Notes under the pieces: generated by a model
The model's database searches: none
What the model saw: the letters and a program-made list of their open reading frames with translations, nothing else
Told to the model about the DNA's origin: nothing
DNA from: Aeromicrobium sp. Leaf350
GTDB taxonomy: Bacteria; Actinomycetota; Actinomycetes; Propionibacteriales; Nocardioidaceae
Direction of reading: 5' to 3'
DNA length: 64,000 nt
Assembly: GCF_916858655.1 (NCBI RefSeq)
Contig: NZ_CAKASL010000002.1
Coordinates: forward strand, 372,001-436,000
In this document: positions 1-64,000 of the stretch, piece after piece
Position numbering within the stretch: the stretch's first letter is position 1
Layout of the letters: every line of letters starts with the position of its first letter
Made by a program: the position numbers and the translations under genes

Positions 1-1
1 G

Positions 2-1081
2 GCGGGGCGCCGCACCACGGCGGTCGCCGGCACGCACGGCAAGACCACCACCACCGCGATGCTCACCTGCGCCCTCCTCGAGGCGGGTGTCGACCCCTCG
101 TTCGCGATCGGCGCGGAGGTCGCCCGGCTGGGCACCAACGCCCGCCTCGGTGGCGGCCACGACCTGGTGGTCGAGGCCGACGAGTCCGACGGTGCCTTCC
201 TCGTCTACCGCCCCGCGGGCGCGATCGTCACCAACGTCGACGCCGACCACCTCGACGTCTGGGGCACGCCGGAGGCCTACGCGGGTGCCTTCGAGGAGTT
301 CGTCGGCACGGTGGGGGAGTTCCTCGTGCTTGACGTCGACGACGAGGGATCCGCCGCGCTGGTCGCGACGGGCACGGCTCGCGGGCTCGACGTCCTCACC
401 TGCGGCTTCGGCGACCCGGCCGCCGACTGGCACGGCTCGGACCTGCAGATCTCGGCCGCCGGCACGCGTTTCACCGCGACCGGGCCGGGCGGTGCGCGGG
501 TCGAGGTCGTCCTCGGGGTCGTCGGCGCCCACTACGCCCGCGACGCCCTGCTGGCGCTCGCGACGAGCCACCGGCTCGGTGCCGACCTCCTGGCCTCGGC
601 CGCGGGCCTCGCCACCTACACAGGCGCGGCGCGGCGCATGCAGCTGCTCGGCGAGGCCGGCGGGGTCCGGGTGTACGACTCGTACGCCCACCACCCCACC
701 GAGATCGCCGCCGACCTGGCCGCCGCGCGTGCCGTGGCCGGCGACGACCGCCTGGTCGTGGCCTACCAGCCGCACCTCGTGAGCCGCACCCGCATCTTCG
801 GTCGGGCGATGGGCGCGGCCCTCTCGAGCGCCGACCGCGTGGTGGTCGCCGACCTCTACCTCGCTCGCGAGGATCCCGACCCCGCCGTCACGTCTGCACT
901 CGTGGTCTCCGCCGTGGTCGGCACTCCCGCCAGCGAGGGCGGGCCGATCGACACGCTCGACACGGTGCTCGTCGACCTGGTGCGACCGGGTGACGTGCTG
1001 CTGACCCTCGGTGCCGGTGACATCACGACGGTCGGGCCGCGCGTGCTCGAGAGGCTCGGCGCCGCCCCCACCGGGGGCTGA
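2..1081 (+). CDS. murC: UDP-N-acetylmuramate--L-alanine ligase MurC, 5' end outside window
   Basis: MurC adds L-alanine to UDP-MurNAc in the cytoplasm using ATP, the first step of peptide-stem synthesis. The reading frame is open from the window edge: the ATP-binding loop GTHGKTTTT is read at about nt 29-58, so the first ~110 residues are missing and the ATG at 59 inside the P-loop is not the start. Downstream are the Mur ligase motifs DESDGAF (near 178), TNVDADHLD (near 230) and YDSYAHHPTE (near 673), the last separating MurC from MurD/E/F. About 360 codons are visible, as expected for a ~470-residue enzyme. Five bases separate it from ftsQ, consistent with one dcw operon. Confidence 0.96.
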   Translation, partial: AGRRTTAVAGTHGKTTTTAMLTCALLEAGVDPSFAIGAEVARLGTNARLGGGHDLVVEADESDGAFLVYRPAGAIVTNVDADHLDVWGTPEAYAGAFEEFVGTVGEFLVLDVDDEGSAALVATGTARGLDVLTCGFGDPAADWHGSDLQISAAGTRFTATGPGGARVEVVLGVVGAHYARDALLALATSHRLGADLLASAAGLATYTGAARRMQLLGEAGGVRVYDSYAHHPTEIAADLAAARAVAGDDRLVVAYQPHLVSRTRIFGRAMGAALSSADRVVVADLYLAREDPDPAVTSALVVSAVVGTPASEGGPIDTLDTVLVDLVRPGDVLLTLGAGDITTVGPRVLERLGAAPTGG

Positions 1082-1086
1082 CGCCG

Positions 1087-1818
1087 ATGTCCGACACCCG
1101 AGGCCTGTTCGGCCGGAGCCGCCGACAGGCGCGCCTGCACCGCGCGGTGCGCGTGCTGATCGTGCTCGTCGTGCTGCTGGTCCTCGGAGCCGGTGCGTGG
1201 GTGGTCGCGTTCTCGTCGCTCCTCGCGGCCGACGAGGTGGAGGTCACGGGCACCGAGCAGCTCAGCGAGGCCGAGGTCGAGGCCGCCGCCGACGTCCCGC
1301 TCGGCCGGCCGCTGGCGCGCCTCGACCTCGACGCGATCGAGGAGCGGGTGCGAACCCTGACCATGGTCGAGTCCGCGGAGGTCTCGCGCTCGTGGCCCGG
1401 GACCGTGACGATCCGCGTCACCGAGCGCACGGCCGTGGCCTGGATCGAGGCGCAGGGCGAGATCCGGGGCGTCGACCGCTTCGGAGCCGACTTCCGGTCG
1501 TTCGACGAGCCGCCCCAGCTCACCGAGATCCGCATCGAGACCAACGACCCGCGCGACCGCCAGCAGTCGCTGGAGGGTCTCGGGTCGGTCGTCTCGACCT
1601 TGCGGGAGAAGGCGCCCGACCTGCTGGCCCAGGTCGCGTACGGCGAGGCCGAGAGCCAGGACTCCGTGACGCTGCACCTCCTGGACGGTCGCAGCGTGCG
1701 GTGGGGGAGCTCGGAGGACTCCGAGCGCAAGCTCGAGGTCATCACGGCCCTGCTGGCGTCGGTGCAGGCCACCGAGTACGACGTCAGCGCCCCCGAGCAG
1801 CCCACCACGCGCGAGTGA
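1087..1818 (+). CDS. ftsQ: Cell division protein FtsQ/DivIB
   Basis: FtsQ is a bitopic divisome protein linking early and late division proteins at the septum. The 243-residue product has a short basic cytoplasmic tail, one transmembrane helix at about residues 19-41 (VLIVLVVLLVLGAG), then a POTRA-like domain beginning at VEVTGTEQL and a FtsQ-type beta domain with TIRVTERTAVAWI. This is the normal size for actinobacterial FtsQ. It lies between murC and ftsZ, the canonical dcw order; murB is not between murC and ftsQ here. The ATG at 1087 gives the expected short N-terminal tail. Confidence 0.95.
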   Translation: MSDTRGLFGRSRRQARLHRAVRVLIVLVVLLVLGAGAWVVAFSSLLAADEVEVTGTEQLSEAEVEAAADVPLGRPLARLDLDAIEERVRTLTMVESAEVSRSWPGTVTIRVTERTAVAWIEAQGEIRGVDRFGADFRSFDEPPQLTEIRIETNDPRDRQQSLEGLGSVVSTLREKAPDLLAQVAYGEAESQDSVTLHLLDGRSVRWGSSEDSERKLEVITALLASVQATEYDVSAPEQPTTRE

Positions 1819-2022
1819 GACGCAGACCCGCCAATCAGCGTGGGAGTGCTCGGCGTGTCGTCCCGATGCGGTCAGGCGCAGACACGTACCGTCGGACCAG
1901 CACGAGGTTGACATAACTATAACTCTCCACGTGAGGGTCACAGTTTAGGCCACCTCCCACCAGTCACTCGAACCCCAGCCGCACCTCCACCGCCTCGGTG
2001 GACATCGCCCGGAAGGAACACC
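1819..2022 (+). promoter_or_regulatory. ftsZ upstream region with promoter-like and palindromic elements
   Basis: This 204-base gap precedes ftsZ. A TTGACA hexamer lies at 1908-1913 and a TATAAC hexamer at 1918-1923, too close to belong to one sigma-70 promoter. They sit in an imperfect inverted repeat, TAACTCTC (1920-1927) and GAGGGTCA (1933-1940), 6 of 8 pairing. A strong purine-rich ribosome binding site, GGAAGGAA, is at about 2011-2018. I recall a similar TTGACATAAC block upstream of other actinobacterial ftsZ genes, so this may be a conserved control site; that is memory, not an alignment. Confidence 0.5.
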
Positions 2023-3165
2023 ATGGCGGTCCAGAACTACCTCGCCGTGATCAAGGTCGTCGGCATCGGCGGTGGCGGCGTCAACGCCGTCAACCGCATG
2101 ATCGAGGTGGGGCTCAAGGGTGTCGAGTTCATCGCGATCAACACCGATGCCCAGGCACTGCTCATGAGCGACGCCGACGTCAAGCTCGACGTCGGCCGCG
2201 ACTCGACCCGCGGGCTCGGCGCCGGCGCCAACCCCGACATCGGCAAGCGCGCCGCCGAGGACCACGCCGAGGAGATCGAGGCGGCCATCAAGGGCGCCGA
2301 CATGGTCTTCGTGACGGCCGGCGAGGGCGGCGGCACGGGCACCGGCGGTGCGCCGGTCGTCGCGCGCATCGCCCGCTCGCTCGGCGCCCTCACGATCGGC
2401 GTCGTCACGCGGCCCTTCAAGTTCGAGGGTCGCAACCGCTCGGGCCAGGCCGACGCCGGCATCCAGGCGCTGCGCGAGGAGGTCGACACCCTCATCGTCA
2501 TCCCGAACGACCGGCTGCTGTCGATCAGCGACCCGAACGTGAGCCTGCTCGACTCCTTCCGGCAGGCCGACCAGGTGCTGCACCAGGGCGTCTCGGGCAT
2601 CACCGACCTCATCACGACGCCGGGCCTGATCAACCTCGACTTCGCCGACGTGAAGTCGGTCATGTCCGACGCCGGGTCGGCGCTGATGGGCATCGGCTCG
2701 GCCCGCGGTGAGCAGCGTGCCGCGGTCGCGGCCGAGATGGCCGTCTCGAGCCCGCTGCTCGAGGCCTCCATCGAGGGTGCGCGCGGCGTGCTGCTGTCGA
2801 TCGCGGGCGGGTCCGACCTGGGTCTGTTCGAGATCAACGAGGCGGCCGGCCTGGTGGCCGACGCGGTGCACCCCGAGGCGAACATCATCTTCGGTGCGGT
2901 CATCGACGACGCGCTCGGCGACGAGGTCCGCGTGACCGTCATCGCCGCCGGCTTCGACGGCGGCGAGCCCAAGGTGCGCGACGCGTCGCAGCCGGCCCTG
3001 CTCAAGGAGGGTGGCGCTGCGGCGGCCGCTCCTGCAGCCGCTGCGGAGTCGACGCCCACCAAGGCGTCCGACTACCTCAAGCCCGACCCGCACCTGGACG
3101 GCCCGCTGGAGCCGGTGGAGGTCGAGTACGACGACGACCTCGACATCCCCGACTTCCTGCGCTGA
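2023..3165 (+). CDS. ftsZ: Cell division GTPase FtsZ
   Basis: FtsZ is the tubulin-like GTPase that forms the Z-ring. The 380-residue product begins with a short N-terminus followed by the nucleotide-binding [11 protein letters not shown] (about residues 15-25), the tubulin signature [10 protein letters not shown] (about 101-110) and the T7-loop region ([14 protein letters not shown]). A variable Ala/Pro/Glu-rich linker follows residue ~320 and ends in the C-terminal peptide DIPDFLR, the docking peptide for membrane tethers. SepF, encoded 1.5 kb downstream, is the expected tether because actinobacteria lack FtsA. The ATG at 2023 has a good ribosome binding site. Confidence 0.99.
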
Positions 3166-3843
3166 GTGTTCCTCCGGCACGAGCGCCTGGCGCACGGGGT
3201 CGAGGTGGCGTTCACGGACGCCAGCCTCGACCTGCGTGACCCGGCGTCGTACCCGCGGCTGGCCCGCGAGCTCGGCGTCGAGACGGTCGGGGCCGTGCAC
3301 CAGGTGCACGGCCGCACGGTCGCGACGCTCGGGGCCACGCTCCCGATCCGGGGCGGTGAGCTCGACGACGAGCTGACCGACGCCGACGCGGTGCTGGTCG
3401 ACGCCCCGGGAGCCGCCGTCGCGCGCGCGGCCGACTGCGTGCCGATCGGCATCCTCGACCTCGACTCCGCCCGCGGGGCCGTCGTGCACGCGGGGCGCGT
3501 GGGGCTCGTGGCAGGCGTGGTGCCGGCTGCGGTCGACGCCCTGCGCGAGTCCGGGTCCGTGCGCCTGCGCGCCTGGGTGGGCCCGCGCGCCTGCGGTCGC
3601 TGCTACGAGGTGCCCGAGGCGATGGCGGCCGAGGTCGACGCTGCCGTGCCCGGCACCCGCTCACGCACGTCGTGGGACACCTCCGCGCTCGACATCGGTG
3701 CCGGGGTGATCTCCCAGCTGGAGGCGGCCGGGGTCGAGGTCGTCGACCTCGGCGGCTGCACGATCGAGGATCGCCGGCACCACTCGCACCGCCGTGACGG
3801 CGACGCCGCGGGCCGCCACGGGGTCGTGGTGGTCGTGCGATGA
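3166..3843 (+). CDS. pgeF: Polyphenol oxidase/purine nucleoside phosphorylase family protein PgeF (YfiH)
   Basis: This is the YfiH/DUF152 family. Members are annotated as multicopper oxidases but have been shown to cleave or deaminate purine nucleosides, and E. coli PgeF edits peptidoglycan precursors. The 225-residue protein has the conserved VHQVHGRTV segment near residue 45, the CVPIGILD block (around residues 91-98), a GPRACGRCYEV metal-ligand region and a C-terminal HHSHRRDG. The GTG start at 3166 follows the ftsZ stop with no spacer, and its own stop overlaps the next ATG. It is a standard member of the ftsZ-sepF interval. Which activity predominates here cannot be told from sequence. 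Confidence 0.9.
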   Translation: MFLRHERLAHGVEVAFTDASLDLRDPASYPRLARELGVETVGAVHQVHGRTVATLGATLPIRGGELDDELTDADAVLVDAPGAAVARAADCVPIGILDLDSARGAVVHAGRVGLVAGVVPAAVDALRESGSVRLRAWVGPRACGRCYEVPEAMAAEVDAAVPGTRSRTSWDTSALDIGAGVISQLEAAGVEVVDLGGCTIEDRRHHSHRRDGDAAGRHGVVVVVR

Positions 3844-4562
3844 GCGACCGGCTCGAGGAGCTGCGGACCAACCTGGCCGCGGTCGAGGAGCGCATCGCTG
3901 CGGCCTGCGCCGACGCCGGACGCGACCGCTCGGAGCTCACGCTCGTGGTCGTCACCAAGACCTATCCCGCCGCCGACGTCGTGCTCCTCGCCGAGCTCGG
4001 CGTCACCGAGGTCGGCGAGAACCGTCACCCGGAGGCGGGGGAGAAGGCCGCGGCAGTGAGCGAGATGGGCGTCGACGCCGCCGTGCGGTGGCACTTCATG
4101 GGCGGTCTGCAGACCAACAAGGCCGGCGCCGTGGCGCGCTACGCGGACGTCGTGCACTCGGTCGACCGCGCGAAGCTCGTCGCGTCGCTCGGCCGCGGTG
4201 CCGTGGCCGCGGAGCGTGACCTCGAGGTCCTGCTGCAGGTCGACCTCGGCCCTGACTTCGACCAGCCCTCCGACGGCCGATCAGGCGCCGCCCCGGACGA
4301 CCTCGCTGCCCTCGCCGACACGGTCGCCGCGACGGAGTGGCTCCGCCTCGGCGGGGTCATGACCGTGGCGCCGATCGGCATCGACCCGGTGCCGGTCTTC
4401 GAGCGCCTCGCGTCGATCGCCGAACGGCTCCGCGGTGACCACCCCGGCGCCACCACGATCTCGGCCGGCATGAGTGGCGACCTCGAGGCCGCCGTGGCCT
4501 CCGGCGCGACACACCTGCGTGTCGGGCGCGCGATCCTCGGCGAACGGGCACCGCTCGGGTAA
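3840..4562 (+). CDS. YggS-type pyridoxal-phosphate homeostasis protein
   Basis: A PLPBP/YggS family protein that binds pyridoxal phosphate without known catalysis and buffers B6 levels and amino-acid metabolism. The 240-residue TIM-barrel has the PLP lysine in VVVTKTYPA (Lys40), the WHFMGGLQTNK motif (typically WHFIGxLQxNK) and the C-terminal SAGMSGDLEAAV and THLRVGRAILG phosphate-binding loops. NRHPE replaces the common NRVQE segment. The start overlaps the pgeF stop as ATGA, indicating translational coupling. It is a routine neighbour of sepF in Gram-positive bacteria. Confidence 0.93.
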   Translation: MSDRLEELRTNLAAVEERIAAACADAGRDRSELTLVVVTKTYPAADVVLLAELGVTEVGENRHPEAGEKAAAVSEMGVDAAVRWHFMGGLQTNKAGAVARYADVVHSVDRAKLVASLGRGAVAAERDLEVLLQVDLGPDFDQPSDGRSGAAPDDLAALADTVAATEWLRLGGVMTVAPIGIDPVPVFERLASIAERLRGDHPGATTISAGMSGDLEAAVASGATHLRVGRAILGERAPLG

Positions 4563-4649
4563 TGTCACTGATGTGATTTGAGTGAATTCTCAGGTCTCCA
4601 CCACGAACCACGGTGCGGCCCCGCCGCACCACACACCTGAGGGGCAGTC

Positions 4650-5150
4650 ATGGCTGGCGCAATGCGAAAGATGGGCGAGTACCTCGGCCTCGTCGAGCAG
4701 GCCGACTACGACGAGATGTACGACGAGGAGCCCACCCCGACCCGGGAGCGGGAGCCCCGTGCCGAGGTTGCGCCGTCGCGCCCTGCGCGCACGCCCGCCG
4801 TCATCCGGCCGGCTGCCGTCGCCAACATCGACGACCGTCGCCGCCGCGAGGTCGCGGCCGTCGGTTCCGACGTCACGCGCATCGAGACCGTCACGCCCCG
4901 CACGTTCAACGACGCACGCGTCGTCGGCGAGAACTTCCGCAGCGGCGTCCCGGTCATCATGAACCTGACCGAGCTGGACGACGCCGATGCCAAGCGCATG
5001 GTCGACTTCGGTGCCGGCCTGGTGTTCTCGGTGCACGGTGCCATCACGCGCGTCACCGCGGGCGTCTTCCTGCTCACCCCGGCGAATGTGGTGGTGTCCG
5101 ACGAGGACAAGCAGCGCATCGCCGGCGGTGGCCTCTACGACCACAACTGA
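4650..5150 (+). CDS. sepF: Cell division protein SepF, FtsZ membrane tether
   Basis: SepF binds the FtsZ C-terminal peptide and anchors the Z-ring to the membrane through an N-terminal amphipathic helix. The 166-residue product has that helix (MAGAMRKMGEYLGL), an acidic-to-basic disordered linker to about residue 75, then the SepF fold: TPRTFNDARVVGENFRSG, VIMNLTELDDADAKRMVDF and a GLVFSVHGAITRV strand. An 87-base gap separates it from yggS, enough for its own promoter. It complements the ftsZ tail seen upstream. Confidence 0.96.
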   Translation: MAGAMRKMGEYLGLVEQADYDEMYDEEPTPTREREPRAEVAPSRPARTPAVIRPAAVANIDDRRRREVAAVGSDVTRIETVTPRTFNDARVVGENFRSGVPVIMNLTELDDADAKRMVDFGAGLVFSVHGAITRVTAGVFLLTPANVVVSDEDKQRIAGGGLYDHN

Positions 5151-5159
5151 CGCCGACGT

Positions 5160-5453
5160 ATGCCTGCCGGCGTCGCCGACATCGTCCTGCTGGTCCTCTG
5201 GATCGCGATCGTCCTGCTCCTGGCGCGATTCGTCATCGAGTGGATCCAGGTCTTCGCACGCAACTGGGCGCCCCGTGGCTGGGTCGCCGTCCTGTGCGAG
5301 GGCATCTACGTCGTGACCGATCCGCCCCTGCGGGCGATCCGTCGTGTCATCCCCCCGCTGCGGCTCGGACAGGTCGCTCTGGACCTGTCTCCGCTGATCC
5401 TGCTGATCGTCATCCAGATCCTCATCAGCGTGGTGCGCGCCACCACCGTCTGA
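5160..5453 (+). CDS. YggT family membrane protein
   Basis: A 97-residue integral membrane protein of the YggT family, implicated in osmotic tolerance and regularly encoded between sepF and divIVA. Two hydrophobic segments are visible: IVLLVLWIAIVLLLARFVIEW (about residues 7-27) and LSPLILLIVIQILISVV near the C-terminus, joined by a loop with VTDPPLRAIRRVIPPLRLG, the family signature. The TATG at 5159-5162 supplies the start nine bases after sepF, so co-translation is likely. The molecular role remains unknown in the family. Confidence 0.9.
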   Translation: MPAGVADIVLLVLWIAIVLLLARFVIEWIQVFARNWAPRGWVAVLCEGIYVVTDPPLRAIRRVIPPLRLGQVALDLSPLILLIVIQILISVVRATTV

Positions 5454-5501
5454 GTCACCAGTGGGACGGGTGTGGCAGGAGTGGCCGACCCACGGGTAGC
5501 G

Positions 5502-5507
5502 TAGGAT
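5502..5507 (+). promoter_or_regulatory. Probable -10 element (TAGGAT) of divIVA
   Basis: In the 90 bases between yggT and divIVA, TAGGAT at 5502-5507 matches the actinobacterial -10 form TANNNT. No good -35 is obvious. A ribosome binding site (GAGGTGA) precedes the divIVA ATG at 5544, so this promoter would give a leader of about 30 bases. Confidence 0.5.
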
Positions 5508-5543
5508 CGATCGAAAGTCTCAACCCGACCCTGAGGTGAACTG

Positions 5544-6356
5544 ATGCCCCTGACTCCCGAGGACGTGCGCAACAAGCGCTTTACGCCCGTGCGCCTGCGC
5601 GAGGGCTACGACATGGGCGAGGTGGACCAGTTCCTCGACGAAGTCGAGTCCGAGCTGGAGCGCCTGACCGTGGAGAACGACGAGCTGCGAGCGAAGGTGG
5701 CCGCGGCGTCGACCGGCGAGCCCACGGGACTCATCCCGCAGGTCGCTCCGCCCGTGCACGAGCCGCCGGCGCCCGCCGTCACCGCGCCCCCCGTCATCCC
5801 CGAGCCCACGCCGGCTCCCGAGCCGGCTCCGGTCGCGGCCGAGCCGGTCGCCACGCGAGCACCGTCGGTCGCCGACGCGTCCTCGGCTGCGGCGCGCCTG
5901 CTCGAGATCGCCTCGACCAACGCCGACCAGCTGATGGAGGCGGCGAAGGAGGAGGCCGACCGCATCGTGGGCGAGGCCCGTGCCAAGGCCGAGCGCCTCG
6001 AGACCGAGTCGCGTGGCAAGGCCGACCGTCTCGAGACCGACGCCCGCATCCGCGCGCAGAAGCTCGACGACGAGACCAAGCAGCGTCGCGAGCAGGCCCT
6101 CGCCAGCATCGAGCGCGAGCGCTACGAGGCCCAGCGCGAGGTCGAGCACCTGCGTGCCTACGAGCGCGAGTACCGCGCCCGTCTGAAGAACTACTTCCAG
6201 ACGCAGCTCGAGCAGCTCGCGTCGTCGGACAACACCCCCGAGGCCAACGCGGCCCCGGCCGCCAACGGCAACGGCGTGAGCTCGAACCCGAGCAGCGCCC
6301 CCGCCGAGCCGCAGCCGCGCCGCATGCGCTCGCTGCTGGGTGACGACGACGTCTGA
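5544..6356 (+). CDS. divIVA: Polar growth and septum-site protein DivIVA (Wag31)
   Basis: DivIVA/Wag31 senses negative membrane curvature and organises polar cell-wall growth in actinobacteria. The N-terminal DivIVA domain is clear: MPLTPEDVRNKRF, then REGYDMGEVDQFLDEVE and a first coiled coil to about residue 50. A Pro/Ala-rich linker (residues ~60-110) follows, then a long charged coiled coil (EAKEEADRIVGEARAKAERL and onward) and a disordered tail. At 270 residues it is of Wag31 size. In relatives it is phosphorylated on Thr in the linker, but no site is assigned here. Confidence 0.96.
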   Translation: MPLTPEDVRNKRFTPVRLREGYDMGEVDQFLDEVESELERLTVENDELRAKVAAASTGEPTGLIPQVAPPVHEPPAPAVTAPPVIPEPTPAPEPAPVAAEPVATRAPSVADASSAAARLLEIASTNADQLMEAAKEEADRIVGEARAKAERLETESRGKADRLETDARIRAQKLDDETKQRREQALASIERERYEAQREVEHLRAYEREYRARLKNYFQTQLEQLASSDNTPEANAAPAANGNGVSSNPSSAPAEPQPRRMRSLLGDDDV

Positions 6357-6371
6357 GCCGCACCAGGGTTG

Positions 6372-6421
6372 AACGACGAAGGGCCCCGACCAGCACTCGC
6401 TGGTCGGGGCCCTTCGTCGTT
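6372..6421. terminator. Bidirectional intrinsic terminator between divIVA and ileS
   Basis: A perfect 22-base inverted repeat has arms at 6372-6393 and 6400-6421 and a six-base loop (CACTCG). The outer ends are AACGACGAA and TTCGTCGTT, giving a short T-rich end in both directions. It lies exactly between the convergent stops of divIVA (6356) and ileS (6426), so it can terminate both transcripts. Confidence 0.9.
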
Positions 6422-6425
6422 GCTG

Positions 6426-9400
6426 CTAGGCCTTCGTCACGGCGAACGCCAGGTCGATCTCGTCCTCGGTGAAGGTCAGGCCCTCGGCGTCGTCACGGGT
6501 CACCTCGGTCGCCAGGACCTCCTCGGCGATCTCCGTGCCGTGCACGGCGAACGCGTCGGTGACAGCGTCCGAGCCGTTCCAGCGCAGCGTGATGCGGTCG
6601 GTGATGTCGAAGCCGGAGGACTTGCGGGCCTCCTGCACGGCGCGGATGACCTCGCGGGCCAGCCCGGCGCGGCGCAGGTCGTCGTCGAGCTCGAGGTCGA
6701 GCGCGACCGTCTCACCCTGGTCGTTGACGACCGACCAGCCCTCGCGAGGACGCTCCGAGATGATGACGTCGTCGAGGGTGATCTCGACGGTGTCGCCGTC
6801 GACCTCGACCGTCGCGGGGCCACCGGCCTGCAGCGTCGTCGCCAGCGCCGTCGGGTCGGCGGCGGCGATGGCCTCCGCGACGCGGGGCGTCTGCTTGGCG
6901 AAGCGCTTGCCCAGCGCGCGGAAGTTGCCCTTGACGGAGTGGTCGACCAGGGCGCCGCCGTCCTCGCCGAGCGCGTCGAGGCGGCCGATGTTGAGCTCCT
7001 CGCAGACCTGGGCGCGCAGGTCCTCGCCCAGCGCACGCCAGGCGGAGGACGCCACGAGCGCACGGCGCAGGGGCTGGCGGACCTTGGCCTTCGCCTCCGC
7101 CCGGGCCGCGCGTCCGAGCTCGGTGATGCGCCGGGCCAGGTGCACGCGGGCGTCGAGGCCCTCGACGACCAGGCTCGGGTCGGCGACCGGCCACGCCGCC
7201 AGGTGCACCGAGCTGGTCGCGGACGGGTCGACCGGCCGCACGACGTCCTGCCAGACGCGCTCGGTGATGAACGGGACGAGCGGGGCCATGAGACGGGTCA
7301 GGACGTCGATCGTCTCGTGCAGCGTCGCGAGCGCGGCGGGGTCGCCGGCCCAGAAGCGGCGCCGCGAGCGACGGACGTACCAGTTCGAGAGGTCGTCGAC
7401 GAAGCGCGCGATGCGGGCGCCCGCCGACTGCGTGTCGAACTGCTCGAGGTCGGTCGTGACGTCGGCGGTCAGCACCTGCAGCTGCGAGAGCACCCACTGG
7501 TCGAGCACGTCGCGGTCGGCCGGGGCCGGCGCGTCCTGCCCCGGCGACCAGTCGGCCGCACGCGCGTAGAGCACGTGGAAGGCGACCGTGTTCCAGTACG
7601 TCAGGAGCACCTTGCGCACGATCTCGGTGAGGGTGACGTGGCCGATGCGGCGCGCCGACCACGGCGAGCCGGAGCACGCCATGAACCACCGCAGGGCATC
7701 GGCGCCGTGCTCGTCCATCAGCGGCATGGGCAGCAGGATGTTGCCGAGGTGCTTGCTCATCTTGCGGCCGTCCTCGGCCAGCAGGTGGCCCAGGCACACG
7801 ACGTTCTCGTAGGACGACTTGTCGAACACGAGCGTGCCGACGGCCATCAGCGAGTAGAACCAGCCGCGGGTCTGGTCGATCGCCTCGCAGATGTACTGGG
7901 CCGGGTAGGCGCGCTCGAACTTCTCGACCGAGCCGGGGGCGTGGGGGTAGCCCCACTGGGCGAAGGGCATCGAGCCGGAGTCGAACCAGACGTCGATGAC
8001 CTCGGGCACGCGGCGGTACGTGCCGGACTCGCCTTCGACCTCGAAGGTCACGTCGTCGATGTACGGGCGGTGCGGGTCGAGATCGGCCAGGTCGCGGCCG
8101 GTCAGCTCCGAGAGCTCGGCGAGCGACTGGACGCACACGACCTTCGACGGGTCGGCGTCGTTGCGCCAGATCGGCAGGGGAGTGCCCCAGAAGCGCGACC
8201 GCGACAGCGACCAGTCCATGTTGTTGTCGAGCCAGTCGCCGTAGCGGCCGTGCTTGATCGTCTCCGGGAACCAGGACGTGGCCTCGTTCTCGGCGAGCAG
8301 CTGGTCCTTGATCTGCGTCGTGCGGATGTACCAGGCCGGCAGCGCGTAGTACATGAGCGGCGTGTGGCAGCGCCAGCAGTGCGGGTACGAGTGCTCGTAG
8401 TCGAGCTTGGCGTGCAGCAGGCCACGCGACTTCAGGTCGGCGACCAGGGTGGCGTCGGCCTCCTTGAAGAACGCGCCACCCACGAGGGGCACGTCGGCCT
8501 GGAAGTGGCCGTCGGCCTCGATCGGGTTGACGACCGGCAGGCCGTACGCCTTACAGACCGCCATGTCCTCGGCGCCGAACGCGGGGGACTGGTGCACGAG
8601 GCCCGTGCCGTCGTCGGTCGTGACGTACTCGGCGAGCACGACGTAGTGCGCGTCGGGCACCTCGACGAGCTCGAAGGGACGCTGGTAGGTCCAGCGCTCC
8701 ATGTCGCGGCCCGTGAAGGTCTCCTCGACGGTCCATCCCTCGCCGAGGGCGCTCGCCACGAGTCCCTCGAAGACGATCGCGCGATCGTCGCCGTTGCTGG
8801 CGACGGCGTAGGTGTAGTCGGGGTGCACCGCGACCGCCGTGTTGGACACGAGCGTCCACGGGGTGGTGGTCCAGACCAGCAGGTCGGTGCCGGCGTGCGG
8901 GCCGCTCGTGAGCGGGAAGCGCACGTAGACCGACGGGTCCACGATCGTCTCGTAGCCCTGCGCCAGCTCGTGGTCGGACAGCGTGGTGCCGCAGCGGGGG
9001 CAGTACGGGGCGACGCGGTGGTCCTCGACCAGCAGGCCCTTGTCCCAGATCTGGCGCAGCGCCCACCAGACGCTCTGCACGTACTCGGGGTCCATGGTCC
9101 GGTAGGGGTGGGCCATGTCGGTCCAGTAGCCCATGCGGTCGGTCATGTCCTCGAACTGGCCGACGTTGCGCAGCACGGCCTCGCGGCACTTCGCGTTGAA
9201 CTCCGCGATGCCGTACGCCTCGATGTCGGGCTTGCCGTTGAAGCCCAGCTCCTTCTCGACCGCGATCTCGACCGGGAGGCCGTGGCAGTCCCAGCCGGCC
9301 TTGCGCTCGACCAGGTGCCCCTGCATCGTCTTGAAGCGCGGGAAGACGTCCTTGAAGACGCGGGCCTCGACGTGGTGCGTGCCCGGCACGCCGTTGGCGG

Positions 9401-9584
9401 TCGGGGGTCCCTCGTAGAACGTCCAGCGGGGCGCGTCGGCCCGCTCGGACAGGCTCGCGGCGAAGGTGCCCTGCTGCTCCCAGAGGTCGAGGATCTCGCG
9501 CTCCAGCCCCGGGAGGTCGATCTGTGCAGGAACCGCGCGATAGCGGGTGGCGGAACCGGTGTCGGGCGAGGCGGGAGAGGTCAC
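6426..9584 (-). CDS. ileS: Isoleucyl-tRNA synthetase, eukaryote-like type 2
   Basis: Class I aminoacyl-tRNA synthetase charging tRNA-Ile. At 1052 residues it is of the long type 2 (eukaryote/archaea-like) form. Visible motifs are the first signature region PTANGVPGTHHV (residues ~60-71), in which the HIGH position reads GTHH, the CP1 editing domain, zinc-type cysteines (YCPRCGTTL, CWRCHTP), DQTRGWF, and KMSKHLGN. The start is GTG at 9584, because the frame begins MTSPASPDTG there and TAGAAT (9592-9597, minus) stands seven bases upstream, implying a leaderless mRNA. No T-box leader can fit in the 83 bases to the divergent gene. Type 2 enzymes are generally insensitive to mupirocin. Confidence 0.97.
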   Translation of the reverse strand: MTSPASPDTGSATRYRAVPAQIDLPGLEREILDLWEQQGTFAASLSERADAPRWTFYEGPPTANGVPGTHHVEARVFKDVFPRFKTMQGHLVERKAGWDCHGLPVEIAVEKELGFNGKPDIEAYGIAEFNAKCREAVLRNVGQFEDMTDRMGYWTDMAHPYRTMDPEYVQSVWWALRQIWDKGLLVEDHRVAPYCPRCGTTLSDHELAQGYETIVDPSVYVRFPLTSGPHAGTDLLVWTTTPWTLVSNTAVAVHPDYTYAVASNGDDRAIVFEGLVASALGEGWTVEETFTGRDMERWTYQRPFELVEVPDAHYVVLAEYVTTDDGTGLVHQSPAFGAEDMAVCKAYGLPVVNPIEADGHFQADVPLVGGAFFKEADATLVADLKSRGLLHAKLDYEHSYPHCWRCHTPLMYYALPAWYIRTTQIKDQLLAENEATSWFPETIKHGRYGDWLDNNMDWSLSRSRFWGTPLPIWRNDADPSKVVCVQSLAELSELTGRDLADLDPHRPYIDDVTFEVEGESGTYRRVPEVIDVWFDSGSMPFAQWGYPHAPGSVEKFERAYPAQYICEAIDQTRGWFYSLMAVGTLVFDKSSYENVVCLGHLLAEDGRKMSKHLGNILLPMPLMDEHGADALRWFMACSGSPWSARRIGHVTLTEIVRKVLLTYWNTVAFHVLYARAADWSPGQDAPAPADRDVLDQWVLSQLQVLTADVTTDLEQFDTQSAGARIARFVDDLSNWYVRRSRRRFWAGDPAALATLHETIDVLTRLMAPLVPFITERVWQDVVRPVDPSATSSVHLAAWPVADPSLVVEGLDARVHLARRITELGRAARAEAKAKVRQPLRRALVASSAWRALGEDLRAQVCEELNIGRLDALGEDGGALVDHSVKGNFRALGKRFAKQTPRVAEAIAAADPTALATTLQAGGPATVEVDGDTVEITLDDVIISERPREGWSVVNDQGETVALDLELDDDLRRAGLAREVIRAVQEARKSSGFDITDRITLRWNGSDAVTDAFAVHGTEIAEEVLATEVTRDDAEGLTFTEDEIDLAFAVTKA

Positions 9585-9591
9585 ACGCGCG

Positions 9592-9660
9592 ATTCTACGG
9601 AGCGGTGCTCGGAGCCCGACGGGGAGCCGAGTTGCCAGGGTTGGCGCAGGCTTCTACTGT
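9592..9660. promoter_or_regulatory. Divergent leaderless promoters for ileS and the DksA/TraR-type gene
   Basis: On the minus strand TAGAAT (9597 to 9592) is seven bases from the ileS GTG. On the plus strand TTGCCA (9632-9637) and TACTGT (9655-9660), separated by 17 bases, stand seven bases before the ATG at 9668. No Shine-Dalgarno sequence precedes either start. Both positions put the transcription start at or next to the start codon. Confidence 0.6.
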
Positions 9661-9667
9661 TCGGCGC

Positions 9668-10069
9668 ATGCCGAAGACGACGCTCCTGGTCCGCAGCGAC
9701 GAGGACCCCTGGTCCGATGCCGAGCTGGCCGAGGTCAAGACCGAGCTGGAGGCCGATCGCGATCGTCTGCGCGGCGAGCTCGAGCAGACCGCCCGCGACC
9801 TGCAGGACATCCTCGACGACGGGGTCGAGGGTGCGGGCAACGACCAGGCCGACGTCGGCTCGAAGGGCCTCGAGCGCGACGCCGAGATGTCCCTCGCGGC
9901 CAACCAGCGCGAGCTGCTCTACCAGACCGAGAAGGCGCTCGACCGCCTCGCCGACGGCACGTACGGCAAGTGCGAGTCCTGTGGCGAGCCGATCGGCAAG
10001 AACCGCCTGATGGCCTTCCCGCGCGCCACCTTGTGCATCCCGTGCAAGCAGCGCGAGGAGCGTCGCTGA
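9668..10069 (+). CDS. TraR/DksA-type C4 zinc-finger protein
   Basis: A 133-residue protein with an N-terminal coiled-coil-like helix pair (WSDAELAEVKTELEADRDRL, then a second helix ending in ALDRLADGTYGKC) and a C-terminal C4 zinc finger CESCGEPIGKNRL...CIPCKQ at about residues 101-127. This matches the TraR/DksA family, which binds the RNA polymerase secondary channel; actinobacterial members are poorly characterised. The acidic DxxDxA tip of E. coli DksA is not evident: the tip reads DDGVEGAGNDQADVGSKG, with acidic residues but a different arrangement. It overlaps lspA by three bases, and the start ATG at 9668 is leaderless-like. Confidence 0.85.
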   Translation: MPKTTLLVRSDEDPWSDAELAEVKTELEADRDRLRGELEQTARDLQDILDDGVEGAGNDQADVGSKGLERDAEMSLAANQRELLYQTEKALDRLADGTYGKCESCGEPIGKNRLMAFPRATLCIPCKQREERR

Positions 10070-10680
10070 GCACGGAGGCCCCCGGGGGCAGCGGTGCCGG
10101 CGCGAGAGGGTCGCACCGACGCCTGCTGATCGGCTTCGCCATCGGGGTCGTGGCCGCCTGGGCGATCGACCAGCTCACCAAGGTCTGGGCCGTCGCCCGG
10201 CTCGAGGACGGCGACCCGATCCGCCTGGTGCCCGACGTCCTGGAGCTGCGCTTCCTGCGCAACGGCGGAGCGGCGTTCGGTCTCGGCGACTCCATGACGA
10301 TCGTGCTGACGCTCATCGCGATCGGCGTCGCGGTCATGGTCATCCGGCTCGCACCGCGTCTGCAGGACCGCGGGTGGACCGTCGCCCTCGGTCTGCTGCT
10401 CGCCGGAACCACGGGCAACCTGACCGACCGGCTCCTGCGCGAGCCCGAGCCGCTGCACGGGCACGTGGTCGACTTCATCGACTACGGCGGGCTCTTCGTC
10501 GGGAACGTCGCCGACATCTACCTGACCGTCGCGGCGGTGCTGATCCTGTGGCAGTCCTGGAAGGGCGTGGGCCTGGACGGGCTCACCGACACGCAGCGCG
10601 GCGCCAAGACCCTGCACCGGGCCTCGGACGACGATGCGGACACCGACGGTCCGAGCGTGGGCGATCATCGGGGAGAATGA
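10066..10680 (+). CDS. lspA: Prolipoprotein signal peptidase LspA, probable CTG start
   Basis: LspA is the membrane aspartyl protease that removes lipoprotein signal peptides after Lgt acts. Four hydrophobic segments are visible, with [20 protein letters not shown], and the two catalytic aspartates in GNLTDRLLR and GNVADIYLT (about residues 120 and 150). The frame has no ATG before the first helix. CTG at 10066, five bases after GAGGAG, gives MSTEAPGG and overlaps the upstream TGA; GTG at 10042 or 10033 are alternatives without a ribosome binding site. About 204 residues, with an extended polar tail after the last helix. Confidence 0.93.
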
Positions 10681-10684
10681 CCCC

Positions 10685-11611
10685 GTGAGCGAACACAGGG
10701 TGATCTCCGTCCCCGAGGGTCTCGAGGGAGAACGGGTCGACGTCGCCCTGGCGCGACTGCTCGGTCTGTCGCGCTCCCGCGCCGCCGAGCTGGTCGCCGA
10801 CGGTCACGTCGTGCTCGACGGCTCGGCGCCCGCGAAGTCCGACCGCGTCTGGGAGGGCGCGATGCTGGAGGCCACGATCCCGACCGTCGCCCCGGTGCAG
10901 GTCGAGGCCATCCCGGTCGACGACCTGACGATCGTCTTCGAGGACGACGACCTCGTGGTGGTCGACAAGCCCGTCGGCGTCGCCGCCCACCCGGGTGTCG
11001 GCTGGACCGGTCCGACCGTGCTCGGCGCGCTCGCGGCCCGGGGCTACCGCATCTCGACCTCGGGCGCCCCCGAGCGTCAGGGGATCGTGCACCGGCTCGA
11101 CGTCGGCACGAGCGGCCTCATGGCGGTCGCGAAGTCCGAGCACGCCTACACCGTGATGAAGCAGTACTTCCGCGACCGGGTGGTCGAGAAGACCTACCAC
11201 GCGCTCGTGCAGGGCCACCCCGATCCGCACACCGGCACGATCGACGCCCCGATCGCCCGGCACCCCAAGCACGACTTCAAGTTCACGGTGCGGGCCGACG
11301 GCCGCCCGAGCATCACCCACTACGACACGCTCGAGGCGCACCGCTACGCCTCGCTGCTGACCGTCAAGCTCGAGACGGGTCGCACGCACCAGATCCGCGT
11401 GCACCTCAGCGCGCTCAAGCACCCGTGCGTCGGCGACCCGCTGTACGGCGCCGACCCCACGCTCGCCAAGAAGGTGGGCCTCGAGCGCCAGTGGCTGCAC
11501 GCGGTCGGCCTCGGCTTTGTCCACCCCCGCACCGGCGAGCCCGTCGACCTGCTGTCGGACTATCCCGCCGACCTCCAGCACGCGCTCGACACCATCCGCG
11601 ACCTGGACTGA
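10685..11611 (+). CDS. 23S rRNA pseudouridine synthase, RluD family
   Basis: A RluA/RluD-family pseudouridine synthase modifying uridines of large-subunit rRNA. The 308-residue product has an N-terminal S4 RNA-binding domain ([18 protein letters not shown], about residues 22-40), then [13 protein letters not shown] and the catalytic [11 protein letters not shown] (about residues 136-146, with the catalytic Asp). RTHQIRVHL is the third conserved motif. The GTG at 10685, preceded by GGGGAG, is the best start and is close after lspA, a common actinobacterial pairing. Exact target positions cannot be assigned from sequence. Confidence 0.93.
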
Positions 11612-11995
11612 GCGACTCGGCCGCGTCGGCTGACCGCGGTCGTCTGAACGCTCTGGTCGGATCCGACAAGCGGCAAGGACAGCGGCGGAGGGGTGACGTC
11701 GTGCCCGCGCGCTGCCGGGCGACGGAACTCGAGGGGTCGTGGTTGCTGTGGCAACCGCATTCCCTCGACTTTCGTCGTCGGAGGCGGGGAATGAGGCTTT
11801 TCGGTGGCTGGAGCTGCCGCAACGCATCATCGCCGGTCCGCCCCGCCGTGTGGTCCGTGGCCGCTTGTCGGATCCACGAGCAGCGGTCGGATCCCGGCCC
11901 CGCCTCGACCCCGACCCCGCCCCCGCCAACCGTGCTCCGCGGAATCCACCCCGAAACCGCAGGAAACTGTCCGCGCACTGCGGCAGTCTGTCCGT
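11612..11995. other. Intergenic region with nested inverted repeats, no gene seen
   Basis: No convincing coding sequence is visible in these 384 bases. A 16-base perfect inverted repeat has arms GGATCCGACAAGCGGC at 11659-11674 and its complement at 11860-11875. The first copy starts inside a 12-base palindrome GTCGGATCCGAC (11656-11667), and GTCGGATCC occurs again at 11865-11873 and 11886-11894. Between the arms lies a hairpin GGTTGC-TGTG-GCAACC (11741-11756), enclosed by TCGAGGG and CCCTCGA. The layout resembles a small terminal-inverted-repeat element or a structured RNA; neither can be proved here. Confidence 0.6.
11659..11875. repeat. 16-bp inverted repeat pair bounding a 217-base segment
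   Basis: Arms at 11659-11674 and 11860-11875 are perfect reverse complements. The enclosed 185 bases carry a central stem-loop but no open frame of note. No target-site duplication is evident at the outer edges. It could be a MITE-like remnant or a paired regulatory site. Confidence 0.55.
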
Positions 11996-12979
11996 ATGGC
12001 TGACATGATCCGCGCGACCGGACTGGTCAAGCGCTACAAGAACACCACCGCCCTGGCCGGGCTCGACCTCGTCGTGCCCGAGGGCACCGTGCTGGGCCTG
12101 CTGGGCCCGAACGGTGCGGGCAAGACCACGGCCGTGCGCATCCTCGCCACGTTGCTGAGGCCTGACGAGGGCTCTGCCGAGGTGGCGGGCATCGACGTCC
12201 TGGCCGACCCGATGGGAGTGCGGGCCCGCATCGGCCTGTCGGGCCAGTACGCGGCCGTCGACGAGCACCTGACCGGGTTCGAGAACCTGGAGATGGTCGG
12301 GCGGCTCTACGGGATGAGCCGGCAGAAGGCCTCGGCGCGGGCGCGTGACCTGCTCGACCGGTTCGCGCTCAGTGACGCCGGCGACCGCCCGTCCAAGACC
12401 TACTCCGGCGGCATGCGTCGGCGTCTCGACCTCGCGGGGGCGCTCGTCGCCGAGCCGCCCGTGCTGATCCTCGACGAGCCCACCACGGGCCTCGACCCGC
12501 GCAGCCGGCAGCAGATGTGGAGCGTCATCCGCGACCTCGTCTCCGACGGCACCACGCTGCTGCTCACCACGCAGTACCTCGAGGAGGCCGACCTCCTGGC
12601 CGACGACATCGTCGTGATCGACCAGGGCAAGGAGATCGCCCGGGGCACCGCCGACGAGCTGAAGTCGCACACCGGTGGCGAGCGCATCGAGGCCGTCGTG
12701 GCCGACGTGGCGAGGCTCGACGACGCCGCGCGGGCGCTCGCCGGTGTGGCCCACGGCGAGGTGCAGCGCGACGCCGCACGACGCTCCGTCACGGCCGCCG
12801 TCGAGGACGACGGTGCGGGCCGGCTGATGCAGGCGCTGCAGGCGCTCCGCGACGAGGGCGTCGAGCTGCTCGACGTCGGACTGCGGCGGCCGACCCTCGA
12901 CGACGTGTTCCTGACCCTGACCGGACGTGCCGCCGAGGACGACGCGTCCGACTCCGAGACCGAGGAGGTCCGCTCATGA
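11996..12979 (+). CDS. ABC transporter ATP-binding protein, DrrA type
   Basis: ATPase of a two-component ABC exporter of the daunorubicin-resistance (DrrA) class. The 327-residue protein has Walker A GPNGAGKTT (near residue 37), the Q-loop in GLSGQYAAVDEHLT, the signature YSGGMRRRLDLA, Walker B VLILDEPTTGLD and the H-loop region TTQYLEEAD, in which Gln replaces the usual His, as is common in DrrA proteins. The DrrA-type C-terminal domain follows. ATG 11996 is chosen; CAGTCT six bases before the start suggests a leaderless transcript. It overlaps its permease by four bases. The substrate is unknown. Confidence 0.93.
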   Translation: MADMIRATGLVKRYKNTTALAGLDLVVPEGTVLGLLGPNGAGKTTAVRILATLLRPDEGSAEVAGIDVLADPMGVRARIGLSGQYAAVDEHLTGFENLEMVGRLYGMSRQKASARARDLLDRFALSDAGDRPSKTYSGGMRRRLDLAGALVAEPPVLILDEPTTGLDPRSRQQMWSVIRDLVSDGTTLLLTTQYLEEADLLADDIVVIDQGKEIARGTADELKSHTGGERIEAVVADVARLDDAARALAGVAHGEVQRDAARRSVTAAVEDDGAGRLMQALQALRDEGVELLDVGLRRPTLDDVFLTLTGRAAEDDASDSETEEVRS

Positions 12980-13794
12980 GCACCACCCGCACGAGCCCCC
13001 TGCGCGTCGCGACCGACGGCTGGGTCGTGGCCAAGCGCAACGTCATCAAGATCAAGCGGGTCCCCGAGATCCTGGTCTTCGTCCTGCTCTCGCCGATCAT
13101 GTTCGTGCTGCTGTTCGCCTACGTGTTCGGCGGCGCGATCGACGCCGGCGCCGGGCTCGACTACAAGGAGTTCCTGATCGGTGGCATCTTCGCCCAGACG
13201 GTGGTGTTCGGTGCCACCTTCACCGGCGCGGGTCTGGCCGAGGACATGCAGAAGGGCATCATCGACCGCTTCCGGTCGCTGCCGATGTCGCGCTCGGCGG
13301 TCCTGGTCGGCCGCACCACCAGCGACATCATCTACAACGTGCTGTCGCTGGTCATCATGGCGCTGACCGGCCTGCTGGTCGGCTGGCGGGCGCGCGAGGG
13401 CGTGCTCGACACCCTGGCGGCGTTCGCGCTGCTGATCCTGTTCGCCTACGCGATCAGCTGGGTCATGGGCTACATCGGGCTGCTCGTGCCGAGCGTCGAG
13501 GTCATCAACAACGCCTCGTTCCTCGTCATCATGCCGCTGACCTTCGTGTCCAACGCCTTCGTGCCGCTGGAGTCCTTCCCGAACGGCCTGCGCACGGTCG
13601 TGGAGTGGAACCCGGTCTCGGCGGTCACCCAGGCGGTGCGCGAGCTCTTCGGCAACACCTCGGCCGCCGTGCCGGTGCCCGACGCGTGGTCGATGCAGAA
13701 CCCCGTGCTCTACACGCTGATCTGGGTCGCCCTCATCCTGGTGGTCTTCGTGCCGCTGTCGGTGCGCCAGTACCGCATCGCCAGCAGCCGCTGA
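12976..13794 (+). CDS. ABC-2 type permease, DrrB family
   Basis: The membrane partner of the preceding ATPase. The 272-residue protein has about six hydrophobic segments: the first at ILVFVLLSPIMFVLLFAYVFG, the last at LIWVALILVVFVPLSVRQY. The ABC-2 family region LPMSRSAVLVGRTTSD is present near residue 100, with the ESFPNGLRTVVEWNP loop before the last helix. The start overlaps the upstream stop (ATGA), so the two subunits are translationally coupled. Drug or lipid export is the usual role of the family; no substrate can be named. Confidence 0.92.
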   Translation: MSTTRTSPLRVATDGWVVAKRNVIKIKRVPEILVFVLLSPIMFVLLFAYVFGGAIDAGAGLDYKEFLIGGIFAQTVVFGATFTGAGLAEDMQKGIIDRFRSLPMSRSAVLVGRTTSDIIYNVLSLVIMALTGLLVGWRAREGVLDTLAAFALLILFAYAISWVMGYIGLLVPSVEVINNASFLVIMPLTFVSNAFVPLESFPNGLRTVVEWNPVSAVTQAVRELFGNTSAAVPVPDAWSMQNPVLYTLIWVALILVVFVPLSVRQYRIASSR

Positions 13795-13801
13795 GGTCCC
13801 C

Positions 13802-13835
13802 GCAGGAGGCCACGGGTTCGCAGGTGGCCTCCTGC
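13802..13835 (+). terminator. Hairpin terminator after the ABC exporter genes
   Basis: Perfect 12-base arms GCAGGAGGCCAC (13802-13813) and GTGGCCTCCTGC (13824-13835) enclose a ten-base loop, seven bases after the permease stop. No T-run follows, which is common for actinobacterial terminators. Confidence 0.75.
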
Positions 13836-13876
13836 GCGGGCACGGGGAGCGGCGGGGGTGCTGCCACAATGGCGAC

Positions 13877-15097
13877 ATGAGTGTGGTGCGCCAGTCCGAG
13901 AAGCTGAGAGACGTCCTCTACGACATCCGGGGACCCGTCAGCGCCCGAGCCGCCCGGCTCGAGACCGAGGGGCACCGCATCCTCAAGCTCAACATCGGCA
14001 ACCCGCAGCCGTTCGGCTTCGACGCGCCGGCCGAGATCCTGCAGGACGTCATCGCCGGGCTGCCGGGCTCGGCGGGCTACTCCGACTCCCGCGGCATCCA
14101 GTCCGCGCGTCGCGCCGTGGTGCACCACTACCAGCTCATCGAGGGCTTCCCCCCGCTCGACATCGACCAGGTGTGGATCGGCAACGGCGTCTCGGAGCTC
14201 ATCCAGATTGCTCTGCAGGCGCTGCTCAACAACGGCGACGAGGTGCTGATCCCGGTCCCGGACTACCCGTTGTGGACCGCGGTCACGAACCTGGCCGGCG
14301 GAACCCCGGTGCACTACCGCTGCGACGAGGACAACGACTGGAACCCCGACCTCGACGACCTCGAGGCGAAGATCACCGACCGCACCCGCGCGATCGTCGT
14401 GATCAACCCGAACAACCCGACCGGCGCGGTCTACAGCCAGCAGACGCTCGAGCGCATGGTCGAGCTCGCCCGCAAGCACGACCTCGTGCTGATGGCCGAC
14501 GAGATCTACGACAAGATCCTCTACGGCGACGCGGTGCACCACGCCCTGGCCACGCTCGCGCCCGACGTCCTGACGCTGACCTTCAACGGCCTGTCGAAGG
14601 CGTACCGCGTGTGCGGCTACCGGGCCGGGTGGCTCGCCGTGACCGGACCGCTGGAGCGCGCCCGCGACTACCTCGAGGGCATCACGCTGCTGGCCTCGAT
14701 GCGGCTGTGTCCCAACGTGCCGGCGCAGAACGCGATCCAGGTGGCGCTCGGCGGCTACCAGTCGATCCGCGAGCTGATCCTGCCCGGCGGACGCCTGCTC
14801 GAGCAGCGCGACACCGCAGTGTCCGAGCTGCGCAAGATCCCGGGCGTCTCGGTCGTGGAGCCGCGCGGCGCGCTGTACGTCTTCCCGCGGCTGGACCCCG
14901 AGGTGCACCAGATCAAGGACGACCAGCAGTTCGCCCTCGACCTGCTGGAGTCGGAGAAGATCCTCATCACCCAGGGGACCGGGTTCAACTGGCCCGACCC
15001 CGACCACCTGCGCATCGTCACGCTGCCGTGGTCGCGCGACCTGGCCGAGGCCATCGGCCGGCTCGGCGAATTTCTGTCGACCTACCGACAGACCTGA
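13877..15097 (+). CDS. PLP-dependent aminotransferase, AlaA-like
   Basis: Class I/II fold-type I aminotransferase closely resembling AlaA, which makes alanine from pyruvate and glutamate. The 406-residue protein has the family start (LYDIRGPVSARA), NIGNPQPFGF, NPNNPTGAVYS, the PLP lysine in NGLSKAYRVCGYR (about Lys240) and a C-terminal RIVTLPWSRDL region. The start ATG 13877 has CACAAT six bases upstream and no ribosome binding site, another leaderless-like start. It is monocistronic by appearance, with a terminator just before it. Confidence 0.9.
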   Translation: MSVVRQSEKLRDVLYDIRGPVSARAARLETEGHRILKLNIGNPQPFGFDAPAEILQDVIAGLPGSAGYSDSRGIQSARRAVVHHYQLIEGFPPLDIDQVWIGNGVSELIQIALQALLNNGDEVLIPVPDYPLWTAVTNLAGGTPVHYRCDEDNDWNPDLDDLEAKITDRTRAIVVINPNNPTGAVYSQQTLERMVELARKHDLVLMADEIYDKILYGDAVHHALATLAPDVLTLTFNGLSKAYRVCGYRAGWLAVTGPLERARDYLEGITLLASMRLCPNVPAQNAIQVALGGYQSIRELILPGGRLLEQRDTAVSELRKIPGVSVVEPRGALYVFPRLDPEVHQIKDDQQFALDLLESEKILITQGTGFNWPDPDHLRIVTLPWSRDLAEAIGRLGEFLSTYRQT

Positions 15098-15147
15098 CAC
15101 CCGAGCCCTACCATGGGCCAGGGGAGGGACGACCCGAGAAAGCACCC

Positions 15148-16251
15148 GTGAACCAGCCTGTGAACGCCGACGACCTGATCCTGCGACGCGCCTTGATGGC
15201 GTTGGACGAGCCGCAGGACACCGAGTCGCGCCTGCACGACACCGACCCGGGTCGCCATGCGGCCCCGGCGGACCTCGCGCGCACCCCCGCGCCCGCCCCG
15301 ACCAACGGGGCACGACGGGCCGGTGAGCCCGTCGTCGACGGCGAGGTCGATCGCCTCCGCGCCGAGCTGGACGGCATGCGCCGGGCCGAGACCGACCTGC
15401 ACGCCCAGCTCGCGCGGGTGCGCGGCGAGGCGGCCGACCTCCGCTCACGTCTCGACGAGCGCGACGGCGACCTGCAGCGTGCCCAGACCGCGATGGTCGA
15501 CGGCGGTGCGGCCGTCGACAGCGTCCAGCGCCTCCTCGACGAGCGGGAGTCGCTCCTGGTCGACCGCGACGCCCAGATCCGTGCGCTCCGGGCCGAGCTG
15601 GACACCCAGCAGGCCGGCGCCACGGCGGGCTCCCACGAGCTCGAGGACCTCCGCGTCCGACTGGCCGACCGCGAGCGTCGGCTCGCCGACCAGCAGGAGC
15701 AGATCGAGGACCTCCGCGCCCGGCTCGGCGACCGTGAGCGGCGGATGGCCGAGCAGCAGACCGTGCTCGCCGAGCTGCGCTCGGGCGACACCGACCGCGA
15801 GGCCGTCGTGGCCGAGCTCCGCGCCGACCTCGCCCGCCGTGCCGAGGTCGTCAGCACCCTGCGCACCGAGGTGCAGCAGCGCGACACCCGCATCTCCGAG
15901 CTCATCGCGCAGGCCGGCCGGGCCGACCAGGTCACGGCCGACCTGACCCGCTCGCGCGACACGATCGCCGACCTCGAGTCGCGGGTCGGCGTGCTGCTGC
16001 GGACGCTGTCCGACCGCGAGGACGACCTCACCGACGCCACCCGCCGACTCCGCGAGGTGGACGACCTGCGGGCCCAGCTCGCCACGCGCGACGTCCAGAT
16101 CCACACCGTCGAGCGGCACCTCTCGGAGTCCGAGCGCCGCAGCTCGGCCGAGATCGCCGAGCTGCAGAACCTGCTGCTCGCCACGGAGGAGCGGCACGCG
16201 GCCGAGGTCGCCGCCGTCGTGGCCGACTTCGAGGCGATGCGTCGGGCATGA
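15148..16251 (+). CDS. Coiled-coil protein of unknown function
   Basis: I do not recognise a family. From the GTG at 15148 (GTG 15160 is an alternative) the product is 367 residues with a disordered first ~60 residues, then almost continuous heptad-rich coiled coil to the C-terminus (residues ~65-365). Two near-identical 21-residue units, each with a DRERR core, lie at about residues 168-209, equal to three heptads. No signal peptide or transmembrane segment is visible, so it should be cytoplasmic. Glu, Arg, Leu and Asp dominate and Cys is absent. A filament, scaffold or chromosome-associated role is possible but unproved. Confidence 0.7.
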   Translation: MNQPVNADDLILRRALMALDEPQDTESRLHDTDPGRHAAPADLARTPAPAPTNGARRAGEPVVDGEVDRLRAELDGMRRAETDLHAQLARVRGEAADLRSRLDERDGDLQRAQTAMVDGGAAVDSVQRLLDERESLLVDRDAQIRALRAELDTQQAGATAGSHELEDLRVRLADRERRLADQQEQIEDLRARLGDRERRMAEQQTVLAELRSGDTDREAVVAELRADLARRAEVVSTLRTEVQQRDTRISELIAQAGRADQVTADLTRSRDTIADLESRVGVLLRTLSDREDDLTDATRRLREVDDLRAQLATRDVQIHTVERHLSESERRSSAEIAELQNLLLATEERHAAEVAAVVADFEAMRRA

Positions 16252-16308
16252 ACGCCCGGTCGGCGCCCGCCGCAGGCGTGGCGCCCGCATCCCGTCAGTG
16301 GCCTCGAC

Positions 16309-16314
16309 TAGGCT
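16309..16314 (+). promoter_or_regulatory. Probable -10 element (TAGGCT) of dnaE
   Basis: TAGGCT at 16309-16314 lies 67 bases before the dnaE ATG in a 130-base gap that has no gene. It matches the actinobacterial -10 pattern; a leader of about 60 bases would result. Confidence 0.45.
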
Positions 16315-16381
16315 GACACCCTTGCCGTGAGCCCCGCCGCGACCACCGTCGCGCGCCAGTGTCGAGGAGGCCGTCCACGCG

Positions 16382-19300
16382 ATGCCGAGTGACTCGTCCT
16401 TCGTGCACCTGCACGTCCACACCGAGTACTCGATGCTCGACGGAGCGTCCTTGCTGGACGGCCTGTTCGAGCGCACCGCCGGACTCGGCATGCCGGCCAT
16501 CGCGATGACCGACCACGGCAACCTCCACGGCGCCTACGACTTCTGGTCGAAGGCGCGCCAGCACGGGGTCAAGCCCATCATCGGCCTCGAGGCGTACCTC
16601 ACGCCCGGCACGCACCGCTCCGAGCGGCGCCGGGTCCGCTGGGGCAAGGGCGACTCCGAGGAGGAGGGCGGCAACGACGTCTCGGGCGGTGGCTCGTACA
16701 CCCACATGACGATGCTCGCCACGAGCACCGAGGGCATGCACAACCTGTTCCGCATGTCGTCGCGCTCGAGCCTCGAGGGCTACTACTTCAAGCCGCGCGC
16801 CGACCGCGAGCTGCTCAACCAGTACGCCAAGGGCATCATCGCCACCACGGGCTGCCCGTCGGGCGAGATCCAGACCCGCCTGCGCCTGCGCCAGTACGCC
16901 GAGGCCCGGGCCGCCGCAGCCGAGTTCCAGGACATCTTCGGCAAGGAGAACTTCTTCCTCGAGCTGATGGACCACGGCCTCTCGATCGAGAAGGTCGTGC
17001 GCGACGACCTCCTGCGCCTCGGCAAGGAGCTCGGCATCCCGCCGGTGGCGACCAACGACTCGCACTACAACAACCCCGAGGACGCCGACGCCCAGGAGGC
17101 GCTGCTCTGCGTCAACTCCGGCAGCCGCCTCTCCGAGCCCACGTACGCGCAGGGTGGCAAGCGCTTCGCCTTCGACGGCGGTGGCTACTACATCAAGTCG
17201 GCCCAGGAGATGCGTTCCCTCTGGGAGGACTCCTACGGCATGAAGGAGGCGTGCGACAACACGCTCCTGATCGCCGAGCGCTGCGACATGGAGTTCAGCG
17301 AGAACACCGGCGGCTACATGGCCAAGGCCGACGTCCCGGCAGGCCACGACGAGGAGTCCTGGTTCGTCGAGGAGGTGTGGCGAGGCATCGAGGCCCGCTA
17401 CCCCGGTGACGCGCTCACCGACGCCGTCCGCGCGCGCGTCGAGATGGAGCTCGACGTCATCAAGACCAAGGGCTACTGCGGCTACTACCTCGTGGTCGCC
17501 GACTTCATCAACTGGTCGAAGGAGAACGGCATCCGCGTCGGCCCGGGTCGTGGCTCAGGCGCCGGCTCCATCGCGGCGTACGCGCTGCGCATCACCGACC
17601 TCTGCCCGTTGACCCACGGCCTGATCTTCGAGCGGTTCCTCAACCCCGAGCGCCCGTCGATGCCCGACTTCGACATCGACTTCGACGAGCGTCGCCGCGG
17701 CGAGGTCATCAACTACGTCTCGCGCAAGTACGGCTCGGAGCGCGTCGCGCAGATCGCCACGTTCGGCCGCATCAAGTCCAAGCAGGCCATCAAGGACGCC
17801 ACGCGCGTGCTCTCCTACGACTTCCCGCTCGGCGAGAAGATCACCAAGGCGCTGCCCGCCGACATCATGGGCAAGGGCGTGCCGCTCGGCGACCTCTTCA
17901 ACGACCAGCACGCGCGCTACAACGACGCCAAGGAGTTCCGCGAGATGCACTCGCAGGACGCCGAGGTCCGCACGATCTACGACACCGCGCTCGGCCTCGA
18001 GGGCCAGATCCGCCAGTGGGGCGTGCACGCGGCCGGCGTCATCATGAGCAGCGAGCCGCTCATCGACATCGTGCCCATCATGCGGCGCGACCAGGACGGC
18101 GCGATCATCACGCAGTTCGACTACCCGATGTGCGAGGCGCTCGGGTTGGTCAAGATGGACTTCCTGGGCCTGCGCAACCTCACGGTCCTCGACGACGCCC
18201 TCGAGAACATCCGCCTGAACCGGGGCGAGGAGGTCGTGCTCGAGGAGCTGGAGTTCACCGACCAGGCCACCTACGACCTGCTGTCCCGCGGCGACACGCT
18301 CGGGGTCTTCCAGCTCGACGGCGGTCCGATGCGTGCCCTGCTGCGCAGCATGCGCCCCGACAAGTTCGAGGACATCTCGGCCGTCGGTGCCCTCTACCGT
18401 CCGGGCCCGATGGGCGCCGACTCGCACAACAAGTACGCGCGGCGCAAGAACGGTCGCGAGCCGATCGAGCCCATCCACCCCGAGCTCGAGAAGCCGCTCG
18501 AGACGGTCCTGGGCGAGACGTACGGCCTGATCGTGTACCAGGAGCAGGTCATGGAGATCGCTCAGGTGCTGGCGGGGTTCAGCCTGGGCCAGGCCGACAA
18601 CCTGCGTCGCGCCATGGGCAAGAAGAAGAAGTCCGAGCTCGACAAGCAGTACGCCGGGTTCCAGGGCGGCATGCTCGAGCGCGGCTACTCCCAGCAGGCC
18701 ATCACGGCGCTGTGGGAGATCCTGCTGCCGTTCTCCGACTACGCCTTCAACAAGGCCCACTCCGCCGCCTACGGCGTCATCAGCTACTGGACCGCCTACC
18801 TCAAGGCCAACTACCCGGCCGAGTACATGGCGGCACTCCTCACGAGCGTGCGCGGCGACAAGGACAAGTCCGCCATCTACCTCAGCGAGTGCCGCCGCCT
18901 CGGCATCCAGGTGCTGCCGCCCGACGTCAACGAGTCGCAGGCCAACTTCGCCTCGGTCGGCACCGACATCCGCTTCGGCCTGACCGCCATCCGCAACGTC
19001 GGCGAGAACGTCGTCGGCGGCATCATCGAGGCGCGCGAGGAGAAGGGCGCGTACGTCGACTTCGCCGACTTCCTCGACAAGGTGCCGCTCACGGTCTGCA
19101 ACAAGCGCGTGCTCGACTCGCTCATCAAGGCCGGGGCGTTCGACTCGATGAAGCACGGCCGCCGTGCGCTGGTCACGATCGCCGAGGAGGCCGTCGACCA
19201 GCACCTCGACCTCAAGCGCAACGCCGCGATCGGTCAGGACTCCCTGTTCGGCGGGCTCGACGACGACTCCGGTGGCGGCGTCACGATCACGATCCCGCCC

Positions 19301-19948
19301 GTGCCGGAGTGGGACAAGACCCAGCTGCTGGCGTTTGAGCGCGACATGCTCGGCCTGTACGTCTCCGACCACCCGCTGCTGGGGCTCGAGCACGTGCTCC
19401 AGGCCAGCCGCGACGTCTCGATCGTCGACCTGGTCACCGACACCGAGCGGGCCGACGGCTCGATGGTCAAGCTCTGCGGACTCATCACCGGGGTCCAGCG
19501 ACGCCTGTCCAAGAAGGGCGACACGTGGGCCTCGGTCACGATCGAGGACCTCGAGGGCTCGATCGAGGTCATGGTCTTCCCGGCCGCCTACGCGCTGGCG
19601 GCAGACGTGCTCCGCAACGACACCGTGGTCGCGGTCAAGGCCCGCGTGCGGCGCAAGGACGAAGGCATCGACCTGATGGCCACCGAGGTCACGATGCCGG
19701 CCATGAGCACCGGCGGCAGCGAGATGCCCATCGCCGTCACCATGCCGGTGGCACGCTGTACCGCAGACATGATCGCGCGATTCAAGCAGGTTCTCGGTGC
19801 CCACCCCGGGGCGAGCGAGGTGCACCTGCGCCTCGTCGGCTCCTCGGGCACCCGTGTCATGCGCCTGGACAAGGCCTATCGCGTGACGCAGTCGTCGGCG
19901 CTCATCGCCGACCTCAAGGAGCTCCTCGGCCCGAACTGTCTCGCATGA
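16382..19948 (+). CDS. dnaE: DNA polymerase III alpha subunit DnaE
   Basis: Replicative polymerase of the DnaE1 type. The 1188-residue protein opens with a PHP domain (HLHVHTEYSMLDGA, residues 8-21), whose metal-ligand histidines and aspartates look intact, as in actinobacterial DnaE1 where PHP gives proofreading. The C-family polymerase aspartates are in MPDFDIDFDERRR (about residues 424-436), GPGRGSGAGS precedes them, and YRPGPMGA is present. Near residue 1030 an OB fold follows (KLCGLITGVQRRLSKKGDTW). Size and motifs mark the essential replicase rather than the shorter DnaE2. Confidence 0.98.
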   Translation: MPSDSSFVHLHVHTEYSMLDGASLLDGLFERTAGLGMPAIAMTDHGNLHGAYDFWSKARQHGVKPIIGLEAYLTPGTHRSERRRVRWGKGDSEEEGGNDVSGGGSYTHMTMLATSTEGMHNLFRMSSRSSLEGYYFKPRADRELLNQYAKGIIATTGCPSGEIQTRLRLRQYAEARAAAAEFQDIFGKENFFLELMDHGLSIEKVVRDDLLRLGKELGIPPVATNDSHYNNPEDADAQEALLCVNSGSRLSEPTYAQGGKRFAFDGGGYYIKSAQEMRSLWEDSYGMKEACDNTLLIAERCDMEFSENTGGYMAKADVPAGHDEESWFVEEVWRGIEARYPGDALTDAVRARVEMELDVIKTKGYCGYYLVVADFINWSKENGIRVGPGRGSGAGSIAAYALRITDLCPLTHGLIFERFLNPERPSMPDFDIDFDERRRGEVINYVSRKYGSERVAQIATFGRIKSKQAIKDATRVLSYDFPLGEKITKALPADIMGKGVPLGDLFNDQHARYNDAKEFREMHSQDAEVRTIYDTALGLEGQIRQWGVHAAGVIMSSEPLIDIVPIMRRDQDGAIITQFDYPMCEALGLVKMDFLGLRNLTVLDDALENIRLNRGEEVVLEELEFTDQATYDLLSRGDTLGVFQLDGGPMRALLRSMRPDKFEDISAVGALYRPGPMGADSHNKYARRKNGREPIEPIHPELEKPLETVLGETYGLIVYQEQVMEIAQVLAGFSLGQADNLRRAMGKKKKSELDKQYAGFQGGMLERGYSQQAITALWEILLPFSDYAFNKAHSAAYGVISYWTAYLKANYPAEYMAALLTSVRGDKDKSAIYLSECRRLGIQVLPPDVNESQANFASVGTDIRFGLTAIRNVGENVVGGIIEAREEKGAYVDFADFLDKVPLTVCNKRVLDSLIKAGAFDSMKHGRRALVTIAEEAVDQHLDLKRNAAIGQDSLFGGLDDDSGGGVTITIPPVPEWDKTQLLAFERDMLGLYVSDHPLLGLEHVLQASRDVSIVDLVTDTERADGSMVKLCGLITGVQRRLSKKGDTWASVTIEDLEGSIEVMVFPAAYALAADVLRNDTVVAVKARVRRKDEGIDLMATEVTMPAMSTGGSEMPIAVTMPVARCTADMIARFKQVLGAHPGASEVHLRLVGSSGTRVMRLDKAYRVTQSSALIADLKELLGPNCLA

Positions 19949-20505
19949 GGTGGCCGCTGACCGCGCTCGTCACGACGGTGCTCGCCGGTGTCGCCGGCGC
20001 CGTGGCCTGGTCGCAGATCGCCGACCCGGCGCGCTGGACCGTGGCCGAGCAGGGGCTGCAGATGGACCAGGTGGCCGTCGCGGCCCAGTTCGGCGTCACG
20101 CTGACCTTCGTGTTCGTCGCCGTCGTCGGAGGCCTGGTGCTCGGGTTCCTGCTGGGCGTGCTGGCCCGACCGGTGTCGTGGCCGCTCGTGCCGATCGCTG
20201 CGGTCGCCGGCGTGGTCGCCACCCTCATCAGCTGGCAGCTCGGCCTGTTGTGGGGCCCGCCCGATCCCAGCTCGGTCACCGGACTGGCGCAGGGCGACAC
20301 CGTGCCCGACGTCCTCGCCCTGACGTTCCCGGCGGCATTCCTCGCCTGGCCCATCGCGACCATCGCCGGGCTGCTGCCCGGTGTCGCGCTCAACCCGGCG
20401 GCCCGTGCCGAGGCGAAGGACGACGAGCTCCGGTGGCAGGCGGCCGTCTCAGCGGCCGATGCCCGCCACGATCCCTTCGGTGAGGGCGATCAGGTCCGTC
20501 GCTGA
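19945..20505 (+). CDS. Four-helix membrane protein of unknown function
   Basis: A 186-residue protein not assigned to a family. It has four hydrophobic segments: residues ~4-21 (LTALVTTVLAGVAGAVAW), ~48-72 (FGVTLTFVFVAVVGGLVLG), ~80-100 and ~125-150 (LTFPAAFLAWPIATIAGLLPG), then a charged cytoplasmic-like tail. The ATG at 19945 overlaps the dnaE stop by four bases, so it is probably coupled to dnaE translation. Its last 57 bases overlap the end of the convergent ybaK-like gene. I recall similar small membrane proteins after dnaE in relatives, but the role is unknown. Confidence 0.75.
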   Translation: MRWPLTALVTTVLAGVAGAVAWSQIADPARWTVAEQGLQMDQVAVAAQFGVTLTFVFVAVVGGLVLGFLLGVLARPVSWPLVPIAAVAGVVATLISWQLGLLWGPPDPSSVTGLAQGDTVPDVLALTFPAAFLAWPIATIAGLLPGVALNPAARAEAKDDELRWQAAVSAADARHDPFGEGDQVRR

Positions 20506-20925
20506 CAGCTCGAGGTCGAGCCCGCGCCGGCCTCCGGAGACCAGCACGGTGTCCCAGAGCTCGGCCGTCTCGTCGACGACCGTGCGGTGCCGTCGCTTCT
20601 GGCCGAGCGGCGAGATGCCGCCGAGCACGTAGCCGGTGGCCCGCTGGGCGGCGCTCGGGTCGGCCATCGAGGCCCTCTTGCCGCCGAGGGCGGCTGCGGC
20701 AGCCTTGAGGTCGACCGTGCAGCTGACCGGCACGACGGCGACGGCGAGCGCGCCGTCGACGTCGATCATGAGGGTCTTGAAGACCCGGTCGGGGTCGATC
20801 CCGAGCGCCTCGGCCGCCTCCAGGCCGTACGACGTCGCGCGCGGGTCGTGCTCGTACGTGTGCAGCGTGTGAGCGACCCCCGCAGCGCGGACCGCCTCGG
20901 TGGCCGGGGTGCCGGTGCTCGTCAT
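20449..20925 (-). CDS. YbaK/EbsC-family Cys-tRNA(Pro) deacylase
   Basis: A YbaK/EbsC-type trans-editing protein, which hydrolyses Cys-tRNA(Pro) misacylated by ProRS. The 158-residue protein has the family core: TYEHDPRATSYGLEAAEALG, RVFKTLMIDVDG (catalytic Lys in VFKTL), ALAVAVVPVSCTVDLK, and the TGYVLGGISPLGQKRR glycine loop. Near-canonical length. It begins four bases inside the benE stop (ATGA), forming a two-gene minus-strand operon. The last 57 bases are antisense to the end of the plus-strand membrane gene. Confidence 0.92.
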   Translation of the reverse strand: MTSTGTPATEAVRAAGVAHTLHTYEHDPRATSYGLEAAEALGIDPDRVFKTLMIDVDGALAVAVVPVSCTVDLKAAAAALGGKRASMADPSAAQRATGYVLGGISPLGQKRRHRTVVDETAELWDTVLVSGGRRGLDLELSATDLIALTEGIVAGIGR

Positions 20926-22103
20926 ACGGGCTCCTCCGTGCGGGGCCGCTCGATGCCCCAGCGGACGGCGAGCCCGAGCACGAGGGCCCAGAACGCGCCG
21001 CCGACGCCCAGGATCGTCAGCCCGGAGGCGGCGACCAGGAAGGCGACGGCCGAGCTGGTGCGGTGCTCGGCGTCGTCGAGGGCGCCCTTGAGCGCCGCGG
21101 CGAAGGCCGCGAGCAGGGCGAGCCCCGCGACGGACTCGACGATCCCGGGGGCGGCGGCCTCGGAGAGCGCCACCAGGGCTCCGGACAACGGTCCAAGCAC
21201 GAGGTACGCGATGCCGGCCGTAGCCGCCGCGATCCAACGGCGATCTCTCGGGCCGGCACCGTCTCCCGCGGTCAGGGCTGCCGACAGGGCCGCGAGGTTC
21301 ATCGCGTGCCCGCCGAGCGGAGCGACCACCGCGGTGCCCGCACCCGCCGCCACCATGCTCGGCGTCCAGGGCACGCGGTAGCCGTAGGACGACATCACGG
21401 CCACGCCCGGGATGTTCTGCGACGCCATCGTCACGACGGTCAGCGGCACGGCGATACCGACGACGGCGGCCACGGTGAACGTCGGCGAGGTCCAGGTCAG
21501 GGCGGGCACCAGCTCGCTGCGCGGCACGGACGCCCCGGAGGCCGCGAGGTCGGTCGCCATGACGACGAGGGCGACACCGAAGGCGATCGGCACGGCCCAG
21601 GTCGGGACCCAGCGGGTCGCCAGCAGCCAGACGACGAGGATCGGGGCGATCAGGGCGGGGGAGTCGGCCACGGCGACGAACGGGGCGAGGCAGAGCTGCA
21701 GCAGGACCCCGCCGAGCATCGCCTGGGCCAGGGGCACCGGGATGCGCCCGATGAGGCGACCGAGGGCCGGGACCAGGCCGGTCAGCGCGAGGAGCACGCC
21801 GGTGACGAGGAAGGCGCCGACCGCGGCGGCCCAGCCGCCCTCGACGGTCCCGGTGCTCACGAGCAGGGCGGCGCCGGGCGTCGACCACGCGAACGACAGC
21901 GGCAGGCGGGTCCAGGTGGCCAGCACGAGCATCACGAGACCGAACACGAGGCACAGCGCCAGCAGGCCGCTGGCCGCCTGCGCCTGGTCGGCCCCGACGG
22001 CCCGCAGACCCGCGATCACGACTGCGAAGGAGGACGTGAACCCGACCAGGGCGGCCACGAGTCCGGCCACGACGGGCTGGCGCAGGGAGGGTGCGTCTGA
22101 CAC
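20922..22103 (-). CDS. BenE-family benzoate/H+ symporter-like permease
   Basis: A 393-residue integral membrane protein of the BenE family (purine/xanthine-permease fold), with about 12 hydrophobic segments. Characteristic parts are [29 protein letters not shown]-like [13 protein letters not shown], and [21 protein letters not shown], a strongly conserved segment of the family, plus [10 protein letters not shown]. Benzoate import is the family's founding activity, but no aromatic catabolism genes are nearby, so the substrate here is open. GTG 22103 is the start, seven bases from TAGGCT (22116-22111, minus), leaderless-like and divergent from hisD. Confidence 0.88.
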
Positions 22104-22110
22104 GGGGCGC

Positions 22111-22136
22111 AGCCTACGCCGCCGCTTCCGTAGACT
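22111..22136. promoter_or_regulatory. Back-to-back promoters of benE and the his operon
   Basis: TAGGCT on the minus strand (22116-22111) is seven bases from the benE GTG (22103). TAGACT on the plus strand (22131-22136) is seven bases from the hisD GTG (22144). Only 40 bases separate the two start codons, so both transcripts would be leaderless and compete for RNA polymerase. No leader peptide or T-box can precede hisD. Confidence 0.6.
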
Positions 22137-22143
22137 TCAGCCC

Positions 22144-23457
22144 GTGATGCGACGTCTCGACCTGCGCCAGTTGACCCCCGAGCCCCAGGAACGGGCGTCG
22201 GTCTACGGCCATGCGGTGCCGCGGGCCGAGGTCGACGTGGAGCAGGCGCTCGAGGCGGTCCGTCCGATCTGCGAGGACGTCCGTGAACGCGGCGTCGAGG
22301 CCGTCCTGGACGCCGGAGAGCGGTTCGACGGCGTGCGACCGTCCCAGCTGCGGGTTCCCGCCGACGTGCTGGCCGCCGCGCTCGAGGGTCTCGATCCCGA
22401 GATCCGGGCCGCGCTCGAGGTCTCGATCGAGCGGCTGCGCGTCACGTGCGAGGCCGAGCTCGAGCACAGCGTCACGACGACCGTCGCCGACGGCGCGGTC
22501 GTCGAGCGCCGCATCGTGCCGATGCAGCGCGTCGGTCTCTACGTCCCGGGCGGCCTGGCTCCGCTCGTCAGCACCGTGGTCATGAACACGGTGCCCGCCC
22601 AGGTCGCCTGCGTCACCGGCATCGCGCTCGCCAGCCCGCCCAGCAAGCACCACGACGGCTGGCCGCACCCCTCGATCCTGGCGGCGTGCGCGCTGCTCGG
22701 CGTCGACGAGGTCTACGCCGCCGGAGGCGCGCAGGCGCTCGCGCTGCTGGCGTACGGCGGAGGCGAGTGCGCCCCGGTCAACCTGATCACGGGCCCGGGC
22801 AACATCTACGTCGCGGCCGCCAAGCGGTACCTGCAGGGCACCGTCGCGATCGACTCCGAGGCCGGCCCGACCGAGATCGCGATCATCGCCGACGTCTCGG
22901 CCGACGCCGAGCTCGTCGTCGCCGACCTGATCAGCCAGGCCGAGCACGACCCGATGGCCGCCTCGGTGCTCATCACCGACAGCGAGGACCTCGCCGACCG
23001 TGTCGACGCCGCCCTGCCCGCCCAGGTGACCGCTGCCCGGCACGTCGATCGCATCCGCACCGCGCTGTCGGGCCCGCAGTCCGCCACGGTCCTGGTGCGT
23101 GACGTCGACCAGGCCGTCGACGTGGCCAACGCGTACGCCGCCGAGCACCTGGAGATCCAGACGGAGGACGCCTCGGCCGTCGCCGAGCTGATCGTCAACG
23201 CCGGTGCGGTGTTCGTCGGGTCGTTCAGCCCGGTGTCGCTCGGTGACTACGCGGCCGGCTCCAACCACGTGCTGCCGACGGCGGGCTGTGCCTGCCACTC
23301 GTCGGGACTGTCGGTGCGGGCGTTCTGCAAGAACATGCAGGTCATCACGTACTCCGAGGGCGCGCTGCGTGAGGTCGGTCCGCACGTCGTGACGCTGGCG
23401 GAGGCCGAGAACCTGCCGTCGCACGGCGCGGCGGTCACCGTCCGGATCTCCCAATGA
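22144..23457 (+). CDS. hisD: Histidinol dehydrogenase
   Basis: Last enzyme of histidine synthesis, oxidising L-histidinol to histidine with NAD+ and Zn2+. The 436-437-residue protein has [16 protein letters not shown] (about residue 216), [26 protein letters not shown] and the C-terminal [21 protein letters not shown]-type signature, all of the HisD family. GTG 22144 and ATG 22147 are adjacent; the -10 spacing suits GTG 22144. The stop overlaps hisC by four bases. Heads the hisDCBH gene set. Confidence 0.97.
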
Positions 23458-24542
23458 GCGTGCCTGAGTGGGTCCCGCTGCGTGACGAGCTGCGGGGGGA
23501 GGAGCCGTACGGCGCGCCGCAGATCGACGTGCCGGTGCGCCTCAACACCAACGAGAACCCCTACGGCCCGAGCGAGACGGTGGCCGGCGACGTTGCCACG
23601 TCGGTCAGGGCCGCGACGCTGGGGCTCAACCGCTATCCGGACCGTGAGGCGTGGGGCCTGCGCACCGCGCTGGCGGCCTACCTGTCGCGCGAGACCCCTG
23701 GCATCGAGGCGGCGGGGGTGTGGGCCGCCAACGGCTCGAACGAGGTGATGCAGCAGATCCTCCAGGCCTTCGGGGGCCCCGGGCGCACGGCGCTGTCGTT
23801 CGCGCCGACCTACTCGATGTATCCCGAGTACGCGCGCAACACCCACACGCGCTGGGTCGCGGGTCAGCGTCGTGAGGACTTCGGCATCGATGCCGAGTCC
23901 GCCGTGGCCCTGATCGAGGCCGAGCGCCCGGACGTCGTGTTCCTCACCTCGCCCAACAACCCGACCGGCACCTCGCTCGATCCCGCTCACACGCGGGCCG
24001 TTCTGGAGGCGGCCCCTGGCCTCGTGGTGGTCGACGAGGCCTACGCGGAGTTCCGGAGGGCAGGGACGCCGTCGGCGCTGGAGCTGCTGGCGGAGTTCCC
24101 GCGGCTCGTCGTGACACGCACGATGAGCAAGGCCTTCGCGCTGGCCGGCGGCCGGCTCGGATACCTCGCGGCCGACCCCGCCATCGTCGACGCGCTGCGC
24201 ATCGTGCGGCTCCCGTACCACCTGTCGTCGGTCACGCAGGCCACTGCGGAGGCGGCGCTGCGGCACACCGACGAGCTGCTGGCCCAGGTCGACGCGCTGC
24301 GCGTCGGGCGCGACCGCTCGGCCGAGCGACTGCGGGATGCGGGCTTCCGCGTCGCCGAGTCCGACGCGAACTTCATCCTGTTCGGGACCTTCGAGGACCG
24401 GCACGCCGTCTGGCAGGCCCTCGTCGACCGCGGCGTCCTGATCCGGGAGACCGGCCCCCTAGGATGGCTGCGCGTCTCGATCGGCACGCCGGACGAGATG
24501 GATGCGTTCCACACAGCCCTCCAGGAGGTGACCACGACATGA
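23454..24542 (+). CDS. hisC: Histidinol-phosphate aminotransferase
   Basis: PLP enzyme converting imidazole acetol phosphate and glutamate to histidinol phosphate. The 362-residue product has [11 protein letters not shown] near the start, [33 protein letters not shown] and the PLP lysine in [17 protein letters not shown]. Normal family length. ATG 23454 overlaps the hisD stop as ATGA, and its own stop overlaps hisB. Actinobacterial HisC enzymes can also act on aromatic amino acids, which cannot be judged here. Confidence 0.97.
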
Positions 24543-25171
24543 GCCACAGCGCCGACACCGCCCCCGAGCGCGGACCCCGCCGTGCTCGGATCGAGCGAAA
24601 GACCTCCGAGTCCCACGTCGTCGTCGAGGTCGACCTCGACGGCACCGGACACCACGACATCTCCACGGGCGTCGGCTTCTACGACCACATGCTCACCGCG
24701 CTGTCGCGTCACTCCCTGATCGACCTCGCCGTGCGCACGGAGGGCGATCTGCACATCGACGCCCACCACACGGTCGAGGACACCGCGATCGCGATCGGCG
24801 ACGCGTTGCGCGAGGCCCTGGGCGACAAGTCCGGCATCCGTCGCTACGGCACGGCCACCGTGCCGCTCGACGAGGCCATCGCCACGTGCACCGTCGACGT
24901 GTCCGGACGCCCCTACTTCGTGCACACCGGCGAGCCCGAGCGACAGATCACCGTGGTGATCGGTGGCCAGTACTCCGGCTCGCTGACCTCACACGTGTTC
25001 GAGTCGATCGCGCACCACGCGGGTCTCACGCTGCACATGACACTGACCTCGGGGCGCGACCCGCACCACATCGCCGAGTGCCAGTTCAAGGCACTGGCGC
25101 GCGCGCTGCGCGAGGCCGTCGAGATCGACCCGCGCGAGACGGGCATTCCCTCCACGAAGGGTGCGCTGTAG
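24539..25171 (+). CDS. hisB: Imidazoleglycerol-phosphate dehydratase
   Basis: HisB dehydrates imidazole glycerol phosphate using Mn2+. The 210-residue monofunctional form has [18 protein letters not shown] and [15 protein letters not shown], the repeated His-rich metal-binding motifs, with the second half carrying [13 protein letters not shown] and [14 protein letters not shown]. There is no N-terminal phosphatase domain. ATG 24539 overlaps the hisC stop. The first ~20 residues are a polar extension before the conserved RIERKTSES. Confidence 0.97.
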
Positions 25172-25815
25172 TGCCGGTCTCGATCGCGGTCCTCGACTAC
25201 GGGTCGGGGAACGTGCGTTCCGCCGTGCGCGCGGTGGAGCGTGCCGGTGAGGCCCGCGGCTGCACCGTCACGCTGACCGCCGACCCGACCCTGGCGTACG
25301 AGGCCGACGGACTGCTCGTGCCGGGCGTCGGTGCGTTCGAGGCATGCATGAACGGGCTGTCGGCGGTCGACGGCGAGCGGCTCATCGAGCGTCGACTCAT
25401 CGCGAACCGTCCGGTGCTCGGCATCTGCGTGGGGATGCAGATCCTGTTCGCCGAGGGCATCGAGCACGGCGTGCGCACGGCCGGGTGCGGTGAGTGGCCT
25501 GGCACCGTCGAGCGGCTGCAGGCGCCGATCGTGCCGCACATGGGCTGGAACACCGTCGAGCCGCCCGCGGGCTCGCGCATGTTCGCGGGCCTGGCGGACG
25601 AGCGGTTCTACTTCGTGCACTCCTACGGCGTCAGGTCGTGGGAAATCACGCCGGGTGGTCCGGTCAAGCAGCCCGAGGTCACGTGGACCGGCTACGAGGG
25701 CGATCGCTTCGTCTCGGCCGTCGAGCACGGTCCGCTGTGGGCCACGCAGTTCCACCCGGAGAAGTCCGCCGACGCAGGCCGCCGACTCCTCGAGAACTGG
25801 ATCGCGACGCTCTAG
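25171..25815 (+). CDS. hisH: Imidazole glycerol phosphate synthase glutaminase subunit HisH
   Basis: HisH supplies ammonia from glutamine to HisF. The 214-residue class I amidotransferase has [10 protein letters not shown] at the start, the nucleophile cysteine in [10 protein letters not shown] (about residue 85) and the catalytic His-Glu in QFHPEKS near the C-terminus. The GTG start at 25171 shares its first base with the hisB TAG stop. HisF is encoded 1.9 kb downstream, after two unrelated genes and hisA. Confidence 0.96.
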
Positions 25816-25827
25816 CCGATCGCGGCC

Positions 25828-25833
25828 TACGCT
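25828..25833 (+). promoter_or_regulatory. Probable -10 (TACGCT) of the small membrane gene
   Basis: TACGCT at 25828-25833 is six bases upstream of the ATG at 25840, with no ribosome binding site between, indicating a leaderless start and a transcript separate from the upstream his genes. Confidence 0.5.
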
Positions 25834-25839
25834 TCACGG

Positions 25840-26148
25840 ATGAGCGAGCCCGAGCCGACGCGTCCTCGCTCGGTGGTGCGCGAGACCGTGGCCCTGGTGC
25901 TGCTGGTCGTGTGGGTGTCCGGCCCGTTCCTGGTGGTGATCGGCGGGCTGTCGAGCACCAGCTTCGACGGAGACCCGGTGGCCTCGGGCGACTACGTGCT
26001 GTGGCGGACGGTCATGTGGGTCGGCATCGCGCTGACCCTGGTGGGCCCGGGAGTCGTCTGGATGCTCTCGCGCACGACCGCCTTCCGGGTCGCAGCAGGC
26101 CTCGAGATGGTGGTCGCCGTCGTGCTGGTGGTGACGGCACTCAGCTGA
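25840..26148 (+). CDS. Small membrane protein of unknown function
   Basis: I do not recognise this 102-residue protein. Three hydrophobic segments are visible: about residues 16-36 (VALVLLVVWVSGPFLVVIGG), 52-74 (VMWVGIALTLVGPGVVWML) and 84-102 ([16 protein letters not shown]). It has a short polar N-terminus and almost no soluble part. It sits between hisH and a convergent hydrolase gene, overlapping that gene's end by eight bases. Its own leaderless-type promoter suggests it is not merely a his-operon member. Confidence 0.65.
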   Translation: MSEPEPTRPRSVVRETVALVLLVVWVSGPFLVVIGGLSSTSFDGDPVASGDYVLWRTVMWVGIALTLVGPGVVWMLSRTTAFRVAAGLEMVVAVVLVVTALS

Positions 26149-26848
26149 TCGCGTCGGCGATGGCCCGACCCAGGTCGTCGGGACGCGAGAACTGGGGCCA
26201 GTGGCCCGTGGGGAGCTCGACGTACGTGAGGTCGCGCACCTTCGGGAGCTCGGCCACCTCGTCCTCGCCCGCCGCGACGAACTCGTCGATCTGCTGCTGC
26301 GTGAAGGTCGAGAGGATGACCGTGGCCGGGACGTCGTAGCGTCGCTCGTCGGAGAGCTGCTGCACGTCGGTGGCGGCCGCGGAGGGGTGGGGCACGGCCC
26401 GTGCACGGAACGCGGCGAGCGCGCTGTCGTCGAGACCGTCGAGGTCCTTGGCGTCGGTGCCGCCCCAGAGGTCCCACGGCGGAAGCGGGGTGTCAGCGGC
26501 CGCCGCGGGCAGGTTCGCGTTGGTGGCCAGGCCGTGGGGGATGGGCACCGAGTCGACGTAGACGGCCCGGGCCACGCGGTCGGGCCGCTGGTCGACGGCC
26601 GCGTGGATGACGGTGCCGCCGCCGCTGTGCCCCACGAGCACGACCGGCTCGTCGTGGCGGTCGATCTCGGCCACGACGGCGGCGACGTGCTGGGCCAGCC
26701 CGACGCCGGACCGGTCGGCCTCGGCGGACTCCAGGCCCGGCAGGGTCAGCGGCACCGCGGTGTGGCCGGCCTCGACGATCGGTGGGAGGGTGTCGTTCCA
26801 CGAGTCGGCCTGCAGCCAGAACCCGGGCACGAGGATCACGGTGGTCAT
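26141..26848 (-). CDS. Alpha/beta hydrolase
   Basis: A 235-residue alpha/beta-fold hydrolase. The oxyanion region [11 protein letters not shown] begins at residue ~7, the nucleophile elbow is GHSGGG (Ser at about residue 76), and the likely catalytic His is in [11 protein letters not shown] near the C-terminus. This pattern matches salicylate-esterase/RsbQ-like hydrolases of wide substrate range. The start is ATG 26848; the open frame runs further upstream but the fold begins right after this Met. It interrupts the his genes on the opposite strand. The substrate is unknown. Confidence 0.85.
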
Positions 26849-26926
26849 GCCGCCGACGCTACGACCGCCCACCGACAACCCACCACCCTCGGCTCACCGC
26901 CCAGCGGGGGCGGGAGGGCTCAGCGA

Positions 26927-26932
26927 TAGGCT
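26927..26932 (+). promoter_or_regulatory. -10 element (TAGGCT) of hisA
   Basis: TAGGCT at 26927-26932 is seven bases upstream of the hisA GTG at 26940, giving a leaderless start. It shows that hisA-hisF-ABC-hisI form a second his transcription unit, separate from hisDCBH. Confidence 0.6.
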
Positions 26933-26939
26933 CGCGGGC

Positions 26940-27674
26940 GTGAGTGACTACCTGGAGCTGCTGCCCGCCGTCGACATCAAGGGTGGTCAGGCCGTCCAGC
27001 TGGTGCAGGGCGTCGACGGGTCGGAGAAGGCGTTCGGCGACCCGATCGAGGCTGCGCTGCGATGGCAGGAGGCCGGCGCCGAGTGGCTCCACCTGGTCGA
27101 CCTGGACGCCGCGTTCGGCCACGGCCAGAACCGCGAGCTGCAGGCCGAGATCGTCGGCCGCCTCGACATCCAGGTCGAGATGTCCGGTGGCATCCGCGAC
27201 GACGAGTCGCTCGAGGCCGCGATGGCGACGGGTTGCCGGCGCGTGAACATCGGCACCGCCGCGCTCGAGCAGCCCGAGTGGTGCGCGAAGGCCATCGCGA
27301 CCTGGGGCGACCGGGTGGCGATCGGCCTCGACGTCCGCGGCACGACCCTTGCGGCCCGCGGCTGGACCCGCGACGGCGGCGACCTCTACGAGACCCTCGC
27401 TCGCCTCGACGGGGAGGGCTGCGCCCGCTACGTCGTCACGGACGTCAACAAGGACGGCATGCTGCAGGGCCCCAACCTCGACCTGCTGCGCGACGTCTGC
27501 TCCCGCACGGACCGCCCGGTCGTCGCCTCCGGCGGTGTCACCACGCTCGACGACATCAAGGCCCTCTCGGGCCTCGTGCACCTCGGGGTCGAGGGCGCGA
27601 TCGCGGGCACCGCGCTCTACACGGGCCAGTTCACGCTCGAGGAGGCGCTCGCGCTCACCAAGGGCGCCGTGTGA
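26940..27674 (+). CDS. hisA: Phosphoribosyl isomerase HisA, probable bifunctional PriA
   Basis: A (beta/alpha)8 isomerase converting ProFAR to PRFAR. In actinobacteria lacking trpF the same enzyme (PriA) also isomerises phosphoribosylanthranilate. The 244-residue protein has [44 protein letters not shown] and [15 protein letters not shown], typical of PriA, with both catalytic aspartates (LPAVD and TDVNKDG). The PriA arginine usually found in AVRLVQG is glutamine here (AVQLVQG). No trpF is in the window, so dual function is likely but not shown. Confidence 0.93.
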
Positions 27675-28432
27675 GCCTCGCCGTCCGTGTCATCCCGTGT
27701 CTCGACGTCGACGCGGGCCGCGTCGTCAAGGGCGTCAACTTCGTCGACCTGCGCGACGCGGGTGACCCCGTCGAGATGGCGCGCGTCTACGACGCCGCCG
27801 GTGCCGACGAGCTGACCTTCCTCGACATCACGGCCTCCAGCGGCGACCGCAGCACGACCTACGACATCGTCGGCCAGACCGCCGAGCAGGTCTTCATCCC
27901 GCTCACCGTCGGCGGCGGCGTGCGCACGCCCGACGACGTCGATCGCCTGCTGCGCGCCGGCGCCGACAAGGTCGGCATCAACACCGCCGCGATCGCGCGC
28001 CCCGACGTGATCGGCGAGATCTCGCGGCGGTTCGGCAACCAGGTGCTCGTGCTCAGCGTGGACGCACGCCGCGCGCCCGACCAGCCGAGCGGCTTCGAGG
28101 TCACGACCCACGGAGGTCGCCAGAGCGCCGGGATCGACGCCGTCGCGTGGGTGCGTCAGGCCAGTGAGCTGGGCGCGGGCGAGATCCTGCTGAACTCGAT
28201 GGACGCCGACGGCACGAGACAGGGCTTCGACCTGGAAATGATTCGGGCGGTCCGCAGCGTTACACAAGTGCCACTGATCGCCAGTGGCGGCGCCGGGAAG
28301 CTCGAACACTTCCCCCCAGCGGTCGAGGCCGGCGCCGACGCCGTGCTCGCCGCCAGTGTGTTCCACTTCGGGAGCCTGACCATCCAGGACGTGAAGAGCA
28401 CCTTGCGCGCCGCCGGCCACACCGTTCGATGA
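27671..28432 (+). CDS. hisF: Imidazole glycerol phosphate synthase cyclase subunit HisF
   Basis: HisF closes the imidazole ring using ammonia channelled from HisH. The 253-residue barrel begins [18 protein letters not shown], and has [41 protein letters not shown] and [10 protein letters not shown], all family hallmarks, with catalytic Asp residues in CLDVD and NSMDADG. GTG 27671 overlaps the hisA stop (GTGA), and its stop overlaps the next ABC gene. Confidence 0.97.
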
Positions 28433-30240
28433 CGACCTCCCTGGACAACCTCGGAGGCACTGACACCACCGACCTGACCCGTCGGGGCTTCCGTGTGCTC
28501 GGCATCGGCATCGGCCGTCAGAAGGCCCTGTTCACGCTGTCGATCGTGTTCTCGGTGCTGTTCGGCGCCACGACCGTCGCCGACGCCTGGGTGCTCGGCT
28601 GGGCCACCGACCACGTGATCCGGCCGTCGTTCGAGGACGGCGACGTGGCCACCGGCGCACTCGTCACGGGCGTCCTGCTGTTCATCAGCGTGTCGATCCT
28701 GCGGATGATCGGCGTCGTCGGGCGGCGCCTCGTCGGCGGCATCGTGTTCTACCGCCTCGTCGCGGGCGATCGTCGCCGCGTCACCCGGAAGTACCTGAGG
28801 CTTCCGGTCTCCTGGCACCAGGCGCACCCCACGGGTCAGCTGCTGTCCAACGCCAACGCGGACGTCGAGGCCATCTGGAGCGTCTTCATGCCGCTGCCGA
28901 TGGCGATCGGCGTCATCGCGATGCTGGTCGTCGCAGTTGCCACGATGCTGGCCGCCGACCTGGTGCTCACGCTCGTGGGACTGGTGGTCTTCCCGCTCCT
29001 GTTCGTCCTCAACGTGGTCTACCAGCGCCGTCAGGGCCCCCGCATGGCCCAGGCGCAGAGCCTGCGCGGTGACGTCTCGTCCGTCGCGCACGAGTCCTTC
29101 GACGGCGCACTCGTGGTGAAGTCGCTGGGCCGCGAGGACGAGGAGACCGCCCGGTTCGCCAGCGCGTCGGAGGAGCTGCGCGACGCGAACATCGCCGTGG
29201 GGCGCGTGCGTGCGGTGTTCGAGCCGGTGCTCGAGGCCCTGCCCAGCATCGGCGTGCTGCTGGTCGTGCTGCTCGGCATCGGCCGCATCGAGTCCGGCGC
29301 CACCGACCCGGGTGACGTCGTCCAGATCGCCTACCTGTTCACGATCGTCGCGATGCCGGTGCGGGCGATCGGCTGGGTGCTGGCCGAGCTGCCGCGCACG
29401 GTCGTCGGCTGGGACCGCGTGCGGGGCGTGCTCGACGACCCGACCCGCTTCCCGTACGGCACCGCTGACCTGCCCGGATCCGGCCCCGTCGGGCTGCGCA
29501 CCGAGGGTCTCGGGTTCGCCTACGAGCCCGGCGAGCCGGTGCTCGCCGACCTCGACCTCGAGATCACGCCCGGCAGCGTCACGGCCGTCGTGGGGTCCAC
29601 GGGCAGCGGCAAGAGCACGCTCGCGTCGCTCGTCACCCGGCTCCTCGACGCCGATGAGGGCCAGGTCCTGCTCGACGGCCGACCGGCGCCCGACATCGAC
29701 CACGACGAGCTCGCGGCAGCGGTCGCGCTCGTGCCGCAGGCGACCTTCCTCTTCGACGACACCGTGCGCAGCAACGTGACGCTCGACGCCGAGATCAGCG
29801 ACGAGGCCGTCTGGGACGTCCTGCGCACGGTGCAGGCCGACCGTTTCGTCGAGGCCCTGCCCCAGGGGCTCGACACGCAGCTGGGGGAGCGGGGCACGTC
29901 CCTGTCGGGCGGCCAGCGCCAGCGACTCTCCCTGGCCCGCGCCCTGGTGCGCGACCCGCGGCTGCTGGTGCTCGACGACGCCACCAGTGCGCTCGACCCC
30001 GCCGTCGAGCAGCGCATCCTGCGGGCGCTCGCCGAGCGGTCGCAGGGCGAGGGCGGCCCCACCGTCCTGGTCGTGGCGTACCGGAAGGCCACGATCGCGC
30101 TGGCCGACCAGGTCGTGCACCTGGCCGACGGGCGGATCGCCGACCGCGGCACCCACGCCGAGCTGCGCGAGAGGTCCGCGGCGTACCGCGACCTCGTCGA
30201 TGCGTACGACCAGGCCCGGGAGGAGGTCGACCATGAGTGA
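28429..30240 (+). CDS. ABC exporter half-transporter with degenerate nucleotide site
   Basis: A 603-residue exporter half-molecule: six transmembrane helices in residues ~30-320, then a nucleotide-binding domain. Walker A is GSTGSGKST, the signature is canonical [12 protein letters not shown], but Walker B reads [12 protein letters not shown] with Asp for the catalytic Glu, and the H-loop reads VVAYRKATI with Tyr for His. This is the degenerate half of a heterodimeric exporter. It overlaps hisF by four bases and the partner gene by eight. Membrane efflux of an unknown compound is inferred. Confidence 0.93.
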
Positions 30241-32065
30241 GAAGAAGAAGTCCGACCCGCGCGAGGGCAGCCTCCGCATCATCCGGCGCGGCCTCTCGCT
30301 GAGCCCGGCCATCGTCGAGGGCTGGCGGCGCACCGTGCTGCTGGCCCTGCTCGGGACCGCCGGCAGCTCGCTCGTGCCGATCGTCGTCCAGCGCTCCGTC
30401 GACTCCGGCCTCGGCGACACGCAGGGTGGGGTCGACTCCGGTCGCATCGTGCTGGTCGTGGTGCTCGCGGCCGTCCTGCTGGGTGTCTCGGGGGTCGCGA
30501 GCTGGGCCGCGAAGGTCCGCATCTTCACGGGCACCGAGCGTGGTCTCACGCAGCTGCGCGTGCGCGCCTTCCGCCACGTGCACGACCTGTCGATGCTCAC
30601 GCAAAACACGCAGCGTCGGGGATCGCTCGTCTCCCGGGTGACCTCCGACATCGACCAGATCTCGCTGTTCCTGCAGTCGACCGGCATGATCCTGGTGCTG
30701 AGCGCCGGCCAGATGCTGGTGGCCACGGTCGTGATGGCCTTCCTGTCGTGGCAGCTCACGCTCGTCGTGATCGGCGTCTTCATCCCGCTGGCGCTGAGCC
30801 TGAAGATCTTCGCCGAGCGGATGTCGATCGCGTACGACCGCGTGCGCCAGACGGTCGCCGACCTCCTCACCACGATCGCCGAACCGGTCGTCGGTGCCTC
30901 GGTCGTGCGCTCCTACGCGATCGAGCGCCGCACCCAGCAGCGCATCGACGACGCCATCCAGACCAACTACCGGTCGAACGTCAAGGCCCAGACCATCGTC
31001 TCGGTGACGTTCGCGTCGGCCATCCTGGTCGGCGGCGTCGCCAACGCCGCGGCGCTGGGCGTCGGCGTCTGGCTGGGCGTCGTCGGCGACCTGTCGATGG
31101 GCACGGTCATCGCGTTCATCTTCCTCATCACGCTGTTCGTGGGTCCGGCGCAGATGGCGACGCAGGTCATCACCGAGGCGCAGAACGCGGTCGCGTCGTG
31201 GCGTCGTGTCATCGAGCTGCTGGAGACGCCGGCCGACGTCGTCGACCCGGGGCCGGGCGTCGCCGCCCTGCCGACGGGCGACCTCGGGGCGCGCTTCTCC
31301 GCCGTGCGGTTCGCCTATCCCGAGGGCCCCACCGTGCTGGCCGACCTCGACGTCACGATCGAGCCGCGACAGCGCGTCGCCGTCGTGGGGGAGACGGGGT
31401 CGGGCAAGACCACGTTCGCCAAGCTGCTCACCCGCCTCATGGACCCCGTCGAGGGCACCGTCTCTCTCGGGCGTGACGACCAGTGGGCCGACATCGCCCA
31501 GGTCTCGTTCGCCGACCTGCGCCGGCACGTCGTGATGGTGCCGCAGGAGGGCTTCCTGTTCGACTCCTCCCTCGCCGAGAACCTCCGGTACGGACGCCGC
31601 TCGGCGACCGACGCCGAGCTCGTCGCCGCGATCGGCGACCTCGGCCTGGTCGACTGGTTCGAGGCGCTGCCGCGGGGCCTCGAGACCCGCGTCGGCCAGC
31701 GGGGCGAGTCGCTGTCGGCGGGGGAGCGCCAGCTCGTCGCGCTCGTGCGCTCGGCGCTCGCCGACCCCGCGTTCCTCGTGCTCGACGAGGCCACCAGCGC
31801 CGTCGACCCGCAGACCGAGCTGCGGGCCACCCGCGCGCTCGAGGTGCTGCTCGACGGCCGCACCAGCGTCACGATCGCGCACCGCCTCTCGACCGCCGAG
31901 AACGCCGACCGCGTGCTGGTGTTCGACGCAGGACGTCTGGTCGAGGACGGATCCCACGCCGACCTCGTCGACGCCGGAGGGGTGTACCAGCGACTTCACG
32001 CCAGCTGGGTCGCCCAGGCCTCCCTCGGCGGGGGCGTCACCCCGGCTGGGACACTGGCACCGTGA
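30233..32065 (+). CDS. ABC exporter half-transporter, catalytically complete partner
   Basis: The 610-residue partner of the preceding gene, with six transmembrane helices (residues ~35-330) and a nucleotide-binding domain. Walker [10 protein letters not shown], Walker [13 protein letters not shown] with catalytic Glu and H-loop TIAHRLST are intact, while the signature reads [10 protein letters not shown] rather than LSGGQ. Combined with the upstream protein, this gives one full and one degenerate ATP site, as in BmrCD/TAP-type heterodimers. ATG 30233 overlaps the upstream stop; hisI follows with GTGA overlap. Confidence 0.93.
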
Positions 32066-32400
32066 CTTCACTGGATGCTGCGATCTCGTCGAGGCTGAAG
32101 CGGGACGCGAACGGGCTCGTCGCCGCCGTCGTCCAGGACGCCGACTCGCGCGACGTGCTCATGGTCGGCTGGATGGACGACGAGGCACTGCACCGCACGC
32201 TCACGACCGGTGCCGCCACCTTCTGGAGCCGCAGCCGGGGCGAGTACTGGGTCAAGGGCGAGACGTCCGGCCACACGCTCGCCGTGCGGGAAGTGCGCCT
32301 GGACTGCGACGGCGACACGGTGCTCGTGACGGCCGTGCCCGCGGGTCCGACGTGCCACACCGGCGCCACCACCTGCTTCGACGCCGACCGGCTGCTCTGA
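32062..32400 (+). CDS. hisI: Phosphoribosyl-AMP cyclohydrolase HisI
   Basis: HisI opens the purine ring of PR-AMP. The 112-residue monofunctional enzyme has [21 protein letters not shown], the [16 protein letters not shown] active-site loop, and the Zn ligands in LDCDGDTVL and CHTGATTCF. The HisE domain is absent, so hisE must be elsewhere. GTG 32062 overlaps the ABC gene stop. It is the last his gene in this locus. Confidence 0.97.
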
Positions 32401-32401
32401 C

Positions 32402-33016
32402 GTGGCGCTCTCGAACCCCCGTCGCTGGTACGGCCCGACCGTGCTCGGCGTCCTCGCCGCCGGGGGCGGCGCCTTCGTCGCCGGACGCCGGACGTGGGTC
32501 ACCACCACGCTGGGTGACGGCCAGGGCGCCGGCGCCACGATCCTGACCAAGGGCTCGGACGTGAGCCCGCTGGTGCCGGGCCTCGCCATCGTCGTGGTGG
32601 CCGCAGCGCTGGCGGTGCTGGCCTCCAGCGGCTGGTTCCGCCGGGTCGTCGGGGCGCTGATCGTGGTCTCGGCCGTCGGTGGCGTCGTCGCGACCCGTAC
32701 CGATCCTGACGGTGTCGTCGACGCGGCCGTGCAGGAGAGCGTGGCGTTCGGCCAGGGCGTCGACGTCACGTCGGTGACCCACCAGGGCCCCTGGCTCGCG
32801 GCCGCCGCCTTCGCTGTGGCCGCGCTGCTCGGCCTGCTCGTGATCCGCTACGGGGCGGCCTGGCCGACCATGAGCAGCCGCTACGACGCGCCGACGGCGG
32901 GTACGGCACCGGTCGCTGCCGATCCCGACGGCTCCGACCTCTGGAAGGCGATGGACGCGGGAGTCGACCCGACCGAGTCGGATGCTGACCGCGAGGACCC
33001 CACCGGCGACCGGTAG
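32402..33016 (+). CDS. Trp-region conserved membrane protein (TIGR02234 type)
   Basis: A 204-residue membrane protein of the tryptophan-operon-associated family found in actinobacteria. Four hydrophobic segments are visible, beginning YGPTVLGVLAAGGGAFVAG and including VPGLAIVVVAAALAVLASSG, WFRRVVGALIVVSAVGG and WLAAAAFAVAALLGLLVI. The loop RRTWVTTTLGDG is typical. A disordered acidic tail follows. In relatives trpE lies immediately upstream; here hisI does. GTG 32402 is one base from the hisI stop. Function is unknown, with tryptophan synthesis or transport suspected only from context. Confidence 0.85.
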   Translation: MALSNPRRWYGPTVLGVLAAGGGAFVAGRRTWVTTTLGDGQGAGATILTKGSDVSPLVPGLAIVVVAAALAVLASSGWFRRVVGALIVVSAVGGVVATRTDPDGVVDAAVQESVAFGQGVDVTSVTHQGPWLAAAAFAVAALLGLLVIRYGAAWPTMSSRYDAPTAGTAPVAADPDGSDLWKAMDAGVDPTESDADREDPTGDR

Positions 33017-33019
33017 GCT
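33014..33019 (+). promoter_or_regulatory. Probable -10 (TAGGCT) of the HGxxPAAW gene
   Basis: TAGGCT at 33014-33019 begins within the stop codon of the upstream membrane gene and lies 41 bases before ATG 33061. A ribosome binding site (AGGAGA) is at about 33047-33052. Confidence 0.45.
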
Positions 33020-33060
33020 GACCCCGTCCTCCCGATCGATACCGCCAGGAGAATTCGCCC

Positions 33061-33252
33061 ATGTCGCACGGATCCTCGCCCGCTGCCTGGACCGCCGTCC
33101 TGCTCGCCCTCCTCGGCACCACGATCGGTGGCATCGGCCTCGTGCCCGAGCCCAACTGGGTCGTCTTCACGATCGGTTGCGTGCTCGCGGTCCTCGCCGG
33201 CCCGGTCGGTCTGATCATGTCCAAGTCCGGTCGCGGCGCGAAGAGCCACTGA
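33061..33252 (+). CDS. HGxxPAAW family small membrane protein
   Basis: A 63-residue protein with the SHGSSPAAWT motif at its N-terminus that names this actinobacterial family. Two hydrophobic segments follow ([17 protein letters not shown] and NWVVFTIGCVLAVLAGPVGLIM). It is regularly found between the Trp-region membrane protein and trpC, as here. The function is unknown. ATG 33061 follows AGGAGA with ideal spacing. Confidence 0.85.
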   Translation: MSHGSSPAAWTAVLLALLGTTIGGIGLVPEPNWVVFTIGCVLAVLAGPVGLIMSKSGRGAKSH

Positions 33253-33254
33253 CG

Positions 33255-33707
33255 ATGTCGCAGGCGGTCCTGCCGCCTTCACCGCCCGGGTCGCCTCGGG
33301 CGGAGCGCTCGCGCGCCGAGCTCGTCCGGGTGCCGCTCGCGATCGGCGCCGCCGGTGCTGCTGCGATCGTGGCTCTGCACTTCCGCGATCCTCACGCCTC
33401 GGGCTCCTGGGGCTTCTGCCCGTTCCTGCTGGTCACGGGTGAGCCGTGCCCGGCCTGCGGTGGTCTGCGCGCGATGAACGACCTCACGCGCGGCGACGTC
33501 GCGGCCGCCCTCAGCAGCAACGCCGCCGCCGTGGTCTTCGTGGTCGTGATGGGCGTGGCCTGGGTGCTCTGGGTCGTGCGCCGCTGGCAGGGTCAGGACG
33601 TCCCCTGGATCCGGCTGTCGAAGCCGTGGGCGATCGCGGCCGCGGTCTGCATGGCCGCCTTCGCGATCCTGCGGTACACCCCGTGGGGCGTCGGGCTCCG
33701 GCCCTGA
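33255..33707 (+). CDS. DUF2752 membrane protein
   Basis: A 150-residue protein with the DUF2752 core: GFCPFLLVTGEPCPACGGLRAMNDL, where the Cys-Pro-x-Cys-Gly motif sits next to a hydrophobic helix, followed by two more transmembrane segments (AAVVFVVVMGVAWVLWVV and AIAAAVCMAAFAILRY). The N-terminal ~30 residues are Pro-rich and polar. DUF2752 genes are often beside TM2/DUF4190 proteins, as they are here. Function is unknown; the cysteine pair could bind a metal or be redox active. Confidence 0.85.
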   Translation: MSQAVLPPSPPGSPRAERSRAELVRVPLAIGAAGAAAIVALHFRDPHASGSWGFCPFLLVTGEPCPACGGLRAMNDLTRGDVAAALSSNAAAVVFVVVMGVAWVLWVVRRWQGQDVPWIRLSKPWAIAAAVCMAAFAILRYTPWGVGLRP

Positions 33708-33723
33708 CGCCCCGTCGCTCCGC

Positions 33724-34188
33724 TCAGTAGTCCCAGGACGGGTCGCCGAAGCCCTCGGTCGCGAAGACGAGGATGAGGAACCCGACGATCAGCAGGTTGA
33801 GGACCAGTCCGACGATGCCGGTCACCAGGCCCGCGACGGCGAACCCGCCGCCCTCCTGCTGACCGTTGGAGGCCGCGATCTCCTTGCGGGCGATGACGCC
33901 CAGGACGATCGCGGGGATGCCCATCGCGAATCCGCCGATGTAGAAGCACGCCGTGCCGAAGATGGAGACGATCCCGAGCACCATCGCCCAGATCGCCTTC
34001 TGGCTCGTGGTGCGCTGGACGTAGTACGGATACATCGGCTGCTGGTACCCGTAGGCCTGCGGCGGGTAGTAGCCCTGCGGCGGGTAGGGCTGCTGCGGCG
34101 GCTGGGCGTGCTGGTCGGGCTGGGCGTAGGGGTTCGGCGGGGCGGGCTGCTCGGGCTGCTCGGGCTGGTCCGGCTCGTGCGTCGACAT
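33724..34188 (-). CDS. DUF4190-type membrane protein with Pro/Gln/Tyr-rich N-terminus
   Basis: A 154-residue protein. The first ~65 residues are low-complexity Pro, Gln and Tyr (PYPPQGYYPPQAYGYQQ), then KAIWAMVLGIVSIFGTACFYIGG and, after a short loop with IARKEIAAS, GGFAVAGLVTGIVGLVLNLLIVG. Two long hairpin-forming hydrophobic regions separated by a basic loop match DUF4190. The start is ATG 34188. It is convergent with DUF2752. The two tandem genes 0.7 kb downstream on the same strand are paralogous in layout. Confidence 0.8.
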   Translation of the reverse strand: MSTHEPDQPEQPEQPAPPNPYAQPDQHAQPPQQPYPPQGYYPPQAYGYQQPMYPYYVQRTTSQKAIWAMVLGIVSIFGTACFYIGGFAMGIPAIVLGVIARKEIAASNGQQEGGGFAVAGLVTGIVGLVLNLLIVGFLILVFATEGFGDPSWDY

Positions 34189-34307
34189 GGCAGGACCGTA
34201 GTGGATCGCGGTGTCGAGCAGGCGCGAAGAGGTGCATCCGCCCAGCTTCTGCGAGACGATCGGGCCGGGCCGCATGGCCCTACTCCCGAGATCGAGAGGA
34301 CCGTCCG

Positions 34308-34796
34308 ATGGAGCCCTACCCCGCTGGACCCGAGCAGCCGTACGTCCCGCCGACGAAGGGACCGGCCCCCGCGTCCGTCCAGACGGCCGTCAAGCTGATC
34401 TGGGTCAACGTCGGCCTCAGCGTGCTCTCGACGATCCTCACGATCGTCTTTCTCGACGACCTCGTCCACGACCTCGTCAACGGGGGCGACGGCACGATCA
34501 GCGACGACACCGCGCGGGTCAGCGTCATCGTGGGCGCCGTCGTCGGCATCGCGTTCGGCGTCGGCATCGCGATCCTGTTCATCTACTTCCTGAACAAGGG
34601 CGCCAACTGGGCCCGCATCGTCTACTCGGTGCTGACCGGTCTGGGCATCCTCTTCGGGATCTACGGCCTGTTCGGCAGCCAGCCGGTCGCGCTCCTGCTG
34701 CTCGGGATCGTCAGCCTCGTCGTCAGCGTCGCCGTGCTGGTCTTCCTCTGGCGGCCTGACAGCAACGCGTTCTACACGGCGCCCCAGCCGCGCTGA
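34308..34796 (+). CDS. Four-helix membrane protein of unknown function
   Basis: A 162-residue protein. A Pro/Tyr-rich N-terminus (EPYPAGPEQPYVPPTKG) precedes four hydrophobic segments (LIWVNVGLSVLSTILTIVFL; VIVGAVVGIAFGVGIAILFIYFL; IVYSVLTGLGILFGIYG; LLLGIVSLVVSVAVLVFLW). The arrangement resembles the short actinobacterial membrane proteins often called DUF2127/RDD-like by low-scoring hits, but I cannot assign a family. It ends in a strong bidirectional hairpin shared with the convergent DUF4190 gene. Confidence 0.7.
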   Translation: MEPYPAGPEQPYVPPTKGPAPASVQTAVKLIWVNVGLSVLSTILTIVFLDDLVHDLVNGGDGTISDDTARVSVIVGAVVGIAFGVGIAILFIYFLNKGANWARIVYSVLTGLGILFGIYGLFGSQPVALLLLGIVSLVVSVAVLVFLWRPDSNAFYTAPQPR

Positions 34797-34807
34797 GCCG
34801 CCGACGA

Positions 34808-34851
34808 ACGAAGAACGGGTGCCGGACCGAGGTCCGGCACCCGTTCTTCGT
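34808..34851. terminator. Bidirectional terminator between convergent membrane genes
   Basis: Perfect 21-base arms at 34808-34828 and 34831-34851 enclose GA, effectively a small loop after fraying. Outer sequences ACGAAGAA and TTCTTCGT give T-rich ends on each strand. It lies between the stops at 34796 (plus) and 34863 (minus). Confidence 0.88.
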
Positions 34852-34862
34852 CGTGGGGTGGA

Positions 34863-35249
34863 TCAGGCGAACGCGTTGTCCAGCGCGCCGGTCAGGACCA
34901 GGAGCAGGTACGCCGCCCAAAGGACAAGACCGATGATGCCGAGGATGAAGCCCGCCTTGGCGAGTCCCTCACCGCTCTGCGTGCCGTTGGAGCTGCGGAT
35001 CTCCTGCGTCGCCATGCGGCTGAACACGATGGCGAGGATGCCGGTCACCAGGCCGAAGCAGAAGAAGCTGACGATGCCGAGGACCAGCGAGGCCGTGGCC
35101 TTGCCGTTGGTCTTCTGCGGAGCGCCGTACCCACCCGGAGCCTGGGGCGGGTAGCCACCGGGAGCCTGGGGCGGGTAGCCGCCCTCGGGAGGCGGCGTGG
35201 AGCCGTAGCTGGGAAGGTCCGAGGAGCTGTTCGGGTCGTTGGTCGACAT
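34863..35249 (-). CDS. DUF4190-type membrane protein, tandem copy 1
   Basis: A 128-residue protein. Start at ATG 35249 (MSTNDPNSSSDLPSYGS). The N-terminal region repeats [20 protein letters not shown], then two hydrophobic regions, SLVLGIVSFFCFGLVTGILAIV and GFILGIIGLVLWAAYLLLVL, are separated by a basic loop (RMATQEIRSSNGTQSGEGLAKA). The next upstream gene is a diverged duplicate with the same order of elements. Family and membrane location are clear; function is not. Confidence 0.82.
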   Translation of the reverse strand: MSTNDPNSSSDLPSYGSTPPPEGGYPPQAPGGYPPQAPGGYGAPQKTNGKATASLVLGIVSFFCFGLVTGILAIVFSRMATQEIRSSNGTQSGEGLAKAGFILGIIGLVLWAAYLLLVLTGALDNAFA

Positions 35250-35303
35250 GCTCGGGAGACTAGTGGACGTCGCGTGGGTCGGCATCCGCTCCGCAGATGG
35301 CCG

Positions 35304-35684
35304 TCAGTACGTCTCGAACGTGAACTCGGCGCTGCCCGTCGCGAGCAGGATGCCCCAGAGGATGGCTCCGAGGACGAACAGGATCGACGAGACCAGGCCC
35401 AGGATCCAGCCGGCCGTGGCCAGCCCGGCACCTGACTGGGTGCCCTGCGACTGCTCGATCTCGCGCTTCGCCTTGCGCCCCACGATGAAGGCCGGGATGC
35501 CGGTGAACGGGCCACAGCACACGAACGCCAGGATGCCGAGGACCAGCGCGACCACGGCCTTGCTGTTGTTCTGGGCCGGCATCCCGTATCCGCCGGGTGC
35601 CTGGGGCGGGTAGCCACCCGTGGGAGGCGGCGTGGAGCCGTAGCTGGGCAGGCCGGCGTTGCTGTTCGGATCGCTGGTCGACAT
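35304..35684 (-). CDS. DUF4190-type membrane protein, tandem copy 2
   Basis: A 126-residue paralogue of the adjacent gene. The start is ATG 35684 ([17 protein letters not shown]). Shared features are the [10 protein letters not shown] and [12 protein letters not shown] segments, [24 protein letters not shown], the basic loop [26 protein letters not shown] and a final hydrophobic segment. The two are separated by 54 bases, consistent with tandem duplication and co-transcription. A third relative lies at 33724-34188. Confidence 0.82.
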
Positions 35685-35764
35685 GCACGGGAGAGTAGTG
35701 GAGATCCCGCCCCAGGGCACCCGTGCGGGAACGACCCCGGCGCGGGTTTACGCTAAGGCGAGCC

Positions 35765-35779
35765 CCTCGTGCCACGAGG
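35765..35779. promoter_or_regulatory. Palindrome upstream of trpC, possible operator
   Basis: CCTCGTG-C-CACGAGG at 35765-35779 is a perfect 15-base dyad in the trpC leader. It lies downstream of a TACGCT hexamer (about 35751-35756) that could be the -10 of trpC. It could be an operator or a small RNA hairpin; there is no leader-peptide ORF rich in Trp nearby. Confidence 0.4.
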
Positions 35780-35811
35780 TGGCCCGATCGACCGAAGCCC
35801 GAGGAGGTGCC

Positions 35812-36618
35812 ATGTCCGTACTCGACGAGATTCTCGCCGGCGCAGCCGCCGACCTCGAGGAGCGCATGGCCGTCACGACGCTCGACGACCTCAAGGCCAA
35901 GGCGGCACGTCAGCCCGAGGCGCGCGACCCGATGCCGGCCTTCCGTGCCGAGGGCGTCTCGGTCATCGCCGAGGTCAAGCGGTCCAGCCCCAGCAAGGGC
36001 GCCCTCGCGACGATCACCGATCCCGCGTCGCTCGCGGCCGACTACGCGGCCGGCGGCGCGGCCGCCATCAGCGTGCTCACCGAGCAGCGCCGCTTCGGCG
36101 GCACCCTCGACGACCTTCGCGCGGTGCGTGGCACGGTCGACGTCCCGGTGCTGCGCAAGGACTTCATCACGACCTCGTACCAGCTGTGGGAGGCCCGTGC
36201 CGCGGGCGCCGACATGGCCCTGCTCATCGTGGCCGCCCTCGAGCAGAACGCGCTCGTCAGCCTGATCGAGCGCGCCGTCTCGATCGGCCTGACGCCGCTC
36301 GTCGAGGTGCACGACGAGGAGGAGGTCGACCGCGCCGTGGGTGCGGGAGCCGACCTCATCGGCGTCAACGCCCGCAACCTCAAGACCCTCGAGGTCGATC
36401 GCGGCACGTTCGCGCGCCTCGCCCCGCGCATCCCGTCGACCGCCGTGTCGGTGGCCGAGTCGGGCGTGCGCGGTCCGCACGACGTCATCGAGTACGGCCG
36501 TCACGGTGCCAACGTGGTGCTCGTGGGCGAGACCCTCGTGCGCGACGACGACCCGCGAGCCTCCGTCGCCGACCTGGTCGCCGCCGGTTCGCACCCCGCC
36601 CTGCAGCACAGGAGCTGA
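35812..36618 (+). CDS. trpC: Indole-3-glycerol phosphate synthase TrpC
   Basis: TrpC closes the indole ring from CdRP. The 268-residue (beta/alpha)8 protein has [14 protein letters not shown] (catalytic Lys and Glu), [45 protein letters not shown] and VAESGV, matching the family throughout. ATG 35812 with GAGGAGG is the start; an earlier in-frame extension lacks homology. It leads the trpCBA-lgt run. trpE, trpD and trpG are not in the window. Confidence 0.97.
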
Positions 36619-36623
36619 CGCTG

Positions 36624-37825
<1,202 letters not shown>

Positions 37826-37829
<4 letters not shown>

Positions 37830-38623
37830 CGCTCATCGACGACCTCTTTGCGCGCACGCGCGCCGAGAACCGCGCCGCCCTGGTCGGCTACCTGCCGGCC
37901 GGCTTCCCGACGGTCGAGCAGTCCAAGCGCGCCATCGCCACCCTGGTCGAGAACGGTGTCGACCTGGTCGAGGTGGGGCTGCCCTACAGCGACCCGGTGA
38001 TGGACGGTCCCACGATCCAGGCCGCCGCCGAGACCGCGCTGGCGGGCGGCACCAAGGTCGACGACGTCATCGAGGTCGTGCGGGCCACGGCGGCCCTCGG
38101 GGTGCCGACGGTCGTCATGACCTACTGGAACCCTGTCGAGCGCCGCGGCGTCGACCTCTTCTCCAGCCTGCTCGCGGACGCCGGGGGAGCCGGCCTCATC
38201 ACGCCCGACCTCATCCCCGACGAGGGCGCCGAGTGGGACCGCGCCTCGCGCGCCCACGGTCTCGACCGCATCTACCTCGTGTCGCCGTCGTCGACCGACG
38301 AGCGCATGGCGCTGACCGCCGAGGCGGCCAGCGGATTCATCTACGCCACGGCCGTGATGGGCGTTACGGGCCAGCGCACCGAGACCTCCAGCCTCGCGCC
38401 GGAGCTGGTCGCCCGCCTCCGTGCGGTCACCGACAAGCCGATCGGCGTGGGCCTCGGCGTCAGCAACGGCGCCCAGGCCGCCGAGGTGGCCGCGTTCGCC
38501 GACGCCGTCATCGTGGGGAGCGCCCTCGTACGCTGCCTCCTGGACGCCGAGGACGAGCAGCAGGGCCTCGACGCGCTGGCGGCCCTGACCCGAGACCTGC
38601 GTGCCGGAATGGAGCGATCGTGA
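37826..38623 (+). CDS. trpA: Tryptophan synthase alpha subunit
   Basis: TrpA cleaves indole glycerol phosphate and passes indole to TrpB. The 265-residue barrel has [33 protein letters not shown] with the catalytic Glu and Asp, and [13 protein letters not shown] and GVGLGVSNG toward the phosphate site. The GTG at 37826 overlaps the trpB stop (GTGA), and lgt overlaps its end. Complete and normal in length. Confidence 0.97.
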
Positions 38624-39546
38624 ACTTCGTGACCTACATCCCCAGCCCCGAGACGGGCGTCTGGGAGATCGGTCCCTTCCCGCTCCGTGCCTACGCGCTC
38701 GGCATCATCATCGGTGCCCTGCTCGCGATCTGGATCGGTGAGCGCCGGTTCCAGGCGCGCGGCGGCCAGGAGGGCGTCATCGCCGACGTCGCGATCTGGG
38801 CCATCCCGTTCGGCATCGTGGGCGCCCGCCTGTACCACGTGGCCACCGACCCGGAGCTCTACTTCGCCGAGGGGCGCAGCGCGATCGACGCGCTCAAGAT
38901 CTGGCAGGGCGGTCTCGGCATCTGGGGCGCCATCGCCGGCGGTGCCATCGGCGCGATCATCGCCGCGAAGCGCTCCGGCGTGTCGTTCTCGGCGGTCGCC
39001 GACGCGGTCGCCCCGGGACTGCTCGTCGCGCAGGCGGTCGGCCGGCTCGGCAACTACTTCAACCAGGAGCTCTTCGGCAAGCCGACGACGCTCCCGTGGG
39101 GGCTCGAGATCGATCCGGGCAACCGTCCGCTCGACTACATCCAGTACGCGACGTTCCACCCGACGTTCCTCTACGAGCTGCTCTGGAACCTCGCAGCCGC
39201 GGCGCTGCTGGTCTACCTCGACAAGAAGTACCGCTTCACGGGCGGCCGGGCGTTCTGGCTCTACGTCATGCTCTACACCGCGGGGCGCTTCTGGATCGAG
39301 CAGCTGCGCATCGACGACGTCAACGAGATCGGGTTCTGGCGCCTCAACGTCTGGACCTCGCTGATCGTGTTCGCGGTCGCGACGTTCCTCTTCCTCCGCT
39401 CGCGCGGCGCGGCAGGCGGCGACGTCGAGAAGTCGGGTGACACGACCGACGCCGAGACCTCGGACGACGTCGAGGTCGACAGCTCCGTCGACGACGACTC
39501 CCCCTCGGCCGACGCCGACGCGCCGCGTCGCCCCGACACGCCCTGA
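38620..39546 (+). CDS. lgt: Prolipoprotein diacylglyceryl transferase Lgt
   Basis: Lgt attaches diacylglycerol to the lipobox cysteine of prolipoproteins in the membrane. The 308-residue protein has seven hydrophobic segments, with GPFPLRAYALGIIIG, IPFGIVGARLYHV, the signature GRLGNYFNQELFGKPT, and PTFLYELLWNL. A disordered acidic tail of about 40 residues follows the last helix. GTG 38620 overlaps the trpA stop. Its placement after trpA is standard in actinobacteria, and several lipoproteins encoded here (46 kb, 42 kb) are its substrates. Confidence 0.96.
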   Translation: MNFVTYIPSPETGVWEIGPFPLRAYALGIIIGALLAIWIGERRFQARGGQEGVIADVAIWAIPFGIVGARLYHVATDPELYFAEGRSAIDALKIWQGGLGIWGAIAGGAIGAIIAAKRSGVSFSAVADAVAPGLLVAQAVGRLGNYFNQELFGKPTTLPWGLEIDPGNRPLDYIQYATFHPTFLYELLWNLAAAALLVYLDKKYRFTGGRAFWLYVMLYTAGRFWIEQLRIDDVNEIGFWRLNVWTSLIVFAVATFLFLRSRGAAGGDVEKSGDTTDAETSDDVEVDSSVDDDSPSADADAPRRPDTP

Positions 39547-39585
39547 CCATGTGGACGACGACGCCGCGGCCCGCCGGTCCGCGGC

Positions 39586-39591
39586 TAGGGT
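39586..39591 (+). promoter_or_regulatory. -10 element (TAGGGT) of the helicase gene
   Basis: TAGGGT at 39586-39591 is seven bases from ATG 39599 with no Shine-Dalgarno sequence, so the helicase mRNA is probably leaderless. No LexA box is seen in the 52-base gap. Confidence 0.55.
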
Positions 39592-39598
39592 GACGCGC

Positions 39599-41545
39599 AT
39601 GCCCGAAGCCGAGACGAGCCGCGTCCGTGACGTGCTCCACGCCGCCGTCGGCTCCGTGGGAGGCGTCGAGCGACCGGGCCAGGTCGAGATGGCCGAGGCC
39701 GTCGCAGCCGCGATGGAGGACGGCCGCCACCTGCTCGTGCAGGCGGGCACCGGCACCGGCAAGTCCCTCGGCTACCTCGTCCCGAGCCTGCTGCACGGCA
39801 AGCGCGTGGTCATCGCGACGGCCACGCTGGGCCTGCAGCACCAGCTCGTGCAGCGCGACATCCCGGCCCTGCTGAGCGGTGCGGCCGACGTGCTCGACGA
39901 GGTCCCGTCGCACGCCGTGCTGAAGGGGCGTTCGAACTACGCGTGCCTGCACCGGCTGCGGGTCGGTGTGCCCGACGACCAGGGCACGCTCGTCGAGATC
40001 CCCGAGGGCACGCTCGGTGCCGAGGTCGTCTCGCTGCGCGAGTGGGCCGAGGACCAGGCCGAGAACGCGGGTCCGGGCGACCGGGAGTCGGCGCCCTCGC
40101 ACACCGACCGCGGCTGGCGTCAGGTCAGCGTCACGGCTCGTGAGTGCCTCGGCGCCTCCAAGTGCGACTTCGCGCTCGAGTGCTTCGCCGAGAAGGCCAA
40201 GGCCAAGGCGCACGCGGCCCAGCTCGTCGTCACGAACCACTCGCTGCTCGCGATCGATGCGCAGGGCGACGTCCCCACGCTGCCGGAGCACGACGTCGTC
40301 GTGATCGACGAGGCCCACGAACTGGCTTCGCGCGTCACGCAGGCCGCCACGGTCGAGCTCGAGCCGGTCGTCGTCGAGCGAGCGGCCCGGCGGGCCCGCG
40401 GCCATCTCAAGGGCGGACGGGCCGCCGACGACCTGGCCGACGCCTCCGACGCCCTCGCCGACGTGCTGACCCGCACCGAGCCGGGTCGCATCGACCGGCC
40501 CACCGACGAGCTCCTCGACGTGCTCTCGCTCGTGCGCGACTCCGCCCGCGCCTGCATGTCCGACTTCAGCTCCGAGAAGGGCGGCGAGCCCGACGCCGCC
40601 CGGCAGCAGGCACGCGGACTTGTCGACGACGTGCGTCTGGTGGCCGAGCGCATGGCGGCCAGCAGCGCCTCGGACGTGCTGTGGGCGGCTGAGGGACGCT
40701 CCGGCGCCCGGCTGCACCTGGCGCCGCTCGACGTCGCCAGCATGCTCGCCAACAGCGTCTTCTCCGACCGCACGGTGGTGCTGACCAGCGCCACGCTCTC
40801 CCTCGGGGGCAGCTTCGACGCGGTGGTGCGGTCGGTCGGTCTGGGGTTCGGCGACCACGAGTGGACCGGCATCGACGTCGGCTCGCCGTTCGACTACGGC
40901 AAGCAGGGCGTGCTCTACGTCGCCAAGCACCTCCCGCCCCCGGGCCGCGAGGGCCCCAGCACGCAGCTCGCCGACGAGCTCGTCGACCTCGTGGAGGCCG
41001 CCGGCGGGCGCACCCTCGGGCTGTTCTCGTCGCGACGCGCCGCCGAGGCTGCGGCCGAGATCGTGCGCGACCGGCTCCCGGACCTCGAGATCCTCGTCCA
41101 GGGCGAGGCCCATCTCAGCGAGCTGACGCAGCGCTTCGTCGAGGACGAGCACAGCTGCCTGTTCGGCACGCTCGGCCTCTGGCAGGGGCTCGACGTCCCG
41201 GGCGCCACGTGCCAGCTCGTGCTGATCGACCGCATCCCGTTCCCGCGACCCGACGACCCGCTCATGGGGGCTCGGCAGCGGCTCGTCGAGAAGCACGGCG
41301 GCAACGGCTTCATGTCGGTGGCCGCCAGTCACGCCGCGCTGCTGCTCGCCCAGGGTGCCGGCCGCCTCATCCGTCGCGTCGACGACCGCGGCGTGGTGGC
41401 CGTGCTCGACTCCCGCCTCGCGACCGCCCGCTACGGCAGCTACCTGGCGGCCTCGTTGCCGCCGATGTGGCGCACGACCGACAAGGCCACCGTGATCGGC
41501 GCCCTCAAGCGTCTCGACCAGGTCGCCTCGGAGGCACGGGTCTGA
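39599..41545 (+). CDS. DinG/XPD-family ATP-dependent DNA helicase
   Basis: A superfamily 2 helicase of the DinG/Rad3 type, acting on DNA structures such as R-loops. The 648-residue protein has Walker A VQAGTGTGKSLGY (about residues 47-59), the Fe-S-type cysteines around CLHRLRV, CLGASKCDFALECF, the DEAH box VVIDEAHEL, and in the second lobe VLTSATLSLGG, LGLFSSRRAAEAA and the C-terminal QGAGRLIRR motif VI. All cysteines needed for an Fe-S cluster appear present (four). ATG 39599 is leaderless-like. Confidence 0.92.
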   Translation: MPEAETSRVRDVLHAAVGSVGGVERPGQVEMAEAVAAAMEDGRHLLVQAGTGTGKSLGYLVPSLLHGKRVVIATATLGLQHQLVQRDIPALLSGAADVLDEVPSHAVLKGRSNYACLHRLRVGVPDDQGTLVEIPEGTLGAEVVSLREWAEDQAENAGPGDRESAPSHTDRGWRQVSVTARECLGASKCDFALECFAEKAKAKAHAAQLVVTNHSLLAIDAQGDVPTLPEHDVVVIDEAHELASRVTQAATVELEPVVVERAARRARGHLKGGRAADDLADASDALADVLTRTEPGRIDRPTDELLDVLSLVRDSARACMSDFSSEKGGEPDAARQQARGLVDDVRLVAERMAASSASDVLWAAEGRSGARLHLAPLDVASMLANSVFSDRTVVLTSATLSLGGSFDAVVRSVGLGFGDHEWTGIDVGSPFDYGKQGVLYVAKHLPPPGREGPSTQLADELVDLVEAAGGRTLGLFSSRRAAEAAAEIVRDRLPDLEILVQGEAHLSELTQRFVEDEHSCLFGTLGLWQGLDVPGATCQLVLIDRIPFPRPDDPLMGARQRLVEKHGGNGFMSVAASHAALLLAQGAGRLIRRVDDRGVVAVLDSRLATARYGSYLAASLPPMWRTTDKATVIGALKRLDQVASEARV

Positions 41546-41551
41546 GCGGGA

Positions 41552-42055
41552 TCAGTCCCAGCCCTCGCAGGCCTCGTCGAACCACTCGTCGGCGGTCTTG
41601 CCGCGGCTGATCGTCGACTCCAGCAGGTCCAGACCGTCGTGGTCGACGACCTCCAGGTGCATCAGGTCGCCGGGACCGAGCCCGAGCCACGTCTGGATGT
41701 CGGCGCCCGGACCGTCGAGCGAGCCGGTGTTGTCGCGCGTCCAGCCGTAGACGGTGAGCTCCCCGTCCGGGACGACGGCCCCCATGCCCGCGTGTCGATG
41801 AATGATCGGTCCGATCCTCCAGGCGGACCGGTCGGACAGCCCCATCACGGGCTCGACGTCGATCGTGGTGTCGTCCGAGTCGTAGAGGGTCAGGCCATCG
41901 ACCCGATCTGAGCCGTCGCAGATGCGCACGTGCGCCACGAAGCCACCGTCGGGGTCGCGGCTGATCGCGATCTCACCGACGCTCGGCACGCTGCACGACG
42001 CCACCAGCGTCAGCATGCCGGCGACACCGAGACCTGCGACGAGCCGGCGATCCAT
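41552..42055 (-). CDS. Hypothetical lipoprotein
   Basis: A 167-residue exported protein. Its N-terminus (MDRRLVAGLGVAGMLTLVASC) is a lipoprotein signal peptide with lipobox VASC, cysteine at about residue 21. The rest is soluble and beta-rich (FVAHVRICDGS, ELTVYGWTRDN) with no family I recognise. ATG 42055 is the start; the frame upstream is not homologous to a signal peptide. It converges on the helicase gene six bases away and is divergent from galE. Confidence 0.75.
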   Translation of the reverse strand: MDRRLVAGLGVAGMLTLVASCSVPSVGEIAISRDPDGGFVAHVRICDGSDRVDGLTLYDSDDTTIDVEPVMGLSDRSAWRIGPIIHRHAGMGAVVPDGELTVYGWTRDNTGSLDGPGADIQTWLGLGPGDLMHLEVVDHDGLDLLESTISRGKTADEWFDEACEGWD

Positions 42056-42099
42056 GGACGCACCGTACGTGCCTGGGGCCCGCGTGTCTGCCGACCTCC

Positions 42100-42105
42100 T
42101 AGACT
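42100..42105 (+). promoter_or_regulatory. -10 element (TAGACT) of galE
   Basis: TAGACT at 42100-42105 is eight bases from ATG 42114, with no ribosome binding site between, indicating a leaderless galE mRNA. Confidence 0.55.
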
Positions 42106-42113
42106 CGCCCTCT

Positions 42114-43073
42114 ATGAGCATCGTGGTCACCGGCGGCGCCGGCTACATCGGATCGCACGTCGTCAGGGCCTTCGGGCTCGCCGGCCTGGACTGCGTCGTC
42201 GTCGACGACCTGTCGAGCGGTCACCGGGAGTTCGTGCCGGCCGACGTGCCGTTCGTCGAGGCGTCGCTGCTCGACACGGCCGCGCTCGAGGCCACGATGG
42301 CCGACTACGACGTGCAGGCCGTCGTGCACCTGGCGGGCTACAAGTACGCCGGGGTCTCGGTGGAGCGTCCGCTGCACACCTACGAGCAGAACGTGCAGGG
42401 AACCGTGAGCCTGCTTCAGGCCATGGACCGCAGCGGGGTCGACGCGATCGTGTTCTCCTCCAGCGCAGCCACGTACGGCACGCCGGACGTCGACATCGTG
42501 ACCGAGGAGACGCCCACCGCTCCCGAGTCGCCCTACGGGGAGACGAAGCTGATCGGGGAGTGGCTGCTGCGTGACGCCGAGCGGTCGGGCGGCACGCGCC
42601 ACACGTCGCTGCGGTACTTCAACGTCGTCGGCTCGGCCGTGCCGGAGCTCTACGACTCCAGCCCGCACAACCTCTTCCCGGTCGTGATCAAGGCGCTGCG
42701 CGAGGGTCGCACGCCGCGCATCAACGGCGACGACTACGACACGCCCGACGGGACGTGCGTGCGCGACTACGTGCACGTGGCCGACCTCGCGGAGGCGCAC
42801 GTCGTCGCCGCCCGGGCGCTGCTCGAGGGTCGCGACCTGGAGCGGGTCTACAACCTCGGCTGCGGCGACGGGGTCTCGGTGCGTCAGATCATGGACGCGG
42901 CCCGCGAGGTCTCCGACATCGACTTCACGCCGGAGATCGGCCCCCGTCGGCCCGGTGACCCGGCCCGCATCGTGGCCGCCGGCGAGCTCGCCGCTCGCGA
43001 CCTCGACTGGGAGGTGCGGCACTCGCTGGTCGACATGTTCCGCAGCGCCTGGGACGCGGGCCCGCAGGCCTGA
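42114..43073 (+). CDS. galE: UDP-glucose 4-epimerase
   Basis: GalE interconverts UDP-glucose and UDP-galactose. The 319-residue SDR protein starts VVTGGAGYIGSHVVR, with the NAD-binding motif, then FSSSAATYG (Ser of the catalytic triad), SPYGETKLIGE giving the Tyr-x3-Lys, and RYFNVVGS and VRDYVHVADLAEAHV, all GalE hallmarks. Actinobacterial galE makes galactosyl donors for the cell wall, but some SDRs of this class act on other sugars, so the substrate is inferred. Ends three bases before the lexA stop, convergent. Confidence 0.9.
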   Translation: MSIVVTGGAGYIGSHVVRAFGLAGLDCVVVDDLSSGHREFVPADVPFVEASLLDTAALEATMADYDVQAVVHLAGYKYAGVSVERPLHTYEQNVQGTVSLLQAMDRSGVDAIVFSSSAATYGTPDVDIVTEETPTAPESPYGETKLIGEWLLRDAERSGGTRHTSLRYFNVVGSAVPELYDSSPHNLFPVVIKALREGRTPRINGDDYDTPDGTCVRDYVHVADLAEAHVVAARALLEGRDLERVYNLGCGDGVSVRQIMDAAREVSDIDFTPEIGPRRPGDPARIVAAGELAARDLDWEVRHSLVDMFRSAWDAGPQA

Positions 43074-43076
43074 GGA

Positions 43077-43820
43077 TCACACCCGACGCAGGACCGCGGT
43101 GACCTTGCCGAGGATCGTGGCGTGGGTGCCGTCGATGGGGGAGTACTCCTGGTTGGCGGGCAGCAGCCAGACCTCGCCGTTCTTGCGCTGGAAGGTCTTG
43201 ACCGTGGCCTCGCCGTCGAGCATCGCGGCCACGATCTCGCCGTTCTCGGCGACGGGCTGCTGACGGATGACGACGTAGTCGCCGTCGCAGATCGCGACGT
43301 CGATCATGGAGTCGCCGCTGACCTCGAGCAGGAACAGGGTGCCGTCGCCGACGAGCGACTTGGGCAGGGGGAAGACGTCCTCCACCCGCTCCTCGGCGAG
43401 GATCGGCCCACCGGCGGCGATGCGGCCGACCATCGGCACATAGGTGGCGGTGGGCAACGAGTCGCGGATGCCGGTCTCGTCGACCACGGTCTCGTCGGCC
43501 GAGCTGACCGCGGGGCTGACGGCCGGGCGTGCGCCGATGCCGTCGGGCAGGAAGATCTCCATCGCGCGGGGGCGGAACGGATCGCGCCGGATGTAGCCCA
43601 TCTTCTCGAGCTGCTTGAGCTGGTGGGAGACCGACGACGTGCTGTGCAGACCGACTGCGGCACCGACCTCGCGCATGCTCGGCGGGTAGCCCCGCTGGGC
43701 CACCTCGTCGCGCAGGAACTCCAGGACGCGACGCTGACGCGCGGTCAGTCCGTCGGCGTCGGGCGGTCCGTCAGGCAGCTCACTGACGTTGGAGAGTTCG
43801 TCGGTGTCCTCGGTGCTCAT
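43077..43820 (-). CDS. lexA: LexA repressor
   Basis: SOS regulator, self-cleaved with RecA. The 247-residue product has an N-terminal winged helix ([28 protein letters not shown] region, residues ~29-60), an Ala-Gly cleavage site in GRIAAGGPI, the catalytic Ser in EVSGDSMID and Lys in GEATVKTF, followed by [19 protein letters not shown] 43820 has TAGCGT six bases upstream (minus 43832-43827), so its mRNA is probably leaderless. A LexA box at 43852-43867 lies in the upstream region, giving autoregulation. Confidence 0.97.
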
Positions 43821-43851
43821 GGGGCAACGCTAGGACAGATGTTCGACGAGA

Positions 43852-43867
43852 TCAAACATCTGTTCGA
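43852..43867. promoter_or_regulatory. LexA (SOS) box of lexA
   Basis: TCAAACATCTGTTCGA at 43852-43867 matches the actinobacterial SOS box TCGAACnnnnGTTCGA with one mismatch. It is 20 bases upstream of the lexA -10 and begins in the stop codon of yihY. A GTTCGA half-site also occurs at 43841-43846. Confidence 0.85.
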
Positions 43868-44754
43868 GTGGGCGTGTCGGCGACGGCGTCCCGCTGGAGC
43901 TCGCGCTCGAGGGAGTCGGCCTCGGCGTCGCGCGGACGCTCGCCCTCGCCGACGGCCTCGTAGGAGGCGCCGATGAGGAGGGCGAAGAACCCGGCCCACA
44001 GCCACAGGAGCAGCACGACCACGCCGGCGAGCGCGCCGTAGGTCTTGCCGTAGCTGCCGAAGTTGTCGACGTACAGCGAGAAGCCGACCGAGGCGATGAG
44101 CCACGCGACGGCCGCACCGGTGACGCCCGGCGACCACAGCTTGGGCTTCTCCTGGCCCGACTCGGCGTCCGGCGCGCTGCGGATCACCAGGCCGAACCCG
44201 AGCACGATCGCCACGGCCAGCAGGAGGAAGCGTCCGACGTCCAGGAGCACGCGGGTGCCCGGGACGTCGATCAGGCTGTCGAGGATCGGGGGAGCGACGG
44301 CGACGAGGGTCACCGTGACGGCGAGGAACACTCCGGCGCCGACGGTCAGGCCCAGGGCGAGGAGCTTCTGCTTGAGGAAGTTGCGGGTCTGCAGGTTGCC
44401 GAGCATCGCGTTGATCGCGGTGACGAGGTTGGCCATGCCGCCGCTGGCGCTGTAGACGGCGAGCACGACGGCGATGAGGAATCCGATGCTGAGCGAGCTC
44501 GACGACGTCTGAGCCAGCGACTCGAGCTGGCCGGTGATGACCGAGGCGGCGTCCGCGGGCAGGGCGTCGGCGATGCTGTCGGACTGTCGCGCCACGGTCT
44601 CGGGACTGACCACCAGGCCGTACGTGAGCAGGCCGGCGATCATCGCGGGGAAGAGGGCCAGGAAGACGTAGAACGCCACCCCGGCCGCCAGCAGCGAGGC
44701 GTTGCGTTCGGACGCGAGCTTCCAGGCGGTCTTCAGGCGAGTGACGGCGGACAT
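43852..44754 (-). CDS. YihY/BrkB family membrane protein
   Basis: A 300-residue integral membrane protein of the YihY family (formerly annotated RNase BN). About six hydrophobic segments are visible, including AAGVAFYVFLALFPAMIAGLLTYG, SLSIGFLIAVVLAVYSASGGM, VGAGVFLAVTVTLVAVAPPIL and LAGVVVLLLWLWAGFFALLIGASYEAV. The N-terminal LKTAWKLASERNAS and the ASGGMANLVTAIN motif are typical. The start is ATG 44754 (MSAVTRLK), not the longer frame. Its stop codon lies in the LexA box. The role is unknown. Confidence 0.88.
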   Translation of the reverse strand: MSAVTRLKTAWKLASERNASLLAAGVAFYVFLALFPAMIAGLLTYGLVVSPETVARQSDSIADALPADAASVITGQLESLAQTSSSSLSIGFLIAVVLAVYSASGGMANLVTAINAMLGNLQTRNFLKQKLLALGLTVGAGVFLAVTVTLVAVAPPILDSLIDVPGTRVLLDVGRFLLLAVAIVLGFGLVIRSAPDAESGQEKPKLWSPGVTGAAVAWLIASVGFSLYVDNFGSYGKTYGALAGVVVLLLWLWAGFFALLIGASYEAVGEGERPRDAEADSLERELQRDAVADTPTRTDV

Positions 44755-45077
44755 GTCTTCGACCCTAGGCGGGAGTTCCGCGCCGCGCCTCTCGGCGGTC
44801 GCCACGGCTCTGTTCGACGCGCGATCGGCCGCTTCTGGCATGTGCCACAGGTCACAGTCGCCCCATTTGCCCAGGTCAGAGGCTTCTCGAGCAATCGTTC
44901 GCAAATTTGTTCGAATCAGGTCTTCACTTTTGTCCGACCCTGCCCGTATGGTCGTTCATGTGTTCGATCGAACGTCCGTTCGCACCAACCCCCGATCGAA
45001 TGACATCCCTCGGCTGAGGCCCGAGCGGACGTTCGAGAGAACACACCAACTTCCTCCTCTTCCCCACGGAGACCACC
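44755..45077. promoter_or_regulatory. Divergent yihY/LysM control region with several LexA-box-like sites
   Basis: No gene is visible in these 323 bases. A TTCACT (44923-44928) to TATGGT (44947-44952) pair with 18-base spacing could drive the LysM gene. Four sites resemble the SOS box TCGAACnnnnGTTCGA: 44887-44902 (two mismatches), 44899-44914 (two), 44968-44983 (one) and 45021-45036 (two). The third is the best and sits just after the predicted start of transcription. Confidence 0.75.
44968..44983. promoter_or_regulatory. Primary LexA box upstream of LysM gene
   Basis: TCGAACGTCCGTTCGC differs from the consensus dyad only at the last base. Placed 95 bases before ATG 45078 and just downstream of a likely -10, it should repress the LysM gene until SOS induction. 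Confidence 0.8.
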
Positions 45078-45527
45078 ATGAGCATCACCCACGACGAGCT
45101 TCCGCTGATCGACCTCGCGCCGTACTCCCGCGGCACCGAGGAGGCCCGCGACCGTCACCTCGCTCTGGTCCCGCACACCGCGGTCCCGGGCCGCACGGCG
45201 CGCGCGCCGCGTCCCGCGACGACGGGCGGCCTGCGCCTCACGCGCCGCGGTCGGGTGCTGCTCACGGTGCTCGCGCTCCTCGTCGTCACGGCGCTCATGG
45301 TCGTGTTCGGCTCGGGCACTGCCGCCACGAGCGACGCCGCCGAGATCACCGGCACCACCACCATCACGGTGCAGCCGGGGCAGACCCTGTGGTCGATCGC
45401 CGGCGAGGCCAACCCGGGCGGCGACGTCCGCGACACGATGGACGACATCGTCCAGCTGAACTCGCTCGTCAAGGGCGAGACGCTCCAGATGGGCACGCAG
45501 CTCGCCCTTCCGGTGTACGCCGACTGA
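45078..45527 (+). CDS. LysM-domain protein, probable SOS-induced cell-division suppressor
   Basis: A 149-residue protein: a soluble N-terminal ~55 residues, one transmembrane helix (RLTRRGRVLLTVLALLVVTALMV, about residues 55-77), then a LysM domain TITVQPGQTLWSIAGEAN...LQMGTQLALPV. This layout, the neighbouring lexA and the LexA boxes match ChiZ/DivS/YneA-type proteins that delay division after DNA damage. The LysM would bind septal peptidoglycan outside the membrane. Function in this organism is inferred from context. It is the last SOS gene before the accessory insert. Confidence 0.85.
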   Translation: MSITHDELPLIDLAPYSRGTEEARDRHLALVPHTAVPGRTARAPRPATTGGLRLTRRGRVLLTVLALLVVTALMVVFGSGTAATSDAAEITGTTTITVQPGQTLWSIAGEANPGGDVRDTMDDIVQLNSLVKGETLQMGTQLALPVYAD

Positions 45528-45541
45528 CGGCGCCACGATCT

Positions 45542-45659
45542 GGTCGGCGGGCCTTGGGTTGAGACTGACGCCCGCCGACCGGCACGACCCCGGGTCATCG
45601 ACCCGGATCCCGACACCGGGCAGTCACGCGCTGGGGAAGGCCGCGACTGCCCGGTGTCG
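45542..45659. terminator. Three consecutive stem-loops after the LysM gene
   Basis: Three perfect inverted repeats follow in series: GGTCGGCGGGC (45542-45552) with 45570-45580; CGGGTC (45591-45596) with 45600-45605; and CGACACCGGGCAGTC (45611-45625) with 45645-45659. They lie between the convergent LysM and PKD-like genes, so they probably end both transcripts. The 3' part of the last arm overlaps no CDS. Confidence 0.65.
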
Positions 45660-45694
45660 CGTCGCGTCGCGACTCAGTCCTCGTCCCCTGAGGG

Positions 45695-46390
45695 TCAGGG
45701 AGCCACGATGACGGGCCGCGCCTCGGCCACGTCCAGGCGAGCGGCGGGACCGGCTGCAGTGATGAGCTGGTCGATCTCGAGCGACGGCCCACCGTTGACG
45801 CGATAGCTCACGCGGTAGCCCACGTCGACGCGGGGCGTCAGGCCGGTGGCCACCTTGGCGTAGGTGTGCGTGACGTCCTTCGCCGGGTACGGCGCTCCGG
45901 CCTTGGAGGTGACCTGGCTGGTGCCGTCCCCGTGGTGCCACGTGAACGACGCGGGCACGGCCACGATCTCCACGGCCTGCCCGAGCAGCACGGTGGAGTG
46001 CCGGAACTCGGGAGCCTCGGTGAAGAAGATCGTCTCGGCGTTCACCAGCGTCCGGCTCCCCGGCTGGATCCGCACCGCCAATGCCGGCAGCCCCACCTCC
46101 TCCACCGCCCGGAGGACTTCCGATGCAGTGCTCGGACCGCCAGGACCGGTGGCCGGAGAGCCATCGACATACGCGTCGCCCATGCCGGCGCCGCACCCCG
46201 GAGCCCGATAGTCCGGACATGTGCCAATCGACGAGGAACCGCCATCGGGGCCAGGGTGGGCTCGCGGAAGGGTCTGCGTCTGACCCTCGATGATCACTGC
46301 GCCATCTCGATCGGACGGGCTGACGTTCGAGTCCTGTCCCGTGAGAGCGAGAATCAACACAACGACAAGGCCGACCGTCGTACCCATCAT
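45695..46390 (-). CDS. PKD-like exported protein of unknown function
   Basis: A 231-residue protein with a short hydrophobic N-terminal segment (MMGTTVGLVVVLILALTG) that is a signal anchor or signal peptide without a lipobox. After a Cys-containing region (TCPDYRAPGCGAGMGDA, residues ~57-73) comes a PKD-like beta domain with ASFTWHHGDGT (resembling the PKD W-x-F/H-GDG turn) and DVTHTYAKV. The start codons at 46390 and 46387 are adjacent and the former overlaps the upstream stop, so the two genes are coupled. The function is unknown. Lower GC than neighbours. Confidence 0.7.
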   Translation of the reverse strand: MMGTTVGLVVVLILALTGQDSNVSPSDRDGAVIIEGQTQTLPRAHPGPDGGSSSIGTCPDYRAPGCGAGMGDAYVDGSPATGPGGPSTASEVLRAVEEVGLPALAVRIQPGSRTLVNAETIFFTEAPEFRHSTVLLGQAVEIVAVPASFTWHHGDGTSQVTSKAGAPYPAKDVTHTYAKVATGLTPRVDVGYRVSYRVNGGPSLEIDQLITAAGPAARLDVAEARPVIVAP

Positions 46391-46926
46391 CGGGCTACTC
46401 CAGCGAAGCTATAGAGAGTCCAGCCGTGCTGGTCTGGAAGGACTATGAACTCCATGCGCGTCACGCTCATGCTGGTCTCCCTGTAGTCGCTCTCAGCGTT
46501 GTCTTTCTGGCGACCTGCAGCCGTAGTCACATCTCCGGTGACCGCCCAGTAGCCGTCCATCTGAGAGACGTCGAGGTTCTTGGCTGACCAGTCACCATCG
46601 AGGTATTCACCGCCCGCGTTGTGGGTTGCATCAACGGCCTCGATGTACCTCCTGCACGAGCCACACTCCGGACCACTCAACTCTCGTAGTTGAGTCGTAT
46701 CGCCGGAGTGAGCGGCAAAGTTCATCATTTGTAGGTAATGGCCGACGAAGGCCGAGGCGCCCTCGGAAGTTGCCTCCGTGGCGGCCTCGGGGAGCTCTGG
46801 CGGCGTGAGGGCCGTCGCTGATGCTGTCGAATCGGGTTCTTTCGGCTCGGGGTCGCTGGTGCACCCGGTGGTGAGTGCGGCGATCAGCCCGATGGCTGCG
46901 AATCGTGCGAGGCGTGTTCGGCCCAT
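46387..46926 (-). CDS. DUF6318-type lipoprotein
   Basis: A 179-residue lipoprotein, with signal sequence LARFAAIGLIAALTTGC (lipobox TTGC) and a disordered Pro/Ser/Thr linker to about residue 55. The folded part begins FVGHYLQMMNFAAHSGD and has ECGSCRRYIEAVDA, a Cys-x2-Cys motif, then DGYWAVTGDV, matching the actinobacterial DUF6318 family as I recall it (NTF2-like fold suspected). ATG 46926 is the start. It is coupled to the PKD-like gene by a four-base overlap. Base composition is clearly less GC-rich. Confidence 0.75.
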   Translation of the reverse strand: MGRTRLARFAAIGLIAALTTGCTSDPEPKEPDSTASATALTPPELPEAATEATSEGASAFVGHYLQMMNFAAHSGDTTQLRELSGPECGSCRRYIEAVDATHNAGGEYLDGDWSAKNLDVSQMDGYWAVTGDVTTAAGRQKDNAESDYRETSMSVTRMEFIVLPDQHGWTLYSFAGVAR

Positions 46927-47024
46927 GAGATCCCCCGATGTCGTGGCATCGAGCAACGTAGGCAGCGGTGGTCGCACTTGTCAGCCACCCGACGTCCGGA
47001 CTGTGGACAACCCGCGGGAGCGGA

Positions 47025-47291
47025 TCACGGCGCGGGCGTCGGGGGCGCGGTCGGCTCCTCCGCCGGCGAGCACAGGGCGGGGTCGCCGTCGTGCTGCGAG
47101 GCGCTGCCCATGGAGGCGCCACAACCAGGGCCGGCGGCATCGGTCCACCAGGATGATCCGCGCTCCGTGGCGGGACCGGAGGGTCGGACGTGCTTGAGGA
47201 GTCCGTCCGTCGGCACCGTCTCCTCGGGGCCGCAAGCGCCGACGAGGGTCAGGCTCAGAAGGGTGGCCGCCAGCAGTCGTACGAGTCTCAT
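47025..47291 (-). CDS. Small lipoprotein related to the PKD-like protein
   Basis: An 88-residue lipoprotein. The signal sequence MRLVRLLAATLLSLTLVGAC has lipobox VGAC. The mature part is short and disordered, with a Cys-bearing segment GPGCGASMGSA that matches PGCGAGMGDA in the PKD-like protein 700 bases downstream, then CSPAEEPTAPPTPAP. The start is ATG 47291, after AGGAA. It may be a truncated member of the same family or an independent small lipoprotein. No known domain is visible. Confidence 0.65.
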   Translation of the reverse strand: MRLVRLLAATLLSLTLVGACGPEETVPTDGLLKHVRPSGPATERGSSWWTDAAGPGCGASMGSASQHDGDPALCSPAEEPTAPPTPAP

Positions 47292-47427
47292 GATCGTCGT
47301 TCCTCTCGGTCGGGTGAGACCCGAACGTAGGAAGCGACGGACGACCTCGAGGGTGAGATCGAGCGCCCTGTGGACGACGAACCCCTGTGGATGACGACGT
47401 TCTGGGCGGACACGACAGAATGGCGGC

Positions 47428-48159
47428 ATGCGCGTAGTGGTGATCGCCGACGAGACCGACCGCGAGGGCGGCTACGTCACCGAGCGTCTGCGCCAGCACG
47501 GGGCCGCGGTGGAGTTCGTCGACCGCGGCGACCTGCCGGCCCGCTCCGACTACGTCGCCGAGGGGCCCGAGGTCGACCTGCTCCTGCTGCTCGGCTCCAG
47601 TCGCTCGGCCCACGATCCGCGGCACGTGCACGCGGTGATGGCGGAGTCGGACTGGGTCTGGGAGTCACTGGCCGCCGGCACGCCGGTGATGGGCATTTGC
47701 TTCGGCGCGCAGCTGATGGCCCGCGCGCTCGGCGGCCACTCGTACCGGATGGCGGAGCCCGAGGTGGGCTGGGTGCGCGTCGACTCGACCGACCACGTGC
47801 TGTGCCCGCCGGGTCCGTGGGGGCAGTTCCACCAGGACACGTTCGTGCCGCCGCAGCACGCCCGCGTGCTCGGCTCGACCTGGTACGGCCCGCAGTGCTT
47901 CATCGAGGAGACCCACGGCGCCAAGGCCATCGCGTGGCAGTTCCATCCCGAGGTCGTCCCCGAGGTCTACGCGCGATGGGTGGACGAGGACGCCTCGACG
48001 GTGCGAGCCGCGGAGGCCGACGGCGACGGCCTGAAGCGTGAGGCGCAGCGACTCGCGCCGCAGGCCCGCACGCGCGCGTTCGCCCTGACGGACGCCGCCC
48101 TCGACTACCTCGGTGTCGAGGCGGTCGAGGGCGGCGGCGGTGGTGCGTCGGCGCGCTAG
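47428..48159 (+). CDS. Class I glutamine amidotransferase-like protein
   Basis: A 243-residue protein of the GMP-synthase-like amidotransferase group (GATase1, as in YfeJ-type or carbamoyl transfer proteins). The nucleophile cysteine is in MGICFGAQLMARALGG (about residue 91) and the catalytic His in WQFHPEVVPEV. No synthetase partner domain is fused or adjacent, so its ammonia acceptor is unknown; it may be a stand-alone hydrolase such as a gamma-glutamyl or polyamine-type enzyme. CAGAAT six bases before ATG 47428 suggests a leaderless mRNA. Confidence 0.85.
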   Translation: MRVVVIADETDREGGYVTERLRQHGAAVEFVDRGDLPARSDYVAEGPEVDLLLLLGSSRSAHDPRHVHAVMAESDWVWESLAAGTPVMGICFGAQLMARALGGHSYRMAEPEVGWVRVDSTDHVLCPPGPWGQFHQDTFVPPQHARVLGSTWYGPQCFIEETHGAKAIAWQFHPEVVPEVYARWVDEDASTVRAAEADGDGLKREAQRLAPQARTRAFALTDAALDYLGVEAVEGGGGGASAR

Positions 48160-48163
48160 CGCA

Positions 48164-48727
48164 TCAGCTGACGGTGTCGGCGGCGCTGGCCTGGTCGGCG
48201 GCCGCCTTCTCCGAGCCGGCGCCGGCGCTGCTGAGCTCGCCACCGGTGTTCTCCAGGTGGGCGCGGACGAACCAGTGGAACAGCTCGAGGGCGCGGAGCT
48301 GCGCGATCAGCATGTCCTCGGTCACGGCGTCGAGGTCGGCGACCGCCTCCTGCGCCTTGCGGTGGTCCTTGATGACGCCCTGGTAGACGAGATCGAGGGC
48401 ACCGAGGTGCTCGTTGGTCGTGGCGCGGCCGAGGGAGTAGTCCTCCCACGTGCGCGTCTTGACGAGGTCGCCCGTCAGGCCGTTGGGGGAGGTGCCCAGC
48501 GTGGCGATGCGCTCGGCGGTCTCGTCGACGGCGTCACGGACCTCGACCACGTGGGGGTCGATCATCTCGTGCACCGCGATGAAGTGCGGGCCGACGACGT
48601 TCCAGTGAACGTGCTTCAGCGTCAGGGCCAGGTCGTTGAGGGCGTGGAGGCGCTCCTGCAGGATGCCTGCCAGCTTCTCGCCCTCGGCGTCGGTGAGTCC
48701 GGGAATCGTGAACTTGGGGGTGCTCAT
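48164..48727 (-). CDS. dps: Dps-family DNA-binding ferritin-like protein
   Basis: A 187-residue Dps: oligomeric iron-storage protein that protects DNA in starvation. The inter-subunit ferroxidase residues are visible in KHVHWNVVGPHFIAVHEMIDPHV and VRDAVDETAERI. The N-terminal MSTPKFTIPGLTD and C-terminal ALELFHWFVRAHLEN match the actinobacterial Dps subgroup, with an Ala/Ser-rich tail of about 30 residues that may contact DNA. It converges on the amidotransferase gene four bases away. ATG 48727. Confidence 0.94.
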   Translation of the reverse strand: MSTPKFTIPGLTDAEGEKLAGILQERLHALNDLALTLKHVHWNVVGPHFIAVHEMIDPHVVEVRDAVDETAERIATLGTSPNGLTGDLVKTRTWEDYSLGRATTNEHLGALDLVYQGVIKDHRKAQEAVADLDAVTEDMLIAQLRALELFHWFVRAHLENTGGELSSAGAGSEKAAADQASAADTVS

Positions 48728-48809
48728 GCCTTCGACGTTACGCCGCGGATCGCGTTACGCAAGCCGAGCGGTCCAACCTCTGAAACGCCGGGATTCCGGT
48801 GGATTCGGG

Positions 48810-49223
48810 TCAGCCGAGGCTAGCCTGATTGACGAGCCAGGCGATGCCGAACTTGTCGTTGAACAGGCCGAACTTGTCGCCCCACGGTGCCAGCGCGAAG
48901 GGCTCGACGATCTCGGCGCCCTCGGTGAGCCTGTCCCAATAGGGCTGCAGGTCGGTGTCGTCGCTGCTGAGCGAGACGTTGACGTGGGTGCCGTGCTGCG
49001 GCTGGTCACCGCCCGGAGGGGTGTCGGAGGCCATGAGCGTGAGGCCGACGGGGGTGTCGACCTGGCCGTGCATGACCAGGTGCGCCTGGGCCGGGTCGTC
49101 ACTCATGCCGGAGTCGCCGAAGGTCATGATCGTCAGCTCGCCGCCGAGCGCCGCGTGGTAGAACTCGAGCGCCTCTCGGGACTCGGTGGAGAAGTTGAGG
49201 TACGGGTTCAGTCGGATCGCCAT
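48810..49223 (-). CDS. VOC-family PhnB-like protein
   Basis: A 137-residue glyoxalase/bleomycin-resistance (VOC) fold protein of the PhnB type. It has the repeated beta-alpha-beta pattern: LNPYLNFSTESREALEFYHAALGG, HGTHVNVSLSSDDTD and PFALAPWGDKFGLFNDKFGIAWLVN, the last being the PhnB-type C-terminal signature. The start is ATG 49223. PhnB itself has no established reaction; metal-dependent enzyme or drug-binding function is possible. Co-directional with the DUF2256 gene upstream. Confidence 0.85.
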   Translation of the reverse strand: MAIRLNPYLNFSTESREALEFYHAALGGELTIMTFGDSGMSDDPAQAHLVMHGQVDTPVGLTLMASDTPPGGDQPQHGTHVNVSLSSDDTDLQPYWDRLTEGAEIVEPFALAPWGDKFGLFNDKFGIAWLVNQASLG

Positions 49224-49276
49224 GTGGACAGCGTCCACCCGGACACCGACAGTCCACAAGGTCCTTCCGGGGTCGA

Positions 49277-49654
49277 TCAGCCGCGGCGCACGAGCCGGAT
49301 GCGGATGGGGCCCTTCGCGGTCGACGGGTCGACGACGTGTCCGCCCTGGGTGATCTCCACGGTCCCGGCGTCCACGAGGCGGCGGGCGGCGCGGCGGGTC
49401 GGCTCCATGAGGTCGCGCCAGCCGTCCTCGGTGCCGGCGGCGCGAGCGGCGTCGGACGGGCAGATCGTCGCGTCGGCGGCTCGCTGGTCGAGCAGCTCGA
49501 CGATCGTGCGCTCGAGTCGACGGTCCTCCTCGCTCACGCCGCGCCGGCGGCAGGCGTCGCTGCAGTAGCGCACGGAGTCCCAGTCGCGTTCCCACTTCTT
49601 GCGCCACTCGATCGTGCGCCCGCACGAGGCGCAGGTCTTGGGTGGGGGAGTCAC
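49277..49654 (-). CDS. DUF2256/DUF3253 two-domain protein
   Basis: A 125-residue fusion of two small domains. The N-terminal DUF2256 zinc-ribbon has [18 protein letters not shown] and [10 protein letters not shown] (about residues 9-40). The C-terminal DUF3253 winged-helix-like domain has [23 protein letters not shown] and [17 protein letters not shown] 49654 is the start because the zinc-ribbon begins at residue ~7 and no better codon is nearby; a GGAGG lies only two bases upstream. It probably binds nucleic acid, but no target is known. Divergent from the nrdR promoter. Confidence 0.85.
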
Positions 49655-50006
49655 CCCTCCAGTGTGGGCGCGGAGGTGCCGAGAGGCTCGCCGGCATGGT
49701 CCGGACGGGCCATCGCGGGGTCGAACTCCTGAGGCTCGTGTGACGGATGTGACGGCTCCAGGGCCCTGACCTGCACAGATACGTCCGTCCCAAAAATAGT
49801 CAGTGGCGCGCGGGAAGATGCTTGCGCGGGCCTGGGTTGACCACGTACGGTAGCCACTACATCTGGGACTTACACGCGTGTAGTTCTCCACATATAGGTG
49901 CACAGCCCAGGCGGTGTTACCCACATGTTCGGGCCACTGCTCCACAGGAAGTCCCCAGATCCATCCACAGCCCGTCGCTCGAAACCAGCCCCCGAGGAGG
50001 CCCGAC
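49655..50006 (+). promoter_or_regulatory. nrdR-nrdJ promoter region
   Basis: No gene is visible in these 352 bases. TTGACC at 49837-49842 is a good -35, with TACATC (49858-49863) as a possible -10 at 15-base spacing. A perfect 12-base palindrome TACACGCGTGTA lies at 49871-49882, and CCACTACATCTGGGAC (49854-49869) and CCACATATAGGTG (49888-49900) resemble degenerate halves of NrdR boxes (ACACWATATATWGTGT), but neither matches closely. Autoregulation by NrdR and ATP/dATP is likely on family grounds. Confidence 0.5.
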
Positions 50007-50498
50007 ATGCACTGTCCGTTCTGCAAGAACACCGACACCCGAGTGCTCGACAGCCGGGTCGCCGACGAGGGTGGCTCGATCCGTCGCCGTCGCACCTGCT
50101 CGTCCTGCGAGAAGCGCTTCACGACGATCGAGCAGATGCAGCTGATGGTCCTCAAGCGGTCGGGGGCCACCGAGCCCTTCGCCCGTGAGAAGGCCGTCGC
50201 CGGTGTCCGCAAGGCCTGCAAGGGCCGCCCGGTCTCCGACGACGACCTCGCCCGGCTGGGTCAGCGCGTGGAAGACGCGCTGCGCTCCTCGGGCTGCGCC
50301 GAGATCGAGGCCCACCAGGTGGGCCTCGCCGTTCTCGAACCCCTGAAGGAGCTCGACGAGGTCGCCTACCTGCGATTCGCGAGCGTCTACAAGGCCTTCG
50401 ACTCCGCCGACGACTTCGCCGCCGAGATCGCCAGCCTGATGTCCCGCTCGGCCGACGGCGAGCTCGCCGAAGAGGCCGCCAGCCGCACCACCCCGTAG
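50007..50498 (+). CDS. nrdR: Transcriptional repressor NrdR
   Basis: NrdR represses ribonucleotide reductase genes when dATP is bound. The 163-residue protein has an N-terminal zinc ribbon ([15 protein letters not shown]...CSSCEKRF, residues ~3-37) and an ATP-cone domain ([24 protein letters not shown] region). The C-terminal tail is acidic. It is directly upstream of nrdJ, its expected target, with a 102-base gap that has its own purine-rich site. ATG 50007 follows GAGGAGG. Confidence 0.97.
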
Positions 50499-50600
50499 TC
50501 CAGGGCCGGCACCCGTCGTGGTGTCGACCCCGCACGTCACCGCACGCCGCACCACCTCGCACGCAGCAGCCATCACCCTTTTTCAGCACAGGAGCACCCC

Positions 50601-53489
50601 ATGACGGAAACGGTCAGCGGATCCACCGGATCCCAGCGCAAGAACGCCTCGAAGGCCGGCGCCGGCCTGAAGATCGAGCGCATCTACACGACCGAGGGCG
50701 TGCACCCGTACGACGCCGTCACGTGGGAGCGTCGCGACGTCGTCCAGACCAACTGGAAGACCGGCGAGAACGTCTTCGAGCAGCGGGGCGTCGAGTTCCC
50801 CGACTTCTGGAGCGTCAACGCCTCCACGATCGTCACCACGAAGTACTTCCGTGGTGCGGTCGGCTCGGCCGAGCGTGAGCAGAGCCTCAAGCAGCTCCTC
50901 GACCGCGTCGTGCTCACCTACGTGAAGGCCGGCCGCGACTTCGGCTACTTCGCCACCGACGCCGACGCCGAGGTCTTCGAGCACGAGCTGACGCACATGC
51001 TCCTGCACCAGGTCTTCAGCTTCAACAGCCCCGTCTGGTTCAACGTCGGCACGTCCAGCCCGCAGCAGGTCAGCGCCTGCTTCATCCTGGCCGTCGACGA
51101 CTCGATGGACTCGATCCTCAACTGGTACCGCGAGGAGGGCCTGATCTTCAAGGGTGGATCCGGCGCCGGCCTCAACCTGTCGCGCATCCGCTCCAGCAAG
51201 GAGCTGCTCCGCTCCTCGGGCGGCACCGCCTCGGGCCCGGTCTCCTTCATGCGCGGCGCCGACGCCTCCGCCGGCACCATCAAGTCCGGTGGCGCCACGC
51301 GTCGCGCGGCCAAGATGGTCGTCCTGGACGTCGACCACCCCGACATCGTCGAGTTCGTCGAGACCAAGGAGAAGGAGGAGGAGAAGATCCGCGTCCTGCG
51401 CGACGCCGGCTTCGACATGGACCTCGGTGGCTCCGACATCACCTCGGTGCAGTACCAGAACGCCAACAACTCCGTCCGCGTCAGCGACGAGTTCATGCGC
51501 GCGGTCGAGGAGAAGACCGACTTCGGCCTGCGTGGTCGCATGACCGGTGAGGTCATCGAGCAGATCGACGCCAACGAGCTCTGGGACAAGATCGCGAAGG
51601 CCGCCTGGGCCTGCGCCGATCCGGGCATCCAGTACGACTCGACCATCAACGACTGGCACACGACGCCGGAGGCGGGCCGCATCACGGCCTCGAACCCGTG
51701 CTCGGAGTACATGCACCTCGACAACTCGAGCTGCAACCTGGCCAGCCTGAACCTGATGAAGTTCCTCAACGAGGACGGTTCGTTCGGCGTCGAGAAGTTC
51801 GTCAAGAGCGTCGAGCTCATCATCACCGCGATGGACATCTCGATCTGCTTCGCCGACTTCCCGACCGACCCGATCGGCGAGACCACGCGGGCCTACCGCC
51901 AGCTCGGCATCGGCTACGCCAACCTCGGCGCGCTGCTGATGGCCTCGGGCCTCGCGTACGACTCCGACGGCGGTCGCGCCCTGGCCGGCTCCATCACCTC
52001 GCTGATGACCGGCACCTCGTACCGCCGTTCGGCCGAGCTGGCCGGCATCGTCGGCGCCTACGACGGCTACGCGCAGAACGCCGCCCCGCACACGCGGGTC
52101 ATGCGCAAGCACCTCGCCGCCAACGACGACATCCGCACGCTGCACTCGATGGACATCGCCGTGCACCGCGAGGCCACCAAGCAGTGGGCCGACAACCTCA
52201 AGATCGGTGAGAAGAACGGCTGGCGCAACGCCCAGGCCTCCGTCCTGGCGCCCACCGGCACGATCGGCTTCATGATGGACTGCGACACGACCGGCATCGA
52301 GCCGGACTTCTCGCTGGTCAAGTTCAAGAAGCTCGTCGGCGGCGGCTCCATGCAGGTCGTCAACCAGACGGTCCCGGCCGCGCTCACCAAGCTCGGCTAC
52401 ACGAACGAGACCATCGAGGCGATCGTCGAGTTCATCGCCGAGCACGGTCACGTCATCGACGCCCCCGGCCTGAAGACCGAGCACTACGAGGTCTTCGACT
52501 GCGCGGTCGGCGAGCGGGCCATCAAGCCCATGGGTCACGTGCGCATGATGGCGGCGGCCCAGCCGTTCCTGTCGGGTGCCATCTCCAAGACGGTCAACAT
52601 GCCCGAGACCTCCACGGTCGAGGAGATCGCCGACGTCTACCTGCAGGGCTGGAAGCTCGGCCTGAAGGCGCTCGCGGTCTACCGCGACAACTGCAAGGTC
52701 GGCCAGCCGCTGTCCAGCCAGAAGTCGCAGGACGACAAGACCAACGCGTCGGCCACGGCCGCGACCGAGGTCAAGACGGTCGTCGTCGAGAAGCCGATCC
52801 GTCGCCGTCTGCCGAAGTCGCGCGCCTCGATCACCACGAGCTTCAGCGTCGGTGGCGCGGAGGGCTACATGACCTCCGGTGCGCACGAGACCGGTGAGCT
52901 GGGCGAGGTCTTCCTCAAGCTCGGCAAGCAGGGCTCGACGCTGGCCGGTGTCATGGACGCCTTCAGCATCGCGACCTCGATCGGCCTGCAGTACGGCGTG
53001 CCGCTGGAGACCTTCGTCAGCAAGTTCACCAACCTGAAGTTCGAGCCGGCCGGTCTGACCGACGACTCGGACGTCCGGATGGCGCAGTCGATCATGGACT
53101 ACGTGTTCCGTCGCCTGGCGCTGGACTACCTGGACTTCGACACCCGCTCGGCCCTCGGCATCTTCTCGGCCGACGAGCGTCAGCGTCACCTCGACACCGG
53201 CTCGTACCAGCCGATCAACGACGGCACGACCGCCGCCGAGCTCGTCGAGTCGGCGCCGACCGAGAAGGGCTCCCCGGTTCCGGCCGCGGAGGCCACCCCG
53301 GTCGAGAACGTCGTCGAGGAGACCGCCAAGGCGGCTCCGGCCCAGGCTCACACCTCGGCCGAGCTGCTCGAGGTCATCACCGGTTCCGCGGTCGACTCGC
53401 CCCTGTGCATGACCTGCGGCACCAAGATGCGCCCCGCCGGCTCCTGCCACGTGTGCGAGGGCTGCGGCTCGACCAGCGGCTGCAGCTGA
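50601..53489 (+). CDS. nrdJ: Class II (adenosylcobalamin-dependent) ribonucleotide reductase NrdJ
   Basis: NrdJ reduces ribonucleotides to deoxyribonucleotides with adenosylcobalamin. The 962-residue protein has ACFILAVDDSMDSILNWY, GGSGAGLNLSRIRSS, NPCSEYMHLDNSSCNLASLNLM (with the active-site NPCSEY and cysteine pair), and LAPTGTIGFMMDCDTTGIEP. A flexible Ala/Pro/Glu linker near residues 885-930 leads to the C-terminal redox-zinc motif CMTCGTKMRPAGSCHVCEGCG. The length is typical of the actinobacterial form. Coenzyme B12 supply is therefore essential for this RNR. ATG 50601 follows AGGAG. Confidence 0.97.
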   Translation: MTETVSGSTGSQRKNASKAGAGLKIERIYTTEGVHPYDAVTWERRDVVQTNWKTGENVFEQRGVEFPDFWSVNASTIVTTKYFRGAVGSAEREQSLKQLLDRVVLTYVKAGRDFGYFATDADAEVFEHELTHMLLHQVFSFNSPVWFNVGTSSPQQVSACFILAVDDSMDSILNWYREEGLIFKGGSGAGLNLSRIRSSKELLRSSGGTASGPVSFMRGADASAGTIKSGGATRRAAKMVVLDVDHPDIVEFVETKEKEEEKIRVLRDAGFDMDLGGSDITSVQYQNANNSVRVSDEFMRAVEEKTDFGLRGRMTGEVIEQIDANELWDKIAKAAWACADPGIQYDSTINDWHTTPEAGRITASNPCSEYMHLDNSSCNLASLNLMKFLNEDGSFGVEKFVKSVELIITAMDISICFADFPTDPIGETTRAYRQLGIGYANLGALLMASGLAYDSDGGRALAGSITSLMTGTSYRRSAELAGIVGAYDGYAQNAAPHTRVMRKHLAANDDIRTLHSMDIAVHREATKQWADNLKIGEKNGWRNAQASVLAPTGTIGFMMDCDTTGIEPDFSLVKFKKLVGGGSMQVVNQTVPAALTKLGYTNETIEAIVEFIAEHGHVIDAPGLKTEHYEVFDCAVGERAIKPMGHVRMMAAAQPFLSGAISKTVNMPETSTVEEIADVYLQGWKLGLKALAVYRDNCKVGQPLSSQKSQDDKTNASATAATEVKTVVVEKPIRRRLPKSRASITTSFSVGGAEGYMTSGAHETGELGEVFLKLGKQGSTLAGVMDAFSIATSIGLQYGVPLETFVSKFTNLKFEPAGLTDDSDVRMAQSIMDYVFRRLALDYLDFDTRSALGIFSADERQRHLDTGSYQPINDGTTAAELVESAPTEKGSPVPAAEATPVENVVEETAKAAPAQAHTSAELLEVITGSAVDSPLCMTCGTKMRPAGSCHVCEGCGSTSGCS

Positions 53490-53498
53490 GCCAGCCCG

Positions 53499-53540
53499 AC
53501 AGCGCCTGCGGATCGGCTTCGGCCGGACCGCAGGCGCTGT
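53499..53540 (+). terminator. Terminator after nrdJ with UUCG tetraloop
   Basis: Arms at 53499-53517 and 53522-53540 pair over 17 of 19 positions (ACAGCGCCTGCGG then two mismatches and CGGC) and close on a TTCG loop (53518-53521). UUCG loops are unusually stable. A short T-poor end follows. Confidence 0.85.
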
Positions 53541-53580
53541 CGTGCGTGCGCACCGGCCGATCCCGGCGCACGATGGGGGA

Positions 53581-53940
53581 ATGGTTCGCACCACACCGTC
53601 AGACATCACCGAGCTGGCCGACGACGAGGTCTTCGTCTTCGGCAGCAACGTCACCGGCGAGCACGGGGGAGGCGCGGCGAAGGTCGCACACGAGCGCTTC
53701 GGCGCCGAGTGGGGCGTGGGTGAGGGGCTGACCGGTCGCACGTACGCCCTGCCGACGATGGAGGGGGAGGCCGCCTTCAGGTCGGCTGCTGCCCACTTCC
53801 TCGACGTCGCCGCGGCCCTGCCGCACCTCACGTTCCTGCTGACCAAGGTCGGCTGCGGCATCGCCGGGTACGACGAGGACCAGGTCAAGCACTGGTTCGC
53901 CGAGGCGCCCGCGAACGTGGTGCGGCCGCCCGGTTGGTGA
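53581..53940 (+). CDS. A1S_2505-type (macrodomain-like) protein
   Basis: A 119-residue protein like the A1S_2505 family (annotated as phage non-structural proteins and linked to macrodomains). It has VFVFGSNVTGEHGGGAAKVAHERFG, GVGEGLTGRTYALPTM, the VGCGIAGYDEDQV glycine-rich segment and FLLTKVGC, which together match the family's ligand-binding loops. CACGAT six bases before ATG 53581 suggests a leaderless mRNA. Macrodomains bind or hydrolyse ADP-ribose derivatives; whether this one does is not shown. It follows the nrdJ terminator, so it is a separate unit. Confidence 0.75.
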   Translation: MVRTTPSDITELADDEVFVFGSNVTGEHGGGAAKVAHERFGAEWGVGEGLTGRTYALPTMEGEAAFRSAAAHFLDVAAALPHLTFLLTKVGCGIAGYDEDQVKHWFAEAPANVVRPPGW

Positions 53941-53966
53941 GTCGGCAGCCACGTCGATAATGAGTT

Positions 53967-53987
53967 GCGCACAATCGAATTGCGTGC
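53967..53987. promoter_or_regulatory. Probable OhrR operator
   Basis: GCGCACAAT-CGA-ATTGCGTGC at 53967-53987 pairs in 7 of 9 positions per arm and contains CAAT...ATTG, the core of OhrR/MarR operators (ACAATTnnnAATTGT). It lies 14 bases upstream of the ohrR ATG and overlaps a probable -10 (TGCAAT, 53985-53990). Confidence 0.7.
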
Positions 53988-54000
53988 AATGCTTTCTTTT

Positions 54001-54432
54001 ATGACCACGGCACGCCTCGACGACCAGCTCTGCTTCGCGCTGTACGCGGCATCGCGCCGGCTGACGACGGCGTACCGCGGCACGCTGACCGAGCTCGGAC
54101 TCACCTATCCGCAGTACCTCGCCCTGATGGTGCTGTGGGAGGACGACGGCATCACCGTCTCGGCCCTGGGGGAGCGGCTCAGCCTCGACAGCGGCACGCT
54201 CTCGCCGCTGCTGAAGCGGCTGCAGGTCCAGGGTCTGGTGGAGCGTCGTCCGTCCACGGAGGACGAGCGCCGCGTGCACGTGCACCTCACCGATGCCGGC
54301 CGAGAGCTCAGCGCGGAAGTCGGTCGTCTGCAGCAGTGCGTGGCCGACGCCATCGACCTCGACGCCGACGAGTTCGTCGCGCTCCGCGCCCTGGCCCGCC
54401 GTGTGGCCGACCTCGAACCACTCCAGTCCTGA
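54001..54432 (+). CDS. ohrR: MarR-family peroxide sensor OhrR
   Basis: OhrR is a MarR-type repressor that leaves DNA when an organic hydroperoxide oxidises its cysteine. The 143-residue protein has DDQLCFALYAASRRLTTAY, where the reactive Cys (about residue 12) matches OhrR rather than other MarR proteins, then the winged helix LGLTYPQYLALMVLW, SLDSGTLSPLLKRLQVQGLVERR and DERRVHVHLTDAG. The start is ATG 54001. ohr lies 26 bases downstream and an operator upstream, the usual ohrR-ohr arrangement. Confidence 0.95.
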   Translation: MTTARLDDQLCFALYAASRRLTTAYRGTLTELGLTYPQYLALMVLWEDDGITVSALGERLSLDSGTLSPLLKRLQVQGLVERRPSTEDERRVHVHLTDAGRELSAEVGRLQQCVADAIDLDADEFVALRALARRVADLEPLQS

Positions 54433-54458
54433 CCACGAACCAACCCAAGGAGATCACC

Positions 54459-54881
54459 ATGGAAACCCTGTACACCGCTGAAGCCCTCGCCACCGGCGGC
54501 GGCCGCGACGGCCACGTCCGCACGGGCGACGGCCAGCTCGATCTCGACCTCGCCGTGCCGGAGGGCATGGGTGGCAAGGGTGGCGCCGCGAACCCCGAGC
54601 TGCTTTTCGCTGCCGGCTACTCCGCCTGCTTCCACGGCGCCCTGCAGGCCGTGGCGCGCGCCGAGAAGGCGACGCTGGGTGACTCCTCGGTCGGTGCCAA
54701 GGTCTCGATCGGCCCGAACGGCGAGGGCGGCTTCCAGCTGGCCGTGAAGCTTGAGGTCGTCATCCCCGACCTGCCCCACGACGAGGCCCAGGCGCTCGCC
54801 GACAAGGCCCACCAGGTGTGCCCGTACTCGAACGCGACGCGGGGCAACATCGAGGTCGAGGTCACCGTCGTCGACGACTGA
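54459..54881 (+). CDS. ohr: Organic hydroperoxide resistance protein Ohr
   Basis: Ohr is a thiol peroxidase of the OsmC superfamily that reduces organic hydroperoxides with lipoylated partners. The 140-residue protein has the two redox cysteines in GYSACFHGAL and HQVCPYSNATRGN, and the N-terminal METLYTAEALATGGGRDG of the Ohr group. ATG 54459 follows AAGGAG. The gene is co-transcribed with ohrR and followed by a strong hairpin. Confidence 0.96.
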   Translation: METLYTAEALATGGGRDGHVRTGDGQLDLDLAVPEGMGGKGGAANPELLFAAGYSACFHGALQAVARAEKATLGDSSVGAKVSIGPNGEGGFQLAVKLEVVIPDLPHDEAQALADKAHQVCPYSNATRGNIEVEVTVVDD

Positions 54882-54894
54882 TCCCGCCGTTCTC

Positions 54895-54927
54895 CACAGC
54901 CCCGACTCCCGCGGAGTCGGGGCTGTG
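54895..54927 (+). terminator. Terminator after ohr
   Basis: Perfect 15-base arms CACAGCCCCGACTCC (54895-54909) and GGAGTCGGGGCTGTG (54913-54927) enclose a three-base loop (CGC), 14 bases after the ohr stop. No T-run follows. Confidence 0.85.
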
Positions 54928-54985
54928 CCGCGTGTCAGTGCCGGCTCCTAGCGTCTCTCTCACCACACAGACGAGAGGACCTTCC

Positions 54986-55453
54986 ATGACCGTCACCCGC
55001 CATCCCGACGCCGAGCCGCCCCGCGAGGAGCTGGAGCTCGCCCCCATCGACATCGTCGAGCGATTCTTCGCCATCGAAGCAGCCCGCGTCACGCGCCGCA
55101 CCGTCCGTACCTACGGCGCGGTCGTCGATCGGCTCGACGCCTATCTGGCCTCGGTCGACATCACGCCGTACATCGGAGGGCAGTACTCCGCCATCCTCGA
55201 GGCGGAGCGCCAGTTCGCACCCCGTGGAGCGCTGCTCCGCATCTTCGGGTTGGAGGGCCTGGTGTGCTGCCTCCCGGGATTCCTCGACCCCAGCTGGCTG
55301 TTGCCGGTCCCCTCGGAACGGCGGGCTCAGATCGCCCTCACCGGACGCCTGCTCGAGTACCTGCGTCGGCGCGGACTCATCGACATGTCGGTGGTCGCCT
55401 GCGCCTTCTACGAGGCCCGGCAGTCAGTCTATGACGCTCGCGATGCCGCCTGA
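54986..55453 (+). CDS. Orphan protein with tyrosine-recombinase-like N-terminal helices
   Basis: A 155-residue protein with no family I can name. The segment IDIVERFFAIEAARVTRRTVRTYGAVVDRLDAYLASVD (residues ~20-58) has the length, charge pattern and Arg-Thr-x-Arg-Thr-Tyr layout of the SAM-like core-binding domain of tyrosine recombinases. No catalytic domain follows; the rest (GLVCCLPGFLDPSW, YLRRRGLIDMS) is alpha-helical and unlike integrases. It could be a remnant or a chance resemblance. ATG 54986 is the only good start. It stands alone between the ohr terminator and doxX. Confidence 0.5.
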   Translation: MTVTRHPDAEPPREELELAPIDIVERFFAIEAARVTRRTVRTYGAVVDRLDAYLASVDITPYIGGQYSAILEAERQFAPRGALLRIFGLEGLVCCLPGFLDPSWLLPVPSERRAQIALTGRLLEYLRRRGLIDMSVVACAFYEARQSVYDARDAA

Positions 55454-55457
55454 GCGA

Positions 55458-55880
55458 TCAGGTGCGGGCTGCGTCGACGCTGAACCGACCTGGCCCGACG
55501 AGGGCGAACAGGAAGGAGGCGGCCGCCAGCACCAGCACGAACTCCGCTCCGCCGTCGGCCACGAAGAACGCGTCACGGTGCGCGAACCAGGCAGCGCCCA
55601 GCATCGAGAGCCCGAGCAACCCGCTGACCAGCGGTGTCAGGGCCCCCAGCACGAGCAGCGCTCCGCCGCCGACCTCGAGCGACGCCTGCACGATCGCGGC
55701 CGCGTCGGCAGCCGGGATCCCCATCGCGTCGAAACCGGCCTGCGTGCTGCCGATCCCGTCGCTCCACTTCTGCCAACCGTGCGCGACGAACGCGACTCCC
55801 ACGACCACCCGGCCGAGGAGCAGACCCAGGTCGGCGCCTCCCTTGGGCGGCGTGGTCAGGCTTCGAGCTGCTGCGGACAT
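55458..55880 (-). CDS. DoxX family membrane protein
   Basis: A 140-residue DoxX-type membrane protein. Four hydrophobic segments are present: LGLLLGRVVVGVAFVAHGWQK (with the family HGxQK), AAIVQASLEVGGGALLVLGALTPLV, GLSMLGAAWFAHRD and FVLVLAAASFLFALVGPGRFSVD. The start is ATG 55880, just after GGAGGGG; longer frames lack the family fold. Roles in membrane redox or thiosulfate oxidation have been proposed for relatives. It runs co-directionally with the following hydrolase. Confidence 0.9.
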   Translation of the reverse strand: MSAAARSLTTPPKGGADLGLLLGRVVVGVAFVAHGWQKWSDGIGSTQAGFDAMGIPAADAAAIVQASLEVGGGALLVLGALTPLVSGLLGLSMLGAAWFAHRDAFFVADGGAEFVLVLAAASFLFALVGPGRFSVDAART

Positions 55881-55981
55881 GGCACCCCTCCGCATCCAGG
55901 CACGTGTCTCGTGCCCCATGAGACGACGAGCGAGTGTAAGTGAGAGTTCCGCCTCGGCCGGGAGCGTGAGACAGGTCTCAG

Positions 55982-56710
55982 TCAGGCAGCGGCGACGGCG
56001 GCCGTAGCAGCCAGGGCCTCTGAGAGAGCCCGCAGCACACCCAGATCGAAGCCCATGCCCAAGTGGGCGGCGTCGACCCTGACGTTGTGGGCCAGGGGTC
56101 CCTCGTCCTCCTCGCGCACGCGACAGGCCGGGCCGGAGACCACGCCGTCGCGCGGCGACCAGATGGCCGTCATCGGCATGGGGAGGGGCTGGGCGTGGCG
56201 CTCGGCACCCTCCGGCGTCAGGTCGTCGGCAGCCGCCGGGTTCAGCAGGCGGAACCACCGCACGATCCACTCCGTGCCCTCGCGGCCTCGGATCGGGGTG
56301 CCCATCGTGACGACGGCACGCACCAGCTCCGGGCGGCGTCGTGCGGCCTCGCGGGCGTACACGCCGCCCAGGCTCCAGCCCACGATGGTGATCGGGCCGT
56401 GCTCGTCCGCCAGGTCTGCGATGAGCTGCTCGAGCTTGAGCTCGTCGTCGGGCGTGATGCCCAGGTTCCACCCGAGGTTCCAGCCGGAGGTCCGGTAGCC
56501 CAGGTCCTCCAGGTAGTGCCGCATCGGCAGGGTCGTGTGATCGGTCGCCGTGAAGCCCGGCAGCACGAGCACCATGTGGCCGTCCCCGCGGGGGCTGGCG
56601 TTGGTGAGTCCACTCAGTCCTGCGGCCAGCCGCGCGAACGTCACGGGCATCCCGGCCAGCTCACGGAGCAGTCCGACGGGTCCGGGTGACAGGGACGGCA
56701 GCAGGCTCAT
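55982..56710 (-). CDS. Lipase/hydrolase with alpha/beta fold
   Basis: A 242-residue alpha/beta hydrolase resembling LipA/esterases of the DUF676 (triacylglycerol lipase-like) group. VLVLPGFTATD provides the oxyanion region, WNLGWNLGITPD and GWSLGGVYAREAA contain the nucleophile (Ser about residue 114), and VRAVVTMGTPIRG is the strand after it. The likely catalytic Asp is in IWSPRDGVVS and His in DAAHLGMGFD. No signal peptide is seen, so it is intracellular or membrane-attached. TAGACT (56747-56742, minus) lies 31 bases upstream. Confidence 0.85.
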   Translation of the reverse strand: MSLLPSLSPGPVGLLRELAGMPVTFARLAAGLSGLTNASPRGDGHMVLVLPGFTATDHTTLPMRHYLEDLGYRTSGWNLGWNLGITPDDELKLEQLIADLADEHGPITIVGWSLGGVYAREAARRRPELVRAVVTMGTPIRGREGTEWIVRWFRLLNPAAADDLTPEGAERHAQPLPMPMTAIWSPRDGVVSGPACRVREEDEGPLAHNVRVDAAHLGMGFDLGVLRALSEALAATAAVAAA

Positions 56711-56814
56711 GGGCACCTCATTCACGATCGACAGCCCGGCGAGTCTAGACCGGCTTCGGCCGCGGTGACCCCCGATCGGTGCATGATCGGGAGACGTCGA
56801 GGGAGGGAGACCCG

Positions 56815-56982
56815 ATGAACGACACAGTGAACGAGGGACGACGACGCGCCGGTGTGCCCGTCGACTCCGGCGTCGCACGCGAGGGGCGACACCGTCGGGT
56901 CGACAGTCCGCCCCCGCCGCCAGAGGGGCCCCAGGACGAGCAGGGCAACTCGGACAAGCGGCGCTGGTTCCGCCGCGGCTGA
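56815..56982 (+). CDS. Small basic disordered protein
   Basis: A 55-residue ORF with a strong ribosome binding site (GAGGGAGGGAG) before ATG 56815. It is charged and disordered, with PPPPPEGPQDEQ near its middle and a basic end RRWFRRG; no domain is recognised. An inverted repeat CCCGATC...GATCGGG (56771-56777/56785-56791) stands upstream. It could encode a real small protein, but no homology supports it. Confidence 0.4.
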   Translation: MNDTVNEGRRRAGVPVDSGVAREGRHRRVDSPPPPPEGPQDEQGNSDKRRWFRRG

Positions 56983-57000
56983 CGTCGGCGAACGGACCGC

Positions 57001-59592
57001 TTAGCGACGCAGCTGCACAAGGCGGGCGAGGTCGTCGTCGCTCAGCTCCGTGAGGGCCGTCTCGCCGGCGTTGACCACCGCGTCGGCCAGGGCGCGCTTG
57101 CTCGTGATGAGCTCGGCGATCGACTCCTCGATCGTCCCCTCGCTGACCAGACGGTGCACGTGGACGGCTCGGGTCTGCCCGATGCGGTGCGCGCGGTCGG
57201 TGGCCTGGTCCTCGACGGCGGGGTTCCACCAGCGGTCGTAGTGGATGACGTGGTCGGCCCGCGTCAGGTTGAGGCCCGTGCCTGCGGCCTTCAGCGACAG
57301 CACGAACACGTTGAACTCACCGGCCTGGAAGTCCTCGACCATGCGTTCGCGCTGGCGGACACCCGTGCCGCCATGCAGGAACCGGTGCGACATGCCGAGA
57401 TCGGTGAGGTGGCGGGTGAGCAGGTGGCCCATCGTCGTGTACTGCGTGAACACGAGCGCGGCTCGACCCTCGTCGACGATCTCCTCGAGCAGCTCGTCGA
57501 AGACCGCGAGCTTGCCGGAGCGGCCCTCGAGCTTGCCGTCGGCCTCGCGCAGGAAGTGGGCGGGGTGGTTGCAGATCTGCTTGAGGCGGGTCAGCATCGT
57601 GACGACGAGCTGGCGGCGCTTCATGCCCTCGGCCGCCTCGATCTCCGCCATCGTCTCGCGCACCGCGGCCTCGTACAGCCCGATCTGCTCGCGCGTGAGG
57701 TTCGCGCGGTAGTCGGTCTCGATCTTCGGCGGCAGCTCCGGAGCGATGCCCGGGTCGGTCTTGCGCCGCCGCAGCACGAAGGGCTGCACGAGCTCGGCCA
57801 GCTCGGCGGCCCGGTGCGGCTCCCGACCCGACTCGATCGGTCGCGACCAGGTGGCTCGGAACTCTTCCCACGAGCCGAGCAGGCCGGGGGTCGTCCAGTC
57901 GAGGATCGACCACAGCTCGCCGAGATGGTTCTCGACCGGGGTGCCGGTGAGCGCCAGCCGTGAGAGCCCCTCGATGCCGCGCAGGACGCGCGCCGCCTTG
58001 GTGCGCGGGTTCTTGACGTTCTGCGCCTCGTCGGCGACGACGAGGTCCCAGCCGATGTCGCTCAGCTCGGCGGCGGAGCTGACCATCGTCGCGTAGGTCG
58101 TGATGACGAAGCCGCTGCGCAGCGTGGCCAGCGAGCGGCGCGGACCGTGGAAGCGGTGCACCTCGGCGTCGGGGGCGAAGCGCTCGACCTCACGCTCCCA
58201 GTTGCCGATGACCGAGGCGGGGCACACGACGAGCGTCGGGCCGTGCGGCACGCCCAGCGCGGCGGCGCGCTCGGCGCGGTGCAGCTGGAGCGCGATCAGC
58301 ATGACGGTCTTGCCCAGGCCCATGTCGTCGGCGAGGCATCCGCCCAGCCCCAGCTCGGTGAGCTGGCTCATCCAGCGCAGGCCCTGGAGCTGGTAGTCAC
58401 GCAGGGCTCCGGAGAGCGCGTCGGGCTGGTGCGCGGCCACGAGATCGCGGTCCATCGTGGAGAGACGGCGACGCACGTCGTCGAGCCAGCCGACCGTCTC
58501 GACGACCGTGCGCCGGCCGTCGACGAGCATCTCGCCCGTCACGACCGCGCGGAGTGCCTCGCCCGCCCGCACCTCCGTCGACCCGCCGTGGAGAGCGCGC
58601 TGCAGCTTGGCGCGGTCGACCATGACCCAGGAGTCGCGCAGTCGGATCACGGCGCGGTGGTCGCGGGCGAGCTGCTCGACCTCCGCCTCGCTGAGCACCT
58701 GGTCGCCGACGGCGACCTGCCAGTTGAAGCGGAAGAGCTGCTGGTGCGTGAATGCGGCCGGCCGGTCGTGCCGCGGCGACTCGTCGGCCCGCAGCACGGC
58801 GCGCGTGTCGAGCTGGCGCACGAGCGACTCGGGCCACCGGACGTCGATGCGGTTGGCCAGGAGAGTCGCCGTGAGGCGGCTGCTGCCGAGCTCGGCCAGG
58901 GCGTCCGCGCCGACGGTGACACCACCGCGGGCGTGCGGCTCGGCCAGTCGCGCCGCGGGCTCCCACCAGCGAGCAACCCGCTCGAGCATCTCGCGCGTGG
59001 GTTCACGCGCGTCGACCACGATCGGACGCTCCGGGCCGCTCGTGAGCTCGGAGGCGTCGAAGGGGGAGGAGACCTGGGCGCGGGGGATGATGCGCAGGCG
59101 CACGACCGCTGCTTCGGTGTCGGTCGGGGTCTCAAGGAAGGTGACCTCGAACGCGTAGGAGAAGGTCGTCTCACGCTGCCGGGGCAGCACGGTACGTGGT
59201 GCCGGCTCCTGCGGCGTGGTGGCCACGGTGGGGGCGTCGACCGCGAGGGCCTCGAGGAAGGCGAAGACGGACTTCTGTCCGGAGCCGGCGTCGGGACCGA
59301 TCGCGTTGCCGGCGTTGCGCAGCTGGTCGACGGAGGAGCCGGGCGGCTGCAGCAGATGACCTGTGGTCATGAGGCGCAGCGCGATGATCGCGGGGGTCGC
59401 CCAGGCCCGCACGGAGGCGTGCGCGTTCACGAGGCGGATGCCCTGGCTGAGCGGCCCGACGGCGTCGAACGCGGAGACCTGGTGCTCGCCGTCGGGGGCG
59501 TCGATCACGAAGTGCGACTTGGCCGGTTCGTCGGCCACCTCGAACCGGACGGGATGGCGCAGCAGGGGCACCAGCTCGTCCCGGGTGGTCAT
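57001..59592 (-). CDS. SNF2-family DEAD/DEAH-box ATPase
   Basis: An 863-residue SNF2/RapA-type ATPase. The N-terminal half is an accessory region (SNF2_N-linked) with no transmembrane part. The helicase core has LADDMGLGKTVMLIAL (motif I), VVCPASVIGNWEREV (Ia), LVVADEAQNVKNPRTKA (II), ALTGTPVENHLGELWSILDW (III), and LSLKAAGTGLNLTRADHVIHYDRWWNPAVEDQATDRAHRIGQ (V-VI). Such bacterial SNF2 proteins are often associated with RNA polymerase recycling or phage-defence islands, but this one is alone in core genome. ATG 59592. Confidence 0.95.
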   Translation of the reverse strand: MTTRDELVPLLRHPVRFEVADEPAKSHFVIDAPDGEHQVSAFDAVGPLSQGIRLVNAHASVRAWATPAIIALRLMTTGHLLQPPGSSVDQLRNAGNAIGPDAGSGQKSVFAFLEALAVDAPTVATTPQEPAPRTVLPRQRETTFSYAFEVTFLETPTDTEAAVVRLRIIPRAQVSSPFDASELTSGPERPIVVDAREPTREMLERVARWWEPAARLAEPHARGGVTVGADALAELGSSRLTATLLANRIDVRWPESLVRQLDTRAVLRADESPRHDRPAAFTHQQLFRFNWQVAVGDQVLSEAEVEQLARDHRAVIRLRDSWVMVDRAKLQRALHGGSTEVRAGEALRAVVTGEMLVDGRRTVVETVGWLDDVRRRLSTMDRDLVAAHQPDALSGALRDYQLQGLRWMSQLTELGLGGCLADDMGLGKTVMLIALQLHRAERAAALGVPHGPTLVVCPASVIGNWEREVERFAPDAEVHRFHGPRRSLATLRSGFVITTYATMVSSAAELSDIGWDLVVADEAQNVKNPRTKAARVLRGIEGLSRLALTGTPVENHLGELWSILDWTTPGLLGSWEEFRATWSRPIESGREPHRAAELAELVQPFVLRRRKTDPGIAPELPPKIETDYRANLTREQIGLYEAAVRETMAEIEAAEGMKRRQLVVTMLTRLKQICNHPAHFLREADGKLEGRSGKLAVFDELLEEIVDEGRAALVFTQYTTMGHLLTRHLTDLGMSHRFLHGGTGVRQRERMVEDFQAGEFNVFVLSLKAAGTGLNLTRADHVIHYDRWWNPAVEDQATDRAHRIGQTRAVHVHRLVSEGTIEESIAELITSKRALADAVVNAGETALTELSDDDLARLVQLRR

Positions 59593-59638
59593 CCGACCAT
59601 TCTGACGCACGCCTCCCAATGGCGGTCGCCGACATGGT

Positions 59639-59655
59639 ATGGTTGAACCATCAAC
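59639..59655. promoter_or_regulatory. Palindromic site upstream of the dioxygenase gene
   Basis: ATGGTTGAACCAT (59639-59651) is a 13-base dyad and GTTGA-ACCA-TCAAC (59642-59655) overlaps it. Together they resemble a repressor operator in the 100-base space between the SNF2 start and the dioxygenase. The first ATG of the dioxygenase frame lies inside this dyad. Confidence 0.5.
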
Positions 59656-59695
59656 TACAGTGGATCGTGACCCGATCCTGGCCCGAGGACCCGAC

Positions 59696-60517
59696 ATGCG
59701 CCAGTACTCGATCGCGGATCTCGAGTCCCGCCTGAAGCCGAGCCCACGGATGCCCGTGCTCTTCGTCGGCCACGGCAACCCGATGCACGCGATCAGCGAC
59801 AACGCCTTCACGCGGGAGTGGAGCCGGATCGGCGCGAACCTTCCCGAGGCGCAGGCCATCGTCGTCATCAGCGCGCACTGGCTGACACCGGGCTCGACGC
59901 ACATCACCGACGCGCCGCGCAACAAGGTCATCTACGACTTCGGCGGGTTCCCGGACGCGCTGTCGCAGGTGCCGTACCCGAGCGAGGGCGACCCGCTCGT
60001 CGCCCGTGCGATCCAGCAGCAGTTCCTCGACTACGAGGCGCAGCTCGACGCGCAATGGGGTCTCGACCACGGGACCTGGTCGGTGCTCGTGCACCTCGAG
60101 CCCGAGCCGACCGTCCCGATCCTGCAGATCAGCCTCGACTACGCGATGCCGCTGCCGGAGCTGCACGCGATGTTCGCTCGTCTGCGCGCGCTGCGCGACC
60201 GCGGTGTGCTGTTCATCGGCAGCGGCAACATCGTCCACGCGCTCGGCCGAGCCCGGTGGGAGCCGCAGGCGCAGGCCTGGGACTGGGCCGCCGAGTTCGA
60301 CCGCGTGACGGGCGAGGCCCTGCGCGAGCGCCGGGTCGACCAGCTGCTCGATCCGTTCCGCACGTGGGACACGGCGCGCATCGCCGTGCCCACCGACGAC
60401 CACTACCGCCCGATGGTGGCGGCGCTGTCGCTGCTCGACCCCGATGAGGACCTGTCGTTCTTCAACGAGCAGATCGACATGGGATCGATCGGCATGCGGT
60501 CGTTCCTGACGGTCTGA
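59696..60517 (+). CDS. YgiD-type extradiol dioxygenase (DODA family)
   Basis: A LigB-superfamily class III extradiol dioxygenase like YgiD, which acts on DOPA to give betalamic acid. The 273-residue protein has VLFVGHGNPMHA, AIVVISAHWLTPG (metal-ligand His), HGTWSVLVHLEP and ISLDYAMPLPELHAMF, all DODA/YgiD segments. The frame opens at ATG 59639, but ATG 59696 (MRQYSIADL) is preferred because YgiD proteins are ~270 residues and start just before this point. Its physiological catechol substrate is unknown. It abuts the convergent thioredoxin gene. Confidence 0.88.
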   Translation: MRQYSIADLESRLKPSPRMPVLFVGHGNPMHAISDNAFTREWSRIGANLPEAQAIVVISAHWLTPGSTHITDAPRNKVIYDFGGFPDALSQVPYPSEGDPLVARAIQQQFLDYEAQLDAQWGLDHGTWSVLVHLEPEPTVPILQISLDYAMPLPELHAMFARLRALRDRGVLFIGSGNIVHALGRARWEPQAQAWDWAAEFDRVTGEALRERRVDQLLDPFRTWDTARIAVPTDDHYRPMVAALSLLDPDEDLSFFNEQIDMGSIGMRSFLTV

Positions 60518-60910
60518 TCAGGCCCGGGGGGCCTGGCCGCCGGACTGGGCCTTCTCCTGCTCCGCGATCTGGCGACGCACGTCGTCCATGTCGAGGCCGC
60601 GCACCTTCTCGATCAGGTCGTCCAGGGCCGGCGCCGGCAGGGCTCCGGGCTGGGCGAAGACGAGGACGCCGTCGCGGAACGCCATGATCGTGGGGATCGA
60701 GGAGATCTGCGCCGCGCCGGCGAGCTGCGGCTCGGCCTCGGTGTCGATCTTGCCGAACGTGATGTCCGGGTTCTTCTCGCTCGCGGCCTCGTAGACCGGG
60801 GCGAACTGGCGGCACGGGCCACACCACGACGCCCACCAGTCGACGAGGGTGATGCCCTCACCGCCGAGCTGGTCGTCGATCGTGGCCTGGGTCAGGTTCA
60901 CGGTGCTCAT
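60518..60910 (-). CDS. trxA: Thioredoxin
   Basis: A 130-residue thioredoxin. The redox motif WASWCGPCRQFAP sits at about residue 27, with the cis-Pro loop SSIPTIMAF further on. The start is ATG 60910 (MSTVNLTQATIDD); the longer frame has no homology. A 25-residue charged C-terminal extension (DDVRRQIAEQEKAQSGGQ) is unlike classic Trx and may be a helical tail. It is convergent with the dioxygenase and divergent from the small ORF at 61006. Confidence 0.94.
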   Translation of the reverse strand: MSTVNLTQATIDDQLGGEGITLVDWWASWCGPCRQFAPVYEAASEKNPDITFGKIDTEAEPQLAGAAQISSIPTIMAFRDGVLVFAQPGALPAPALDDLIEKVRGLDMDDVRRQIAEQEKAQSGGQAPRA

Positions 60911-60993
60911 GCAGGGGTCAACCGAACGCCGCGCCGGAACATTCCGACCAACACTACCGACGCGTAGGGGTGGTCGGACGGCAAACATGAGGG

Positions 60994-60999
60994 TATCCT
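60994..60999 (+). promoter_or_regulatory. -10 (TATCCT) of the 55-residue ORF
   Basis: TATCCT at 60994-60999 is six bases upstream of ATG 61006 with no Shine-Dalgarno sequence, indicating a leaderless transcript and supporting the small ORF downstream. Confidence 0.5.
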
Positions 61000-61005
61000 C
61001 AAGTT

Positions 61006-61173
61006 ATGGATGACACCGCTTTCGACGTCGACCAGTCCGACCTCGCCGCCGCCTCGCGACGGTTCCCGGCCCACCGACCCGCGCCCGAGCGCGTGCACAC
61101 GTCCCCGGGCCTGGCCTACCTCGCCACCCCCACCTCGTTCGGCGAGCACGCCTGGGACGAGAGCGGCCACTAG
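61006..61173 (+). CDS. Uncharacterised 55-residue small protein
   Basis: A short ORF (55 residues, stop TAG 61171) that I do not recognise. It begins MDDTAFDVDQSDLAAASRRF, has a Pro/Ala/His-rich middle (PAHRPAPERVH) and ends YLATPTSFGEHAWDESGH. It lacks signal peptide and transmembrane segments. Evidence for expression is the -10 placed six bases from the ATG, codon usage like its neighbours (third position mostly G/C), and a strong terminator 32 bases after its stop. Not supported by any known domain. Confidence 0.55.
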   Translation: MDDTAFDVDQSDLAAASRRFPAHRPAPERVHTSPGLAYLATPTSFGEHAWDESGH

Positions 61174-61204
61174 ACCACCGGTCCGATCACGCATCGGAGC
61201 GAGA

Positions 61205-61243
61205 ACGACGAAGCCCCCCGCCGATGGCGGGGGGCTTCGTCGT
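61205..61243. terminator. Bidirectional terminator between the small ORF and cspA-like gene
   Basis: Perfect 18-base arms ACGACGAAGCCCCCCGCC (61205-61222) and its complement (61226-61243) enclose the loop GAT. It lies between the small ORF (stop 61173) and the cold-shock gene (stop 61256). Confidence 0.9.
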
Positions 61244-61255
61244 GGTGTGAGTGGC

Positions 61256-61459
61256 TCAGAGCACGCGGACGTTCGCGGCCTGCAGGCCCTTCGGGCCCTC
61301 CTCGACGTCGAACTCGACCTTCTGGTCCTCGTTCAGCGTGCGGAAGCCGGACGTCTGGATCGCGCTGTAGTGCGCGAAGACGTCAGCGCCGCCGTCGTCG
61401 GGCGCGATGAAGCCGAAGCCCTTGTCGGCGTTGAACCACTTGACGGTACCGGTGGCCAT
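61256..61459 (-). CDS. Cold-shock protein, CspA family
   Basis: A 67-residue cold-shock protein (OB fold) that binds single-stranded RNA. RNP1 KGFGFIAP (about residues 13-20) and RNP2 DVFAHYSAI (about 26-34) are intact, and the C-terminal [13 protein letters not shown] fits actinobacterial Csp. The start is ATG 61459 after AAGGAG. A long leader precedes it, as is usual for csp genes. Confidence 0.97.
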
Positions 61460-61840
61460 TGTCTTTCTCCTTCAGCGAGTTCCGGGCGGCACTTCCGCCC
61501 GGTGGTCGCAGCTTTCACGTTCCACCGAACCGACCGAAGGGGCATCCCGAGATCGTCGCCGAACAGTCAAACCTTGCAACTGGCGAACAGCCTAGAGCAC
61601 AGGAAGCCCGTCGCGGCACCCTCAGAACACGTCATCAGATGAAAGTTGGGTAACACGACCAGGGAGCTCGACCTAGTTCGAAAGGACTAGTTCCGTATAG
61701 TCACTTGGCACCAAAGTCAAGACTGTCATTGCCCTCAGGAACTCCTTACTTTGTCCTCAGTGCTGACGCGCCCCACTCCGGCGGGCCAGCCTGGTGGGGC
61801 AACCCGGTCCCCACCGGACATCCCGAGGGGGGAACCGTTC
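61460..61840. promoter_or_regulatory. cspA-type leader and protease upstream region
   Basis: No gene is visible in these 381 bases. On the minus strand a -10 TAGGCT (61594-61589) would give the cold-shock gene a ~120-base leader, long enough for the temperature-sensitive folding known for csp mRNAs. Further upstream an inverted repeat, CTAGTTCGAAAGGACTAG, lies near 61671-61688. The plus-strand region before the protease GTG has GAGGGGGGAA as ribosome binding site. Confidence 0.5.
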
Positions 61841-64000
61841 GTGAAGCGACTCATCATCGCGACGACCGGCGTGGCTTTGACGGCATCGATGGCCGTCCTG
61901 GGCTCCACGTCAGTCAGCGCAGCACCGAGTGGTGGTGGCGTGCCCGCCACCGCGCCAGTCGAGAAGGCCAGTGAGCCCGACCTGCCGCACCCGTTGGAGG
62001 ACAAGCGCACCGCGCTGCGCGAGCAGGCCGTGGCGGCCGTCGTCGACGGCGAGCTGGCACCGCAGACCGTCGCCGGCACGCAGGTCGTGCAGGTCGGCGA
62101 GGGAGCCGCACCGCAGGACGCCGCGCTCGCGCTGAACGAGGACGCGCCCCAGGCCAAGCGCTCCGAGGCGCAGGCCAAGCCGAAGCAGGCGCAGTACGTC
62201 GAGCTCAGCCAGGAGCGCGCCGACAAGGTCTTCGTGATCCTCGCCGAGTTCGGCGACGAGCGTCACCCCGACTACCCGGACGCCGACACGGACCCCGAGA
62301 CGCCCGGTCCGGAGAAGTTCGACGGACCGCTGCACAACACGATCGCCGAGCCCGACCGCACCAAGGACAACACCACGGTGTGGCAGGCGGACTACAACCG
62401 CGAGCACTACCAGGGCCTGTACTTCGGCACCGGAGACGGCGTCGAGTCGGTCAAGACGTACTACGAGAAGCAGTCCTCGGGCCGCTACACGGTCGACGGG
62501 GTGGTCTCGGACTGGGTCAAGGTGCCGTTCAACACCGCGCGCTACGGCCGCGAGGACGCCGACACCTGGCAGCTCGTCGCCGACGCGCTCGAGGCCTGGA
62601 TCGCCGACCAGAAGGCGAAGGGCCAGACCGACGAGCAGATCGCCGCGTCGATCGCGGAGTACGACGTCTACGACCGCTACGACTTCGACGGTGACGGCGT
62701 GTTCGACGAGCCCGACGGCTACATCGACCACTTCCAGATCGTCCACGCCGGCCCCGGCGAGGAGGACGGTGACTCCTCCTACGGCGAGGACGCCATCTGG
62801 TCGCACCGCTGGTACGCCTTCCTGACCGACGCCGGCCTGACCGGTCCGGCCGACAACAAGCTCGGCGGCACGCAGGTCGGCACGACCGGCGTGTGGGTCG
62901 GTGACTACACGATCCAGCCCGAGAACGGCGGTCTGTCGGTCTTCGTCCACGAGTACGGGCACGACCTGGGCCTGCCCGACGCGTACGACACGTCCGGTGG
63001 AGGCGACAACAACAACGAGCACTGGACCCTGATGGCCCAGAGCCGCCTCAACGCCGAGGGTGAACCGCTCGGCACCCGCCCCGGCGACTTCGGGGCGTGG
63101 GAGAAGCTGCAGCTCGGCTGGCTCGACTACGAGGTCGTCGCCCACGACGACACGCGATCGCTGGACCTCGGTCCGCAGGAGTACAACTCCAACCGTCCCC
63201 AGGCCGCGGTCGTGCCCCTGCCCGACAAGGAGGTCACGACCGACAACGGCGCCCCGTTCGCGGGGGAGAAGCAGTTCTTCTCAGGCTCCGGCGACGATCT
63301 CGCGAACTCCCTGACCACCACGGTCGACCTCACCGGCAAGACCACGGCGAGCCTCTCGGCCCAGGTGCGGTACGAGATCGAGGAGGGCTACGACTACCTG
63401 TACCTCCAGGCGTCCACCGACGGTGGCGCGACCTGGACGGCGCTCGGCGGGACGATCGGTGGTGAGCCGATCGGCAACGACACCTCCGGCCGCCCCGGCA
63501 TCGACGGCGAGCAGGCCGAGTGGGCTCCGCTCGAGGTGCCGCTCGACGCCTACGCAGGACAGTCGGTGCAGGTGCGCTTCTACTACAAGACCGACGGCGG
63601 TCTGGCCCTCCCGGGCTTCTACGCCGACGAGATCGTGGTGAGCGCCGACGGTGCGGAGGTGTCGAAGGACGGCGCCGAGGCCGAGGGCGGAGCCTGGGTG
63701 GGTGACGGGTTCTCCGTCGTCGGGGCGTCGACCACCCAGCTGTTCGACCACTTCTACATCATGGGCAGCCGGTCGTACGTCGACTACGACCAGTACCTCA
63801 AGACGGGCCCGTACAACTTCGGGTACGCCGACACTAAGCCCGACTGGGTCGAGCACTACGCGTACCAGGAGGGTCTGCTGATCTCGTACTGGGACACGTC
63901 CCAGCTCGACAACAACACGAGCGCGCACCCGGGTGAGGGTCGCAACCTGATCATCGACTCCCGCCCGGTGCCCGACATCAACCTGTGGACGGGTGCGCCC
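61841..64000 (+). CDS. Secreted M6-family metalloprotease, 3' end outside window
   Basis: An immune-inhibitor-A-type M6 protease, at least 720 residues, truncated by the window end. GTG 61841 starts a Sec signal peptide (RLIIATTGVALTASMAVLGSTSVSAAP; cut near residue 28). The propeptide region follows, then FVILAEFGDERHPDYPD at residue ~128, and the zinc site FVHEYGHDLGLPD (about residues 368-380), where HExxH reads HEYGH. After it come a MAQSRLN Met-turn-like segment, GEPLGTRPGDFGAWEKLQLGWL and a beta-rich domain. It is extracellular; substrates are unknown. Confidence 0.95.
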   Translation, partial: MKRLIIATTGVALTASMAVLGSTSVSAAPSGGGVPATAPVEKASEPDLPHPLEDKRTALREQAVAAVVDGELAPQTVAGTQVVQVGEGAAPQDAALALNEDAPQAKRSEAQAKPKQAQYVELSQERADKVFVILAEFGDERHPDYPDADTDPETPGPEKFDGPLHNTIAEPDRTKDNTTVWQADYNREHYQGLYFGTGDGVESVKTYYEKQSSGRYTVDGVVSDWVKVPFNTARYGREDADTWQLVADALEAWIADQKAKGQTDEQIAASIAEYDVYDRYDFDGDGVFDEPDGYIDHFQIVHAGPGEEDGDSSYGEDAIWSHRWYAFLTDAGLTGPADNKLGGTQVGTTGVWVGDYTIQPENGGLSVFVHEYGHDLGLPDAYDTSGGGDNNNEHWTLMAQSRLNAEGEPLGTRPGDFGAWEKLQLGWLDYEVVAHDDTRSLDLGPQEYNSNRPQAAVVPLPDKEVTTDNGAPFAGEKQFFSGSGDDLANSLTTTVDLTGKTTASLSAQVRYEIEEGYDYLYLQASTDGGATWTALGGTIGGEPIGNDTSGRPGIDGEQAEWAPLEVPLDAYAGQSVQVRFYYKTDGGLALPGFYADEIVVSADGAEVSKDGAEAEGGAWVGDGFSVVGASTTQLFDHFYIMGSRSYVDYDQYLKTGPYNFGYADTKPDWVEHYAYQEGLLISYWDTSQLDNNTSAHPGEGRNLIIDSRPVPDINLWTGAP

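Follow-up and report, generated by a model that had tools for sequence, protein, structure and literature searches.

The promoter of a YneA/ChiZ-like LysM gene in Aeromicrobium sp. Leaf350 is likely controlled by two DNA damage pathways, LexA and PafBC, that converge on one transcription start site. Three LexA-type boxes (A, B, and C) that are conserved in the genus lie in front of this gene, and between A and B we observe a PafBC-type promoter element, overlooked in the initial annotation, whose -10 hexamer runs into box B. The genome encodes lexA and pafC as well as a pafB-like gene. The earlier reading of the region as a cluster of four LexA boxes is revised: the set of relevant sites changes, and a probable second damage input joins them.

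Locus and LysM protein

The window, i.e., the whole 64,000-nucleotide stretch that was analyzed (C2:372001-436000), is part of a 3.5-Mb genome in three contigs, and several Aeromicrobium genomes are among the nearest relatives of its LexA. The lexA gene (43077-43820, minus strand) contains the Pfam domains LexA_DNA_bind and Peptidase_S24 and yields the single LexA_DNA_bind match of the whole genome in a Pfam profile search. Upstream of lexA and on the same strand is a BrkB-family gene with a likely start at 44754, followed by an intergenic region and the LysM gene (45078-45527, plus strand), for which a match was found in all 37 genus genomes. The translation of its 149-aa product shows one hydrophobic segment, and a LysM domain lies in the C-terminal part at residues 96 to 145 (Pfam LysM, 26.4 bits; cutoff, 20.9); the protein thus shares the build of YneA, ChiZ, and DivS: short, with one membrane segment and an extracellular LysM domain. 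The best NCBIfam match of the protein is the YneA equivalog NF010723, at 35.4 bits and below the cutoff of 60, and for this reason we say that it works like YneA and not that it is YneA. The protein is probably a division suppressor.

LexA-type boxes of the LysM promoter

Matches to the LexA box consensus TCGAACNNNNGTTCGA are abundant in this DNA. At up to three mismatches the window contains 91 (shuffled sequences: mean, 33.1; largest, 47), and at up to two mismatches the genome contains 455, against 190 for the pattern read backward, so that a lone two-mismatch match is weak evidence. The initial annotation had listed four 16-mers in front of the LysM gene, at 44887-44902, 44899-44914, 44968-44983, and 45021-45036. 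All of them are present, with 2, 2, 1, and 2 mismatches, respectively, and the first two do overlap by four bases; the same search returns a further two-mismatch site, 44952-44967, that was absent from the list. Three-mismatch matches at 44964 and 44984 were ruled out as boxes, with matrix scores of 0.6 and 1.0.

The scoring matrix was built from 42 boxes, all from promoters other than that of the LysM gene, and made symmetric. The training set was chosen by hand: 23 boxes belong to recA genes of the genus and 16 to lexA genes (15 of the 60 listed loci), and the other 3 are own-genome sites, picked from 15 with at most one mismatch because an ORF follows these 3. The two boxes of lexA itself, 43852-43867 (28.6) and 43831-43846 (18.7), rank first and second among the 63,985 window positions under a matrix that holds relatives’ boxes of the same form, including those of locus L032, whose two boxes are equal to them. 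Most of the 60 listed lexA loci share the form of the 43852 box, TCGAACN4GTTTGA, and that of the 43831 box is found among them only in L032 and L033; there is an overlap between the 43852 box and the end of the BrkB gene.

Next in rank are two abutting sites, box C (44968-44983, TCGAACGTCCGTTCGC; rank 3) and box B (44952-44967, TCGTTCATGTGTTCGA; rank 4), with scores of 15.1 each. Box A (44899-44914, TCGCAAATTTGTTCGA), upstream of the promoter core, scores 13.4 (rank 6), and a match in a coding region at 60336 falls between them (14.2, rank 5). The other two sites listed earlier rank well below 44899 and 44968, with 9.8 (rank 13) for 45021-45036 and 5.6 (rank 32) for 44887-44902. Order-2 Markov sequence (2 Mb) equaled or exceeded these scores 9 times each for 44968 and 44952, 18 times for 44899, 82 times for 45021, and 371 times for 44887. 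The coding match at 60336 reaches the level of A, so that the decision on which sites are boxes has to come from conservation and not from scores by themselves.

Conservation was assessed in the LysM promoters of 37 genus genomes (loci L112-L141 and L187-L193), with L033, L034, L035, and L039 left out of the counts because their contigs match those of L115, L116, L122, and L123 in length and position. The abutting B-C pair, fused to a TANNNT hexamer, is kept in 37/37 genomes, and its pattern occurs only once in the own genome at zero mismatches. Box A, at up to two mismatches and 50 to 53 bp upstream of B, is kept in 35/37, and none was found in any of the 37 when the scan was moved to 70 to 77 bp upstream of B. 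Counterparts of 44887 (within 6 bp) or 45021 (within 25 bp) at up to two mismatches appear in one genome of the 37, the window’s own, and both sites were rejected as LexA boxes on their low scores together with this private occurrence, which leaves 44899 and 44968 as the two supported sites of the initial list. Boxes A, B, and C resemble TCGAACNNNNGTTCGA and are conserved in relatives, as is typical of actinobacterial LexA promoters, and we infer that these are the sites at which LexA binds the LysM promoter. Box A was also considered as a site serving the divergent BrkB gene and rejected, since the distance from lexA to B ranges from 133 to 2,473 bp while that from A to B stays at 50 to 53 bp.

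These data support the initial annotation insofar as it saw a promoter with multiple LexA-type boxes before a LysM gene close to lexA. The specific arrangement proposed there, with four boxes, 44968 as the primary site tuned by the others, and cooperative repression giving a steep SOS response, is hardly credible now. Its four matches exist, but two of them are low scoring and private to this genome, and box B, which was overlooked, scores the same as 44968 and overlaps the -10 element. Cooperativity and a steep response also do not follow from clustering, because the spacing from B to C is 16 bp, or about 1.5 helical turns. LexA dimers on the two boxes could lie on roughly opposite faces of the helix, each binding independently.

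A different regulator, for example of the ArsR family, might instead use the 12-bp palindrome GTTCGATCGAAC at the junction of B and C as its operator, in which case B and C would not be two LexA boxes. The inner halves of B and C, which form this palindrome, are the best conserved, with a mean of 6.0 and 5.9 of 6 consensus bases kept in the genus promoters, and ArsR motifs resembling the SOS box are mentioned in PMC8151990. However, the outer halves, at LexA spacing, are also conserved (4.7/6 for B and 5.0/6 for C), which argues for two whole LexA boxes rather than a lone central palindrome, and both boxes stand high in the ranking of a matrix trained on promoters other than this one. We regard such an operator as very improbable.

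PafBC-type element and -10 element

The element TTGTCCGAC (44930-44938, plus strand) is followed, after 8 nt, by the -10 element TATGGT (44947-44952, plus strand), whose last T doubles as base 1 of box B; the whole TTGTCCGAC-N8-TATGGT arrangement spans 44930-44952, between A and B. In mycobacteria, the consensus of LexA/RecA-independent promoters is given as tTGTCRgtg, 8 nt, and TannnT (PMC5656591), and this promoter type, RecA-NDp, is described as the target of PafBC (PMC6789036). As a candidate -26 element of this type, TTGTCCGAC has the TTGTC core and the G, with the -10 element at the exact spacing, and it departs from the consensus at the R and the last two bases. TGTC is found at this fixed position in 37/37 genus promoters and TGTCNG in 36/37, the remaining one being without the G.

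The motif is rare in the genome. TTGTCNG-N10-TANNNT has six matches in the 3.5 Mb of the own genome and none for the reversed control, and across 41 genus genomes the counts are 211 and 44. Each of the six own-genome motifs precedes an ORF by no more than about 150 nt, and the products are a SMODS (CBASS-type) protein, a DUF222 protein, an alpha/beta hydrolase fold protein, the LysM protein, a PD-(D/E)XK nuclease domain protein, and EgtB. The match before the hydrolase is also in the window (26856-26878, minus strand), about 30 nt from the ATG of the ORF, and is a possible second PafBC target. The match at L142 (G000:C1, 1305345-1305367, minus strand) is just upstream of the CBASS-type SMODS-domain nucleotidyltransferase, whose NCBIfam CBASS cyclase match is below the cutoff; a defense gene may thus be under DNA damage control at this locus.

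The proteins expected to use this element are encoded in one stretch of the genome, where a Pup-ligase gene is accompanied by a gene with WYL and WCX domains in the place of pafB and by an HTH_PafC-WYL-WCX gene. The HTH_PafC match reaches 119.6 bits (cutoff, 32), which identifies PafC. The WYL/WCX gene is called pafB-like here, a name taken from gene order and domains, with no PafB-specific model matched.

It is also conceivable, though unlikely in our view, that LexA is the sole damage regulator of a simple SOS promoter, with TTGTC...TANNNT serving as an ordinary core that needs no PafBC. The clear LexA-type boxes at the LysM promoter fit this idea. Against it stand the fixed position of TGTCNG in nearly all of the genus promoters and the rarity of the motif in the genome (6 matches versus 0 reversed), and a TTG -35 element at 16 to 18 bp is seen in only 4/37.

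Several observations weigh against dual control: taken together, the matrix scores of the three boxes do not exceed that of the one coding match, one genus promoter of 37 is without the G of TGTCNG and two are without a good box A, TTGTCCGAC deviates from the mycobacterial consensus, and the LysM protein stays below the YneA cutoff. In addition, no PafBC-type motif was found within 450 bp of recA, the classical joint target, in 23 genus loci, and among same-order loci one recA, at L156, has such an element.

Proposed mechanism

PafBC is described as acting by sigma adaptation, inserting between promoter DNA and sigma domain 4 and contacting the -26 motif, with single-stranded DNA as its activator (PMC11804915). 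On this model, PafBC would recruit RNA polymerase carrying the housekeeping sigma factor via TTGTCCGAC and the TATGGT -10 element, and the LysM promoter would be a sigma-adapted one without a canonical -35 element. Transcription is predicted to start at about 44958-44960. A start 6 to 8 nt past the -10 element would center B on the start site, with C then covering about +10 to +25.

In undamaged cells, LexA dimers on B and C would lie over the -10 element, the start site, and the initial part of the transcribed region, with a third dimer on box A just upstream, and this putative occlusion would keep the LysM gene silent. Upon damage, single-stranded DNA would load RecA and lead to LexA self-cleavage; the same single-stranded DNA would activate PafBC, such that block and recruitment shift together. 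Single-stranded DNA is the signal for either input, and the promoter may therefore require a change in both.

Nocardioides-type relatives

Among 80 lexA loci, 50 have an abutting pair up to 3.5 kb upstream and 30 do not, some of the latter being incomplete. The fused TANNNT and the abutting B-C pair are seen in 33/33 LysM loci of Nocardioides type, and box A in 29/33. In place of the PafBC-type element, these relatives carry an additional LexA box, X, 19 bp upstream of B (33/33 loci versus 0/37 in the genus); TGTC at the PafBC position is found in 0/33 versus 37/37, and a TTG -35 element at 16 to 18 bp in 28/33 versus 4/37. At other places from -40 to -8, TGTC is present in 4 of the 33. Sister bacteria, then, seem to carry an extra repressor site where the PafBC element would be. 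With their extra LexA box and without TGTC at the PafBC position, these 33 relatives indicate that the LysM gene can dispense with PafBC, and together with their mostly present -35 element they are the other argument for LexA as the sole regulator, which for the Aeromicrobium promoter we still consider less probable than dual control.

The list of 33 X-type loci was assembled by eye and then recounted. Seventeen loci with a LysM-profile match and without an abutting pair at the criterion used were dropped before counting (L041, L045, L059, L074, L105-L111, L194-L197, L199, and L200). Neither class includes L090, L096, and L098 or the same-order loci L198 and L201-L206, which have retained the pair but not the fused TANNNT. 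Outside the 37 genus promoters, the PafBC-type element is also present in L083 and L084, shifted by 2 bp in the latter. A LexA-like abutting pair with other flanks is seen upstream of lexA in the Sphaerisporangium-type loci L092-L095, L098, L103, and L104.

A scan of 393 sampled genomes of the class recovered the PafBC composite (up to one mismatch) from 17 genomes, comprising 12/12 of the own genus, 2/2 of the neighboring genus g11, and a single genome from each of three further families, all three with one mismatch. The X composite was recovered from 18 genomes (17/19 of genus g9 and 1/1 of g12) and from 0/12 of the own genus, 0/2 of g10, and 0/2 of g11. No genome of the 393 contained both, and reversed controls gave 0. 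In all 23 composite loci outside the own genus, a LysM-profile match follows downstream on the same strand, and lexA lies within 3 kb in 19 of the 23; this proximity of lexA to further pair-bearing loci is another point against a non-LexA operator at the B-C junction.

PafB homologues were found in 11/11 Nocardioides-type genomes searched, and the PafBC-type motif is in excess in Nocardioides-type genomes as well (36 versus 6). In a quick LexA tree, in which 26 of 53 inner branches are open, the PafBC-type rows around the window, 11 in all, group together (SH-aLRT, 96), and at least two changes are needed to account for the PafBC and X states. We tentatively suggest, as a possibility short of even odds, that a fixed slot of the promoter has switched between two damage sensors, holding a PafBC element in Aeromicrobium-type and a fourth LexA box in Nocardioides-type genomes, and that the PafBC form acts as an AND gate. 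If so, the promoter in its PafBC form would block division only when LexA is cleaved and PafBC is active. A title-level literature search, with subscription journals mostly outside its coverage, returned no report of PafBC elements and LexA boxes replacing one another and no study of this region in Aeromicrobium or Nocardioides.

Comparison with known systems

ChiZ (Rv2719c) and DivS are described as damage-induced division suppressors (PMC3989709), and joint LexA/PafBC control of such a suppressor is already known from Rv2719c of Mycobacterium tuberculosis, so the promoter in the window would be a further case of a known type of control. In the account given in PMC8151990, the M. tuberculosis lexA region has four SOS boxes, three of which act, together with a PafBC motif, on the divergent operon rather than on lexA; the genes of this operon are printed there as Rv2019c-Rv2017c, yet the title of Figure S6 names rv2719c. 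With three of the four boxes on the Rv2719c side, the statement of the initial annotation that ChiZ/DivS/YneA-type genes next to lexA usually carry one or two boxes fails for M. tuberculosis (PMC8151990). The likeness to the window, a LysM-type suppressor near lexA with several SOS boxes and a PafBC motif on the suppressor’s side, is one of gene type and motif content drawn from that published description. The window differs in having a BrkB-family gene between lexA and the promoter.

The M. smegmatis recA gene is likewise under joint LexA and PafBC control, but through the separate promoters P1 and P2 (PMC5656591), whereas in the window one core is overlaid by LexA boxes. Several boxes per promoter, with differing LexA affinities, are also reported for the Streptomyces venezuelae LexA regulon (two at lexA and at least three at dnaE2; PMC9380542). 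That regulon differs in that no PafBC motif is claimed in the description given in PMC9380542, which does not mention chiZ, divS, or LysM. The lexA/LysM promoters of Nocardioides type share the fused TANNNT, B and C, and mostly A, and differ in box X, in having no TGTC at the PafBC place, and mostly in having a TTG -35 element. The less expected part of our results is this apparent fourth LexA box where the PafBC element would be. Natural variants with either a PafBC slot or an extra LexA box, on the same -10 element and B-C pair, offer a clean system in which to ask what joint control is worth over control by LexA alone.

Leader sequence

Downstream of the predicted start, the 5' leader contains a block, TCGAATGACATC (44996-45007), that is largely conserved across the 37 genus genomes. 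Its ATG is not in a constant frame to the LysM gene and in the window would open a frame of five codons. The conserved leader ATGACAT was rejected as the true start codon of the LysM gene, given the varying frame and the GGAG that precedes the later ATG. Beside the LysM start, CTTCCCC and GGAG (45063-45073) are conserved, and the pair could form a small hairpin over the ribosome site.
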